Source: Pseudomonadota bacterium (lineage in GTDB: Bacteria > Pseudomonadota > Alphaproteobacteria > Micavibrionales > Micavibrionaceae). Taken from it: a DNA stretch of 49,519 bases. Of the stretch, positions 1 through 49,519 are shown one piece after another; the stretch's first letter is position 1; the number at the start of each line of letters is the position of its first letter. Below the pieces are notes generated by a model that was given only the letters and a program-made list of their open reading frames with translations, had not been told where the DNA came from and did no database searches. The position numbers were made by a program, and so were the translations under genes. The stretch is taken from positions 1 through 49,519 of the forward strand of contig CAUJHN010000147.1 in the NCBI GenBank assembly GCA_963204825.1, in the 5' to 3' direction.

Positions 1-2
1 GC

Positions 3-620
3 ATAGATGTCTCGGTGGAATTGCCGCCGCCTCTCTATGATTTGAAAAGCTCTCTTCGGGAGATCAATAAAGACACGAACGCCGACGACTGGCTTGTAAG
101 AAACGGGATGCAAAAAGTATGGAAATCTTCGGATATGACGACACTGGGCTATGCCGAAGGCGGTGCGGGGTTGGTGGCCGGTTTTGGTATGGATGCGAAA
201 AAGCACGATATATACGGAGTCTATTATTGTCTTTATGTCACACATGTAGACCTCTCCATGATATTCCGCACGAAGATCGTCATTCCCAAAAATTTTAAAA
301 AGGGCGGTTGCCGTTTCAACGAAGTGCACGGGCATGAATACAGGCATTATTTAGCAAATCGTGAGGTTGTAGAAAGCTACGTTAAGAAACTGGAGGCTGA
401 TCTTCCTTCCATCATCGCCGAAATGGAAGGCACATGGCCTTATGTGGACGGAAAAACGGCGCCAAGCACGATAGAGGCGTTAAAGGGAAGTATGAAGGAT
501 GCGATAGAGGCCTATATCATGCAGGGCATGGCGGAAGAGTTGAAGCACCGCAACAACCTGATCGACACGCCCGAGGAATACGCATCTGCTGGCCCGAAAA
601 TGAAAGCCTGTAAAGATTAA
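3..620 (+). CDS. Partial HExxH protein, DUF922-like
   Basis: The reading frame is open to the left edge, so the true start is outside the window; the first in-window start codon is the GTG at 15. The visible part has an H-E-Y-R-H motif at residues 107-111 counted from that GTG, followed by a helix rich in charged residues. The layout (beta-rich N-terminal half, HExxH, long C-terminal helices) resembles DUF922-type putative zinc peptidases, but the match is by motif only. The gene ends four bases into the convergent ferritin-like gene. Function unknown. Confidence 0.6.
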   Translation: MDVSVELPPPLYDLKSSLREINKDTNADDWLVRNGMQKVWKSSDMTTLGYAEGGAGLVAGFGMDAKKHDIYGVYYCLYVTHVDLSMIFRTKIVIPKNFKKGGCRFNEVHGHEYRHYLANREVVESYVKKLEADLPSIIAEMEGTWPYVDGKTAPSTIEALKGSMKDAIEAYIMQGMAEELKHRNNLIDTPEEYASAGPKMKACKD

Positions 621-1450
621 GCGGCTTTAGCCGTGTTTTCCGCGTTCTTCACGTTCTTTTGAATAAGCCACCAGGCGAGTTTTGAAATACCTTTGCCGGC
701 GATGCCTTTGGGGTCGAATCCGCAGGCTTTGAACACCATGGCGACGGCGCGGTCGACCTGCGGCTCCTGATAATAGGAATAGGCGCGCTTCATATATTCG
801 CGGCTCCACACCTTGCGGTCGTATTGTTCGTTGTCATTCGCGTTGGCGGCGAAGAAGGCGTAGGAGAGTTCGTCGTCTTCGGATTCCGCGATGCGCCCCA
901 GCGCGATTTTCAAACGCTGCATCCGGCTCATGCCTTCTTTTTTCAGGTAACGGTTCAGCGTGTCGTAAAATAATTTGTAATGCCTGAATTCATCGCCCGC
1001 GATTTTTGCGCAGATTTCTTTCAAGACAGGCTCATCCGTCGATGTCCCGATGGCGGTGTAATACGAAGACGTGCCCGTTTCCACCATGCAGCGCGCGACC
1101 ATTTCACCGGAGCGGGAGCCGCGCACGGAGACGTCATTGTTTAAATGTTCGATTTTGTAACCTGCGCGGAATTTCGCCATCGCTTCTTCCAGGTTCCAGG
1201 ACGGATCAACGGTTTCCGCCCATTTGCCGAGCGATTTGCCGTGTTGCACTTCTTCGGTGGCCCAGCAGCGGGACATTTCCTGAAATTCGGGATCGTCCGC
1301 GAAGACTTTTTCCAGATAGGACGAATAGGCGACCGCGTTATATTCAACCAGCGCCGCGGCCTTCACCACCTTGATTAAATCGGGCGTCACCTTTGACATA
1401 TCGATCTTGTCATAGGGGATGGTGTTCATATCCCAGTGTGGCAGGCTCAT
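617..1450 (-). CDS. Ferritin-like diiron protein
   Basis: This 277-residue protein is mostly helical and carries the four-helix-bundle diiron ligand pattern: Glu36, Glu67-x-x-His70, Glu124 and Glu154-x-x-His157 (the E-E-V-Q-H and D-E-F-R-H stretches). That is the rubrerythrin/ferritin-like superfamily signature, so a di-iron oxidase, oxygenase or peroxide-scavenging role is likely; the substrate cannot be told from sequence. There is no signal peptide, so it should be cytosolic. A purine-rich GGAGATCC stretch precedes the ATG at 1450. The 3' end overlaps the convergent upstream gene by four bases. Confidence 0.7.
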   Translation of the reverse strand: MSLPHWDMNTIPYDKIDMSKVTPDLIKVVKAAALVEYNAVAYSSYLEKVFADDPEFQEMSRCWATEEVQHGKSLGKWAETVDPSWNLEEAMAKFRAGYKIEHLNNDVSVRGSRSGEMVARCMVETGTSSYYTAIGTSTDEPVLKEICAKIAGDEFRHYKLFYDTLNRYLKKEGMSRMQRLKIALGRIAESEDDELSYAFFAANANDNEQYDRKVWSREYMKRAYSYYQEPQVDRAVAMVFKACGFDPKGIAGKGISKLAWWLIQKNVKNAENTAKAA

Positions 1451-1701
1451 GGCGGATCTCCTTGGCTTTTTGGGTGTATGCGGTCTTTTTACGCCCGTTT
1501 CCTGGTTGTGGCAAGAATCTCGCTTTTCCGCATGCGATTCAAAAAGTTATGAAATGACTATTGCCTTCCGGGCAAATCATGATAAATAGGCGCCAACGCA
1601 CGTGTCTATGGCCCTTCCTTTATGGTTGTTAAGGTTATGCTACGACGGGAAATTTCTTGTTAACCGGGATGCATAATCCCCCTTAATTTGGGTTTACGTT
1701 G

Positions 1702-2925
1702 ATGACGAACCACAACCTTTCCGGCGGGGCAAACACCCCGTCTACAGCCACACACATCTCCCCTAATTCCTGCCTGCAGGATTTTGTTCGCAGCGCGCGT
1801 CCGCGCTATCCGGTGTCCGTATTGCGGCCTGACGTTCTGCGCAAGAGAGCGGAAGAAATAACCGCCGCATTTCCGGGCCGCGTGCTATATGCCGCGAAAT
1901 GCAATCCGGATGAACGCGTGCTGCACGAACTGATCGCAGGCGGCGTCGATAGCTTCGATTGTGCGTCCATCGGTGAAATAGAGTTGATTCGTAAAATAAA
2001 ACCGGATGCCACGATTTACTTTATGCACCCCAGAAAGCCGCGCGAATCCATTCACGAAGCGTATTTTAATCACGGAATCCGTGCTTTCGTTTTGGACAGC
2101 GGGGATGAACTGACAAAAATTCTGAAAGAAACCGACCATGCAAAAGATCTGACATTGTTCGTGCGTATGGCGGTGCCAAAGCAAAAAGTTGCCACGGATT
2201 TCTCCGCCAAATTCGGCGCGAGTGAAGTGGAAACGCAGCATCTTTTGGTAAGAGCGCGCAACCATTGTGAAAAACTGGGTCTTGCGTTCCATGTCGGGAC
2301 GCAATGCACGGACCCGCGCGCTTATGCGCATGCTGTTAAGGTCGCTGCGAATGTTATCAAAGCAAGCGGTGTTCGCGTCGATGCAATGGATGTCGGCGGG
2401 GGTTTTCCGGCGGATCTTGATCCGGCCAATCCGCCGCCGCCCTTTGGTATATATGCGGGCACAATTGCGAGCGCCGTGTGGAACAACGGATTAAGCGGCA
2501 TTGAACTTTTATGCGAACCTGGCCGCGCGATGGTGGCCGCGGGCGGCGCGCTGGTCGTTCGTGTCGAAGGGCGCAAAGACGACCTTCTTCATATCAACGA
2601 TGGCACCTATGGCGGCATTTTCGAAGCGGCCGGCGCGATCGGCCTTCCTTATCCGGCAGAAATGGTGCGGGTTGGAACAAAACCTGTTTCATCATGTATG
2701 CAGGCCTTCCGCCTTGCAGGGCCGACATGCGATTCCGTCGATATGATGAACGGTCCATTCATGTTGCCTTCGGATACGGGCGAAGGCGATTATGTCGTAC
2801 TCACCCAACTGGGCGCGTACGGCGAAGTTTCCCGCACCTCATTCAACGGGTACGACCGCGTTATTCACGTCGTGGAACGTGGTATGGGTACCGCCGCGAC
2901 AGGCCCGATGGCAGAGGTGGCGTAA
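1702..2925 (+). CDS. Group IV PLP decarboxylase (ornithine decarboxylase-like)
   Basis: A 407-residue alanine-racemase-fold decarboxylase of the ornithine/diaminopimelate/carboxynorspermidine group. Visible motifs are A-A-K-C-N-P (Schiff-base lysine near residue 67), H-V-G-T-Q, D-V-G-G-G-F-P, C-E-P-G-R (PLP phosphate binding), N-D-G-T-Y-G-G and C-D-S-V-D near the C terminus, which supplies the cross-subunit active-site cysteine and aspartate of ornithine decarboxylases. It most likely makes putrescine from ornithine, though lysine or another basic amino acid is possible. A TTG directly before the ATG at 1702 could also start it; neither has a strong ribosome site. Only one base separates its stop from the next start, so the AdoMetDC-like protein is probably translationally coupled. 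Confidence 0.85.
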   Translation: MTNHNLSGGANTPSTATHISPNSCLQDFVRSARPRYPVSVLRPDVLRKRAEEITAAFPGRVLYAAKCNPDERVLHELIAGGVDSFDCASIGEIELIRKIKPDATIYFMHPRKPRESIHEAYFNHGIRAFVLDSGDELTKILKETDHAKDLTLFVRMAVPKQKVATDFSAKFGASEVETQHLLVRARNHCEKLGLAFHVGTQCTDPRAYAHAVKVAANVIKASGVRVDAMDVGGGFPADLDPANPPPPFGIYAGTIASAVWNNGLSGIELLCEPGRAMVAAGGALVVRVEGRKDDLLHINDGTYGGIFEAAGAIGLPYPAEMVRVGTKPVSSCMQAFRLAGPTCDSVDMMNGPFMLPSDTGEGDYVVLTQLGAYGEVSRTSFNGYDRVIHVVERGMGTAATGPMAEVA

Positions 2926-2926
2926 G

Positions 2927-3679
2927 ATGGCGCTTTCCGGCATTGTAGGTGATCACGCTTATGCAAACTTCGTATTGAGGGACGCATTCAAAGGTTCCAC
3001 ACACTCTCTTGCCATGGAATGTGCGCGGGAATCCGGTCTGAAGGTTGTGTCTGGAATATCAGGTAAGTTCAGGAGCGGCGCATCGGCATCCATGCTCGTT
3101 TTGGCGGCCAGCTCCTGTGTTGTTAAAAACTGGGGCGGAAAATCTATTCATATTGATGTTTATACATGTGGCGATGAGGGAGCGCCCGTTCCTGCTATTC
3201 AAAGCATGGCCAGAAAATTTGGCATCGTTTCCGATGTGCGCATTGGCGAAATTAAACGTGGGATGTTGCCACCCGCTGGCATACTGCGCGGTGATCCAAT
3301 CCATTATAAAGAACGTCCTATATTAAATGTCATGGATATAGAACACAGACGTGATGTTAGCGATGAGAGAATTTACAATGTTCTTTCTTCCACAATCAGA
3401 AGGATTTCTGGCACAGAGAATGTGATGGCTGTTAAACACAAATTTGAACCCCATGGTCTTACAGGGATCATAGGGTTTGAGTGCGCGGGCTATCTTTGCC
3501 ATGCGGACTTACATACATTTCCTGAAAATAGATATTCCAGCATTACGATTGCTGCGCCGGCGTGGGTATGTGAGAAGATTCAACGTGTATTGGAGCAAAG
3601 ACTTCCCCAAAGTATTCGAGGGGATATGTCATGCCATCAACGCTACCCTTATGCAGAAAATAATTTATTGGCCGCATAA
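2927..3679 (+). CDS. Tandem AdoMetDC-like (SpeD fold) protein
   Basis: The 250-residue product appears to contain two AdoMetDC-like units. Unit 1 (about residues 8-113) has S-I-H-I-D-V-Y-T-C-G-D at 73-83 and E-I-K-R-G-M at 108-113, both typical of bacterial SpeD, but the segment where the E-S-H self-cleavage site should lie reads A-S-S-C. Unit 2 (about 137-232) has K-F-E-P-H-G-L-T-G at 172-180 and H-T-F-P-E at 196-200, matching the SpeD K-F-x-P-x-G-V-x-G and H-S/T-F/W-P-E motifs; the pyruvoyl serine position aligns with Cys191, and the segment before it is about four residues longer. Bacterial SpeD is about 120-130 residues, so this is double length. It could be a heterodimer-like enzyme, a neofunctionalised decarboxylase or a regulatory pseudoenzyme. 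It follows the PLP decarboxylase by one base, supporting a polyamine role. Confidence 0.7.
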   Translation: MALSGIVGDHAYANFVLRDAFKGSTHSLAMECARESGLKVVSGISGKFRSGASASMLVLAASSCVVKNWGGKSIHIDVYTCGDEGAPVPAIQSMARKFGIVSDVRIGEIKRGMLPPAGILRGDPIHYKERPILNVMDIEHRRDVSDERIYNVLSSTIRRISGTENVMAVKHKFEPHGLTGIIGFECAGYLCHADLHTFPENRYSSITIAAPAWVCEKIQRVLEQRLPQSIRGDMSCHQRYPYAENNLLAA

Positions 3680-3680
3680 T

Positions 3681-3710
3681 AAAAAACCCGCCAATCCGGC
3701 GGGTTTTTTG
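3681..3710. terminator. Bidirectional intrinsic terminator
   Basis: A CCCGCC-AAT-CCGGCGGG hairpin is flanked by an A-run on the left and a T-run on the right. It can stop transcription from the decarboxylase unit (plus strand) and from nrdB (minus strand), whose stops lie on either side. Confidence 0.85.
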
Positions 3711-3723
3711 TGAATGTCGGTTG

Positions 3724-4806
3724 TTATTCCGCTGCGAGGATATCGTCGCCGTTGTCGTTCCCCGTGCCGCCGATTTTTTTGCCGTAGGTGCCGGAGAAGA
3801 TTCCATCGGAGAAAACTTCTTCCCATGTGCCGCCCGTGCTTGCTCTGGAATATTCCGTCGCGCGGTTTTCGAAGAAGTTTGTATGTTCCGCACCGTTCAG
3901 CATTTCATCCATCCATGGCAGCGGGTTTTTCTCTATTCCGAACACGGGTTCGAGGTTGAGCTGCTGCAGACGGCGGTCGCCGATGTAGCGGATGTAGTTT
4001 TTCACTTCCTGCGCGGTCAGACCCTGAATTTCACCTGCAGAGAAGGCAAGATCGATAAAGGCGTCTTCAAAGCCGACGATCGTCGTGCAGGAATCCGTTA
4101 TTTCTTTTTTCAGCTCGTCATCCCATATATCGCGGTTTTCATCGATAAAGGAATTAAAGAGCTTAATCATGGAAAGGCAGTGCAGCGTTTCATCCCGCAC
4201 CGACCATGTGACGATCTGCCCCATGCCCTTCATTTTGTTGAAGCGCGGGAAGTTCATCAGGATTGCGAAGGAGGCAAACAATTGCAGGCCTTCCGTGAAT
4301 GCGCCAAACATTGCCATTGTTTTTGCAATATCGCGGCGGCTGCTCATCGACGCGTTTTGCATGTAATCGAACTTGTCCTTCATCTCCTTGTATTTCAAGA
4401 AGGCGGAGTATTCGATTTCCGGCATGCCGATCGTATCGAGCAGGTGGGAGTAAGCGGCAATGTGCACCGTTTCAATGTTGGAGAAGGCGGAGAGCATCAT
4501 CTGCACTTCGACGGGGCCGAAGACTTGAGAATAATGCTTCATGTAACAGTTATTTACTTCCACGTCGGATTGCGTGAAGAAGCGGAAAATCTGCGTCATC
4601 AGGTTGCGTTCGGAATCGGTTAAGTTCTTTTTCCAGTCGCGCACGTCTTCGGCGAGCGGCACTTCTTCCGGGATCCAGTGAATGCGTTGTTGAGTCAGCC
4701 AAGCTTCGTAGCACCAGGGGTAAAGGAAAGGTTTATAAACATGGCGTTCCTGCAAAAGGGGTGAATTCGCTTTTTCGACGTCATTGATCTCTTTGGCTTT
4801 GGCCAT
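3724..4806 (-). CDS. nrdB: Class I ribonucleotide reductase small subunit
   Basis: NrdB houses the diiron-tyrosyl radical used by NrdA to reduce ribonucleotides. The I-E-T-V-H-I-A-A-Y stretch carries the Glu, His and radical Tyr; A-F-T-E-G and R-D-E-T-L-H supply the remaining iron ligands; the C-terminal third has the usual N-P-L-P-W-M and N-F-F-E-N-R motifs. The start at 4806 is chosen because AGGAG lies eight bases upstream; the frame stays open to an ATG at 4887, but that extra stretch is poorly protein-like. The product is 360 residues, normal for the family. nrdA lies about 3 kb away on the same strand with phosphate-uptake genes between, so the two are not one operon. Paired NrdR boxes lie upstream at 4957-5004. 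Confidence 0.95.
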   Translation of the reverse strand: MAKAKEINDVEKANSPLLQERHVYKPFLYPWCYEAWLTQQRIHWIPEEVPLAEDVRDWKKNLTDSERNLMTQIFRFFTQSDVEVNNCYMKHYSQVFGPVEVQMMLSAFSNIETVHIAAYSHLLDTIGMPEIEYSAFLKYKEMKDKFDYMQNASMSSRRDIAKTMAMFGAFTEGLQLFASFAILMNFPRFNKMKGMGQIVTWSVRDETLHCLSMIKLFNSFIDENRDIWDDELKKEITDSCTTIVGFEDAFIDLAFSAGEIQGLTAQEVKNYIRYIGDRRLQQLNLEPVFGIEKNPLPWMDEMLNGAEHTNFFENRATEYSRASTGGTWEEVFSDGIFSGTYGKKIGGTGNDNGDDILAAE

Positions 4807-4883
4807 TTTCTTAACTCCTGATTTTTTGAATTTCGGTTTTGACTCTAGTGCTCCCTTAAATGAATCCGAGTCATTTCGGCGAT

Positions 4884-4892
4884 TCATCCACA
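4884..4892 (+). promoter_or_regulatory. Possible DnaA box in nrdB leader
   Basis: TCATCCACA differs from the DnaA box TTATCCACA at one base and lies about 80 bases before the nrdB start. Alone it is weak evidence, but nrdA carries a clear DnaA-box cluster. Confidence 0.3.
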
Positions 4893-4956
4893 GATTCTGA
4901 TTCCATATTAAGGGCGGTATCCACGCCGGGCAGGTAGGTCTTTGAAAACATTCAAA

Positions 4957-5004
4957 AATCTATATTTAGCGTAAATAGTGATATAACTATACAATATATA
5001 GTAG
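4957..5004 (-). promoter_or_regulatory. Pair of NrdR boxes upstream of nrdB
   Basis: Two sites fit the NrdR palindrome with core C-W-A-T-A-T-A-T-W-G: AATCTATATTTAGCGT at 4957-4972 and ATACAATATATAGTAG at 4989-5004. Their centres are 32 bases apart, three helical turns, which is the arrangement NrdR uses for cooperative binding. They lie in the divergent region between nrdB and the DUF47-pit pair and are most simply read as the repressor sites of nrdB. Confidence 0.8.
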
Positions 5005-5126
5005 TTTTGTCCAGATGCCCTTTTCGAAATTTTCGATCTTTCCCACGGTCTTTCTTATCCTTCTCTTTCACATTTCTCCTCAATTGTGTAGAGAGAAGGA
5101 AAATCGATAACAAAAAGGGGTCTTTT

Positions 5127-5765
5127 ATGAGCTTTTTAGCAAAGCTTCTGCCAAGCGAAGAAAAATTCCACGTCCTGATGCGGGCCATGTCTGCGAACGC
5201 GCTGGAAGGCGCCGTTCTCCTGAAACAATTTATGAATCAGAATCCGGGCACCGGCCGCGATGAAACGGGGCAGAAAATCGCCGCGATGAAGGCGGAATCG
5301 AAAACGCTGATGGCAAAAGTCACGCGCGAGGTCTCGCTCAGCTTCATCACGCCGTTCGACCGCGAAGACATTCAGGAAATTTCCGGTCAGCTTTACAAGA
5401 TCACGAAGACCATCGACAAAATCCGGGAACGTCTGGAACTCCACAATCTCGGCAGCGACCGCGGCGATTTCGCGCGTCAGGTGGATCTGATCCAGCAGGA
5501 AGCCGCCGTGATGAACGACATTATCGAAGCGCTGACGAAAAAGGGCGGCGAAAAATCGATCATCGACAAGGTCGCCACGCTGCACACGCTCGAAGCCCAC
5601 GGGGATGAAGTGCTCGGCAACCTGCTCGCCAATCTGTTCAACGGTGGCCGCGATGTGCGGGACCTGATCCTGCGCAAAGACATATACGACATGCTGGAAA
5701 AGGTTCTGGATCGCTACCGCGATGCCGCCGGTGTCGCCCTGCAAATCGTTTTGAAAAACAGCTGA
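5127..5765 (+). CDS. DUF47 / PhoU-like phosphate transport accessory protein
   Basis: A 212-residue, almost entirely helical protein of the DUF47 (PhoU-related) family, typically encoded just before Pit-type phosphate transporters and thought to control or assist them. The start at 5127 is preceded by AAGGGG; the frame extends further upstream but without protein-like sequence or a ribosome site. Repeated E-x-x-D/H patterns (for example T-L-E-A-H-G-D-E) fit PhoU-like metal-binding helices. Its stop is one base from the pit start, so the two form an operon. Confidence 0.85.
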   Translation: MSFLAKLLPSEEKFHVLMRAMSANALEGAVLLKQFMNQNPGTGRDETGQKIAAMKAESKTLMAKVTREVSLSFITPFDREDIQEISGQLYKITKTIDKIRERLELHNLGSDRGDFARQVDLIQQEAAVMNDIIEALTKKGGEKSIIDKVATLHTLEAHGDEVLGNLLANLFNGGRDVRDLILRKDIYDMLEKVLDRYRDAAGVALQIVLKNS

Positions 5766-5766
5766 T

Positions 5767-6762
5767 ATGGATCCGGTTATTCTTCTGGTCATTGTCGTCG
5801 CCCTGACGCTGGTTTTCGACTTCATCAACGGATTCCATGATGCGGCGAACGCCATCGCGACTGTGGTTTCCACGCGTGTGATGCGGCCGACGACGGCGGT
5901 TATCTATGGCGCATCGCTCAATTTTGTCGGCGCGCTTCTGGGAACGGAAGTCGCGGCGACCATCGGCAAGGACCTCGTGGACCCGCAGGCCATTACGATG
6001 GTGACCGTGTTTTGCACGATGATCGCGGCGATATGCTGGAATCTTTTGACATGGTGGAAAGGGCTGCCGACCAGCTCATCCCACGCGCTGATAGGGTCCC
6101 TTCTGGGCGCGACTTTTTTCTCCAGCGGCGGCCTTGAAAACATCCATCTGGATAAGGTCTGGGACAAGGTCGTTTCGCCGATGGTCACCTCCCCGGTTCT
6201 GGGCGTTGTCATAGGATTCTCTTTGATGACGATGCTGACATGGCTTGTCTGGCGCACCAAGCTGCCCAAAACCAACCGCCGCTTCGGGCGGCTGCAGATT
6301 CTGTCCGCAGGCTTTATGGCCGTATCGCATGGCCACAACGATGCGCAAAAATCCATGGGTATCATCGCGCTTGCGCTTATGCTCACCTATCCCGGCGAAC
6401 AATTCGACGTGCCCCTCTGGGTGATTCTTTCCTGCGCTATCGCGATGGGGCTTGGCACCATGTCGGGCGGCTGGCGTATTATCCGAACGCTGGGGTCGAA
6501 GATGATCAAACTGCAACCTATTCACGGCTTTGCCGCAGAAACGACGGCGTCCCTCATCATCACGGGCGCTTCGCAATTCGGCATTCCCGTTTCAACGACG
6601 CAGGTCATTTCGTCTTCCATCCTCGGCGTCGGCGCGACGCGCGGCTTTTCCGCCGTGCGCTGGGGCATCGTCGGCAACATCGTCTGGGCGTGGATTTTGA
6701 CCCTGCCGCTGACGTTCGGCTTCGCCGGGCTTTTGATGACTCTGATGAAGACCGTATTTTAA
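5767..6762 (+). CDS. pit: Low-affinity inorganic phosphate transporter, PiT family
   Basis: A 331-residue integral membrane protein with two inverted PiT signature repeats: G-F-H-D-A-A-N-A near residue 22 and S-H-G-H-N-D-A-Q-K near residue 192, each leading into a hydrophobic block. The family imports metal-phosphate with H+ or Na+. About ten membrane segments can be seen, and G-I-P-V-S-T-T-Q in the C-terminal half is the usual conserved loop. It is co-transcribed with the DUF47 gene in front. Its stop codon overlaps the T-run of a terminator that points the other way, serving the riboswitch unit on the minus strand. Confidence 0.92.
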   Translation: MDPVILLVIVVALTLVFDFINGFHDAANAIATVVSTRVMRPTTAVIYGASLNFVGALLGTEVAATIGKDLVDPQAITMVTVFCTMIAAICWNLLTWWKGLPTSSSHALIGSLLGATFFSSGGLENIHLDKVWDKVVSPMVTSPVLGVVIGFSLMTMLTWLVWRTKLPKTNRRFGRLQILSAGFMAVSHGHNDAQKSMGIIALALMLTYPGEQFDVPLWVILSCAIAMGLGTMSGGWRIIRTLGSKMIKLQPIHGFAAETTASLIITGASQFGIPVSTTQVISSSILGVGATRGFSAVRWGIVGNIVWAWILTLPLTFGFAGLLMTLMKTVF

Positions 6763-6798
6763 AAAGAACCCCGCCGTGCCGAAGACAAGCGGGGTTCC
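6761..6798 (-). terminator. Intrinsic terminator behind the TPP riboswitch
   Basis: Read on the minus strand, GAACCCCGC pairs with GCGGGGTTC and is followed directly by TTTTT, whose last bases overlap the pit stop codon. On the plus strand the hairpin lacks a T-run, so its proper direction is minus. It starts only a few bases after the riboswitch. Confidence 0.8.
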
Positions 6799-6802
6799 AT
6801 TT

Positions 6803-6888
6803 GCAAACTCCCTTCGTCGGTATGACCCGCCTCAGGTTATGGGGATGTGATCTCAGCCATTTATAAAACGGCACTCCCGTTGCGCGGC
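6803..6888 (-). promoter_or_regulatory. TPP riboswitch (THI element), orphan
   Basis: The minus strand reads CGGGAGTGCC, then GGCTGAGAT, then ATAACCTGA, then GGGTCATACCGACGAAGGGA, in the order and spacing of the thiamine-pyrophosphate aptamer (consensus G-G-G-G-U-G-C-C, G-C-U-G-A-G-A, A-C-C-U-G-A, then U-G-G-x-U-A-A-U-x-C-C-A-G-C-G-x-A-G-G-G-A). The P4 helix has compensating changes (CGG with CCG). Flanking GCAAC and GTTTGC can close P1. A terminator follows at once, but no thiamine gene does: the next sequence is the antisense of pit. Confidence 0.85.
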
Positions 6889-7006
6889 ACATTCGCAATC
6901 CGGATAAACCGGATCCGAACAACTGAAACGACGGGCGTATTTCATCCGCATCGATTCATACTGCCGCCCTCGCCAACAAGTCTGGGCCGCGTCCGTTCCT
7001 TAAAAA

Positions 7007-7591
7007 TCAGGCCAGCGAGGTGGGTTTTTTTTGCGCTTCCAAAAGCGGGCGCAATTCCCACACGGATGGAATGCGCGCAGACAGCGTGTAATGGGCCACG
7101 CCTTCCAAAGATAAAACCAGTTCCAGGCTTACGGATCTTGCGCGCATGGTGGAAAGCAGGGCGGCGGCGTCGATCGGCGTGCCGACGGTCTTCCGCAGCG
7201 TTTCACCCGGCACCGCGCTGGCTTTGGCCTTATAGAGGATAAGATGCGATTTTCCCTGTTCCAGGGCTGCGACGCAAAGACCGCGCAGGTAGTACCGGTT
7301 GAATTCCCGCTCCGATAAAATCCGCGCCGATTGCGCCTTGTTGATCGCGCGCTTGACTGTGCGCCCCATGGAAGATTTCAGATATTCTGTGTCGAGGAAA
7401 CAGTTGCGGCGGGTGAGCTCACGCTCCAGCCAGACATCGGTGTGGTATTGGATGGCGTCTTTCAGCAGGGATTCCCATTTCTGCTTGCCGGATTCGTTTA
7501 AACGCGGGCTTAGGTAAAGATCCCCGTGCTCGAATTCCGCCAGCATGTACTGGCGCACCGTGTCGTTCAGATTGAGATAGTCGAGTCCCAT
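7007..7591 (-). CDS. Conserved hypothetical protein
   Basis: A 194-residue soluble protein with no signal peptide or membrane segment. The start at 7591 has a good GGAGG site. The N-terminal part (L-N-L-N-D-T-V-R, then L-Y-L-S-P-R-L-N-E-S-G) and the middle (E-F-N-R-Y-Y-L-R-G-L-C) resemble a family of uncharacterised bacterial and phage proteins I remember only as hypothetical. The C-terminal half looks like an alpha/beta domain. It lies behind nrdA on the same strand but is separated by a terminator, so it is probably its own transcript. Confidence 0.65.
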   Translation of the reverse strand: MGLDYLNLNDTVRQYMLAEFEHGDLYLSPRLNESGKQKWESLLKDAIQYHTDVWLERELTRRNCFLDTEYLKSSMGRTVKRAINKAQSARILSEREFNRYYLRGLCVAALEQGKSHLILYKAKASAVPGETLRKTVGTPIDAAALLSTMRARSVSLELVLSLEGVAHYTLSARIPSVWELRPLLEAQKKPTSLA

Positions 7592-7661
7592 GGTTCCTCC
7601 ATGTGGTTCATACGTTCTGTATGGGATTCAGAATAGGGTGCCTGCGCGATGATTGCAAAGA

Positions 7662-7694
7662 TAAAAAAGCCCCCGGTGCTGGGGGCTTTTTTTT
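7662..7694 (-). terminator. Intrinsic terminator of nrdA
   Basis: A GCCCCC-AGCACC-GGGGGC hairpin (minus-strand reading) sits between runs of A and T, directly after the nrdA stop at 7693. Confidence 0.85.
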
Positions 7695-9522
7695 ACTGGC
7701 ATGCCAGACATTCTTCGTATTTTTTGACTTCCGGTTGTTCGGTAAGCTCCGGCTCTCTGCCTTTGCTTTCACGGGATCGGACCCACGATGCGTTGGATTC
7801 TGCGCGCTGGATAGATTTGGAGCGGCAGTAATAGAGAGACTTCACGCCCTTCTTCCACGCTTCCCAGTGAATGCGGTGCAGGTCGGATTTGTGCACGTTG
7901 GCGGGCAGGAACACGTTCAAGCTTTGCGCCTGGCACACGAACGGCGTTCTGTCGGCGGCATGTTCGATCAGCCATCTCTGGTCGATTTCGAACGCCGTCT
8001 TGAAGACGTCTTTTTCTTCCTGTGTCAGGAAGTCCAGATGTTGCACGGACCCTTCGTTGGTGAAGATGGAGGACCATACGTCATCCGTGTTCTGGCCGTG
8101 CGCTTCGAGGACTTTCACGAAGTACTGGTTTTTAACGGCGAAAGATCCGGACAATGTTTTGTGCGTGTACGCGTTGGCGGCAATCGGTTCGATCCCCGGG
8201 CTTGCGCCGCCGCAGATGATGGAGATGGAGGCCGTCGGCGCAATCGCCATCTTGTTGGAAAAACGCTCCATGATGCCGTAATCGGCGGCGTCAGGGCAGG
8301 GCCCGCGTTCATGGGCCAGCTTCACCGAAGCGTCGTCGACGCCGCGCTTGATATGCTGGAACATGCGGCGGTTCCAGACTTTGGCCATCACGCCTTCCAT
8401 CGGAATCATTTTTGATTGCAAGAAGGAATGGAAGCCCATGACGCCGAGCCCGACGGAGCGTTCCCGCATCGCGGCGTATTTCGCGCGCTTCATGGAATCC
8501 GGCGCTTTTTCGATGAAGTCAGTCAGCACGTTATCGAGGAAGCGCATGCAGTCTTCGATGAAGGTCGGATGATCCTGCCATTCTTCAAAGTTTTCGAGGT
8601 TCAGTGAAGACAGGCAGCACACGGCGGTTCTGTCGTTGCCGAGGTGATCGCGTCCCGTGGGCAGCGTGATTTCGGAGCAAAGATTGGACATCTTCACGTT
8701 CAACCCGGCCATCTTGTGGTGATCCGGAATGCGGTCGTTCACATGGTCGATATACACAATATAGGGCTCACCCGTTTCGATGCGGGCGGTGAGGAGGCGA
8801 ATCCAGAGATCGCGCGCCTTCACCTTCGCGACAACGGAATTGTCCTTGGGTGATTTCAGCGGATATTCTTCGTCGTTTTCAACGGCGAGCATGAATTTAT
8901 TATCCACGAGAACGCCGTGGTGCAGGTTCAGCGCCTTCCTGTTCGGATCGCCCCCCGTCGGACGGCGGATCTCGATGAATTCTTCGATTTCCGGGTGCCA
9001 GATCGGCAAATAAATAGCTGCAGAACCGCGGCGCAAGGAACCTTGCGAAATGGCGAGCGTGAGGGAGTCCATCACGCGGATGAACGGCACGATCCCGGAT
9101 GTCTTGCCGTTGCGGCCCACTTTTTCGCCGATGGAACGCACATTGCCCCAGTAGGAGCCGATGCCGCCGCCCAAGGACGCCAGCCAGACATTCTCATTCC
9201 ACAGCTCGACGATATTTTCGAGGGAGTCCTGCGTCTCATTAAGGAAGCAGGAAATGGGAAGGCCGCGGCTCGTGCCGCCGTTGGAAAGAACAGGCGTCGC
9301 CGGCATGAACCACAATTTGGAGATATAATCGTACAAACGCTGCGCGTGCGCGGAATTGTCCGCATAATACATGGCGACGCGCGCAAATAAATCCTGCGGA
9401 CCTTCTTCGGGCAACAGATAGCGGTCATATAAAGTTTCAATCCCGAACTTCGTCAGGTTCGCATCGCGTGAGCGATCGATCTGGACGCGGTTTCCCCCCT
9501 GGATTTGCGCGTAGTCAAACAT
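7693..9522 (-). CDS. nrdA: Class I ribonucleotide reductase large subunit
   Basis: The catalytic subunit of aerobic ribonucleotide reductase, 609 residues. Visible active-site residues are Cys92 (I-S-C-F-L), Cys282 and Glu284 (N-L-C-S-E-I), the V-C-C-L-S-S-L-N-L-E segment at 301-310, the radical-relay Tyr-Tyr pair in S-L-Y-Y-C-R, and the C-terminal C-L-A-C thiol pair at 605-608. The protein begins right at the ten-stranded barrel region and has no N-terminal ATP-cone, so the usual dATP overall-activity switch seems absent; nrdB has none either. The upstream region holds four DnaA-box-like sites. nrdB is encoded about 3 kb downstream on the same strand but not in the same operon. Confidence 0.95.
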   Translation of the reverse strand: MFDYAQIQGGNRVQIDRSRDANLTKFGIETLYDRYLLPEEGPQDLFARVAMYYADNSAHAQRLYDYISKLWFMPATPVLSNGGTSRGLPISCFLNETQDSLENIVELWNENVWLASLGGGIGSYWGNVRSIGEKVGRNGKTSGIVPFIRVMDSLTLAISQGSLRRGSAAIYLPIWHPEIEEFIEIRRPTGGDPNRKALNLHHGVLVDNKFMLAVENDEEYPLKSPKDNSVVAKVKARDLWIRLLTARIETGEPYIVYIDHVNDRIPDHHKMAGLNVKMSNLCSEITLPTGRDHLGNDRTAVCCLSSLNLENFEEWQDHPTFIEDCMRFLDNVLTDFIEKAPDSMKRAKYAAMRERSVGLGVMGFHSFLQSKMIPMEGVMAKVWNRRMFQHIKRGVDDASVKLAHERGPCPDAADYGIMERFSNKMAIAPTASISIICGGASPGIEPIAANAYTHKTLSGSFAVKNQYFVKVLEAHGQNTDDVWSSIFTNEGSVQHLDFLTQEEKDVFKTAFEIDQRWLIEHAADRTPFVCQAQSLNVFLPANVHKSDLHRIHWEAWKKGVKSLYYCRSKSIQRAESNASWVRSRESKGREPELTEQPEVKKYEECLACQ

Positions 9523-9548
9523 GCTTCTACTCCCCGAAATGGTAAAAG

Positions 9549-9594
9549 TTATTCACAAACTGTGGATTTCTTCTGTGGATGGCCCTGTGCATAA
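9549..9594. promoter_or_regulatory. Cluster of four DnaA-box-like sites upstream of nrdA
   Basis: TTATTCACA (9549-9557) and TGTGCATAA (9586-9594) match the DnaA consensus TTATNCACA exactly, one per strand. Between them lie TGTGGATTT (9561-9569) and TGTGGATGG (9574-9582), each with the TGTGGAT core. They are 27-72 bases before the nrdA start. DnaA control of nrdAB is known in Escherichia coli. Confidence 0.65.
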
Positions 9595-9905
9595 ACACAA
9601 GCCCTAGTGCTTAGTCTTTTTAGATCATACTACATCTCGGGGGGCTGTCCATACCAAATGCATGAAATCCACACCGCTTATACGCATGGCACATACCATC
9701 GAAAACGCCTTTCAAGCCCTTGGATTTGGCTGACATTTTTCCGCCACAATCCAAACCGTTAAAATAAAAGACGCAAAATTTCAAAATTACTGCTAATCAA
9801 AATAGGACATTTTGACCCCTGAAAAAGGGGTGGGCGGGGAATCATTTTCTGTATCACATCGATTCTGCCGCAATACGAAAACGATTCGGGCGAATCGGCC
9901 GGGAA
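9595..9905. other. Non-coding stretch between nrdA and a secreted protein gene
   Basis: No convincing gene is visible. It contains the outer nrdA promoter region and an ACCCCTGAAAAAGGGGT hairpin at 9813-9830 without a T-run on the strand that would need it. Nothing else stands out. Confidence 0.5.
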
Positions 9906-10880
9906 TCACGATATACCGAGCGATCCGGCCCGGGCGTGCGGTGCGCAGGGCGTAACCAGCGGCGCACGTTCCAGCTTCCGCTCCGCCGTGATCAACCCCA
10001 GCAAGTCTTTAAGTTCTTTATCATTCATTTGGGCGACAGGCGCGCCGTTCAGCCAGCCGGCCGGCAGAGGAGTCGGGGAGCGGGACGCATCGAATCTCTG
10101 TTGAAGCGAAGGTATGACGAGAGTTCCGAGGGATTCAATGATATATCCAGGCCCCTTGCGCCCATTGTCTTTGACCGCGGAAGAGCGGCCATCATGATAG
10201 GACCCATTATATTCATACGCTGGCTTGCCGGGTTGCTGGATAAAGAATCTGGAATTTGCACGTGTATCTTCGGCGTAGTTCGTCTTATTTGAGAGGATCA
10301 GGAGCCTTGCCCCATCGGGCAGGACATATCCTTCCGGGCGGGCATAAATATCGGGCAGGTTCATCAAGGTGATAACGCCGCCTTTAACCAGGGTAAGGAT
10401 CTGTCTTTTTTCTTCGGGCGTCAGAGTATCGATTCGCTGCGCCTCTGCGCCCGGGCATTGAAGGGTCATATTATTCTTCGGCGGCTCTCCTTCAAGGCGG
10501 GAGCGCTTCTCGTCCTCTTCCGTAATAGATATGCCAAGCTCCAGAGTTCTGGTGCCTGTGTTGTCTGAGGTTGAGTACTCCTTGCTGCCGGCTTCCCAGA
10601 GCTGGTACCCTTTGGTCAGGTCTGGAATATTAACGCCCGGGCAGAAAAAAGATTTACTGCTGATACGGTTAAGCGCGGGGTCGAAACTATGACCGAATCG
10701 GATGACGAAACCGCTTTCGGTGCGAAATCCGTCTCTTAATTCCAGATCATTTGATTCCGGCGCGGGAATAGGCAGATAGTCCGGTTGCGGCGGCAGAACA
10801 TTGCGGCTCTGCGCGGATACTGTGTTCGGTGTAAATGTGGCTGCTGCCAGAGCCGATAGTAATAACGAACGCCGTTTCAT
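9906..10880 (-). CDS. Secreted hypothetical protein
   Basis: A 324-residue protein starting with a signal peptide (M-K-R-R-S-L-L-L-S-A-L-A-A-A ... V-S-A-Q-S). The K-R-R-S-L-L-L start resembles a twin-arginine signal, so Tat export is possible. The mature part is proline-rich at first, then mixed alpha/beta, with three cysteines that may pair in the periplasm (F-F-C-P-G, L-Q-C-P-G and T-P-C-A-P). I do not recognise a family. The gene stands alone: a non-coding stretch follows it and a divergent AT-rich promoter region precedes it. Confidence 0.7.
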   Translation of the reverse strand: MKRRSLLLSALAAATFTPNTVSAQSRNVLPPQPDYLPIPAPESNDLELRDGFRTESGFVIRFGHSFDPALNRISSKSFFCPGVNIPDLTKGYQLWEAGSKEYSTSDNTGTRTLELGISITEEDEKRSRLEGEPPKNNMTLQCPGAEAQRIDTLTPEEKRQILTLVKGGVITLMNLPDIYARPEGYVLPDGARLLILSNKTNYAEDTRANSRFFIQQPGKPAYEYNGSYHDGRSSAVKDNGRKGPGYIIESLGTLVIPSLQQRFDASRSPTPLPAGWLNGAPVAQMNDKELKDLLGLITAERKLERAPLVTPCAPHARAGSLGIS

Positions 10881-11031
10881 GATATTGTGCCCTTTTTAAT
10901 TATGGGAATTCATATATTATATTCCATAATTAATCAATCTTTAATTTTATACCTCCCTCGTATATGTGAAAAACGGCGGATTTTGGCAAATATTCTGGAT
11001 TTTTAAAACATTTTGTTCTATATTTGTTCTC

Positions 11032-11424
11032 ATGTGTGAGAGCAACCAAAAGCCGCAAACAGATCCGAAAGCCCCCATTGAAATCATTAAGAAAATCGTC
11101 GCCTATGAAAAAAACCGGGCAAACGAACTATTAAATAAGCCGCGGCGCCGGGGCCGGGTCTGGACCCCGGAACAAAAAGCAGCGCAGGCGCAAAAGATCA
11201 AAAGTTGGGCCCCCTGGAAAAAATCCACCGGCCCGAAGACGCAAGGGGGCCGGGTGAAGGTCTCCTATAATGCCTATAAGCATGGCGGACACACCGCCGT
11301 CGCAAAATCGCTGGAAGACGCCCTTCGGAAACAGGCGCGGTTTATTCGGGAAATCAACGCGCGCCGCATGGACAAAGCGCGCGTCATCGGACATAAAGTA
11401 CCAACGTCACAAAACGAGGTACCA
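11032..11424 (+). other. In-frame N-terminal extension fused to pyruvate kinase
   Basis: From the ATG at 11032 an uninterrupted frame runs into pyruvate kinase, adding about 131 residues that the family does not have. The extension is basic and carries K-S-T-G-P-K-T followed by N-A-Y-K-H-G-G, a motif I associate with short uncharacterised bacterial proteins (usually K-S-T-G-P-x-T ... N-A-x-K-H-G) that are normally encoded on their own. There is no stop before the kinase ATG at 11425. Either a separate small gene lost its stop, or a real fusion is made. The frame is also open to a GTG at 10966. Confidence 0.55.
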
Positions 11425-12849
11425 ATGACCATTCTGCACCGCAACCGCCAGACCAAAATCGTCGCCACGCTGGGCCCCGCTTCCAGCGATCTCGATATGC
11501 TCCGCAAATTGTTCGTTGCGGGCGTCGATGTGTTCCGCCTCAATTTTTCGCACGGTTCGCACGCTGACCATAAATCGCGTCTCGAAATGATCCGCTCCCT
11601 TGAAAAAGAATTCGGCCGCCCCATCGGCATCATCGCGGATTTGCAGGGTCCTAAAAACCGCATCGGCAAATTCAAGAACGATAAGATCGACGTGCATGAA
11701 GGCATGAAGATCAGATTCGACCTCGACACGGCACCGGGTGATGAAACCCGCGTCAACCTGCCGCACCCGGAAGTGATTGGTGCGATGAAGCCGGGCTCCG
11801 AAATCCTGCTGGATGACGGCAAGGTGCGCGTGAAGATTCTGGAACAGGGAAAAGACTATCTGCTCGGTGAAGTGATGGCGGGATCGAAACTCTCCAACAA
11901 CAAAGGCTTTAATGTGCCGGGCGTATACATACCTGTACCGGCGCTGACTGAAAAAGACAGGATAGATCTCGACGCCGCGCTCGAAATGGGCGCGGACTGG
12001 ATCGCGCAATCCTTCGTGCAGCGTCCGGAAGATGTTGCGGAAACGCGCAAGATCATCAATGGCCGCGCCGCCCTGATGGCGAAGATCGAAAAGCCGCAGG
12101 CGCTCGAATGCTATGCGGAAATTCTGGACCATGTCGACGGCATCATGCTGGCGCGCGGCGACCTCGGCGTTGAAATCCCGCCGGAAGATGTGCCTGCCGT
12201 GCAGAAAAGAATCGTGCGTCAGACGCGCGATGCCGGAAAACCGATCATCGTCGCGACGCAGATGCTGGAATCCATGATCGAATCGCCAAGGCCTACGCGC
12301 GCCGAAGCGTCCGACGTTGCAACGGCTGTCTATGATGGCACCGATGCCGTGATGCTGTCCGCTGAAACGGCGGCGGGGCAATACCCGATTGAATCCGTAT
12401 CCATCATGGATCGGATCTGCAGCTCGACGGAAAACGATGAAACCTATCACGCGATCATGCGATCGAACCACCCGCAGACGGAAATGGATGCGTCCGATTC
12501 CATCACCGTGGCGGCGACGAACGTGGCGCGCGATATCCGCGCTGTCTGCATCGCCAACTATACAACGTCCGGCGGCACGACCTGGCGCACGGCGCGGCAA
12601 CGCCCGGAGATGCCGATTCTGTCGCTGACGCAAAATCTGGCGACGGCGCGGAAATTGACGCTCTCTTATGGCGTGCAGCCCGCGCACATGCCGGTCATCA
12701 ACTCCTTCGCCGAAACGGTGGAATGGGCGACGAAACTGGCGAAGGAAAAAGAACTTGCGAAAGCGGGCGAGCGTATCGTGCTGACAGCGGGCGTACCCTT
12801 CGGCACGCCGGGTTCTACGAACGTCCTAAGGATCGCATGGGTGGAATAA
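11425..12849 (+). CDS. pyk: Pyruvate kinase
   Basis: Pyruvate kinase turns phosphoenolpyruvate and ADP into pyruvate and ATP, the last step of glycolysis. The N-terminal T-K-I-V-A-T-L-G-P-A-S-S, the R-L-N-F-S-H-G segment, the catalytic-lysine motif M-A-K-I-E-K-P, M-L-A-R-G-D-L-G-V-E-I-P and A-T-Q-M-L-E-S-M all match, and 474 residues is the normal length. I place the start at 11425, where GAGG lies a few bases upstream and where homologous proteins begin; the same frame continues upstream into a foreign-looking extension, described separately. A ten-base inverted repeat follows the stop. Confidence 0.93.
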   Translation: MTILHRNRQTKIVATLGPASSDLDMLRKLFVAGVDVFRLNFSHGSHADHKSRLEMIRSLEKEFGRPIGIIADLQGPKNRIGKFKNDKIDVHEGMKIRFDLDTAPGDETRVNLPHPEVIGAMKPGSEILLDDGKVRVKILEQGKDYLLGEVMAGSKLSNNKGFNVPGVYIPVPALTEKDRIDLDAALEMGADWIAQSFVQRPEDVAETRKIINGRAALMAKIEKPQALECYAEILDHVDGIMLARGDLGVEIPPEDVPAVQKRIVRQTRDAGKPIIVATQMLESMIESPRPTRAEASDVATAVYDGTDAVMLSAETAAGQYPIESVSIMDRICSSTENDETYHAIMRSNHPQTEMDASDSITVAATNVARDIRAVCIANYTTSGGTTWRTARQRPEMPILSLTQNLATARKLTLSYGVQPAHMPVINSFAETVEWATKLAKEKELAKAGERIVLTAGVPFGTPGSTNVLRIAWVE

Positions 12850-12857
12850 TTCTTGTT

Positions 12858-12912
12858 CGGTCAGGAAATTACGGGCGTAAGCGCTGCGGCCTTAAAGGGC
12901 TCTTCCTGACCG
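12858..12912. repeat. Ten-base inverted repeat behind pyk
   Basis: CGGTCAGGAA (12858-12867) and TTCCTGACCG (12903-12912) are perfect inverted copies separated by 35 bases. The element spans the end of the convergent small gene. It may form the 3' hairpin of the pyk mRNA; there is no T-run. Confidence 0.5.
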
Positions 12913-13061
12913 TCTCGAACGCGGATATCGTATTGTACGCTATGGCCATCTGCAGTTACTCCGACCACATCCCCCTTGGTAACTTGAAAATCCTGGATCG
13001 CCGCTTCAACGCCATCACCCGCCGCTTGGCTGTGGTCCACTCTGATAGATACGACACCCAT
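12861..13061 (-). CDS. Small hypothetical protein, 66 residues
   Basis: The ATG at 13061 has an excellent GGGAGGAAG ribosome site, and the product is protein-like: an N-terminal V-V-S-I-R-V strand, an acidic middle and V-Q-Y-D-I-R-V-R-D. No signal peptide or membrane segment. I do not recognise a family. It is convergent with pyk, 11 bases away. Confidence 0.6.
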   Translation of the reverse strand: MGVVSIRVDHSQAAGDGVEAAIQDFQVTKGDVVGVTADGHSVQYDIRVRDGQEEPFKAAALTPVIS

Positions 13062-13178
13062 TATTCTTCCTCCCTAGTTAACGTAGAAATAAACACTATC
13101 TTAGAGCGGGGATTTGCACAATATTATTATAATGCTCTAGGTTATGTCAATAAAAACAAAGCCATAGGGAGTGTCAAA

Positions 13179-14894
13179 CTACTCCCCTGCCTTGGCTGGG
13201 GCTGCCACATGCCGGGGGGCGGCGGCGACTTTGGCGACCGCGCCGCGCTGATCGACGGCAGGCAACATCGTCTGCGACGGGATGATGTAGTAAAGCCCAA
13301 GTTCGCTGACCAGATCCACCATCTGCAGCATAAGCCCCTGCTGGATCTTCAGATATTCATTGTTGTCGGACACGTTGATGTAGAAAAACAGCTCTATCAG
13401 ATGCCCGTCCGATCCGGGGCCAAGATACCGGATAGGCATGCCTTCTTCGGTCACATACTCGCTGGCAAAGAACAACTCTTCCGACTTCTTCAGGAACAGG
13501 CGCAACTGCTCAGACGTTGCGTCATAGCGCAGCTGGAACTTCTTATGTACCAAAAACCGCGTCCGGCGGGCCATGTTTTCAATGCGCTGATTGGACAGGT
13601 CGCCGTTCGGGATCGTAATCAATGTGCGCTCGTTGGTACGAAGGCGCGTCGAACGCATGCCGATATCTTCTATGGTTCCCGCCGTTTCGCCAATCTTGCA
13701 ATAATCTCCGATATGAAGAGGCTGATCGATGACAATTGAAAGAGAGCCGATGAAGTTCTCGAGCGTCTTTTGCGCGCCGAGGGCCAGCGCGATACCGCCG
13801 ATACCCAGAGCAGCCAGTCCCGCCGTAACATCGACGCCAAGGTTGGCGAGGATGATGATCAGGACAACGACCCCGAACAGGATCTTGACCATGCGGCGCA
13901 CGAAAAACAGGATCGACGAAAAACCGAAGAAGCGGCCGTTCGCGACGACTTTTTTCTGTGCGACTTCCGTAAAGATATCGATCAGGCGCCAGATCAGAAG
14001 AGCGACCGCCGTCCAGGCGACGATCACGTTTAACTGGCTCATCTGTTGACGCACGATAATGGAAAGTCCGGCCCAAAGGGAGGAATAGGCAAACACCCAG
14101 ACGGCGACATAAAGGCTGACCGGCAGGCGCACTTCATCCAGAAGATGGTGGCCGGCGACAGAACATTTCTTCGTCCATATCTTTTTCAGAAAAGCAAAAG
14201 CCCCCAGAGTGATGAACCAGACCGAAGCATAGGACAGGGCGAAAAGGAAAAGCACCGCGATCCAGTGTCCCGCAGGCGCGCCGAACCATTTCGATTCTAT
14301 CAATATATCGGGAAGGATTTTATTGATCAGCGGGACGGTTTCATCCGCTTTGCGCACAAGCGTCGGAATTTGCGCCATCGTGTCCGGTGAAATGAGCCAG
14401 ATGGGATTGCCTTCTTTATCCGTGGTTTTTTGCGCAACGATGTCTATGGTTCTTTTATCCGGGCCTCTTAGCGTCCCTATGATATCCCGATCGTCGCCTA
14501 CGTCCTTTTCGTCTTTGTTCCCGTCAGGATGGTTGCTGAGGAGAGATGAAGGGTAAAACCATCCGCCGTTGTCGAGCAAGGTCTGCAGGTCCCTCGCGAA
14601 TCTGGCTCCGTCTTCCTTGCGCCCGCTTTGCGGCATCTGGGAGAGATTCAGATATTGTCCCGCCTTCTCAAAATCCTCCTTGGACAGAGAATCCAGAAAT
14701 CCCGTGACAAGGCCGCGCGGGGAGCTGCGCCCAATCGGATCTATAAAGACGGGCGGGGCGCTGTCAGGGGATGTTGCTTCTTCCGCCTTGGTCACCACTG
14801 CGGCTGTCGCATGCGCGTGATGGGGCGCACCGAAGACGCCAGCCGCGCATAGCAGGAGGACAGGAAGAAGAATTAAATGGCGTGTTTTGATCAT
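13179..14894 (-). CDS. MscS-family mechanosensitive channel
   Basis: A 571-residue protein with a signal peptide (about residues 1-30), a periplasmic domain of roughly 170 residues, then about five membrane segments and a cytoplasmic MscS domain. The pore helix is clear in G-L-A-A-L-G-I-G-G-I-A-L-A-L-G-A-Q, followed by T-L-E-N-F-I-G-S and the beta-domain motif I-P-N-G-D-L-S. MscS channels open under membrane tension and release solutes in hypo-osmotic shock. The long exported N-terminal region puts it among the larger MscS relatives (MscK/YbdG-like) rather than the minimal channel. The alanine-rich tail ends at 13179. Confidence 0.9.
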   Translation of the reverse strand: MIKTRHLILLPVLLLCAAGVFGAPHHAHATAAVVTKAEEATSPDSAPPVFIDPIGRSSPRGLVTGFLDSLSKEDFEKAGQYLNLSQMPQSGRKEDGARFARDLQTLLDNGGWFYPSSLLSNHPDGNKDEKDVGDDRDIIGTLRGPDKRTIDIVAQKTTDKEGNPIWLISPDTMAQIPTLVRKADETVPLINKILPDILIESKWFGAPAGHWIAVLFLFALSYASVWFITLGAFAFLKKIWTKKCSVAGHHLLDEVRLPVSLYVAVWVFAYSSLWAGLSIIVRQQMSQLNVIVAWTAVALLIWRLIDIFTEVAQKKVVANGRFFGFSSILFFVRRMVKILFGVVVLIIILANLGVDVTAGLAALGIGGIALALGAQKTLENFIGSLSIVIDQPLHIGDYCKIGETAGTIEDIGMRSTRLRTNERTLITIPNGDLSNQRIENMARRTRFLVHKKFQLRYDATSEQLRLFLKKSEELFFASEYVTEEGMPIRYLGPGSDGHLIELFFYINVSDNNEYLKIQQGLMLQMVDLVSELGLYYIIPSQTMLPAVDQRGAVAKVAAAPRHVAAPAKAGE

Positions 14895-15008
14895 ATGGGG
14901 CTTACATCATGTATTTTTGGACAAAATAAGGCGAATATAGCGCCCTTCCAGTCTATTTTTAGACCGAATTCCCGAAAACACAAAGACTTCGTATGAAAAT
15001 GGGGTCCC

Positions 15009-15971
15009 TTAACGGGAAGAAGAAGCGACGACCGTCACGTTGTTCTTCGGTTTTGTGTGCAGCCACCAGCCTTCGCGATTGATCGAGAATATAGGCTTGT
15101 AGTGGGATATCCGCTCAACATTCGTAACGCTCTTGATCTGGTTATCCAGAATTACGGCGCCGGCATCCGTGTAAACCACGAGGACGGCGTGCGGGATGTT
15201 TTTTTGCATATCCTGTAGAATCAGGATACGCATACGTTCTTCTGGAATCCCCAGTGCGCGCAGGGCAACATATTTGGTGATTGCGAAATCTTCACAATCA
15301 CCGCCGTTCTTTACGAATTCCATGGGAGTTGCCCAATAGTCGCTCTGCCCATAAATGGTGGCATCGCTGATGTAAGGCACGCGGTTTACGACTTCGTTGA
15401 CGCCAGCCACCATCTTGTTGACGGGCAGCCCGCGCAGGAATTCGATCTGGGATTTAAACTCGCTCGCTGCCTGTTGCCCTTCATTCGTATTCAGGGCCGC
15501 ATCAAATCGGTCAAACATGCCGGTCCATTTTGTAAAGGCCGTCAGGGATTTTGACTGTTTCTCGCTAGAACCAAACAATTTTGGATATTGCCCCATTGGC
15601 GCAAAAGCAGCGGCCTGCTGGAAAGCAATGCGGGCTGGTACGTCTTTAATGCTTGCGGCGCGGGCCTGATTGGGCGCGCCGATGCTGGCAAAAGAAATCA
15701 TGAACGTCATAACGGCCACTGTCATACGAAGCATGAACTGTTCGGCCAAAGTTTTACGAATGGTTCTGGCTGTCAGTTTGTTCTGGTCTTGAAGGATGTG
15801 GCCGAGCGGGCGACCGGAGGATTTGCTCAACGCGAGCGCTTCGCGGAGTTCGGACGTCGTAATGATGCCCTTTATAACAAGCAATTCCCCAAGGCGATTC
15901 TTATGCAGACGAATTTTTAATCCCGTCAGAACCCCTGAATATGCTTTGCTTTGTTCAACCGCCTTACCCAA
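15009..15971 (-). CDS. MshEN-domain plus C93 transglutaminase-like cysteine peptidase
   Basis: Residues 26-78 match the MshEN/GspE-N pattern: R-L-G-E-L-L-V-I-K-G-I-I-T-T-S-E-L, then P-L-G-H-I-L and a final L-A-E-Q. A hydrophobic segment (82-104) follows, then a BTLCP (Peptidase_C93) domain with the triad Cys226 (G-G-D-C-E-D-F), His261 and Asp276 (I-L-D-N-Q). C93 relatives such as LapG cleave adhesins in the periplasm under cyclic-di-GMP control; MshEN domains in some proteins bind cyclic-di-GMP. Here both modules are joined by one membrane segment. The start is TTG with GGGG upstream. The 320 residues are longer than the usual about 200 of a plain C93 peptidase. Confidence 0.8.
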   Translation of the reverse strand: MGKAVEQSKAYSGVLTGLKIRLHKNRLGELLVIKGIITTSELREALALSKSSGRPLGHILQDQNKLTARTIRKTLAEQFMLRMTVAVMTFMISFASIGAPNQARAASIKDVPARIAFQQAAAFAPMGQYPKLFGSSEKQSKSLTAFTKWTGMFDRFDAALNTNEGQQAASEFKSQIEFLRGLPVNKMVAGVNEVVNRVPYISDATIYGQSDYWATPMEFVKNGGDCEDFAITKYVALRALGIPEERMRILILQDMQKNIPHAVLVVYTDAGAVILDNQIKSVTNVERISHYKPIFSINREGWWLHTKPKNNVTVVASSSR

Positions 15972-16119
15972 TAACTACCCCTGCAGCTACCCGTTAACAC
16001 TTGTTTCCACTCCCTATTATGGCCATTAAAGGTTTATGAAATGCTAATTTTCGCGCGAAAATGCTGGAAAGATTGCCAAAAAGAGTCTTAATGTTCCCTG
16101 AAAATGAAGGGTTTATAGA

Positions 16120-17601
16120 ATGAAAGACCTTGTAAAACTGGTTAAAGCGATGAGCGGCCTCAGAATTCTGGTGGCGGGCGATCTTATGCTGGATGCCTTC
16201 GTTTACGGGGATGTGGAAAGAATATCACCCGAAAGCCCGGTTCCGGTCCTGAATATACGTTCCGAGGATATGATGCTGGGTGGCGCGGGCAATGTACTGT
16301 CCAATCTTTGCGCGCTCGGGGCAAAGCCTTCCATTTTTGCACTGGTTGGTGAAGACGCCGATGGCGAGCTGGCGATTGATATCGCGAAAAAAATGGGCGC
16401 CGATATTTCCGGGATTCTAAAAGATTCGTCCCGTCCCACGACGCGCAAGACACGTTATCTCGCAAGGCATCAGCAATTGTTGCGAACGGATTTCGAAAAG
16501 ACGCATCCGCTGTCTGCGGATTTGGAATCTGCGCTTTTAACAGCCGTTGAAAAACCCATCAAAGGAGCTGGCGCGGTCGTTCTGTCCGATTACGGCAAGG
16601 GCGTTTTGACGCCAGCCATGCTGCAAAAAATCATAGCTGTTGCGAAGAGAGCGGGCATTCCTGTTCTCGTAGATCCGAAAGGCCGGGATTACGCGATCTA
16701 TGCTGGCGCGGACATTGTCACGCCGAACAGAAAAGAATTGGCGGAGGCGACCGGCGCAGCCGGATTAAAGGGCGATTCCGAAATAGTGGCTGCAGCATCC
16801 AGGGTTATCGATCTTTGTGATATTGCCTGCGTCATTGCCACGCGCTCTGAAGACGGTATGAGCGTAATCTGCCAGGGAAAAGAGCCACTTCATTTGAAAA
16901 CCCGCGCGCGCGAAGTGTTCGATGTGTCCGGTGCAGGTGATACGGTTATTGCAACAATTGCTGCAGCAATCGCCGCAGGCGCAGATATCGAAACCGCGGC
17001 TGTATTATCAAACATTGCCGGGGGGATTGCTGTTTCTAAAGTCGGGACGTCCCCGGTCCGCACCGAAGAAATGCTGCATGCCATAGAAGGCAATTTCGAA
17101 GGTCCGCATACAGCCCCGTTCTGCACGGCGGAACAGGCGCTGGAGCAAATAAAGCGCTGGCGGGCGCAAGGATTGAAAGTAGGGTTGACCAATGGATGCT
17201 TCGATATACTGCATGCGGGGCATGTCCGTTACTTGAACGAAGCGCGTGGCCGGTGCGACAAGCTGATCGTCGCCATCAACCGCGATGAATCCGTCAAGCT
17301 TTTGAAAGGCCCCTCCCGCCCTGTAAATAGCGAAGAGGCAAGGGCATCTGTGCTGGGCGCGCTGGGCTGTGTCGATATGGTCATATCCTTCGGCGCATCC
17401 AGGGCGGGGGAAGACAACACGCCTTCCGCGCTTGTCGCGATGTTACAGCCGGACATATTTTTCAAGGGCGGGGACTACACCGAAGAGCAGCTGCCGGAGA
17501 GCAAGATTGTGCGTGCCTATGGCGGGGAAGTCGCCATCATGGGGATGCTTGAAGGGTTCAGCACCACCGCCATTCTGGCAAAGAGCCGCGCAGGCCATTA
17601 G
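16120..17601 (+). CDS. hldE: Bifunctional heptose-7-phosphate kinase / heptose-1-phosphate adenylyltransferase
   Basis: HldE makes ADP-heptose for the lipopolysaccharide inner core. The N-terminal kinase (about 1-320) belongs to the ribokinase/PfkB family, with G-G-A-G-N-V-L near residue 55 and D-V-S-G-A-G-D-T-V near 270. The C-terminal nucleotidyltransferase (about 345-493) has T-N-G-C-F-D-I-L-H-A-G-H, the HxGH signature. The length of 493 residues is usual for the fused form. The ATG at 16120 has a GAAGGG site. The neighbours on each side are unrelated, so it is probably monocistronic. Confidence 0.95.
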   Translation: MKDLVKLVKAMSGLRILVAGDLMLDAFVYGDVERISPESPVPVLNIRSEDMMLGGAGNVLSNLCALGAKPSIFALVGEDADGELAIDIAKKMGADISGILKDSSRPTTRKTRYLARHQQLLRTDFEKTHPLSADLESALLTAVEKPIKGAGAVVLSDYGKGVLTPAMLQKIIAVAKRAGIPVLVDPKGRDYAIYAGADIVTPNRKELAEATGAAGLKGDSEIVAAASRVIDLCDIACVIATRSEDGMSVICQGKEPLHLKTRAREVFDVSGAGDTVIATIAAAIAAGADIETAAVLSNIAGGIAVSKVGTSPVRTEEMLHAIEGNFEGPHTAPFCTAEQALEQIKRWRAQGLKVGLTNGCFDILHAGHVRYLNEARGRCDKLIVAINRDESVKLLKGPSRPVNSEEARASVLGALGCVDMVISFGASRAGEDNTPSALVAMLQPDIFFKGGDYTEEQLPESKIVRAYGGEVAIMGMLEGFSTTAILAKSRAGH

Positions 17602-17653
17602 TGTTAATTTTATAAATTACCCACAATATATTGTGTTTTTGCGCCAAGGTGGC

Positions 17654-17692
17654 TTGACAAAAGCACATTTGTTGATAATAATTCTCACTATC
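17654..17692 (+). promoter_or_regulatory. Promoter overlapped by a Fur box
   Basis: GATAATAATTCTCACTATC (17674-17692) matches the 19-base Fur consensus at 15 positions. It covers the -10 region (AATAAT, 17677-17682) of a promoter whose -35 is a perfect TTGACA at 17654-17659, with a 17-base spacer. This would place the 73-residue gene at 17757 under iron repression. Confidence 0.6.
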
Positions 17693-17756
17693 GAACAGGC
17701 CCGTTCGGGTCAATTTATGTCCTAGCCATCAACCGTTCCACCACCAGGAGGGTGCC

Positions 17757-17978
17757 ATGCTGCACGATCTCTATCTGCTATCTTGTTACTTTGACGGACC
17801 ACAGGCTGTTTTGTATGAGGAAGATTTAAAGCGACGTTATGGCATAAGCGCTGTGAGGGAAGCTCTTTTGCAGGGGTTCCTTGAGTTATACTGCGCGCCT
17901 TGCGCGAAAGGCGGCGATGGTTTCTTCTGCAGACTTTCCGCCCGGGGCCGCCGCCATGTAGAATCGGCTTTTGCCTGA
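17757..17978 (+). CDS. Small cysteine-containing protein, possible winged helix
   Basis: A 73-residue protein with a very strong AGGAGGG ribosome site. The first 45 residues read like a short winged-helix (E-E-D-L-K-R-R-Y-G-I, then V-R-E-A-L-L-Q-G-F-L-E-L), followed by Cys46-x2-Cys49-x8-Cys58 in the wing region and a basic end. That arrangement resembles FeoC-like iron-sulfur winged-helix proteins, but there is no feoA or feoB nearby. A Fur-box promoter lies upstream, so an iron-related role is a reasonable guess. Function is otherwise unknown. Confidence 0.65.
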   Translation: MLHDLYLLSCYFDGPQAVLYEEDLKRRYGISAVREALLQGFLELYCAPCAKGGDGFFCRLSARGRRHVESAFA

Positions 17979-18074
17979 GCATCAAATAAGATCTCCCCTG
18001 TACGCGGCGTGGGTTCCTTGATACTCTATGCACGGTTTTCCTTTTCAACCGACCGTATTCAGAGATCATCTCCC

Positions 18075-18686
18075 ATGTTACTCAAAACACCGCAAATTTC
18101 TGTTCTGCTGCTGACATCCTGCGCCACGCGTTTGACGCTGACCGCGTGCTCCAGCCCTATCTGGGCGCCGCGCGGATATGTGTACCACGACGAAGTCTAT
18201 AAGTCGCCCAACCCGCCGGAATCGTCGAAATTTACGCCCGCGCAGCGCACGACGATGGGACCGGAGCAGGCGGAACAGTTCCGCATGTCCATATACAGTC
18301 TGGTTGAAAGCCTGACGGCGCGTGCCGGCCAGTCGCCCAAGCCCATGTATATTCTAAAGCCGCAACCCATGACGTCTTTCTATGCCAATCTCGATAACGA
18401 CCTGCGGGAATCGCTGCGCCATCTCGGCTATACGCTGAACGATTATCCTGAAGGCGCCTATGTCATGACATACGAAGCATCCAATCTTGCGCCTGCCGCC
18501 GAGGGCGCGCCGAATGTGCATATCGCCATTCGCATTTTCGATGGTATCGGCGAAAAATCCAAAATGCTGACCATTGAGGAAGGCGATTTCTTTATTCAGG
18601 GCGCGGAAAAGCTGAACGTGCCTTTTGCGTCCTTCCCGGGGGTTATCATTCCCGAACCGACAGGTCCCGGCAAATATAACAGGTAG
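18075..18686 (+). CDS. Hypothetical lipoprotein
   Basis: A 203-residue protein. From the ATG at 18075 the N terminus is a lipoprotein signal with two possible lipobox cysteines (L-L-T-S-C and L-T-A-C). The frame also extends upstream to 18009, but that would bury the signal. The mature part is soluble; I recognise no family, though an L-R-E-S-L-R-H-L-G-Y segment echoes the S-E-Q-M-R-T-R-F-V-Q-L-G-Y segment of its neighbour. The downstream FlgO-like gene starts five bases after its stop, so the two are one operon and probably work together at the outer membrane. Confidence 0.7.
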   Translation: MLLKTPQISVLLLTSCATRLTLTACSSPIWAPRGYVYHDEVYKSPNPPESSKFTPAQRTTMGPEQAEQFRMSIYSLVESLTARAGQSPKPMYILKPQPMTSFYANLDNDLRESLRHLGYTLNDYPEGAYVMTYEASNLAPAAEGAPNVHIAIRIFDGIGEKSKMLTIEEGDFFIQGAEKLNVPFASFPGVIIPEPTGPGKYNR

Positions 18687-18691
18687 TATAG

Positions 18692-19219
18692 ATGCGCCGT
18701 TCCTTTACGATTTTGATGATGGCGTCTGCGTTGTCTATAACGGGGTGTGAGGTTGTCGCCGTGGGCGTCGCCACCCCCATGATTGTGCAGCAAAAGCATG
18801 TAAACCTTGCCAATGCCTCTTATGCGGCCGCGGACACGTTATCGCAGCAAACGACCAAGCGCTTTGCGAAAGACAGACCTTTGATCGTCGAGGACCTTCA
18901 GGAAATCATCGATATGAATCAGAAGACGATCATTGCAAATCCCAAGGTTGGGCGCATCATGTCGGAACAAATGCGCACCCGTTTTGTGCAGCTTGGTTAT
19001 AATGTCGTGGATGCGGACAGTTATCATGGGACGGGCGCCGCTGCGGGCAGAGTTTCGGGGACCTATGAAATTCTTAACGGGGTCATGAATGTCGCACTCC
19101 GCATGCATGATAATCAGACCATGCGCACAACGGGCGTCTATGATTATTCTTTGCCGGTCACGTACGAAATTAAAAAATACATGACAGGCAATGCGAATAT
19201 GTTCCCGCCGCTGTTTTAA
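18692..19219 (+). CDS. FlgO-like lipoprotein
   Basis: A 175-residue lipoprotein with signal ending S-I-T-G-C (Cys19). The mature part fits the FlgO domain: N-A-S-Y-A-A-A-D-T-L, then a P-L-I-V-E-D-L strand, M-S-E-Q-M-R-T-R-F-V-Q-L-G-Y, the G-T-Y-E-I-L core strand and a closing Y-D-Y-S-L-P. FlgO in Vibrio is an outer-membrane lipoprotein linked to flagellar stability, but the domain also occurs outside flagellar loci, and no flagellar gene is in this window. It follows the preceding lipoprotein gene by five bases. Confidence 0.7.
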   Translation: MRRSFTILMMASALSITGCEVVAVGVATPMIVQQKHVNLANASYAAADTLSQQTTKRFAKDRPLIVEDLQEIIDMNQKTIIANPKVGRIMSEQMRTRFVQLGYNVVDADSYHGTGAAAGRVSGTYEILNGVMNVALRMHDNQTMRTTGVYDYSLPVTYEIKKYMTGNANMFPPLF

Positions 19220-19897
19220 TCAGCGGGCGAGAAGGACACGATAATAATAGTAAACGCTGGATCTCTCTACGCAGCCTTCCATTTTACCATCCAGATAATT
19301 GCCCGTCGTGTTCAGATAATTGCTGTATGTATATGTCCCCGTAAAAGGCGTATTCCATGTAAATCCATCCGGGTCGACGGGCGGATTCCCTGAAGGATTC
19401 GTCGTATTATTGGATCTATTGACCTGGATACAAAAGGATTTAGGCACGCGCGAAAGAAAAGCCGCCAGGTCCGCGCAGGTGCTAGATGCGCATGTCGTGC
19501 CGACACCGGTTATAACGGTTGCGGCGCTGAAGGACCAGGGCGTTGCCGTCGTTTGCAGGTCGGAAGGTGGATTTTGCCATTCCACGCCGCCGCCCGAAGG
19601 GTCAAAAACCTGCCGGGTCGGGCCATCGGTGATCGTTCCATAAGTGGACGCGGCGTTTGTGCTCGCGAATCTGATATCGCTTTCCGAAAAGCCGCTTTGT
19701 AAAATATAAGTCACGCCGCGCTGGAGTTCTGCGCCGTAGCGTTGTACCTGGCCTACGAGCAGGACGTTTTTTTCCCCGTCTATGCCGGAACCTTCCTGAA
19801 AGCTGCCTCTCATGATGACGATCAGAATGCCAAACAGAAAAATTGCGCCCAGGATATAGACAAACATGTTTCCGGACTGGGGTGCTTTATCCTTCAT
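19220..19897 (-). CDS. Membrane-anchored pilin-like protein
   Basis: A 225-residue protein with a short polar N terminus, one hydrophobic helix (about residues 11-30, F-V-Y-I-L-G-A-I-F-L-F-G-I-L) and an exported Asn/Thr/Ser/Gly-rich domain with a few cysteines. The layout is pilin- or pseudopilin-like, but there is no clear prepilin peptidase site and no Glu5. It shares an F-D-P-S-G-G-G-V motif with another such protein at 25168-25977 (F-H-P-N-G-G-G-V). It starts four bases after the DD-carboxypeptidase stop, so the two are co-transcribed. Function unknown. Confidence 0.6.
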   Translation of the reverse strand: MKDKAPQSGNMFVYILGAIFLFGILIVIMRGSFQEGSGIDGEKNVLLVGQVQRYGAELQRGVTYILQSGFSESDIRFASTNAASTYGTITDGPTRQVFDPSGGGVEWQNPPSDLQTTATPWSFSAATVITGVGTTCASSTCADLAAFLSRVPKSFCIQVNRSNNTTNPSGNPPVDPDGFTWNTPFTGTYTYSNYLNTTGNYLDGKMEGCVERSSVYYYYRVLLAR

Positions 19898-19901
19898 AAG
19901 T

Positions 19902-21476
19902 CTATCGCGGCTCTATGGGCAGGCAATCGCGGAAATAGCGACAGGTTTCTGCGGCCTGCTCCCTTGTTAGGTTTCCAAGTCGCGCGCGGAACAAAATTCC
20001 CTGAGACGTATTCAAAGGGACAACTATGGGGCTGGCATGCGTTAAATTTTGAGGCAGCCTGTCGTGCGCTATTCTAAGCGCATCGTCTGTCGCAACGCGG
20101 CTGGTATAGGCGCCTATCTGCACAGACCACAGGTCGCTTGCAGCCACTGTAGCGGCGCGGGACGGCAGTGAAACATTTGTTACAGGGGACTTTGCCGCAG
20201 CATTATTTTGCTGCAGCTCTCTTACCTTTTCATGCTCGCCCTTGTATACGGCGGCGGCCAGCAACCCTGCTTCGACCCGGCGCGTATTGATGGCGTCGAT
20301 GTCGCCTTCCCCGGTGATTTCGCTATAGTCCCCCCGGTTGATGGCCGTCTGAACATTTGCCATGGCCTGTTCGGTCACGCCGACTTCCGGGATCGTCGCC
20401 GCGGCGTCTGTTGCGGAAAGTTCTTCAATTTTTTGTGCAATCGTAACCCGGCGTCCTGAATCCAGGGATGACAGGGACGTAAAGTTACTGCTATCCGCGC
20501 TCGGGTTTGTGGCTGCCTCTGTGCCGCCATTTCGCATTTCCAGCACGGGTTTTGGTACAGGGACCGGGGGAGGGGCTGCAGAAGCTATAGTAACGACCGG
20601 AACATCACTTGGCTGTGTCTCTTTGGCGTAAGCATAAGCCATGCCGGATGTCAGTTTTTTGAAACCATCGTTCAGCAGGCTGGCCATATGGTCGTTTCTG
20701 GATTTCCAGCTTTTGCCGCCGAAGACCACGCCGATCAGACGCCGCCCGTCCCGTTTCGCAGAAGCAATCAGATTGAACCCGGAGGCGTTGACGAAGCCCG
20801 TCTTGAATCCATCCATGCCCGGATAGGTGTTCATAAGGCGGTTATGATTGGTCATGGTCTTGCCGCGATAGGTGAATTGTTTCGTACCGAAATAGCGGTA
20901 ATAGTTCGGATAGCGGACAATGATGTATCGGGCCAGCATGGCCATGTCACGCGCGGAGGAAATTTGCTGCGGCGAATGCAGGCCTGACGCGTTTATGAAA
21001 TTGGTGCGGGTCATGCCGATATCATGGGCGCGGCGGGTCATCTTTGCCGCAAAGCGGGATTCGCTTCCCGCCAAATGCTCCGCAATGGCTACGGCCATAT
21101 CATTGGCGGATTTTGTCACGACCGCAAGAATGGCATCTTCAACCCGAATGCTGGACCCGGCTTTCATCCCAAGCTTGCTAGGCTGCTGGCTTGCGGCATG
21201 CTGCGATATTGTTATCCGGTCGTTGAGGCGTACGCTGCCTGTTTCCAGAGCCTCGAATAATAGCAACAGTGTCATGACTTTGGTCAGAGAGGCCGGGTGC
21301 AAGGGCTTGTTTGCGTTGCGTTCAAAAATTACCTCCCCCGTGGACGCGTCCGTGATGATTGCCGCGTATTTGTTGTTGTCGACGGGGGCCGCTTTTTTAC
21401 GCGCTTTGGCGAAGCTTTCATGCGGGAGCATGAAAGCAAGGGAGAGAATCAAAAAAGAACATATAATGCGACGCAA
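19902..21476 (-). CDS. D-alanyl-D-alanine carboxypeptidase with SPOR domain
   Basis: A 524-residue exported enzyme of the PBP5/DacA group (peptidase S11) that trims the terminal D-alanine of peptidoglycan stem peptides. Catalytic motifs are Ser63-x-x-Lys66 (P-A-S-L-T-K), Ser123-Ala-Asn125 and Lys225-Thr-Gly227. A signal peptide covers residues 1-23. A low-complexity linker leads to a C-terminal SPOR domain (about 447-520, from L-W-S-V-Q-I-G-A-Y), which binds denuded glycan at division sites. The start is TTG with GGGAG upstream. It is co-transcribed with the pilin-like gene behind it. Confidence 0.9.
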   Translation of the reverse strand: MRRIICSFLILSLAFMLPHESFAKARKKAAPVDNNKYAAIITDASTGEVIFERNANKPLHPASLTKVMTLLLLFEALETGSVRLNDRITISQHAASQQPSKLGMKAGSSIRVEDAILAVVTKSANDMAVAIAEHLAGSESRFAAKMTRRAHDIGMTRTNFINASGLHSPQQISSARDMAMLARYIIVRYPNYYRYFGTKQFTYRGKTMTNHNRLMNTYPGMDGFKTGFVNASGFNLIASAKRDGRRLIGVVFGGKSWKSRNDHMASLLNDGFKKLTSGMAYAYAKETQPSDVPVVTIASAAPPPVPVPKPVLEMRNGGTEAATNPSADSSNFTSLSSLDSGRRVTIAQKIEELSATDAAATIPEVGVTEQAMANVQTAINRGDYSEITGEGDIDAINTRRVEAGLLAAAVYKGEHEKVRELQQNNAAAKSPVTNVSLPSRAATVAASDLWSVQIGAYTSRVATDDALRIAHDRLPQNLTHASPIVVPLNTSQGILFRARLGNLTREQAAETCRYFRDCLPIEPR

Positions 21477-21669
21477 AACTTGGTCTCCCGCAGGCCTTCC
21501 GTAGGATAGAAACGGCGATGCCGCAGCCTGTCAATTAATTATTAGCATTTTAGCAAGAAGATGGTTGAAAAGCCCCTAATTTCATCCGATAATTGTACCG
21601 GTAAAGTCTGCTTTGTATTTTAGACGGCAAACCACCGACTGTCTAGAAAACACCTCGAAGAAATCCCGA

Positions 21670-21741
21670 TTGTGCACCGCACAAATTCTCTGTTGACGAA
21701 TGGTTAATTCGATGATAGAGTCCGATTTGTGCGATGCAATA
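21670..21741 (+). promoter_or_regulatory. Phasin promoter with two PhaR-like operators
   Basis: TTGTGC-ACC-GCACAA (21670-21684) is a perfect palindrome, and TTGTGC-GAT-GCAATA (21727-21741) is a near copy 57 bases further on. Between them lies a possible promoter, TTGACG (21693-21698) and TAGAGT (21716-21721), 17 bases apart. TGC/GCA-rich sites upstream of phasin genes are the known type of target for PhaR, the repressor that senses polyhydroxyalkanoate granules. No phaR is in the window. Confidence 0.5.
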
Positions 21742-21785
21742 ATTTACAGAATGAATGTCGTCGCATCAACGTATAGGAGGCCACT

Positions 21786-22298
21786 ATGGCAGCGAAGAAA
21801 AAGACAAAAAGTGTCGCTAAAAAAACAACCGCCACGGTATTGAAAAACAAGCCGGCTGCGAATGTTGCTGCCTTCACCAAAGGCTTCCCTCAATTCCAAC
21901 CCTTCAAATTGGAGACGAACATGTTCAAAGGGAACAAACAAATGGAACAAATGACCCAAGGTGCTGCCGCCATGGGCCAGGACAGCGTAGAAGCTTTGAC
22001 AAAATCATGCTCTATCTTTGCTAAGGGTATGGAAGACATCATGAAAACCTGCATGGAAATCGCGCAGGAAGCCGGCGAAAAAAGCCAGGCTCTGACCAAA
22101 ACGATGATGTCCTGCAAGACGTTGAATGAATTTACGGACATGCAGACGAAAATGGCGCAGGCCAGCTTTGATGAATTTATGACGAATGCCACGCGCATTT
22201 CTGAAAAAACGGTAAAAGTCTGCACGGATGCTATGGAACCCATCAACGACCAGATGGGCAAATCCATCAAGCGTGCCACGGACGCTATGGCCGCGTAA
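21786..22298 (+). CDS. Phasin family protein
   Basis: A 170-residue helical protein of the phasin family, which coats polyhydroxyalkanoate storage granules. After a Lys/Ala-rich N terminus (A-A-K-K-K-T-K-S-V-A-K-K), the body is amphipathic helix rich in Met, Ala and Lys, with the family-like segment around E-A-L-T-K-S-C ... M-E-I-A-Q-E-A-G. The AGGAGG site five bases before the ATG is strong, and an intrinsic terminator follows, so it is monocistronic and probably highly expressed. The polybasic start is like that of histone-H1-like phasins that also bind DNA. Confidence 0.85.
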   Translation: MAAKKKTKSVAKKTTATVLKNKPAANVAAFTKGFPQFQPFKLETNMFKGNKQMEQMTQGAAAMGQDSVEALTKSCSIFAKGMEDIMKTCMEIAQEAGEKSQALTKTMMSCKTLNEFTDMQTKMAQASFDEFMTNATRISEKTVKVCTDAMEPINDQMGKSIKRATDAMAA

Positions 22299-22317
22299 TA
22301 TATTCCTCCTTCGGATT

Positions 22318-22350
22318 TAAACCCCGCCGCATGGCGGGGTTTTTTTATTA
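22318..22350 (+). terminator. Intrinsic terminator of the phasin gene
   Basis: An ACCCCGCC-GCAT-GGCGGGGT hairpin followed by seven T, 20 bases after the phasin stop. Confidence 0.9.
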
Positions 22351-22459
22351 TCTTGCGTAAAGGCTTTGAAGAAAAACCCCTGGACCGGGGTCTTTCAATG
22401 TCCTCTTTCCCGCACTATATTCGTAGCGATCAGGGATCATTTTGCGCTACACTAAAACA

Positions 22460-22855
22460 ATGAATTTTTTTAAAAGTCTGCCAACTTGGATGAACGATGA
22501 CGATCCGGCCCTGCCACCGCCGGACGATGGAAACAATGGGAAGGGGGACCGCGAGAGCGACCGCCAGACGGGCCTTTTGCTCAAACCCCGCCCCAAGACC
22601 AAAAAACCATCCATGTACAAGGTTTTGATCCTGAACGACGATTACACGCCGATGGAGTTCGTCGTTCATATTTTAGAAAGGTTTTTCAACAAGAATAGGC
22701 AGGAAGCGACCGACATCATGCTCCATGTTCACAGACGGGGCGTCGGGATCTGCGGAATTTTCACCTATGAGGTGGCTGAAACAAAAGTGGCGCAGGTTAT
22801 GGACTTTGCGCGGGCCAATGAACAGCCGCTGCAATGCACGATGGAGAAGGAATAG
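22460..22855 (+). CDS. clpS: ATP-dependent Clp protease adaptor ClpS
   Basis: ClpS delivers N-degron substrates to ClpAP. The core from about residue 47 has [17 protein letters not shown], the classic N-end-binding loop, then [12 protein letters not shown] and a C-terminal [10 protein letters not shown]. The N-terminal 45 residues are charged and probably disordered, as usual. The ATG at 22460 is my choice; a TTG at 22442 is preceded by CAGGG and could also be used. The clpA start follows six bases after the stop. Confidence 0.93.
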
Positions 22856-22861
22856 AAGGAT

Positions 22862-25162
22862 ATGCTTTCACGCAATCTTGAACAGACATTGCATCGTGCA
22901 CTGGCGGCCGCGAACCAGCGCAACCACGAATATGCGACGCTGGAACATTTGCTGCTCGCCCTGACAGAAGATCAGGACGCGATGGCTGTGCTGCGCTCTT
23001 GCGGTATTTCGCTTCCTGATTTGCGGGAACAGCTAGAACAATATCTGGACCATGAGCTGGGGTATCTTGGTGCGCCGGACGGCGAAGAAGCAAAGCCGAC
23101 AACGGCGTTTCAACGCGTGCTGCAGCGGGCGGCGATTCATGTGCAGTCTTCGGGGCGTGAGGAAGTAACTGGCGCCAACGTTCTTGTGGCGCTTTTCTCT
23201 GAACGCGAATCGCACGCTGTTTATTTCCTGCAGGAACAGGACATGACGCGATTCGATGCGGTGAATTATATCTCCCACGGCATCGCAAAAGTGCCGGGCC
23301 AGGCCGATACGACCAAAACGCCGCGTGGCACGGAAGAAGACCCCGAAGGGAAGGGCGCCGCGAAGACGAATGGCGAAGCCCTTAAAACCTACTGCAAGAA
23401 TTTGAACGACAAGGCGAAGACAGGGAAGATTGATCCGTTGATCGGTCGCCAAAAGGAAGTGGATCGCACAATTCAAATCCTTTGCCGCCGCAGCAAAAAC
23501 AATCCGCTGTATGTCGGCGATCCCGGCGTCGGTAAAACCGCGATTGCCGAGGGGCTTGCCAAGAAAATCGTCGAAGGCCAGGTGCCCGATGTTTTGAAAG
23601 ACGCCGTAATCTATTCGCTGGATATGGGCGCGCTTCTCGCCGGAACGCGCTATCGGGGCGATTTTGAAGAACGCATTAAACAAGTGCTGGCAGAACTGGA
23701 AAAGATAGACGGCGCGGTTTTGTTCATCGATGAAATTCACACCGTTATCGGCGCGGGTGCGACATCCGGCGGCGCGATGGACGCGAGCAATCTTTTGAAA
23801 CCGTCTTTATCGAACGGCACGCTGCGTTGCATCGGTTCCACCACGTATAAAGAATACCGCAACCATTTCGAAAAAGACCGTGCGCTGGTGCGCCGCTTCC
23901 AGAAGATCGATGTCTATGAACCGACACTCGATGAAACGGTCGAAATTCTCAAAGGCCTGAAGACCTATTACGAAGACCACCATGGCGTGAAATATACGGA
24001 TGAGGCCCTTAAAGCGGCTGTCGAACTTTCCGCGAAATATATCGGCGACAGGAAATTGCCGGATAAAGCCATCGATATTATAGATGAGGTTGGCGCTGCG
24101 CAGATGTTATTGGCGGAAGATCAGCGCAAAAAAATCATTGATGTCCCTGACATAGAAAATGTGATCGCGGCGATTGCGCGCATTCCGGCGAAAACGCTCA
24201 GCAAGGATGATAAATTCGTCCTAAAAAATCTGGAACGGGATCTTAAAACATTGGTTTTCGATCAGGATGAAGCCATCACGACGCTGGTCGATGCGATTAA
24301 ACTATCCCGTGCGGGCTTACGCGATCCGGATAAGCCGATAGGATGCTTCCTGTTTTCCGGCCCCACGGGGGTTGGTAAGACAGAGGTTGCGCGGCAACTC
24401 GCCAAAACCATGGGCGTTGATCTCGCTAGATTCGATATGTCCGAATATATGGAGCGGCATTCGGTATCACGCCTGATTGGCTCCCCGCCTGGATATGTAG
24501 GGTTCGATCAGGGCGGATTGCTGACCGATAAAGTGGATCAGCAGCCGCATTGCGTGTTGCTGCTCGATGAAATCGAAAAAGCGCATCCGGATATTTACAA
24601 TATTTTGCTGCAGGTTATGGACTACGGCAAGCTGACCGACAACAACGGCAAAGTGGTGGATTTCCGCAACGTTATCCTGATCATGACGACAAACGCCGGT
24701 GCCGCAGAACAGGCGCGCGCGCCGATAGGGTTCGAACGCGAAGTGCGCGTCGATGAAGACAAGGAAGCGATCAATAAAATGTTCGCACCGGAATTCAGAA
24801 ACCGCCTCGACGCCATTGTCGGCTTCAAACCGCTGAAACAGGAAACGGTTGTACGGGTCGTTGATAAGTTTATTTCGCAACTGGAAGCGCAGCTTACGGA
24901 GAAAAATGTTGCGATTCAGCTATCCGAAGAAGCGCGTCAGTGGCTTGCGAAAAAAGGATATGACCCCGCGATGGGCGCACGGCCACTCGCCCGCGTGATT
25001 CAGGAGCATGTAAAGCGTCCGTTAGCCGAAGAAATGCTCTTCGGGGCCCTAACGGAAGGCGGCACGGTTCATATCACATTGGAGGATGGAAAGATTGCAC
25101 TCAAACCAGATCCGCGCAAAAAACGTGATCTGGTGCCCGTGACAAAAGAAAGGGTGGAGTAG
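22862..25162 (+). CDS. clpA: Clp protease ATP-binding subunit ClpA
   Basis: The AAA+ unfoldase of the ClpAP protease, 766 residues. An N-terminal Clp-N double repeat (about 1-150) is followed by two AAA+ modules: Walker A G-D-P-G-V-G-K-T with Walker B L-F-I-D-E-I-H, and G-P-T-G-V-G-K-T-E with [10 protein letters not shown]. The C terminus has the D2 small domain with [10 protein letters not shown]. Length and order match ClpA rather than ClpB, since the long middle coiled coil is missing. It is in an operon with clpS. The aat gene in the same window supplies the matching N-degron tagging enzyme. Confidence 0.95.
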
Positions 25163-25167
25163 CTCTT

Positions 25168-25977
25168 TCAGTCGCTGCGGACGCAGCGGACATTAACTGT
25201 TGAACTTTTTAATGTAGAAGATGTATTAGCCTCCCATACAGGGTCAGCCTGCATTCTGTAGGCTTGATTTGCAGAGAATTGGGTTGAAGACCAATACCAG
25301 TCTGTGTAATTTATCGTTCCGTTCAGGTCGCCTAAGGTCGCGTTTTTTAGCACCAGATAAAGTTCATTGGTTGACGGCAAATACCATTCAGCACCAAGTG
25401 CTCTGCATAAATTAGCTGCTTCATAAGGCACATCCGCATTGGCAAGCCCCGTCAACGTATCTGTATTGAGAGATCCTTGAGTTGCACTAAGTCCGGCAAC
25501 ATTGACCGTAATTCCTGCGCTCCATTTTGCGGAAGTACTATGGTTTGTAGGTGTTGTGTATATTCTTTTTCCGTTGGCAGCAACACCAACGTATATAATT
25601 CCTCCAAGGGACTCACCAGGAAGTAAGCCTGTAAGACTGGGCGGGGCCAGGGCGCTTGCATTGCATGCTTTAACCCCTCCGCCGTTTGGGTGAAAAATGG
25701 AGCAAGAACCGTCCATGGGCGCGCCTGTGGCTGTATTCGATCCATCGGAAAGATAAGATACCTTGTCCCCGCACCCCCGCAGTTGCAGTCTTTTGGCGGC
25801 CAGGTTGACGGCGTTGGTACAATCTTGCGTCGATGTAGCGGTGGCCTTGCTTTGTTCGTCTTGCAGCATGTTTATGCCGCCCCTAGTCCCTTGCATGAAC
25901 GCAAAGGCCAGCGCCGCAAAAAGGGCCACGGCGATAAACAGCATGATCATGGCGCTTCCGCGCTCGGAGGGCTTCAT
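25168..25977 (-). CDS. Pilin-like protein with C-terminal DUF1566/Lcl domain
   Basis: About 269 residues. A short basic N terminus (M-K-P-S-E-R-G-S) leads into one hydrophobic helix (A-M-I-M-L-F-I-A-V-A-L-F-A-A-L-A-F), then a Ser/Thr/Gly-rich exported domain. The last 90 residues fit DUF1566/Lcl-C: A-A-N-L-C-R-A-L-G-A-E-W-Y-L-P-S, then W-Y-W-S-S-T-Q and N-V-R-C-V-R. F-H-P-N-G-G-G-V is shared with the pilin-like protein at 19220-19897. An ATG at 25992, only two bases from the RidA stop, is another possible start. Probably a surface or pilus-tip-like protein; function not known. Confidence 0.65.
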   Translation of the reverse strand: MKPSERGSAMIMLFIAVALFAALAFAFMQGTRGGINMLQDEQSKATATSTQDCTNAVNLAAKRLQLRGCGDKVSYLSDGSNTATGAPMDGSCSIFHPNGGGVKACNASALAPPSLTGLLPGESLGGIIYVGVAANGKRIYTTPTNHSTSAKWSAGITVNVAGLSATQGSLNTDTLTGLANADVPYEAANLCRALGAEWYLPSTNELYLVLKNATLGDLNGTINYTDWYWSSTQFSANQAYRMQADPVWEANTSSTLKSSTVNVRCVRSD

Positions 25978-25994
25978 ACCCCAATTGTACATGA

Positions 25995-26462
25995 TTAAAC
26001 TGTGATCTCAAAGATCGCATCCACCTCAACGGCGACGCCGAGGGGAAGGGAGGGCGCCCCGACGGCAAATCTGGCATGTTTGCCGCGTTCGCCCAGCGCA
26101 TGGACGATCAGGTCGGACGCGCCGTTGACGACGGAGGGCATCTGGTCGAAGGCCGGGGTGCAATTGACGAACCCGCCGAGTTTCAGGCAGCGGACAAGCC
26201 GGTTTTCATCGCCCCCGACGCCAGCGAGCGCCTGCGCGAGGATGTTGAGGGCGCAGGCCTGCGCCGCTTTTTGCCCGTCTTCTATTGACATATTTTCACC
26301 CAGGCGACCGATATGCGCCTTTACGCCGTTTAGAAAGGGAATCTGTCCCGCAATGTAAAGCGTTGTCCCGGAAAGCGTATAAGGCAGATAATTCGCGGCG
26401 GGCGCAGCCGCCACGGGAAGGGCAAGGCCCCACTGTTGCAGACGGGTTTCAATCTCGCTCAT
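25995..26462 (-). CDS. RidA family protein
   Basis: A 155-residue member of the RidA/YjgF family, trimeric enzymes that hydrolyse reactive enamine or imine intermediates from PLP enzymes. The L-Y-I-A-G-Q-I-P segment, A-A-Q-A-C-A-L-N-I-L-A-Q and the N-C-T-P-A-F-D-Q-M-P stretch are typical of the longer RidA subgroup (about 150 residues). I prefer the ATG at 26462; a TTG nine bases earlier is also possible. The pilin-like gene behind it starts two to fifteen bases after its stop. It is divergent from the NDUFA12 gene. Confidence 0.85.
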   Translation of the reverse strand: MSEIETRLQQWGLALPVAAAPAANYLPYTLSGTTLYIAGQIPFLNGVKAHIGRLGENMSIEDGQKAAQACALNILAQALAGVGGDENRLVRCLKLGGFVNCTPAFDQMPSVVNGASDLIVHALGERGKHARFAVGAPSLPLGVAVEVDAIFEITV

Positions 26463-26548
26463 TTTTTGCAATGTCCCCTTTAAAAACTTGATTTCAAGGC
26501 CTTTTTAGGACAATTCTTGAGCGTCGAAAAGAAAAAAGGTTACATCCC

Positions 26549-26953
26549 GTGGGACTTCTGACACCGATCACATCATTGCTGGGCGTGCTTTCACCGATCC
26601 ATATTCACCTTGTCACGATCATGACGGGCGCGAAGCGTGTTGGCGTTGATTCTTTCGGCAACAAATATTACCGCGCGAAAGCCCGCAAAGGCTATAAACG
26701 CGAGCGCCGCTGGGTGATTTACAAAGGACAGCCCGAAGCTTCCGCCGTGCCGCCGGAATGGCATGGCTGGCTGCATCACCAGACGGATGCCGTACCCGAT
26801 TCCAATACGCAATCTTTCCGTCGCCCCTGGCAGCGTCCGCATCAGCCTAACTTAACAGGCACCAATCTTGCCTATCGTCCGCCGGGCCACATTTTAAAAG
26901 GCGGCAAACGCGACAGGGCGACGGGCGATTATGAAGCCTGGATTCCGGAATAA
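26549..26953 (+). CDS. NDUFA12 family subunit of NADH:ubiquinone oxidoreductase
   Basis: A 134-residue complex I accessory subunit of the NDUFA12/B17.2 family, found in Alphaproteobacteria and mitochondria. The conserved part reads V-G-V-D-S-F-G-N-K-Y-Y-R, then R-R-W-V-I-Y-K-G, P-P-E-W-H-G-W-L-H, and the C-terminal P-N-L-T-G-T ... Y-x-P-P-G. The start is GTG with AAGG eight bases upstream; an ATG at 26621 would cut off the helix the family normally has. It heads a co-directional run with mlaD and the DUF2155 gene, an arrangement common in Alphaproteobacteria. Confidence 0.9.
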   Translation: MGLLTPITSLLGVLSPIHIHLVTIMTGAKRVGVDSFGNKYYRAKARKGYKRERRWVIYKGQPEASAVPPEWHGWLHHQTDAVPDSNTQSFRRPWQRPHQPNLTGTNLAYRPPGHILKGGKRDRATGDYEAWIPE

Positions 26954-26976
26954 TTCGAGTTCTAAGGGGAAATTGA

Positions 26977-27459
26977 ATGAAACGTAATGTGATAGAAACG
27001 GTTCTTGGCGCTGTCGTTTTGCTGGTCGCCGTCGTCTTTTTGGGATTTAGCTATTCTTCGGCGAATGTCGGGGATGTGAGCGGCTATAACATCACGGCGG
27101 ATTTTACGGGGATTGGCGGTTTGAATATTGGAGATCCTGTGCAGATCAGCGGCGTGAAAATCGGCACGGTTTCCAAGATAGAATTGAAGCCCGATGATTA
27201 TAAGGCCCGCGTAACGATGGAAATCGACGACAAGGTTAAATTGTCTGACGACACATCGGCCTTTATCAGCAGCGCGAGTTTGCTGGGCGGCAAATATATG
27301 GAACTTCAACCGGGCGGATCGGAAGAAATGCTGGCTCCCGGGGGACATATTCAATTCACGCAGGCGCCGCAAAACCTGGAACAGCTGCTGGGCAAATTTA
27401 TTTTCAGCATGGATAAAAAAGGCGGAGATACTGCAAGCACCGCTGCCGGAAACCCGTAA
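26977..27459 (+). CDS. mlaD: MlaD-type lipid transport substrate-binding protein
   Basis: A 160-residue MCE-domain protein: one N-terminal membrane helix (about 5-25), then a single MCE domain with the typical G-L-N-I-G-D-P-V-Q-I-S-G-V-K-I-G-T-V and S-L-L-G-G-K-Y-M-E-L-Q-P-G-G. MlaD is the hexameric inner-membrane part of the MlaFEDB ABC transporter that moves phospholipids between membranes. The mlaE and mlaF genes are not in this window, as is usual where this gene sits beside NDUFA12. The ATG has an AAGGGGA site. The DUF2155 gene follows after 11 bases. Confidence 0.9.
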   Translation: MKRNVIETVLGAVVLLVAVVFLGFSYSSANVGDVSGYNITADFTGIGGLNIGDPVQISGVKIGTVSKIELKPDDYKARVTMEIDDKVKLSDDTSAFISSASLLGGKYMELQPGGSEEMLAPGGHIQFTQAPQNLEQLLGKFIFSMDKKGGDTASTAAGNP

Positions 27460-27470
27460 AGGAGGGTTTT

Positions 27471-28160
27471 TTGAACCGCCTTTTAACTGCTCTTTTTCTT
27501 CTGGTCACAATGGCCAGCGCCCCAGCATTTGCGATGATGGAAGACTATCCGTCTGTGAAATTGCAGGGATTGGATAAATCCGTGGGCCGCACCGTTACGT
27601 TCGAAGCAAAAGTCGGCAGCACGATACAGTATGGATCGCTCTTCATTAAAATTCATGCCTGCAGAAAGGCGCCGCCGATTGAAAAACCGGAAAGCGCCGC
27701 CTTCCTGCAAATCTGGGAAGTGCCGCCCGGTGCGCAGAAATCCGAATGGGTGTTTTCAGGGTGGATGTTTGCATCGTCCCCCGCTCTGTCCGCCATGGAC
27801 CATTCCGTTTACGATGTCTGGGTCCTGGATTGTATCGGCCGCGAAGAACCGAACGAAGAAGCAAAAGCTGCGGAAACGAATAAGCAGGCTGATCAAACCC
27901 AGCTTGCTCCCGTAGAGTCGGGTAACGCACAAGAAGCCCCGGTTGTAGATTCAGAAGCGGAGCCCGACACGGAACAGCCGTCCAGCGAAGAGGAAGTCAT
28001 GACGCCGGAGGCGCCCGAACCATCTGCGGTTGACCCCTCCCAGGATAAAACCACCGCCTATGATTTCATGCGCCAAAACCAGGCTGCCCCTGCGCCGCAG
28101 GCCCCGTCGCCTACGCCGACCGAACCTGTGCAAATCGAAGAAGAAGCGCCCGATTATTAA
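27471..28160 (+). CDS. DUF2155 exported protein with acidic tail
   Basis: A 229-residue protein with a signal peptide (1-21, A-P-A-F-A) and a DUF2155 domain (about 25-125) marked by the G-L-D-K-S-V-G-R-T, A-C-R-K-A-P-P, F-L-Q-I-W-E, F-S-G-W-M-F-A-S-S-P and Y-D-V-W-V-L-D-C stretches; the two cysteines could pair. The remaining 100 residues are a Glu/Pro/Ala-rich disordered tail, longer than in most homologs I remember. The start is TTG with GGAGG upstream. DUF2155 genes sit between complex I NDUFA12 and aat in many Alphaproteobacteria; the function is unknown. Confidence 0.85.
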   Translation: MNRLLTALFLLVTMASAPAFAMMEDYPSVKLQGLDKSVGRTVTFEAKVGSTIQYGSLFIKIHACRKAPPIEKPESAAFLQIWEVPPGAQKSEWVFSGWMFASSPALSAMDHSVYDVWVLDCIGREEPNEEAKAAETNKQADQTQLAPVESGNAQEAPVVDSEAEPDTEQPSSEEEVMTPEAPEPSAVDPSQDKTTAYDFMRQNQAAPAPQAPSPTPTEPVQIEEEAPDY

Positions 28161-28209
28161 CATAATAATATTTATTGACGCGGTTGTTTCAGTCCGCTAA
28201 GTAGCGGGC

Positions 28210-28965
28210 ATGAAACACATTAAAATACAAAGAATTAAGCATGATTTTCACCAGCCCTGCGCCGGAGGGCGGGCGGTAACGCCGCTTCAACGGGCATTTG
28301 CCGGCAGTGCGCGTAGTACGATACCGGAGCTTGTTGTCTCGCTGAACGCTAAGCTGCGCTTCAAAGACAGAAGGATTGCATCACTGCAGCGTGAAGTTGG
28401 GCGTCTCCGTAAGCTCGCTTATATCGATGAGTTGACCAATCTACCGAATTACAGGGCGTTTAAGGAGAGGTTAGAAGAGGTTGTTCAAAAACTGAACGGG
28501 CAGGCCGAGGGCGGAAAGCGGCGCACACGCGGTGTTCAGCTGCTGATGATCGACCTAAGAGGCTTCAAGAGCATCAATGATACGTTTGGCCATGAAATAG
28601 GGGACCAAGCCTTGAAGCTCTTTGCCCAAACCATGAAGGCGAATCTCAGAAGGCAGGATTATCTCGCACGCCGCAGCGGGGATGAGTTTTTGGCGATCTT
28701 GCCCTATACGAACAAGGAAGGGGCTGAGGTCGTTAGAAATAGAATATCGGTATTGCTAGATGGAATAGTATTTCAAGCGCGTAACCTCGCCGGCGAAATC
28801 GGGAATGTTCATGTATGCGCCCATATCGGCCATTGTCTTTTGCAACCGGGTATGACTCCCAAAGAAATTGAAAGCATGGCGGACGCAGTCATGTATCAGC
28901 AAAAGCAGGCAGATCCGAGAAGCCGTGCGAATGGATCAACGGGGCATACGCCTGCTCCCTCTTGA
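28210..28965 (+). CDS. Diguanylate cyclase with S-G-D-E-F active site
   Basis: A 251-residue GGDEF protein. The N-terminal 60 residues are basic and helical with no membrane segment or sensor domain; the GGDEF domain begins at Y-I-D-E-L-T-N-L-P-N (71-80) and has the metal-binding M-I-D-L-R-G-F-K and F-G-H-E-I-G-D. The signature at 156-160 reads S-G-D-E-F rather than G-G-D-E-F, a variant still compatible with activity in some enzymes. The inhibitory RxxD site (147-150) is present. A second cyclase gene follows; both interrupt the space between DUF2155 and aat. Confidence 0.85.
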   Translation: MKHIKIQRIKHDFHQPCAGGRAVTPLQRAFAGSARSTIPELVVSLNAKLRFKDRRIASLQREVGRLRKLAYIDELTNLPNYRAFKERLEEVVQKLNGQAEGGKRRTRGVQLLMIDLRGFKSINDTFGHEIGDQALKLFAQTMKANLRRQDYLARRSGDEFLAILPYTNKEGAEVVRNRISVLLDGIVFQARNLAGEIGNVHVCAHIGHCLLQPGMTPKEIESMADAVMYQQKQADPRSRANGSTGHTPAPS

Positions 28966-29031
28966 TTATATTGGTTAATTTGACATGCAAGCGGCCACTC
29001 TGTCAGACTTCATGATAGGGGGGACTATAAC

Positions 29032-29739
29032 ATGTTGGAGCAATCTGCGATTGTTTCGGGCTTAAGGGGCGGTATATCCGTTCCACTGGAAGACATGCCG
29101 CTCGATGCGGCGATAAAAGATAAAATCAGCAAAAATCTTGTGCGTCTCATTCAGGCCGACCCCATGAAGGGCGAAGCGCTGCTGGAGGGCCTTCTTGAAA
29201 CGCTTTCTGATTTGCAAAAAAAGAATACGAAGCTGGAAGAGATGGCGCTGACGGATTCCTTGACCGGCGCCTACAACCGCCGCCACTTCGACAATATCAT
29301 GCAGGAGATTGATAGCGAACGTGTCAGACATGAACGCAAGAAAACCGGAAAACATTATATGCTACTGGTCGACCTGGACGATTTCAAATTCATCAACGAC
29401 ACATATGGGCATGCGGCGGGTGATGCCGCCCTCCAGCATATAGCAGGCATTCTATCGAAGTTGACCCGCAAGACGGATTCTATTTGCCGCTTTGGCGGCG
29501 ATGAGTTCGTCGGGGTTCTCTACGATACGACACTGGAAGGGGCTATCAGAAAAATTGACGCCATAGACAAAGAAATCAACACATCCTTCATGGTGTGGAA
29601 CGATGTACGTATCCCTGTGCGGGCCAGTATCGGTTCCGCAGAAATGGACGATAATTGCGTAAGCGCGGACGTGTTAAAACGCGTCGATGCACAGCTATAT
29701 GAATCCAAGAAAGCAAAGGCCAAGAGGAAAGCAAGGTAA
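29032..29739 (+). CDS. Diguanylate cyclase
   Basis: A 235-residue protein with a short helical N-terminal region and a full GGDEF domain: D-S-L-T-G-A-Y-N-R-R (75-84), V-D-L-D-D-F-K-F-I-N-D-T-Y-G-H, and G-G-D-E-F at 155-159 with the inhibitory site R146-x-x-D149. All catalytic positions look intact, so it should make cyclic-di-GMP from GTP. No sensor domain or membrane segment is visible. The ATG has a strong AGGGGGGA site. It is convergent with aat, five bases away. Confidence 0.9.
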   Translation: MLEQSAIVSGLRGGISVPLEDMPLDAAIKDKISKNLVRLIQADPMKGEALLEGLLETLSDLQKKNTKLEEMALTDSLTGAYNRRHFDNIMQEIDSERVRHERKKTGKHYMLLVDLDDFKFINDTYGHAAGDAALQHIAGILSKLTRKTDSICRFGGDEFVGVLYDTTLEGAIRKIDAIDKEINTSFMVWNDVRIPVRASIGSAEMDDNCVSADVLKRVDAQLYESKKAKAKRKAR

Positions 29740-29744
29740 ATGCC

Positions 29745-30404
29745 CTAATCCTCCCTATTCGCCGCAAGGAAGGATTCCATCAGCTTATGATCTAGCATGA
29801 TGTCCGCCAAAGCGCATGCGGGCTTGTTCATTTCCGTTGCGATCAGCGCTTCATATTTTTCCTGCTCTATTTCATATGCCCCGAACTGCAATAAATGCGG
29901 GTTGATAAATTGCGTGTCGAGCACGGTATATCCGCCCCTGTGCAGCAGGGCACATAGATAAATCAGAGCGACCTTACTGGCGTCCTTTTCGAATGAGACC
30001 ATGCTTTCCCCGCAAAATACCGCGCCAATGGAAAGGCCGTATAGTCCGCCCGCCAGTTTTCCATCCTTCGTCCAGCATTCAATTGAATGGGCATGGCCGT
30101 GATGGTGCAGCATGACGAACAAATCCCGAATAGGACGGTTAATCCATGTCTTGCTGCGTTTACTGCCGCTCGCGGCGCAGCCGTCGATAATGGCTTCGAA
30201 CGCCTTGTTTACGGTGATAGCGTATTTTTGCGCCCTTATGGTTTTTAAAAGCTTTTGCGGTATGTGAATTGTTTTAATCGGCAACAGCCCACGCATGACG
30301 GGCCGGTAAAAGGCAAAATCTTCATGTGCTGCATCTTCCGCCATGGGAAAGACGCCCTGACGATAGGCTTCCAGTAAAAAATCAATGGGGGAAGGGCCGT
30401 GCAT
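29745..30404 (-). CDS. aat: Leucyl/phenylalanyl-tRNA-protein transferase
   Basis: Aat adds Leu or Phe from charged tRNA to proteins with N-terminal Arg or Lys, making them ClpS-ClpAP substrates. The 219 residues contain the family blocks L-L-E-A-Y-R-Q-G-V-F-P-M-A, T-W-I-N, H-A-H-S-I-E-C-W, G-L-Y-G-L-S-I-G-A-V-F-C-G-E-S-M, and L-D-T-Q-F-I-N-P-H-L. Length is normal. No ribosome site is clear before the ATG at 30404. clpS and clpA lie about 7 kb away in the same window. It is part of the accC-accB-aroQ strand run, 29 bases behind accC. Confidence 0.93.
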   Translation of the reverse strand: MHGPSPIDFLLEAYRQGVFPMAEDAAHEDFAFYRPVMRGLLPIKTIHIPQKLLKTIRAQKYAITVNKAFEAIIDGCAASGSKRSKTWINRPIRDLFVMLHHHGHAHSIECWTKDGKLAGGLYGLSIGAVFCGESMVSFEKDASKVALIYLCALLHRGGYTVLDTQFINPHLLQFGAYEIEQEKYEALIATEMNKPACALADIMLDHKLMESFLAANRED

Positions 30405-30433
30405 GGTTCAATTATAGCACAAGGCCGAAAAAA

Positions 30434-31774
30434 TTAACGTTCCGCCAGTTTCTTTTCCAGCCAGTGAATATTGTATTCGCCGGAAACAAATTCAGGCTGG
30501 TTGAATATCCACTGGTGCAGCGGCAGCGTGGTTTTTACTCCATCGACCACGGTTTCGGCAATCGCACGGCGCATACGGGCGAGGCATTCCTCTCGCGTCT
30601 TGCCTGTGACAATCAGCTTGCCAATCATCGAATCGTAATAGGGAGGGATGGAATAGCCGCCGTAAATCGCGGAATCGAAACGAACTCCAAGGCCGCCAGG
30701 CGCATGGAACTGCGTAATTTTGCCCGGTGACGGCGCGAACGTGTCAGGATCTTCGGCGTTGATACGGATTTCGATGGCGTGTCCGCGGAATTTTATATTG
30801 TCTTTGTTCAGAGAAAGCGGCTCACCGGCGGCCACGCGAATCTGTTCGCGGATCAAATCGATGCCCGTGATCTGTTCCGTCACAGGGTGTTCCACCTGGA
30901 TCCGCGTGTTCATTTCCATGAAGTAGAATTTGCCTTCTTCATAAAGGAATTCAATCGTCCCTGCGCCGACGTAACCCATCTTGCGTATTACATCCGCTGC
31001 AAGGGAACCAATCGCTTCGCGCTCATCCTGCGTTAGAATGGGCGACGGCGCTTCTTCCACCAGTTTCTGGTGGCGGCGCTGAATGGAACAGTCGCGTTCG
31101 CCGAGGTGGATACCGTTGCCGTGCTTGTCGCCGAAAATCTGTATTTCGATGTGACGGGGTTTTTCGAGGTATTTTTCAATGTATACCGTATCGTCGCCGA
31201 AATTTGCTTTGGCTTCGGAACGCGCGGTTGAATATTGTTCTTTAAATTGATCCTCGCTGCGCACGACTTTCATGCCGCGTCCCCCGCCGCCCGATGCCGC
31301 CTTGATGATAACGGGATAACCCGCCTTTTTGCAGAAAGCGAGGCCTTCTTCGACGGATGTGACGGCGCCGTTCGATCCCGGAACCACGGGAAGGCCAAGA
31401 TCCATTACGGTTTTTTTCGCAACGACCTTATCACCCATTTTTTCGATATGTTCGGGTTTGGGGCCGATGAAGGTAAATCCATGTTCTTCCACCATGCGCG
31501 CGAACATTTCGTTTTCGGATAAGAATCCGTAACCGGGATGGATGGCTTCCGCGCCAGTAACAGCGGCGGCCGTCAGAATCGCCGGAATGTTCAAGTAAGA
31601 ATCCTTCGCGGATGGCGGGCCGATGCAAACGGATTCATCGGCAAGGCGCACAGCCATGGAGTTGGCATCGGCAGTCGAATGCACAGCAACCGATTGAATA
31701 CCCATTTCACGGCAGGCACGGATGATGCGCAGCGCGATTTCACCACGATTGGCGATAAGGATCTTTTTGAACAT
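30434..31774 (-). CDS. accC: Biotin carboxylase subunit of acetyl-CoA carboxylase
   Basis: AccC carboxylates the biotin on AccB, the first half of the committed step of fatty acid synthesis. The 446-residue ATP-grasp protein has the usual N-terminal [12 protein letters not shown], the glycine-rich [10 protein letters not shown] lid, [12 protein letters not shown] and the [13 protein letters not shown] segment. The accB stop lies four bases upstream of its start, the classic accBC operon order. Confidence 0.97.
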
Positions 31775-31778
31775 GTTT

Positions 31779-32243
31779 TTATTCGATAACCATCAGCACA
31801 TCGCCATATTCAACGGGCTTGCCGTTGGCGACGAGGATTTGTGTGATCGTGCCGCTCTTCGAGGCCTTGATCGGGTTCATGACTTTCATGGCTTCGATGA
31901 TGAGAAGCGTATCGCCCGCATTGACCGTATCGCCTTTCTTGACGAAGGCGGGGGCAGAGGGTTCGGGAGACAAATAGGCCGTGCCGACCATCGGCGATGT
32001 AACCGCGCCTGGATGATCGCCCGTGATTGTCGCAGGCGGGGCCGTGTTGCCTTTCTGGGGTACGGTGGGGTCGGACGGCATATTGAAATTGGCCGGCAGG
32101 TGGTGGCCTTGCGGCGCGCCAAGGAAGGCCCCCCCTTTGTTAACACGGATCATCTGATCGCCTTCGGCGACTTCGATTTCCGTCAGGCCCGTTTCTTCCA
32201 GGAGGTCCGCCAGCTGGCGGATCGCTTTCGCATCGATCTTCAT
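31779..32243 (-). CDS. accB: Biotin carboxyl carrier protein of acetyl-CoA carboxylase
   Basis: A 154-residue carrier with the biotinylation motif E-A-M-K-V-M-N at 118-124 (Lys120 carries the biotin). The usual Ala/Pro-rich linker lies between the N-terminal helix region and the biotinyl domain, which ends [11 protein letters not shown]. It is followed by accC after four bases and preceded by aroQ with a 77-base gap. Confidence 0.97.
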
Positions 32244-32320
32244 GAATCCCGCGCTTCGTTGTTAATCTTTCGAACGCCTTTGAATAGAGAAAAAAGGCTG
32301 AAAAGTCAAAGGATTCGGCT

Positions 32321-32776
32321 TTAACCGGTTTTTACCAGTGTGGACAAGGTGTTGATGGCCTCGATATAGCCCGGAACGCCTTTGCCTTTGATGACTTCAG
32401 TCGCCAGGGGCTTGATATATGAAAAATGACGAAATTCTTCTCTCTGTTCAGGATCGGAGATATGGACTTCGATTATGGGGACGGTAAGCACCTTCAATGC
32501 GTCGTGGATGGCAAGGGAAGTATGGGTATACGCCCCGGCGTTAATGATAAGCCCGCAGATATTTTCCCGCTCTTCCTGAATCCAGGTCACGAGTTCGCCT
32601 TCATGGTTGCTCTGACGAAAATCCACAGTCATGGCAAGCTCGCCCGCCCGCTCGACGCACAGGACTTTGACATCCTGCAATGTCTGATGACCGTAAACAG
32701 ACGGCTCCCGAACCCCAAGCATATTGAGGTTCGGGCCGTTGAGGATCAGGATAGACTTACTGAGCTGGCTGTTCAT
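32321..32776 (-). CDS. aroQ: Type II 3-dehydroquinate dehydratase
   Basis: AroQ dehydrates 3-dehydroquinate in the shikimate pathway. The 151 residues show I-L-I-L-N-G-P-N-L-N-M-L-G-V-R-E-P, Q-S-N-H-E-G, I-I-N-A-G-A-Y-T-H-T-S and V-E-V-H-I-S-like (I-E-V-H-I-S-D-P) with the catalytic Tyr and His. The start at 32776 lies 20 bases inside the end of the copper-chaperone gene and has no good ribosome site, so translation is probably coupled to it. aroQ next to accB is a common alphaproteobacterial order. Confidence 0.95.
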   Translation of the reverse strand: MNSQLSKSILILNGPNLNMLGVREPSVYGHQTLQDVKVLCVERAGELAMTVDFRQSNHEGELVTWIQEERENICGLIINAGAYTHTSLAIHDALKVLTVPIIEVHISDPEQREEFRHFSYIKPLATEVIKGKGVPGYIEAINTLSTLVKTG

Positions 32777-33509
32777 CGGCAGCAGGCGCATCCGTGGATG
32801 GGGCAGGTGTCGGCGCAGCAGGCGTTTCCGGTGCGCTGTCATGGTGCATGCCGTCCATGGTGCCTTCCATCGGCATTGGTTCATCCGGTGCCGATGTCGT
32901 TGGGGCTGGTGCCGTTTCGGAAGGAACCGGCGCGGCAGCACCGTTCATCGAAGGCATGCCGGTGTCTGTCGGCGAAGTAATCCAGACAGGCACCGTCACA
33001 TCCGGCGCCTTTTCAAAATCAAGCGTGATCTTCAAGTCCTTGCCCACTGTGAGCGGCTCTTTCAAATTCATCAGCATCAAATGATACCCATCTGGTTTCA
33101 GTGTTATTTGCTGATTGGGCTGAATCTCAATCGCATCCACTTTGCGCATCTGCATGACTCCTTCAGGAGACATTGTGCTTTCATGAATCTCCACACTGCC
33201 CGCTATATCCGTGCTGGCGCCGATAAGTTTGTCGGGTGTCGTTTGCTGGTTTATCAGGTTCATGAAAACAACGCCTGTCGTTGCGCCTTCCGCCGTAGCG
33301 TAGGCCGTAGTTCCTTCAACATGCACGACAGGGGCAACAGAGGGTGCGGGCGGCACATTTTCCGTTGCTGCAGGCGGCGTCGTCTGATCGGTCGGCGCCG
33401 TTTGTTCCATCGCTGTCTGATCTTGTTCTTTTTTGTCATCACACGCCGCCAGTGTGAATGCCACAGCGGTTATGGCCATTAGAGGGAAAAGATGAAGATA
33501 GCGTTTCAT
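32757..33509 (-). CDS. PCuAC-type copper chaperone lipoprotein
   Basis: A 250-residue lipoprotein (signal ending L-A-A-C, Cys23) with a Pro/Thr linker and a PCuAC domain (about 60-165). The copper site H(x)nM...HxM is visible as His109, Met113 or Met119/121, and His143-x-Met145. PCuAC proteins carry Cu(I) in the periplasm to the CuA centre of cytochrome oxidase. The C-terminal 80 residues are Ala/Pro-rich with a Met/His cluster (P-M-P-M-E-G-T-M-D-G-M-H-H), which could be an extra copper site. The gene overlaps aroQ by 20 bases. Confidence 0.85.
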   Translation of the reverse strand: MKRYLHLFPLMAITAVAFTLAACDDKKEQDQTAMEQTAPTDQTTPPAATENVPPAPSVAPVVHVEGTTAYATAEGATTGVVFMNLINQQTTPDKLIGASTDIAGSVEIHESTMSPEGVMQMRKVDAIEIQPNQQITLKPDGYHLMLMNLKEPLTVGKDLKITLDFEKAPDVTVPVWITSPTDTGMPSMNGAAAPVPSETAPAPTTSAPDEPMPMEGTMDGMHHDSAPETPAAPTPAPSTDAPAADEQPAQ

Positions 33510-33618
33510 GGAAATATTGTCCTTTCGTTACTGACGGTATGAATTCATGTGCCCATTTATTGCAAAAAAAGGGCTTTCACGCAACGGCTTGCTTTGGGTA
33601 ATGCGCCTAACAAACCAA

Positions 33619-33650
33619 AAGGGAGTCCAGTTCCCCGGACTCCCTTTTAT
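33619..33650 (-). terminator. Intrinsic terminator behind the DsbA-like gene
   Basis: GGGAGTCC-GGGGAACT-GGACTCCC followed by TTTT on the minus strand (33646 down to 33619), about 20 bases after the dsbA-like stop. A shorter T-run on the plus side allows some bidirectional use. Confidence 0.75.
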
Positions 33651-33667
33651 TCCTGTGACGGCTTACT

Positions 33668-34414
33668 TTATTTCTTCTTTGCGCGGATATCCTTAATGGT
33701 TTCCTGCATGGCGTCATAAGGGATGTAGCCGCGGAATATTTGATCGTTGATAAGGAAGCCGGGCGTTCCCTGCACACCGATGCTTTCTGCTATTTCCAGA
33801 TGCTTTTTGATTTCTTCTTCTATTTCAGGCGACGCTTTGTCTTTTTCCAGTTTTTCGACATCCAGCCCAGCTTCTTTGGAAAGCTTTTTCAACGTTTCCG
33901 TATCGTGCTGGCCGGGATGATTCATCATCGCGGAATGGAATTCAAAATATTTGTTTTGCTTTTTGGCGGCCAAAGACCATTTCGCGGTTTCCAGGGAATC
34001 CGGCCCCAGAACAGGCAGGTCAAAGAAAACTATGCGAACGTTCTTGTCATCCTTCAAAAGGCTCTGGATTTCTGTCCATGCCTTTTTGCACCATCCGCAG
34101 TTATAGTCAAAAAATTCAACAATTACGATATCGCCATCTTGGTTTCCTGTGCTGGCGGCTGTTTTATCGGCTTTGATTTTTGCTGCGAGTTCGACAACTT
34201 TCGGGCCGAATTTTATTTCCTGCTCTTTTGCCTGTTTTGCCTGTTCAACCGCCTGGAATTTATTGACGCTTTCGATCAGCACATCTCCGTGTTCCAGGAT
34301 GTATGCTTTGACAATCTCTTCGACTTCTTTTTTTTGTTCCGCCGTCATTTCGGCGCGAGCGGATACGGGAAGCAGGAAAGCGGCCATCAATAGGGCTAAA
34401 GCATAACGGTTCAC
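33668..34414 (-). CDS. DsbA-family thiol-disulfide oxidoreductase
   Basis: A 248-residue exported protein (signal 1-21) with a helical N-terminal stretch and a thioredoxin-like DsbA domain. The active site is Cys106-Gly-Trp-Cys109 and the cis-proline loop is G-V-Q-G-T-P-G-F. It resembles the DsbA/Com1-like or ScsC-like proteins more than canonical DsbA because of the extra N-terminal helices, which may form an oligomerisation stalk. The start is GTG with AAGGAG upstream. It lies between a BepA-like protease and a copper chaperone, consistent with periplasmic protein quality control. Confidence 0.88.
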   Translation of the reverse strand: MNRYALALLMAAFLLPVSARAEMTAEQKKEVEEIVKAYILEHGDVLIESVNKFQAVEQAKQAKEQEIKFGPKVVELAAKIKADKTAASTGNQDGDIVIVEFFDYNCGWCKKAWTEIQSLLKDDKNVRIVFFDLPVLGPDSLETAKWSLAAKKQNKYFEFHSAMMNHPGQHDTETLKKLSKEAGLDVEKLEKDKASPEIEEEIKKHLEIAESIGVQGTPGFLINDQIFRGYIPYDAMQETIKDIRAKKK

Positions 34415-34497
34415 GGGGGTATCTCCTTGAAGAGGTTTAAAATTGTTCGAATATACTATCTTACCTTATTCGCTTTGGGCAGGGCAAAATAGGCTTT

Positions 34498-35856
34498 TTA
34501 ACTATCTTCGCCCGTGCTTTTTTCACTGGCTATATAGGATAATATGTCGTTGGCGCGGATCCAGTCGGCAGAGCCGGATTTCAGCCCCTTAAGAGCAGTC
34601 TGGGCCTGTCCCCTGGCATAGTCATACTTGCGCTGGAGCAGGGCTTCTTCGGCCAGATGCAGCTTGGCGCGGCTTTCATCGCCCATCCTTCCATAGGCGG
34701 TGGCCATAAGCCGGTGGATATATGTTGAGCGTGGTTCGTCTTTAAGGGCGACTTGAAGGTTATCTATGGCTTTTTGGAGTTTTGCGTTGTCATTGCCGGC
34801 GGTCTCTATCTGAGCATGTGCAAGGGCCATGCGGATAAGTCCGGAACCGGGTTTTTTTGCTACGGCCTTTTCGTAATAGGAAACCGATTCCGGCACGCGC
34901 CCGAAATCTTTAAGCATCTGTCCCTTCAATTCCAAAAAATATGGATTATCGGGCTCCATGGCTAAAAGCTGGTCCCCGAGTTTCAAAGCTTTCTGCACCT
35001 CGTTCTGACGGTAAGCGGCAATCGCCTTTGCGGTAAGCGCTTCGCGGGACATATCGCGGTCATCGTAATTCCAGACCACCTGCTGCGGCGTGATAAAGCC
35101 TGCCAGTTTTGCCAGCATCATTTTATGCTGCGCCAGCCATTCAGGCGGGTAAGCTTTGCCTTTGTAAGCGGAAGCGGCGACTCTTTGGTGAATGGCATCG
35201 ATCCTGTCGCGGGTCAGCGGGTGGGTTTGCACATATTCGGATTGCTGCGATGAGGGGCGAAACTCTTCATTCTCCAGTTTATGCATAAAGCTTTCCAGGC
35301 CGCCGGGATTTAACTGCGCCTTGTCCATGAATTTAAGCGCGGCCTGATCGGCGCTGGATTCGAAGGCGCGGGAATAAGACAGGAACTTCCGCTGGGCCAT
35401 TGAGCTTGACGCCGTGCCAATTGTCGCCATCGCTCCGCCGTCGCCTGTCGCTATTGCTGCGCCTACGCCCAGTATCATGCCAAGTATGCTCTCATAGGAG
35501 GCTTGTTCCATCGCTTCGCGTCCGCGGATTAAATGTCCGCCCGTGACATGCCCCATTTCGTGCGCGACGACGCCAATGACTTCTCCCGGATTTTCGGTTT
35601 TCTGCAAAAGTCCAGTATAGATGAAAATATTGGATCCGCCTGCAACAAAGGCGTTTATTTTGTCGTCCTGCACAATGATGATTTTAACCTGATCCGGGCT
35701 CATGCCCGCGGCATCGAAAATGGGTTTGAACCATCCCGCCATATAATCTTCTATTTCGGCGTCGCGAATGATGGTTTGCGCGTGAGCGGGCGCGGGCATT
35801 GCCGCCATGAGCAGGCATAGAGGTAGCAAAAGGCGGAGCATTTTGGCGATCTTCAT
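34498..35856 (-). CDS. M48 metalloprotease with TPR repeats (BepA-like)
   Basis: A 452-residue exported protein with signal peptide (1-26), an M48 peptidase domain carrying His99-Glu-Met-Gly-His103 and the third zinc ligand Glu166 (F-E-S-S-A-D), and about four C-terminal tetratricopeptide repeats (about 275-440). That is the architecture of BepA/YfgC, which assembles or degrades outer-membrane proteins such as LptD in the periplasm. The active site looks intact. It precedes the DsbA-like gene on the same strand and is divergent from the small membrane gene at 35922. Confidence 0.92.
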   Translation of the reverse strand: MKIAKMLRLLLPLCLLMAAMPAPAHAQTIIRDAEIEDYMAGWFKPIFDAAGMSPDQVKIIIVQDDKINAFVAGGSNIFIYTGLLQKTENPGEVIGVVAHEMGHVTGGHLIRGREAMEQASYESILGMILGVGAAIATGDGGAMATIGTASSSMAQRKFLSYSRAFESSADQAALKFMDKAQLNPGGLESFMHKLENEEFRPSSQQSEYVQTHPLTRDRIDAIHQRVAASAYKGKAYPPEWLAQHKMMLAKLAGFITPQQVVWNYDDRDMSREALTAKAIAAYRQNEVQKALKLGDQLLAMEPDNPYFLELKGQMLKDFGRVPESVSYYEKAVAKKPGSGLIRMALAHAQIETAGNDNAKLQKAIDNLQVALKDEPRSTYIHRLMATAYGRMGDESRAKLHLAEEALLQRKYDYARGQAQTALKGLKSGSADWIRANDILSYIASEKSTGEDS

Positions 35857-35921
35857 GATAACGTGTATGACGTTTAATTATGGTGAAATAAGGGCCCGTC
35901 CATCGTATCAAGAAGCTGACC

Positions 35922-36275
35922 ATGAAACCAGACCCGTTATATATGGAATATGTTGATTTTTTGTGGCTTCCGCTGGCTTTAATCGTAACGGAACGGGGTA
36001 AGCGTATTCTGACATGTTTGTTTGTCGGGGCGAGCCTGTTTTTATTGAGGCTTCAGGTGGAATTGCTGCAGCAATTCGGATGGGGGCATGGGTTTTTGGG
36101 AACGATGGAAAGCGCCATCCTGCCGCGCGGACAGGTGACATATGGCGTTTTTATCGGTCTGTTTTTACTCATCGCCAGGGGATCGAAAGGGGAGATGAAA
36201 CACGTCCATATGGCGGCCTCGATCGTCATTTTGATCGCCGCCTTTTGCGTTTCTTCCGTAATTATGGTTTTGTAG
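35922..36275 (+). CDS. Small hypothetical membrane protein
   Basis: A 117-residue protein with three or four hydrophobic helices (about 12-27, 29-45, 70-84 and 95-117) and short charged loops. No family is recognised. Its stop lies four bases before the rlmE start, so the two are probably co-transcribed. Confidence 0.65.
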
Positions 36276-36279
36276 CCTC

Positions 36280-36924
36280 ATGAAAAAGATCAAGACCGCC
36301 AAAGGCCGCAAGATTTCTTCCATCAAATGGATAGAACGGCAACTCAATGACCCGTATGTGGCGAAGGCCAAGGCGGAAGGCTATCGCTCGCGCGCGGCCT
36401 ATAAACTTATCGAAATAGATGAGAAAGTGAAAATACTCAAAAAAGGGCAAGCGGTTGTGGATCTCGGCGCGGCGCCCGGCGGATGGTGCCAGGTTGCGGC
36501 GGCCAAAGGATGCCATGTCGTGGGCATCGATCTTCTCGAAATGGATCCTATGCCCGGCGTTGTATTCTTCCAGATGGATTTCATGGAAGACGACGCGCCG
36601 GGTGTTTTAATCGATGCTCTGGGTGGCGCTGGTGCGGATGTCGTGTTGTCCGATATGGCGCATAACACGGTGGGGCACCGCAACACGGACCATACAAAAA
36701 TCATGCTGCTGGTGGAGGCCGCATATGAATTCGCGGTAGAAATCTTAAAACCTGACGGCGCTTTTCTCGCCAAGGTCTTTCAGGGCGGCACGGAAGCCGA
36801 CCTGCTTGCCCGCATGAAAAAGGATTTCAGATCGGTCAAACACATCAAGCCTCCGTCGAGCCGAAAAGAATCGCCGGAGACCTATGTTGTTGCCACGGGT
36901 TTCAGGAAAACAGTAAAAGATTAA
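36280..36924 (+). CDS. rlmE: 23S rRNA (uridine2552-2'-O)-methyltransferase
   Basis: RlmE (FtsJ/RrmJ) methylates the ribose of U2552 in the large subunit A loop. The 214 residues have S-R-A-A-Y-K-L-I-E (catalytic Lys), the SAM loop [17 protein letters not shown] (catalytic Asp), F-L-A-K-V-F-Q-G-G (Lys) and S-P-E-T-Y-V-V-A (Glu), completing the K-D-K-E tetrad. The stop codon overlaps the convergent chemoreceptor gene by four bases. Confidence 0.95.
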
Positions 36925-38555
36925 GCCCGGACCTTTTCCAGGAATTCGTCGACTTTTTGTTTCAGAAGGTCGGCTTGGGTGTTCAACTGCCCTGCTGCAC
37001 CCAAGACTTCTTCGGCGGTTGCGCCGGTTTGCTGCGCACCGTCTTCGACGTTTTTTATGTTTTCGGTGATATTGCGGGTGCCTTCCGCCGTGCGTCCGAT
37101 GTTACTGGCAATCTCATTCGTTACCACGGCCTGTTCTTCCACGGCGGCTGCGACGCTTTGAATGCTTTGCGTCATATCGCGAACAATTTGTAAAATGGCC
37201 ATAACGGATTCAACGGACATATCGGTCGCATTCTGCATATCGCCGATCTGCGCCCTTATGTCCGTTGTTGCCGCCGCAACCTGATTGGATAGGTTTTTCA
37301 CTTCACTTGCCACCACGGCAAATCCCTTTCCTGCCTCCCCTGCGCGTGCTGCTTCGATGGTGGCATTGAGGGCAAGAAGATTAATCTGGTCGGCGATATC
37401 AGTGATAAGTCCTAATATATTTTTTACGTTATTGGATTTTTCGGCCATCGCCAAAATGGCCGCCTTTGTATCCTCGGCTTTGTCTGAAACTTGAATGGCG
37501 ATGACGCTGGATTTTTGGGTTTGGTCGCTGATTTCCCGGATGGATGCGGAAAGTTCTTCCGCCGCGGCCGACACTTGTCCGGAAGTTTGCGCTGCTTCTT
37601 CCGAAAGAAGAGAGACAAGGGCACTTGCCTGATTGGTTTCTGCCGCAATCGATTTTACGTTTACGATATCCGTTCTAATTTTCTGGGCAAAGGCGCTTAG
37701 ATTGTCTATGACGTCGCTCACCGATGTTTCAAAGAGATCCGCCATGCGCTGCATGTTGCGCCGGTTCGTCTTTTCAAACTCGTCTTTCTGGCGTTCCTGC
37801 TCTTCGCGCTGGCGGTCTTCCATTTCCTTCATCGCCGCTTTCTGCGCTTCGGATTTTATTTGCTCAGCAATGGCGGCCTTTTTGTTTCTGTAAACCATCA
37901 TTCCTATGCCCGCGGCTGCGGCAAACGCGACGCTGAGGCCAATAAGAAGGGCGCGTTTGACAAGGGCAAGTCGGGCCAGGTAATCCGTGATCCGTATATC
38001 GGCGCCGACGATGCCGACGAAATTATTTTTAGAATCATGAATAGGAGCATAGCCGCTCAGGAATGTGCCCCATTCATCAGTATAGGCTTCCTCTTCGACA
38101 GCGGCTTTCTGGCTTTGCATGGCAGCCTTCATGACGTCGGTGGCTTCTGTATATTCCTCCATAACGTCGGACGTATCATCCTCGTCTCCGGGTTTTAAGA
38201 TTTTGGAATCCAAAATGAAATAGATCTTTCCATCCTTCGGAATGGCCGTGTAGATAAATGCGATATTCGGGTTGCCCTTTAGCAACGCATAAAAGGGTTT
38301 CCTGACCTGTTCATAAAGGGGTGAGTATTTCTGATCCGGACTTGTTATTTGCTGGTGGGCATCCCCGTCCACCAGATGGGCGGCGCTTTCCGCCAGAGAG
38401 AGCAGCCCGGACTGCACTTCTTTTTTGAGGGCTCCAGCTGCCTGATAATAAACGGCCCAGCCAGCGGCGGCGGCTATGGCAAAGATGACGAGAGCGGAGA
38501 GCAGCCCATCACGAATCGGCAGAAAATATTGATTAACGGGTTTTGTGGCGTTCAT
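36921..38555 (-). CDS. Methyl-accepting chemotaxis protein
   Basis: A 544-residue chemoreceptor: membrane helix (about 17-37), a periplasmic Cache-like sensor domain (about 38-195, including [12 protein letters not shown] and F-V-G-I-V-G-A-D-I), a second helix (about 200-222), and a long coiled-coil signalling domain. The hairpin tip reads [27 protein letters not shown] in its family form. No obvious HAMP domain follows the second helix; a charged Glu/Lys/Gln stretch takes its place. It would pass periplasmic ligand signals to CheA/CheW, none of which are in this window. Confidence 0.92.
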
Positions 38556-38662
38556 GGCTTTGGGATAAAAAGTTGATATATTACAGTAACATAAAATACG
38601 GCAAGATACATTAGAAAAAGATGTTAGGTGGGATAAAGGATAAAAACATTTACTTTTTGTGA

Positions 38663-40386
<1,724 letters not shown>

Positions 40387-40436
40387 GATGGGTAATCCTT
40401 ATGAATGAAAGCGCATACTAGCCGGTTTTTAAGAGC

Positions 40437-40976
40437 ATGACCACCATCCGCAAAGCCACTGAAAAAGATATACCTGCCATCGCCGCGCTTCATATTGAAG
40501 GGTGGAAAGGCGCCTATGGCGGGATTGTCGATCAGGCCTATCTGGATTCCCTTTCCACCGAACAAAGGATCAAGGACTGGGCCGGCTGGATGGCGGCGGG
40601 GGAGAGCGACAGTTTTATCGCGGAAGAAGAGGGCCGCCCTGCAGGATTTGTAACGGTAGGGCGCACAAAAACCCCGCCGCCCGGATCATCACCCATCCGC
40701 CCCTCACATTCGGGAGAGATCTATGCGCTTTATCTTCATCCGGATTTCTGGCGAAGGGGGATAGGCTCCGCATTGCTGCGCCATGCTGCAAGGGAATTAA
40801 AGGAACGAAAGCATACCGCGATATGCCTCTGGGTCCTGGACGCCAATGCGCGCGGCAAGGCCTTCTATGAAAAGATGGGCGGGCAGAAACTGGGGGGCAA
40901 GATGGTTGAGATAGGACCTTCCTCATTGAAGGAAATTTGCTATGGCTGGCGGGATACGGCGGCCCTTCGCGGTTAA
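40437..40976 (+). CDS. GNAT-family N-acetyltransferase
   Basis: A 179-residue acyltransferase with the GNAT acetyl-CoA signature R-R-G-I-G-S-A-L-L near residue 103 (Q/R-x-x-G-x-G/A) and the later W-V-L-D-A-N-A-R-G-K-A-F-Y-E-K-M-G-G strand-helix typical of the fold. The substrate (a protein N terminus, a small amine or an antibiotic) cannot be inferred. It stands alone, divergent from the small membrane protein. Confidence 0.85.
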   Translation: MTTIRKATEKDIPAIAALHIEGWKGAYGGIVDQAYLDSLSTEQRIKDWAGWMAAGESDSFIAEEEGRPAGFVTVGRTKTPPPGSSPIRPSHSGEIYALYLHPDFWRRGIGSALLRHAARELKERKHTAICLWVLDANARGKAFYEKMGGQKLGGKMVEIGPSSLKEICYGWRDTAALRG

Positions 40977-41171
40977 ATGTATGGAAAGTCCCCGCCCGAT
41001 TCTGCCTCATTTACTTGGTTTTGGACACATTCCTGCCATGATTGACCCCGACTCCAAAAATATTTGCATCCAGCCCGTCTCCCCCTCTTGATCTGGAGAA
41101 AGGTTTGAACATAATTACCACCACCGGGGCAATTGTGCGCCGGAGACTTTCCATTATTTGAGGACTTAAAC

Positions 41172-41444
41172 ATGAACAAACTCGCACTGATGCTGGCTGC
41201 TGCCGGCCTTATCCTTGGAACATCCGTTGCTGTAAAAGCTGAAGAGCATGCTGCTCCTGCGGCTGCTGCAGAAGCTCCTGCCGCTGTTGAGCATGAACTG
41301 GCCGACGGCACGAAAGTCGTTGTTGAAGGCGACATGGTTTCCGTCGTTGCCGCTGATGGCACGAAAACGCCTGCTCCAGATGGCGAACACAAAGCCAAAG
41401 ACGGCACGGTTCTGAACGTGAAAGACGGCAAACTGGTGAAATAA
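41172..41444 (+). CDS. Small secreted Ala-rich protein
   Basis: A 90-residue exported protein with signal peptide M-N-K-L-A-L-M-L-A-A-A-G-L-I (1-23), a mature Ala/Glu-rich part, and a C-terminal half with repeated D-G-T-K/V patterns (A-D-G-T-K-V-V-V, A-D-G-T-K-T, K-D-G-T-V-L-N-V-K-D-G-K-L-V). AGGA lies before the ATG and an intrinsic terminator follows. The next gene downstream has nearly the same leader (M-N-K-Y-A-L-M-L-A-A-V-G-L-I), so the two are probably related. Function unknown. Confidence 0.7.
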   Translation: MNKLALMLAAAGLILGTSVAVKAEEHAAPAAAAEAPAAVEHELADGTKVVVEGDMVSVVAADGTKTPAPDGEHKAKDGTVLNVKDGKLVK

Positions 41445-41464
41445 TCACCTTTTCATGCTTTATC

Positions 41465-41502
41465 GGAAAGGCCTGAAGCCCATGGTTTCAGGCCTTTCTT
41501 TT
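41465..41502 (+). terminator. Intrinsic terminator between two small secreted genes
   Basis: AAAGGCCTGAA-GCCCATGG-TTTCAGGCCTTT hairpin followed by CTTTT, directly behind the 41172 gene. Confidence 0.8.
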
Positions 41503-41622
41503 AGGCTGAAAACGCAAAAAATATTGCAGAGGGTGGATTGCATTTACAAAAAACGGTGGCATAGTGTTTCCTGTTTTTACCCAAAAACACTTTCTTTCAA
41601 CCCATTCACTCGGAGAGACCCT

Positions 41623-41856
41623 ATGAACAAATACGCCCTGATGCTGGCTGCTGTTGGCCTGATCGCCGCTGCCCCTGCTTACTATGCATTCCAAGCACAA
41701 GCTGAAGAAGCTGCTGCTCCTGCAGCAACGGAAGGCGCTGCCGCCGCTGTTGACTGTGCCGCTATTCCAGAAGGCCAAGAAAAGCCTGCAGAATGCGCTG
41801 ATGCTGCTGCTCCTTCCGCTGGTGAAGCCGCTCCTGCTCCAGAAGCCGCTCACTAA
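41623..41856 (+). CDS. Small secreted Ala/Pro-rich protein
   Basis: A 77-residue exported protein with the leader M-N-K-Y-A-L-M-L-A-A-V-G-L-I-A-A-A-P and a mature part that is mostly Ala, Glu and Pro with two cysteines (V-D-C-A-A, A-E-C-A-D) that could pair. The ATG has a GGAGAG site; the frame also runs upstream to 41455, but that part is the preceding terminator region. It has its own terminator. It looks like a paralog of the 41172 gene that lost the D-G-T repeats. Function unknown. Confidence 0.7.
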   Translation: MNKYALMLAAVGLIAAAPAYYAFQAQAEEAAAPAATEGAAAAVDCAAIPEGQEKPAECADAAAPSAGEAAPAPEAAH

Positions 41857-41877
41857 GAACGGTATTCGTTTTTAAGA

Positions 41878-41908
41878 AAGCCTGCCCTTATCCGGGGCAG
41901 GTTTTTTT
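41878..41908 (+). terminator. Intrinsic terminator behind 41623 gene
   Basis: CCTGCCC-TTATCC-GGGGCAGG followed by seven T. It also serves the convergent Old Yellow Enzyme gene poorly, as the A-run on the left is short. Confidence 0.85.
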
Positions 41909-42995
41909 ATGCGGCCTGTTCCATGACAGGATAATCCGTATAACCTTTGGCCCCTTCGGAATAAAAGGTGGATGGGTCTGCAGCATTTAAAGGGGCGTTC
42001 ATTTTGAGCCGCCGGACAAGGTCGGGATTGGCGATGAACGGAACGCCGTAGGCAACTGCCTGGGCTCCAATTTCATCTACCGCCTTAGTCCCGCTCCCCA
42101 GATCGTACCCGCCATTGACGATCAGATTGCCGCGATAGGCTTTGCGGATTTCCGGTGTTACGAAGGGCCCGGAAAAAGCTTTACCCGATTCTGGCGCTGG
42201 CTCCATGACATGCAGATAAGCAAGGTTGAAGCCACTCAGGGCGTTTGCCGCACTGGTGAAGGTTTTAAGCGGGTCGCTGTCCGCGGTCCCGCCGTTGGGG
42301 TTCGTAGGGGAAAGGCGTATACCGACTCTTCCAGCCCCGGCTTCTGCCACGACGGCTTCCACCACCTCTAAAGGGAAGCGCAGGCGATTTTCGATACTGC
42401 CGCCGTATTCATCCGTTCTGTGATTGCTGCCATCCCGGATGAACTGGTCGAGAAGATAGCCGTTTGCGCCATGCACTTCGACCCCGTCAAATCCGGCACG
42501 CAAGGCGCGTTTTGTTGCTTGCACATAATCTTCGATAATGCCTGGAAGTTCCGATGCTTCCAGAGCGCGAGGGGTCACATATTCCTTCTTCCCGGAAGCA
42601 TCGCGCGTAAATCCATCGGCCTTGATTGCGGAAGGCGCGACGGGGAGGATACCGTTCGGCTGAAATACAGGGTGGGAGAGGCGGCCCATGTGCCAGAGCT
42701 GCAGCACCATTTTGCCGCCGCGCTTATGCACCGCGTCAGTGACGTTCTTCCACCCCGATTCCATGGCATCCGTGTATAGGCCGGGGGCCCCCGCCCAGCC
42801 ATAGCCTTGGGCGGAAATGGCGGTGGCTTCGCTGATAATCAATCCGGCTTCGGCCCTTTGTGCGTAATATTCGACCATTAACGCATTAGGGATCCGGCTG
42901 TCACCGGCGCGTCCGCGCGTTAAAGGGGCCATAATAATGCGGTTGGACAGGGAAATATCGCCAAGCTGAAGTGGATCAAATAAGGTATGGGTCAT
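41907..42995 (-). CDS. Old Yellow Enzyme / N-ethylmaleimide reductase-like alkene reductase
   Basis: A 362-residue FMN-dependent ene-reductase of the OYE family that reduces activated C=C bonds with NAD(P)H. Motifs: N-R-I-I-M-A-P-L-T-R, Q-L-W-H-M-G-R, V-E-V-H-G-A-N-G-Y-L-L-D-Q-F (substrate-binding His and Asn), D-E-Y-G-G-S-I-E-N-R and V-G-I-R-L-S-P. It is closest to the NemA/2,4-dienoyl-type group by pattern. Physiological substrate unknown; such enzymes often deal with electrophiles or nitro compounds. It seems monocistronic. Confidence 0.92.
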   Translation of the reverse strand: MTHTLFDPLQLGDISLSNRIIMAPLTRGRAGDSRIPNALMVEYYAQRAEAGLIISEATAISAQGYGWAGAPGLYTDAMESGWKNVTDAVHKRGGKMVLQLWHMGRLSHPVFQPNGILPVAPSAIKADGFTRDASGKKEYVTPRALEASELPGIIEDYVQATKRALRAGFDGVEVHGANGYLLDQFIRDGSNHRTDEYGGSIENRLRFPLEVVEAVVAEAGAGRVGIRLSPTNPNGGTADSDPLKTFTSAANALSGFNLAYLHVMEPAPESGKAFSGPFVTPEIRKAYRGNLIVNGGYDLGSGTKAVDEIGAQAVAYGVPFIANPDLVRRLKMNAPLNAADPSTFYSEGAKGYTDYPVMEQAA

Positions 42996-43071
42996 GTAAC
43001 TTCTTCTTCAATAAATATTCAAGAAGGATAGAAGAAGGCATAAGAATTTCAATATGTGACAGAAATTAAAT

Positions 43072-43455
43072 TTAACTGCGTAGCCCTGGTACGTTGGCTG
43101 TGCGAGGTAAAATGTTATTAGCACGCAACCATGTGTCTATTACAGAAACCACTTGCTGACGGTCTGCCCATAAAACGTCTTGTTCAGAAGTTTTACCTTC
43201 ATCGCTGCGATGTCTGTAAGTTGAAATAGTGAATTTCTCGCTCCCATAATCGAGACGAATAATACAGGTGCTTCCTGAATGAGACGTTAAGTCAATCACG
43301 TCATTTTGATTATCCTGACCACGAAGCTTGGCGCTTTTGAGATCATAAGTGGCAAGTTTGCTATAAATACCTTCCATGAAGCCGCGATAATAGACAGGCC
43401 CGCTGCCGACACCGCCAAGTGCGCTTTCCCGAAAAGTAAAAGCTGTTTCGCCCAT
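43072..43455 (-). CDS. Hypothetical protein
   Basis: A 127-residue soluble protein without signal peptide. It mixes beta strands (I-I-R-L-D-Y, F-T-I-S-T-Y-R) with a C-terminal helix (V-V-S-V-I-D-T-W-L-R). The ribosome site is weak and I recognise no family. It lies beside a very AT-rich stretch (43490-43560), which may mark acquired DNA or just a strong promoter for the next gene. Confidence 0.55.
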   Translation of the reverse strand: MGETAFTFRESALGGVGSGPVYYRGFMEGIYSKLATYDLKSAKLRGQDNQNDVIDLTSHSGSTCIIRLDYGSEKFTISTYRHRSDEGKTSEQDVLWADRQQVVSVIDTWLRANNILPRTANVPGLRS

Positions 43456-43561
43456 CTTTTTAGTCTCTCAAACTAAGCAGTTTTATACACATAGGTTTAT
43501 AACCTAATTTACTATTTATGTAAATAATTATTTTATTTTTATAACAATAATAATAGGTTAA

Positions 43562-44872
43562 ATGTTGCCCATGAAACCGTCCGCACGCATCGCCAGCACC
43601 ATCGATCTTCTTGCCCGCATCAACGCGGGCCGGATTCCCATGGACAATGTCATACGGGATTTTATGGCGGCCCGGCGCTTTATCGGCTCCAAGGACCGGA
43701 CCAGTATTGTGGAGCGGACTTACAGAATTATGAGAGCTCATGCGCGGCTGGGCTGGTGGATCGCTCAAAGCGGGTTAAAGGATATATCGCGTGTGCGCGT
43801 GCTGGCAGATCTTGTTTTGAACGAGCAGGCGGACGAAGAGGCGCTGGAAGCGATCTTTACGGGCGAAGGGCATGACGCGCAGCCTCTGGATGCTGCAGAG
43901 CTTTCTTTTGCGGAATCTCTCTTTGGCAAATCTATTGATGATGGCGGCATGCCGGTTTCTGTGCGTTGTGAATGTCCTGAATGGGCGGAAGAAAAATTAA
44001 AGGCCCTGTTCGGCGCCGATTTTGAATCGCATCTTGCCGCCATGATCGATCCCGCGCCGCTGGATTTACGCGTTAATACGATTAAGGGCAACAGGGACGA
44101 GGCGATGGAATCCCTGAAAAAGGACAAGGTACAGGTGCAAAAGACGCAGCATTCCCCTATAGGACTTCGCGCGGAAGGCAAGCCCTTTATGAGCGATACG
44201 AAGGCCTTTAAATCGGGCCTTGTTGAAATACAGGATGAAGGATCGCAGCTGATCGGCCTTATCAGCGGCGCAAAGCCCGGCATGCGGGTTCTCGATTTTT
44301 GTGCGGGTGGGGGCGGCAAAACCCTCGTTCTGGCCGCTATGATGAATAACAAAGGCAATATCGTTGCCATGGACAATGACACCCGGCGCCTCGAGAAGGG
44401 CAAGCCGCGCTATAGAAAAGCGGGTGTGCACAATGTGGAGACGCGTTCTCTGGCGGAAGAACAAAACCGCAAATGGCTCCGCCGGCAAAAAGAGGCGATG
44501 GATGTTGTATTGGTGGATGCGCCCTGTTCCTCTTCCGGAACATGGCGGCGCAATCCCGACCTGCGCTGGAAATGGTACGGACCATCGCTGGAAGAAATCA
44601 AAACCATGCAGTCAGAGATTCTGGACCGCGTTGCCGACAAGGTGAAACCCGGCGGACGCTTGATATATGCGACCTGTTCCCTGTTCCCGGAAGAAAACGA
44701 AGAACAGGTAGAGGCATTTTTATCACGGTATCCAGGCTACAGGCTTCTACCTTTATCGAAGGCATGGGAATGGCAGGGAACAGAACCGCCTTGCGCCGAT
44801 CCGTATCTCCGTCTGTTTCCCAAAGATCACCATACCGACGGTTTTTTTGCGGCCGTCCTTATAAAACAATAA
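43562..44872 (+). CDS. RsmB/NOP-type RNA cytosine-C5 methyltransferase
   Basis: A 436-residue SAM-dependent RNA m5C methyltransferase. The N-terminal third is an NusB-like helical region; the catalytic domain has the SAM loop L-D-F-C-A-G-G-G-G-K, motif IV V-D-A-P-C-S-S-S-G-T-W and motif VI Y-A-T-C-S-L-F-P-E-E-N-E, whose two cysteines are the catalytic pair. 16S rRNA C967-type modification is likely but a different position is possible. A second ATG nine bases on (43571) may be the true start. The promoter region is extremely AT-rich. Confidence 0.9.
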   Translation: MLPMKPSARIASTIDLLARINAGRIPMDNVIRDFMAARRFIGSKDRTSIVERTYRIMRAHARLGWWIAQSGLKDISRVRVLADLVLNEQADEEALEAIFTGEGHDAQPLDAAELSFAESLFGKSIDDGGMPVSVRCECPEWAEEKLKALFGADFESHLAAMIDPAPLDLRVNTIKGNRDEAMESLKKDKVQVQKTQHSPIGLRAEGKPFMSDTKAFKSGLVEIQDEGSQLIGLISGAKPGMRVLDFCAGGGGKTLVLAAMMNNKGNIVAMDNDTRRLEKGKPRYRKAGVHNVETRSLAEEQNRKWLRRQKEAMDVVLVDAPCSSSGTWRRNPDLRWKWYGPSLEEIKTMQSEILDRVADKVKPGGRLIYATCSLFPEENEEQVEAFLSRYPGYRLLPLSKAWEWQGTEPPCADPYLRLFPKDHHTDGFFAAVLIKQ

Positions 44873-44945
44873 CATAATTCCCTATTGACAAATATGCATT
44901 ATGCCATCTATTTTTAGTTGGTATAAAACATCTATGTGGGGAAAT

Positions 44946-45620
44946 ATGATTATATGTTCATTGTCAGGTAAAAAGCTGTTCGAAACACGACACAAAACCG
45001 TCAAAAATACGCTGGAGGAAGTGGTTGAAAGAAATATAGACTTATCGTATGCGGACTTGCGGAACTGCAAAATAACTGATGCGTCGCTTGATGGCATGAT
45101 TGCCCCCGGCGCATCCTTCTGGGGGACGGATTTTGGTGGCAGCGATATAGGCTATGCCATATTGCATGGCGCGGATTTGCGCTGCGCAAATCTTTCGGAC
45201 TGTTGCTTTGCCCACAGCAACCTAACCGGGGCCAATATGAATGGCGCGCAATTTTCCAGGACGATTGTCGAAGGGGCGGTTCTGGACCGCGCGCGTGTTT
45301 CCTGTCCCAGCTTTTGGGAATGCGACCTGCAGACCGCGCAGAGTATGATCGGCCTTGTCTATTCCCATCTGGGAGAAGACGAAATCGCGCTCGAAAAGCC
45401 GCCCGTCATAATTAAGGGAATGGGAAGCCCGTTCGTTTTGCATGGCGATACTTGCCTATGGGGAAGTGTTTTTTTTAATGGAAAGGACATGCCGCCTGTA
45501 CTGTACGAATCTCTGTCTTCAATATGCGCAACCATAGAAAGAATGGTTAATTCCGGGACTTCTTCTCACAATGCGAAATATCCTATGCCAAAGAAAGAAA
45601 GTTCGTATAAGCCCCTTTAA
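44946..45620 (+). CDS. Pentapeptide-repeat protein
   Basis: A 224-residue protein with about 12 tandem A(D/N)LxX-type repeats between residues 35 and 115 (for example L-S-Y-A-D-L-R-N-C, G-A-D-L-R-C-A-N-L-S, L-T-G-A-N-M-N-G-A-Q-F), forming a quadrilateral beta-helix, then a globular C-terminal part. Such proteins range from gyrase-mimicking quinolone-resistance factors to structural scaffolds; no specific role can be told. The ATG at 44946 has GGGG upstream. Three further small genes follow on the same strand, possibly one accessory unit. Confidence 0.8.
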   Translation: MIICSLSGKKLFETRHKTVKNTLEEVVERNIDLSYADLRNCKITDASLDGMIAPGASFWGTDFGGSDIGYAILHGADLRCANLSDCCFAHSNLTGANMNGAQFSRTIVEGAVLDRARVSCPSFWECDLQTAQSMIGLVYSHLGEDEIALEKPPVIIKGMGSPFVLHGDTCLWGSVFFNGKDMPPVLYESLSSICATIERMVNSGTSSHNAKYPMPKKESSYKPL

Positions 45621-45686
45621 ATATTATTTAAAGCTTATACGGCAAAAACAATGGCATTCAAACTTATAGTTGTGAAAGGGGTTAAA

Positions 45687-46028
45687 ATGTTTATTTTAAA
45701 AAACAGTAAGTCGTATATTGCAAAAACCAATTTTTCCAAAAAAGAACCACAAATATTCGATCTTCTTCAGTTGTCGCGCAAGGAGCGCGAATACAGATCT
45801 CTTTGCATACGCACTATGCGAAAATTTAATGACTGGAAAAAATCGAAAGGGACCGCGGCGGATCCTCTTTTGAATTTTTACAGCCAGGTCGAAGGCACGC
45901 TTCTTCGACGCCAGGCGCAGGACGCCATTCTTTTCTATCGTCTTATAAAAAAAGACAGAATGCGCGCGTTTAATGATTATATAAACAAATTGCCCGCTGT
46001 TGCGACAGCTGCGGGAGTGATGCGATGA
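45687..46028 (+). CDS. Small hypothetical basic protein
   Basis: A 113-residue, lysine/arginine-rich helical protein (I-A-K-T-N-F-S-K-K, then R-K-E-R-E-Y-R-S-L and L-R-R-Q-A-Q-D-A-I-L-F-Y-R). The ATG has an AAAGGGG site. No family recognised. The next ORF starts with an ATGA overlap of its stop, so the two are translationally coupled. Confidence 0.6.
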   Translation: MFILKNSKSYIAKTNFSKKEPQIFDLLQLSRKEREYRSLCIRTMRKFNDWKKSKGTAADPLLNFYSQVEGTLLRRQAQDAILFYRLIKKDRMRAFNDYINKLPAVATAAGVMR

Positions 46029-46261
46029 TCATTCATGTAAGATTGGGAAATGTCCGCGCATTAACGTTTGAATGGAACAAAGAGTTCGGTTCGTGGCCGC
46101 TATATAAAAAAACAAGTTACCATTGCGAAACGATTGTAGATATGCCATATAGTCAGCTTATTTACACATCTGGCAAATGGACACCGGCGAGAAGAGCGGC
46201 AAATGACGAACAAGAAAATGAAAAAACTGCAAACAATTCTTCAGGAACTGATCGCGATTGA
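46025..46261 (+). CDS. Small hypothetical protein
   Basis: A 78-residue ORF with an ATGA overlap to the previous gene and a 59-base overlap with the MarR-like gene. The N-terminal part looks folded (V-R-A-L-T-F-E-W-N, then Y-H-C-E-T-I-V-D-M), the C-terminal 20 residues are polar and may be read-through of overlap. No family recognised; moderate doubt that it is real. Confidence 0.45.
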   Translation: MIIHVRLGNVRALTFEWNKEFGSWPLYKKTSYHCETIVDMPYSQLIYTSGKWTPARRAANDEQENEKTANNSSGTDRD

Positions 46262-46526
46262 TCCTGAATTTCCCATTCAATGGGTTACTGTCTTTGCGGA
46301 AATAGCCATGGAAGAGGGCATCTCTTTGAAAGATATTTCGGACAGAACGGGAATTTCCATGTCCGTGATGTCGCGCACTATCGGCGCGCTGTCCAACGCG
46401 CGTCGTATGGGTAAGCCTTATGGGCTTGTCGTCGTTCGTCACGCAAAGGATGACCGCCGCCGCAAGGAATTGTTCTTGTCCGCCCGCGGCAAGAAACTGG
46501 TCGAAAAACTCGACAAGGCGATCTAA
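46203..46526 (+). CDS. MarR-like winged-helix DNA-binding protein
   Basis: A 107-residue protein with a helix-turn-helix (I-S-L-K-D-I-S-D-R-T-G-I-S-M-S-V-M-S-R-T) and a wing ending D-D-R-R-R-K-E-L-F-L-S-A-R-G-K-K, the MarR-type pattern. It is shorter than full MarR proteins (about 140), lacking part of the dimerisation helices. An ATG at 46218 is a possible alternative start. It ends the run of small genes that begins with the pentapeptide protein and may control it. Confidence 0.7.
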   Translation: MTNKKMKKLQTILQELIAIDPEFPIQWVTVFAEIAMEEGISLKDISDRTGISMSVMSRTIGALSNARRMGKPYGLVVVRHAKDDRRRKELFLSARGKKLVEKLDKAI

Positions 46527-46543
46527 TTCCAGTCATTTATTTT

Positions 46544-46580
46544 CACAAGGCCCGGCAAAATGACCGGGCCTTGTGCTTTA
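46544..46580 (+). terminator. Intrinsic terminator of the small-gene run
   Basis: CACAAGGCCCGG-CAAAATGA-CCGGGCCTTGTG is a perfect 12-bp stem, followed by CTTTATC. The T-run is weak but the stem is strong. Confidence 0.7.
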
Positions 46581-46581
46581 T

Positions 46582-47775
46582 CTATGGAGTTGAGAACATG
46601 GGCACTGTGTCCAGAGGGCTGATTCTCAAGCCCATCAGTCGGTCCGCTCTTCGCCCGACATTGGGTTGCACTTCATTCAGATCACGGACGCGGTCGAAGA
46701 AGGAAGACAAAAAGCCCTTTGACGGTTTCCGGCGGTTAAATGTGGGTTCAGCCGGAAGATTTTTTTCTACCACCTTGGTGAGGGCCGTACATAAAGCGGC
46801 AGGATTGCCCGTCAGCTGCGCCGCAATCCGGTCGGCGTGAAGTTCCGTTTGCCGTGCATAGCTTTTCTCAACAAGATTGACGGATATGCGTGTTGCCAAG
46901 CCTACCGTCTGCGCCAGAAGAACTTCCGGTGCCCCAAAAGCTACAGCCAATCCCGCAAGTGTAGTGTTCGCAGTGGCCGTTGCGCATCTGTCCAGCCTGA
47001 TCTTGTCATCTGGGTTATCCGGGTTAAGTCTGCCCGCGTGCTTGTAAACGGCATAAGCAGCGAAACCGCTGGCAATGGCTCCTGCATAAAGACCTGCATT
47101 TTTAACAGAGCTTACGCATGTAAGCACATTATTCAGGAATGTCATCGCTTTCGCCACGCGTCCCGCTTGGTGGATGCTGTCCCTATTGTCGCTGTGATTT
47201 GCCGCTATATAGGCTGTTTCCCGCGCGATGACGGCTTTCAGTTCTTCGGGTTTAAGGTTCCGTGTCGCGGACTCCGCCAGCGCAACATTTCCATTTGCCC
47301 GGGCGAAGGCATAGACATCCGCTCTTTCATTATAGGTTTCAGACAGGTTGGCGACCCAGCCAGTTGCACCATTCATAAGCAAGAATGGCGGAATTTTTGC
47401 TAGTCCCAGCTTCCCTGCGTACTGCCGTATCCAGGGCTCAATGCGCCGATAAAGCGGGTTCTTACCTCCGGCCGGATTAACGCGGTTATCCAGACCAAGG
47501 CGGTTCCACATGCTTTTCGAGTTTTCTGATTTCAGTTCAAACAGCGTTTTTCCATCAATACGCGCTATTTTTTCATCATTAAGCACCGCCTGGACTTCAT
47601 CTTTTCCCACGAGATCTGCCTGTCTTTTTATGTGCATACCGAGGGTAGCGATACCAGCAAGCACAAAAGGACTCCCCAGGGCGAAGAACGCACCGGCGAA
47701 AACCGTACCAGTCAAACCATAATGAAGAAAAAAGCCAAGACGATCCTTAAGGGTATTAACCCTTAGGTGACCCAT
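46582..47775 (-). CDS. HtpX-like M48 family pseudoprotease
   Basis: A 397-residue membrane protein laid out like HtpX/M48: two N-terminal hydrophobic segments, the L-K-P-E-E-L-K-A-V-I helix, two later hydrophobic segments (about 228-246 and 270-300), and Y-A-R-Q-T-E-L-H-A-D-R-I-A-A-Q-L-T-G-N-P-A-A-L, matching the usual R-x-x-E-x-x-A-D segment with the third ligand Glu311. The zinc-binding H-E-x-x-H, however, reads Arg185-Glu186-Thr-Ala-Tyr189, so both histidines are lost and the protein should not bind catalytic zinc. It may be a regulatory or scaffold relative of HtpX. The intact M48 gene at 34498 is a different subgroup. Confidence 0.75.
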   Translation of the reverse strand: MGHLRVNTLKDRLGFFLHYGLTGTVFAGAFFALGSPFVLAGIATLGMHIKRQADLVGKDEVQAVLNDEKIARIDGKTLFELKSENSKSMWNRLGLDNRVNPAGGKNPLYRRIEPWIRQYAGKLGLAKIPPFLLMNGATGWVANLSETYNERADVYAFARANGNVALAESATRNLKPEELKAVIARETAYIAANHSDNRDSIHQAGRVAKAMTFLNNVLTCVSSVKNAGLYAGAIASGFAAYAVYKHAGRLNPDNPDDKIRLDRCATATANTTLAGLAVAFGAPEVLLAQTVGLATRISVNLVEKSYARQTELHADRIAAQLTGNPAALCTALTKVVEKNLPAEPTFNRRKPSKGFLSSFFDRVRDLNEVQPNVGRRADRLMGLRISPLDTVPMFSTP

Positions 47776-47891
47776 ATTTTTACTCTCCCTGTGTTACTTT
47801 TTTATTTTTTTAGTCATTGAGAGAACCATACATCAAAACACGCTTTTGTTCAATAGCGGCGGTGTTTTTTACGATTTTTCATCGCTAGTTC

Positions 47892-47920
47892 TTGATATTC
47901 CGGAACAATTTCGCTAAGAA
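47892..47920 (+). promoter_or_regulatory. Promoter of guaA, probably leaderless
   Basis: TTGATA (47892-47897) and TAAGAA (47915-47920) are separated by 17 bases. The ATG of guaA lies five bases after the -10 box, where transcription should begin, and no ribosome site is visible, so a leaderless mRNA is likely. Confidence 0.4.
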
Positions 47921-47925
47921 TAGTC

Positions 47926-49230
47926 ATGACAAAGACATCCCCGAAAATCACGCCCCTTTCTTCCCATCAACATGACCGTATCCTGATCCTCGATTTTGGA
48001 TCGCAGGTGACGCAATTGATCGCAAGGCGCCTGCGCGAAAGCGGCGTTTATTGCGAAATCTGGCCGTTCAACCAGGCGGAAGAAGCGAAGGTCAAAGCTT
48101 ATAACCCTAAAGGGATTATCTTTTCAGGAAGCCCGTGCAGCGCCTATGCCGCAGACGCGCCGCATCCGCCGACATATATATATGAGCTGGGCCTGCCGAT
48201 TTTTGGCATATGCTACGGCCAGCAGGTGATGATGCATCAGCTGGGCGGGAAGGTGGAACCGGGCGATGCATCGGGACGGGAATTCGGACGCGCCTATATC
48301 GACATGGTCGGCGAAAGCGCGATCTCGGAAGGCGTCTGGGCGCAAGGTGCGCACGAACAGGTTTGGATGAGCCACGGTGACCGCGTCACACAGCTTGCCC
48401 CCGGATTTAAGGTGGTCGCGAAATCGGAAGGCGCACCTTATGCAATCATTTCCAACGAAGAAAAACGTTTCTGGGCGACGCAGTTTCACCCCGAAGTGAT
48501 GCACACGCCGCACGGCAAGGATCTACTTAAAAACTTCACGCACAAGATTTGCGGGTGCAAGGGCGACTGGACGATGGCTGCGTTCCGTGAAGAACAGATT
48601 GCAAAGATCAGGGCGCAGGTGGGCAAGGGCAAAGTTATTTGCGGCCTGTCCGGCGGCGTTGATTCATCCGTCACCGCCGTGCTGCTGCATGAAGCCATTG
48701 GTGACCAGCTGACTTGCATTTATGTCGATACGGGTTTGATGCGCAGCGGGGAATCGGAACAGGTCGTGAAGATGTTCCGCGAAAATTACAATATTCCGCT
48801 GATCCATGAAGATGCATCGAAACTGTTCCTCGATGCGCTCGCCGGTGTTTCGGATCCGGAAACGAAGCGCAAGACGATTGGGAAGCTGTTCATAGATGTG
48901 TTCGATGCGAAATCAAAAGAAGTGGGTGGGGCGGAGTTTCTGGCGCAGGGTACCTTATATCCCGATGTAATCGAGAGTGTTTCCGTCACCGGCGGCCCGT
49001 CGCAGACGATCAAATCGCATCACAATGTCGGCGGTCTGCCGGATTATATGAAGCTGAAACTCGTGGAGCCGATGCGCGAATTGTTCAAGGATGAGGTCCG
49101 CGCGCTGGGCCGCGAACTCGGCATGCCCGAAGACTTCATCAAGCGTCATCCGTTCCCGGGTCCGGGCCTTGCCATCCGCATTCCCGGCGAAATCACGAAA
49201 GAGAAGCTGGAGATCCTCCGCAAGGCCGAT
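47926..49230 (+). CDS. guaA: GMP synthase, 3' end replaced
   Basis: GuaA aminates XMP to GMP using glutamine. The GATase domain has I-L-D-F-G-S-Q, G-I-C-Y-G-Q-Q (catalytic Cys) and F-H-P-E-V; the ATP-pyrophosphatase domain has L-S-G-G-V-D-S-S. The sequence follows the family through [12 protein letters not shown] (about residue 435), then turns into low-complexity Ser/Thr/Cys-rich sequence with no stop before the window edge. About 90-115 residues of the C-terminal dimerisation domain, including the XMP-binding end, are missing. From 49230 another frame encodes a different protein. The start has no ribosome site and lies just behind a promoter. Confidence 0.9.
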
Positions 49231-49519
49231 TCGATACTATTCTGTGCACCTACGTTCTCAACGTGCTGCTTCCAGAAGAGCAGGTGCATGTGCTCATGGC
49301 AGTTGCAGAGCTGCTCCAGCCCGGCGGCAAAGCCTACTTCACCGTCCGGCGCGACCTCCAGCGCGAAAGCTTCCGCATCCACATCAAACACAACGTCCCC
49401 ACCTACCAGTGCAACGTTAAACTGCCCTATCATAGCCTCCTCCACACCGAGCACTGCGAAATCTACGAATACCAGCACTACAACCGCCTGCCCCATCCCG
49501 GCGTGGGAGACTGCCCGTT
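49230..49519 (+). CDS. Fragment of a SAM-dependent methyltransferase, both ends missing
   Basis: In the frame starting at 49230 about 96 codons are open to the window edge and read [14 protein letters not shown], then [15 protein letters not shown], and later Y-Q-C-N-V-K-L-P-Y. This is the middle to C-terminal part of a class I methyltransferase (post-motif beta strand, P-G-G loop). Codons strongly favour C in third position, unlike the surrounding genes. No start codon belongs to it here: it begins where guaA breaks off. It is probably foreign to this locus. Confidence 0.7.

Follow-up and report, generated by a model that had tools for sequence, protein, structure and literature searches.

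Gene-less TPP aptamers fused to intrinsic terminators in Micavibrio-like Alphaproteobacteria: candidate TPP-binding elements at transcript 3′ ends

We found a TPP aptamer joined directly to an intrinsic terminator, with no thiamine gene to lead, on the minus strand of the window (the whole 49,519-nt stretch of Micavibrionaceae DNA analyzed here), and the same build in seven other genomes of the order. Our best reading is that this is a real, structurally conserved but sparsely distributed 3′-end terminator element, which is either TPP-gated or a candidate TPP binder. More specifically, we tentatively propose from its sequence, with confidence somewhat short of even, that it ends a minus-strand transcription unit as a TPP-gated terminator and is one member of a gene-less class. 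TPP riboswitches are almost always interpreted as thiamine-gene leaders; a conserved, terminator-bearing set with nothing to lead would show the TPP sensor in another use, in at least one carrier organism in which no thiamine synthesis gene was found. The eight defined loci (Table 1) also offer a test set for what orphan riboswitches do.

A cmscan search of the whole window recovered a full-length match to the TPP family RF00059 at 6888-6791 of the minus strand (56.0 bits, E 2.1e-8; gathering score 54.3 bits) and no other Rfam match. The well-formed aptamer described in a sequence-only reading of this DNA, which had proposed the Infernal check with the Rfam TPP model, is thereby confirmed. It is the sole RF00059 match of its own genome, for which the draft assembly comprises 1.94 Mb in 166 contigs and is 90% complete. 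P1 is formed by GCAAC (6883-6879) and GUUUGC (6808-6803), CUGAGA lies at 6856-6851, and P3a is missing. The ligand-contact motifs UGAGA, CCUG and ACG are all present; the contacts themselves we take to be, in E. coli thiM numbering, UGAGA, U59/G60 and C77/G78. We also considered a variant binding pocket (G62/A76, common to the window copy and that of G100) and rejected it, as the position before C77-G78 also varies among ordinary leaders. The same reading had placed a strong terminator within a few bases of the aptamer, and this too holds: 5 nt past P1 begins a 9-bp stem of GAACCCCGC (6797-6789) with GCGGGGUUC (6774-6766), followed by UUUUU (6765-6761), the hairpin having an energy of -20.8 kcal/mol. 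The window thus has the terminator-after-aptamer layout of a transcription-attenuating riboswitch, and aptamer plus terminator score 102.3 bits with R1, a covariance model of both parts trained on the eight copies, the window's included. The 5′ half of the aptamer is overlapped by a 32-aa Cys-rich ORF (minus strand 6853-6951; MRMKYARRFSCSDPVYPDCECAAQRECRFING), which uses the UGA within CUGAGA as its stop and for which no phage matches were found.

Table 1. Features of the window around the element, and settings of the eight gene-less copies; gene names in the relatives were read from the sequences without profile searches, and the tRNA-Arg was recognized by eye
Feature	Position	Strand	Basis or setting
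TPP aptamer core, P1 to P5	6803..6883	-	RF00059 match and covariation over eight relatives
Intrinsic terminator	6761..6797	-	sequence, terminator scan, folding, model R1
194-aa ORF	7007..7591	-	upstream of element, co-directional; Pfam search without match
nrdA, ribonucleotide reductase large chain	7693..9522	-	PF02867
pit, PHO4-family phosphate transporter	5767..6762	+	PF01384, E 7.6e-99; convergent with element
phoU-like DUF47 gene	5127..5765	+	PF01865; upstream of pit
nrdB	3724..4887	-	PF00268; next minus-strand gene in reach of long read-through
Copy in G000 (window)			behind 194-aa ORF, ahead of convergent pit
Copy in G062			38 nt past nrdA, ahead of convergent glutathione-S-transferase-like gene
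Copy in G068			behind flgH, ahead of convergent dksA-like gene
Copy in G071 (G071c)	L072:1824-2060		between trpF and trpB
Copy in G029			between CBS-domain gene and sodC-like gene
Copy in G124			behind CBS-domain gene, ahead of tRNA-Arg
Copy in G121			behind DNA ligase, ahead of Hpt-domain gene
Copy in G100			divergent region, ahead of gene resembling yunG

On the minus strand of the window, the order runs from nrdA through the 194-aa ORF, which has a homologue in G002 only, to the element. No terminator was found in the 118 nt between the stop of this ORF and the Rfam match, and, judging by this arrangement, the element may be the 3′ end of the ORF's transcript. Past the terminator, whose U-run shares bases with the stop codon of pit (6760-6762), the minus strand is antisense to pit-phoU with no sense gene directly downstream, and no thi gene lies close to the element within the window, in line with what the earlier reading had reported. 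The window hence shows the convergent gene immediately past a terminator that typifies an antisense riboswitch, and lacks the thi gene in the same transcript that marks the cis riboswitch of a thiamine gene. Scans of 6700-7700, of a kind that is weak for this group, gave no sigma-70-like promoter. The draft genome, of which about 10% is missing, gave no match to the families of ThiC (PF01964), ThiE (PF02581) or thiamine pyrophosphokinase (PF04263), and the absence of PF04263 is weak evidence in that 34 of the 38 genomes of that search were also without a match.

RF00059 was run against 104 genomes at family level and 142 at order level; the latter set gave 55 matches, which fall into 47 ordinary leaders and the eight copies of the gene-less build. 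Nearly all ordinary leaders reach the start of thiC, a small CHMI-like gene or thiO, or stop just short of it, and inspection revealed no terminator adjacent to any of them; in contrast, each of the eight has an immediate intrinsic terminator and no thi gene. The genes flanking the eight are unrelated. A convergent gene faces three of them, and antisense placement such as that opposite pit is therefore not a common property of the class. Across the order, R1 assigns 77-122 bits to the eight copies and 70 bits or less to ordinary leaders; since the model was trained on the eight, these scores are partly circular, and the informative result is that it finds no ninth copy in the order. Among 385 genomes drawn from Alphaproteobacteria there was no other R1 match above 69.3 bits (filters were stricter in any search covering over 40 genomes, at the cost of weak matches). 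Of the 29 best-scoring loci in those genomes, two (L108 and L126) were centered on the wrong motif, and none of the 27 centered on a TPP-like stretch displayed an adjacent terminator. Members of the class, gene-less TPP aptamers that are joined to an intrinsic terminator, are so far seen only in this order of Micavibrio-like Alphaproteobacteria; the recurrence of the build in seven genomes besides that of the window probably means that such stand-alone sensors form a genuine class and are no leftover. We found no paper that joins "TPP riboswitch" with "Micavibrio", nor a recurring, lineage-restricted TPP class of this build in the limited literature searched, subscription journals lying outside it. 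Spread as a mobile element was rejected on account of the single copy per genome and of a DNA search of the family that gave only one other aptamer-wide match (G100).

The structure of the eight copies is conserved. In a structure-fitted alignment, which by its nature leans towards the structure, 84.5% of cells pair and 17 of the 30 pairs are changed on both sides; none of 500 shuffles reached this covariation, and a shift of the partner by 1 to 3 columns breaks the signal. Comparable exchanges in P1, P2, P3 and P5 are seen in an unfitted MAFFT alignment. UGAGA is kept throughout (8/8) and C77-G78 in six copies, with partial loss in G062 and G071c. The neighborhood has also been kept in one instance: contig L176 of G062, from another genus, resembles the window in that nrdA is followed by the element and, further along, by pit and phoU, both encoded on the other strand. 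Over 121 positions, the two elements have 66% identity, as against 49% at the four-fold sites of nrdA, which, if the copies are orthologous, points to an RNA kept under selection and argues against a recent relic. A scan of 80 nrdA loci with R1 for further copies yielded L176 as the only convincing one. In G002 and L160, pit lies beyond nrdA and the element is absent; in G002, which is of the same genus as the window, pit adjoins the homologue of the 194-aa ORF with neither a riboswitch nor a thi gene between them, suggesting that the element is dispensable in some lineages. The CBS-domain proteins beside the G029 and G124 copies are 37% identical and may mark a second shared location, to be taken with caution as CBS proteins are common.

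These data bear on whether the element is a relic, that is, a former thi leader or a decaying copy without present function. The sparse distribution (8/142), the absence from G002, the degenerate binding residues of G062 and G071c and the lack of ThiC, ThiE or TPK family matches in the window's own genome would all fit such a history, which we nonetheless consider quite unlikely in light of the covariation across the eight copies, the retention of the element in the same neighborhood across genera at that four-fold divergence, and the thi leaders of the order, which, unlike all eight, run up to the start codon and have no terminator. Of the three options offered by the sequence-only reading (a short thiamine-dependent RNA, control of an antisense read-through over pit, or the remains of a switch whose thiamine gene had moved), the last has become the weakest: the build occurs in eight genomes, never with a thi gene, and at nrdA...pit in another genus. 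Likewise, the lost thiamine gene that it had suggested seeking at the pit 3′ region of relatives is not there in G002.

As a TPP-gated terminator, the element would act on the transcription unit that ends at it, in the window that of the 194-aa ORF. A TPP-bound aptamer would leave the terminator free, such that transcription stops and a short 3′ RNA results; when TPP is lacking, a segment of the aptamer (for several copies, the 5′ strand of P1/P2) may pair with the 5′ arm of the terminator and allow read-through, which would run antisense over pit and phoU in the window and into the next gene in other genomes. Antisense control of pit is thus a possible outcome in the window, and if the copy of G071 is active, trpB expression would become TPP-dependent. 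Several lines of evidence favor this proposal, including the separation of the eight from the 47 ordinary leaders, the covariation with retained contacts and the G062 copy at nrdA...pit. Six of the copies lie 36-118 nt past a co-directional gene with no terminator between, and would thus be the first terminator that the upstream transcript meets. When the RNA is folded only up to the terminator 5′ arm, this arm forms pairs inside the aptamer, frequently with the 5′ strand of P1/P2, and most clearly in G121, G071c and G029. Pairing energies of matched 5′ strands and arms exceed those of permuted combinations (P 0.021), but the class signal weakens to P 0.057 when arms are shuffled with the C-run kept. 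For the window copy, the fraction of such shuffles at least as good is 0.26 by pairing and 0.64 by energy, and we rejected an antiterminator specific to it as no better than shuffled arms. Enforcing its native aptamer costs 4.9 kcal/mol, by our estimate plausibly payable by TPP binding, and lowers arm pairing from 0.79 to 0.24; the corresponding energies for G124, G071c and G029 are unreliable because the fitted alignment is off there. Overall, the modeled folds at most suggest an antiterminator switch in the class. Besides the shuffles, the loss of C77 or G78 in G062 and G071c, the lack of a common function among downstream genes, and the sparsity, down to its absence in a congener, weigh against gating. 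So do the copies of G068, with a terminator between flgH and the element, and of G100, with its divergent neighbor, both of which would need a promoter of their own.

The last point leads to the main rival of the gated terminator, a stand-alone TPP-binding small RNA that would be constitutively terminated, arise from its own promoter or an upstream 3′ end, and act in trans or as a TPP buffer. Two copies could arise from their own promoter only, aptamer and terminator are able to fold side by side, no downstream gene is common to the set, and a gene-less riboswitch RNA exists in another predator, Bdellovibrio (PMC3627812). We hold this alternative to be doubtful: no promoter-like site was found upstream of the window's element, which instead speaks for the gated terminator, the antiterminator pairing is suggestive, and the storage role of the Bdellovibrio RNA, merRNA, is itself unproven. 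A broader formulation, in which lineage-specific gene-less TPP-sensing RNAs of Micavibrio-like bacteria, whether 3′-end or stand-alone, buffer TPP or act in trans and are not thiamine-gene leaders, is in our estimation unlikely. It is very improbable that the element serves a distant co-directional gene as an ordinary cis riboswitch. The window's candidate, nrdB, shares the strand of the element at a distance of about 1.9 kb, with pit and phoU intervening; G071c, G029, G100 and G121 do have a co-directional gene about 80-115 nt past the aptamer, but what lies downstream differs per genome (trpB, sodC-like, Hpt, yunG-like, tRNA-Arg or antisense).

Antisense, 3′-end and gene-less riboswitches each have precedents. 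In sequence, P1-P5 architecture and its UGAGA and CCUG..CG motifs, the element is an RF00059/THI element, differing from most relatives in the order by its immediate terminator and the lack of the thiC, CHMI-like or thiO start codon at which they end. Two known riboswitches, the SAM-responsive one at ubiG-mccBA in C. acetobutylicum and the B12-responsive one of AspocR in Listeria, terminate an antisense RNA upon ligand binding (PMC9943018). As in the window, a riboswitch and terminator lie there where a convergent gene ends; a link between ligand and target (phosphate transport) is not evident in the window, and antisense placement holds for only three of the eight. That a TPP antisense riboswitch would be unusual, as had been supposed, stands in diminished form, with 83 of 9,766 TPP riboswitches antisense-placed in a 2023 survey (PMC9943018). 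Listeria LysRS also terminates its upstream gene (PMC8079631), as predicted here for an element likewise situated between genes, but controls a downstream lysine transporter, whereas the window element has no cognate gene behind it. SreA of Listeria acts in trans (PMC8079631), showing that a terminated riboswitch product can serve as a small RNA, though, unlike the window element, it also controls its own cognate operon. Closest in lacking a downstream gene and in stemming from a predatory bacterium is merRNA of Bdellovibrio bacteriovorus, a proposed ligand store (PMC3627812); it binds c-di-GMP and not TPP, is 445 nt long and has measured, massive expression.

The ordinary leaders of the order provided two further observations. 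In many Micavibrionaceae, the first gene behind the TPP riboswitch encodes a CHMI-family protein of about 110 aa (PF02962, E 9e-19 and 1e-16 for L002:1592-1924 and L021:6956-7288; about 20 further loci), with thiC next wherever a longer stretch was read, and this riboswitch-led place suggests a role of the gene in thiamine metabolism. In G073, a TPP riboswitch (L049, aptamer 1501-1591, minus strand) leads straight into a 140-aa membrane-protein ORF (MSPKMYSYLG...) and no known thi gene.
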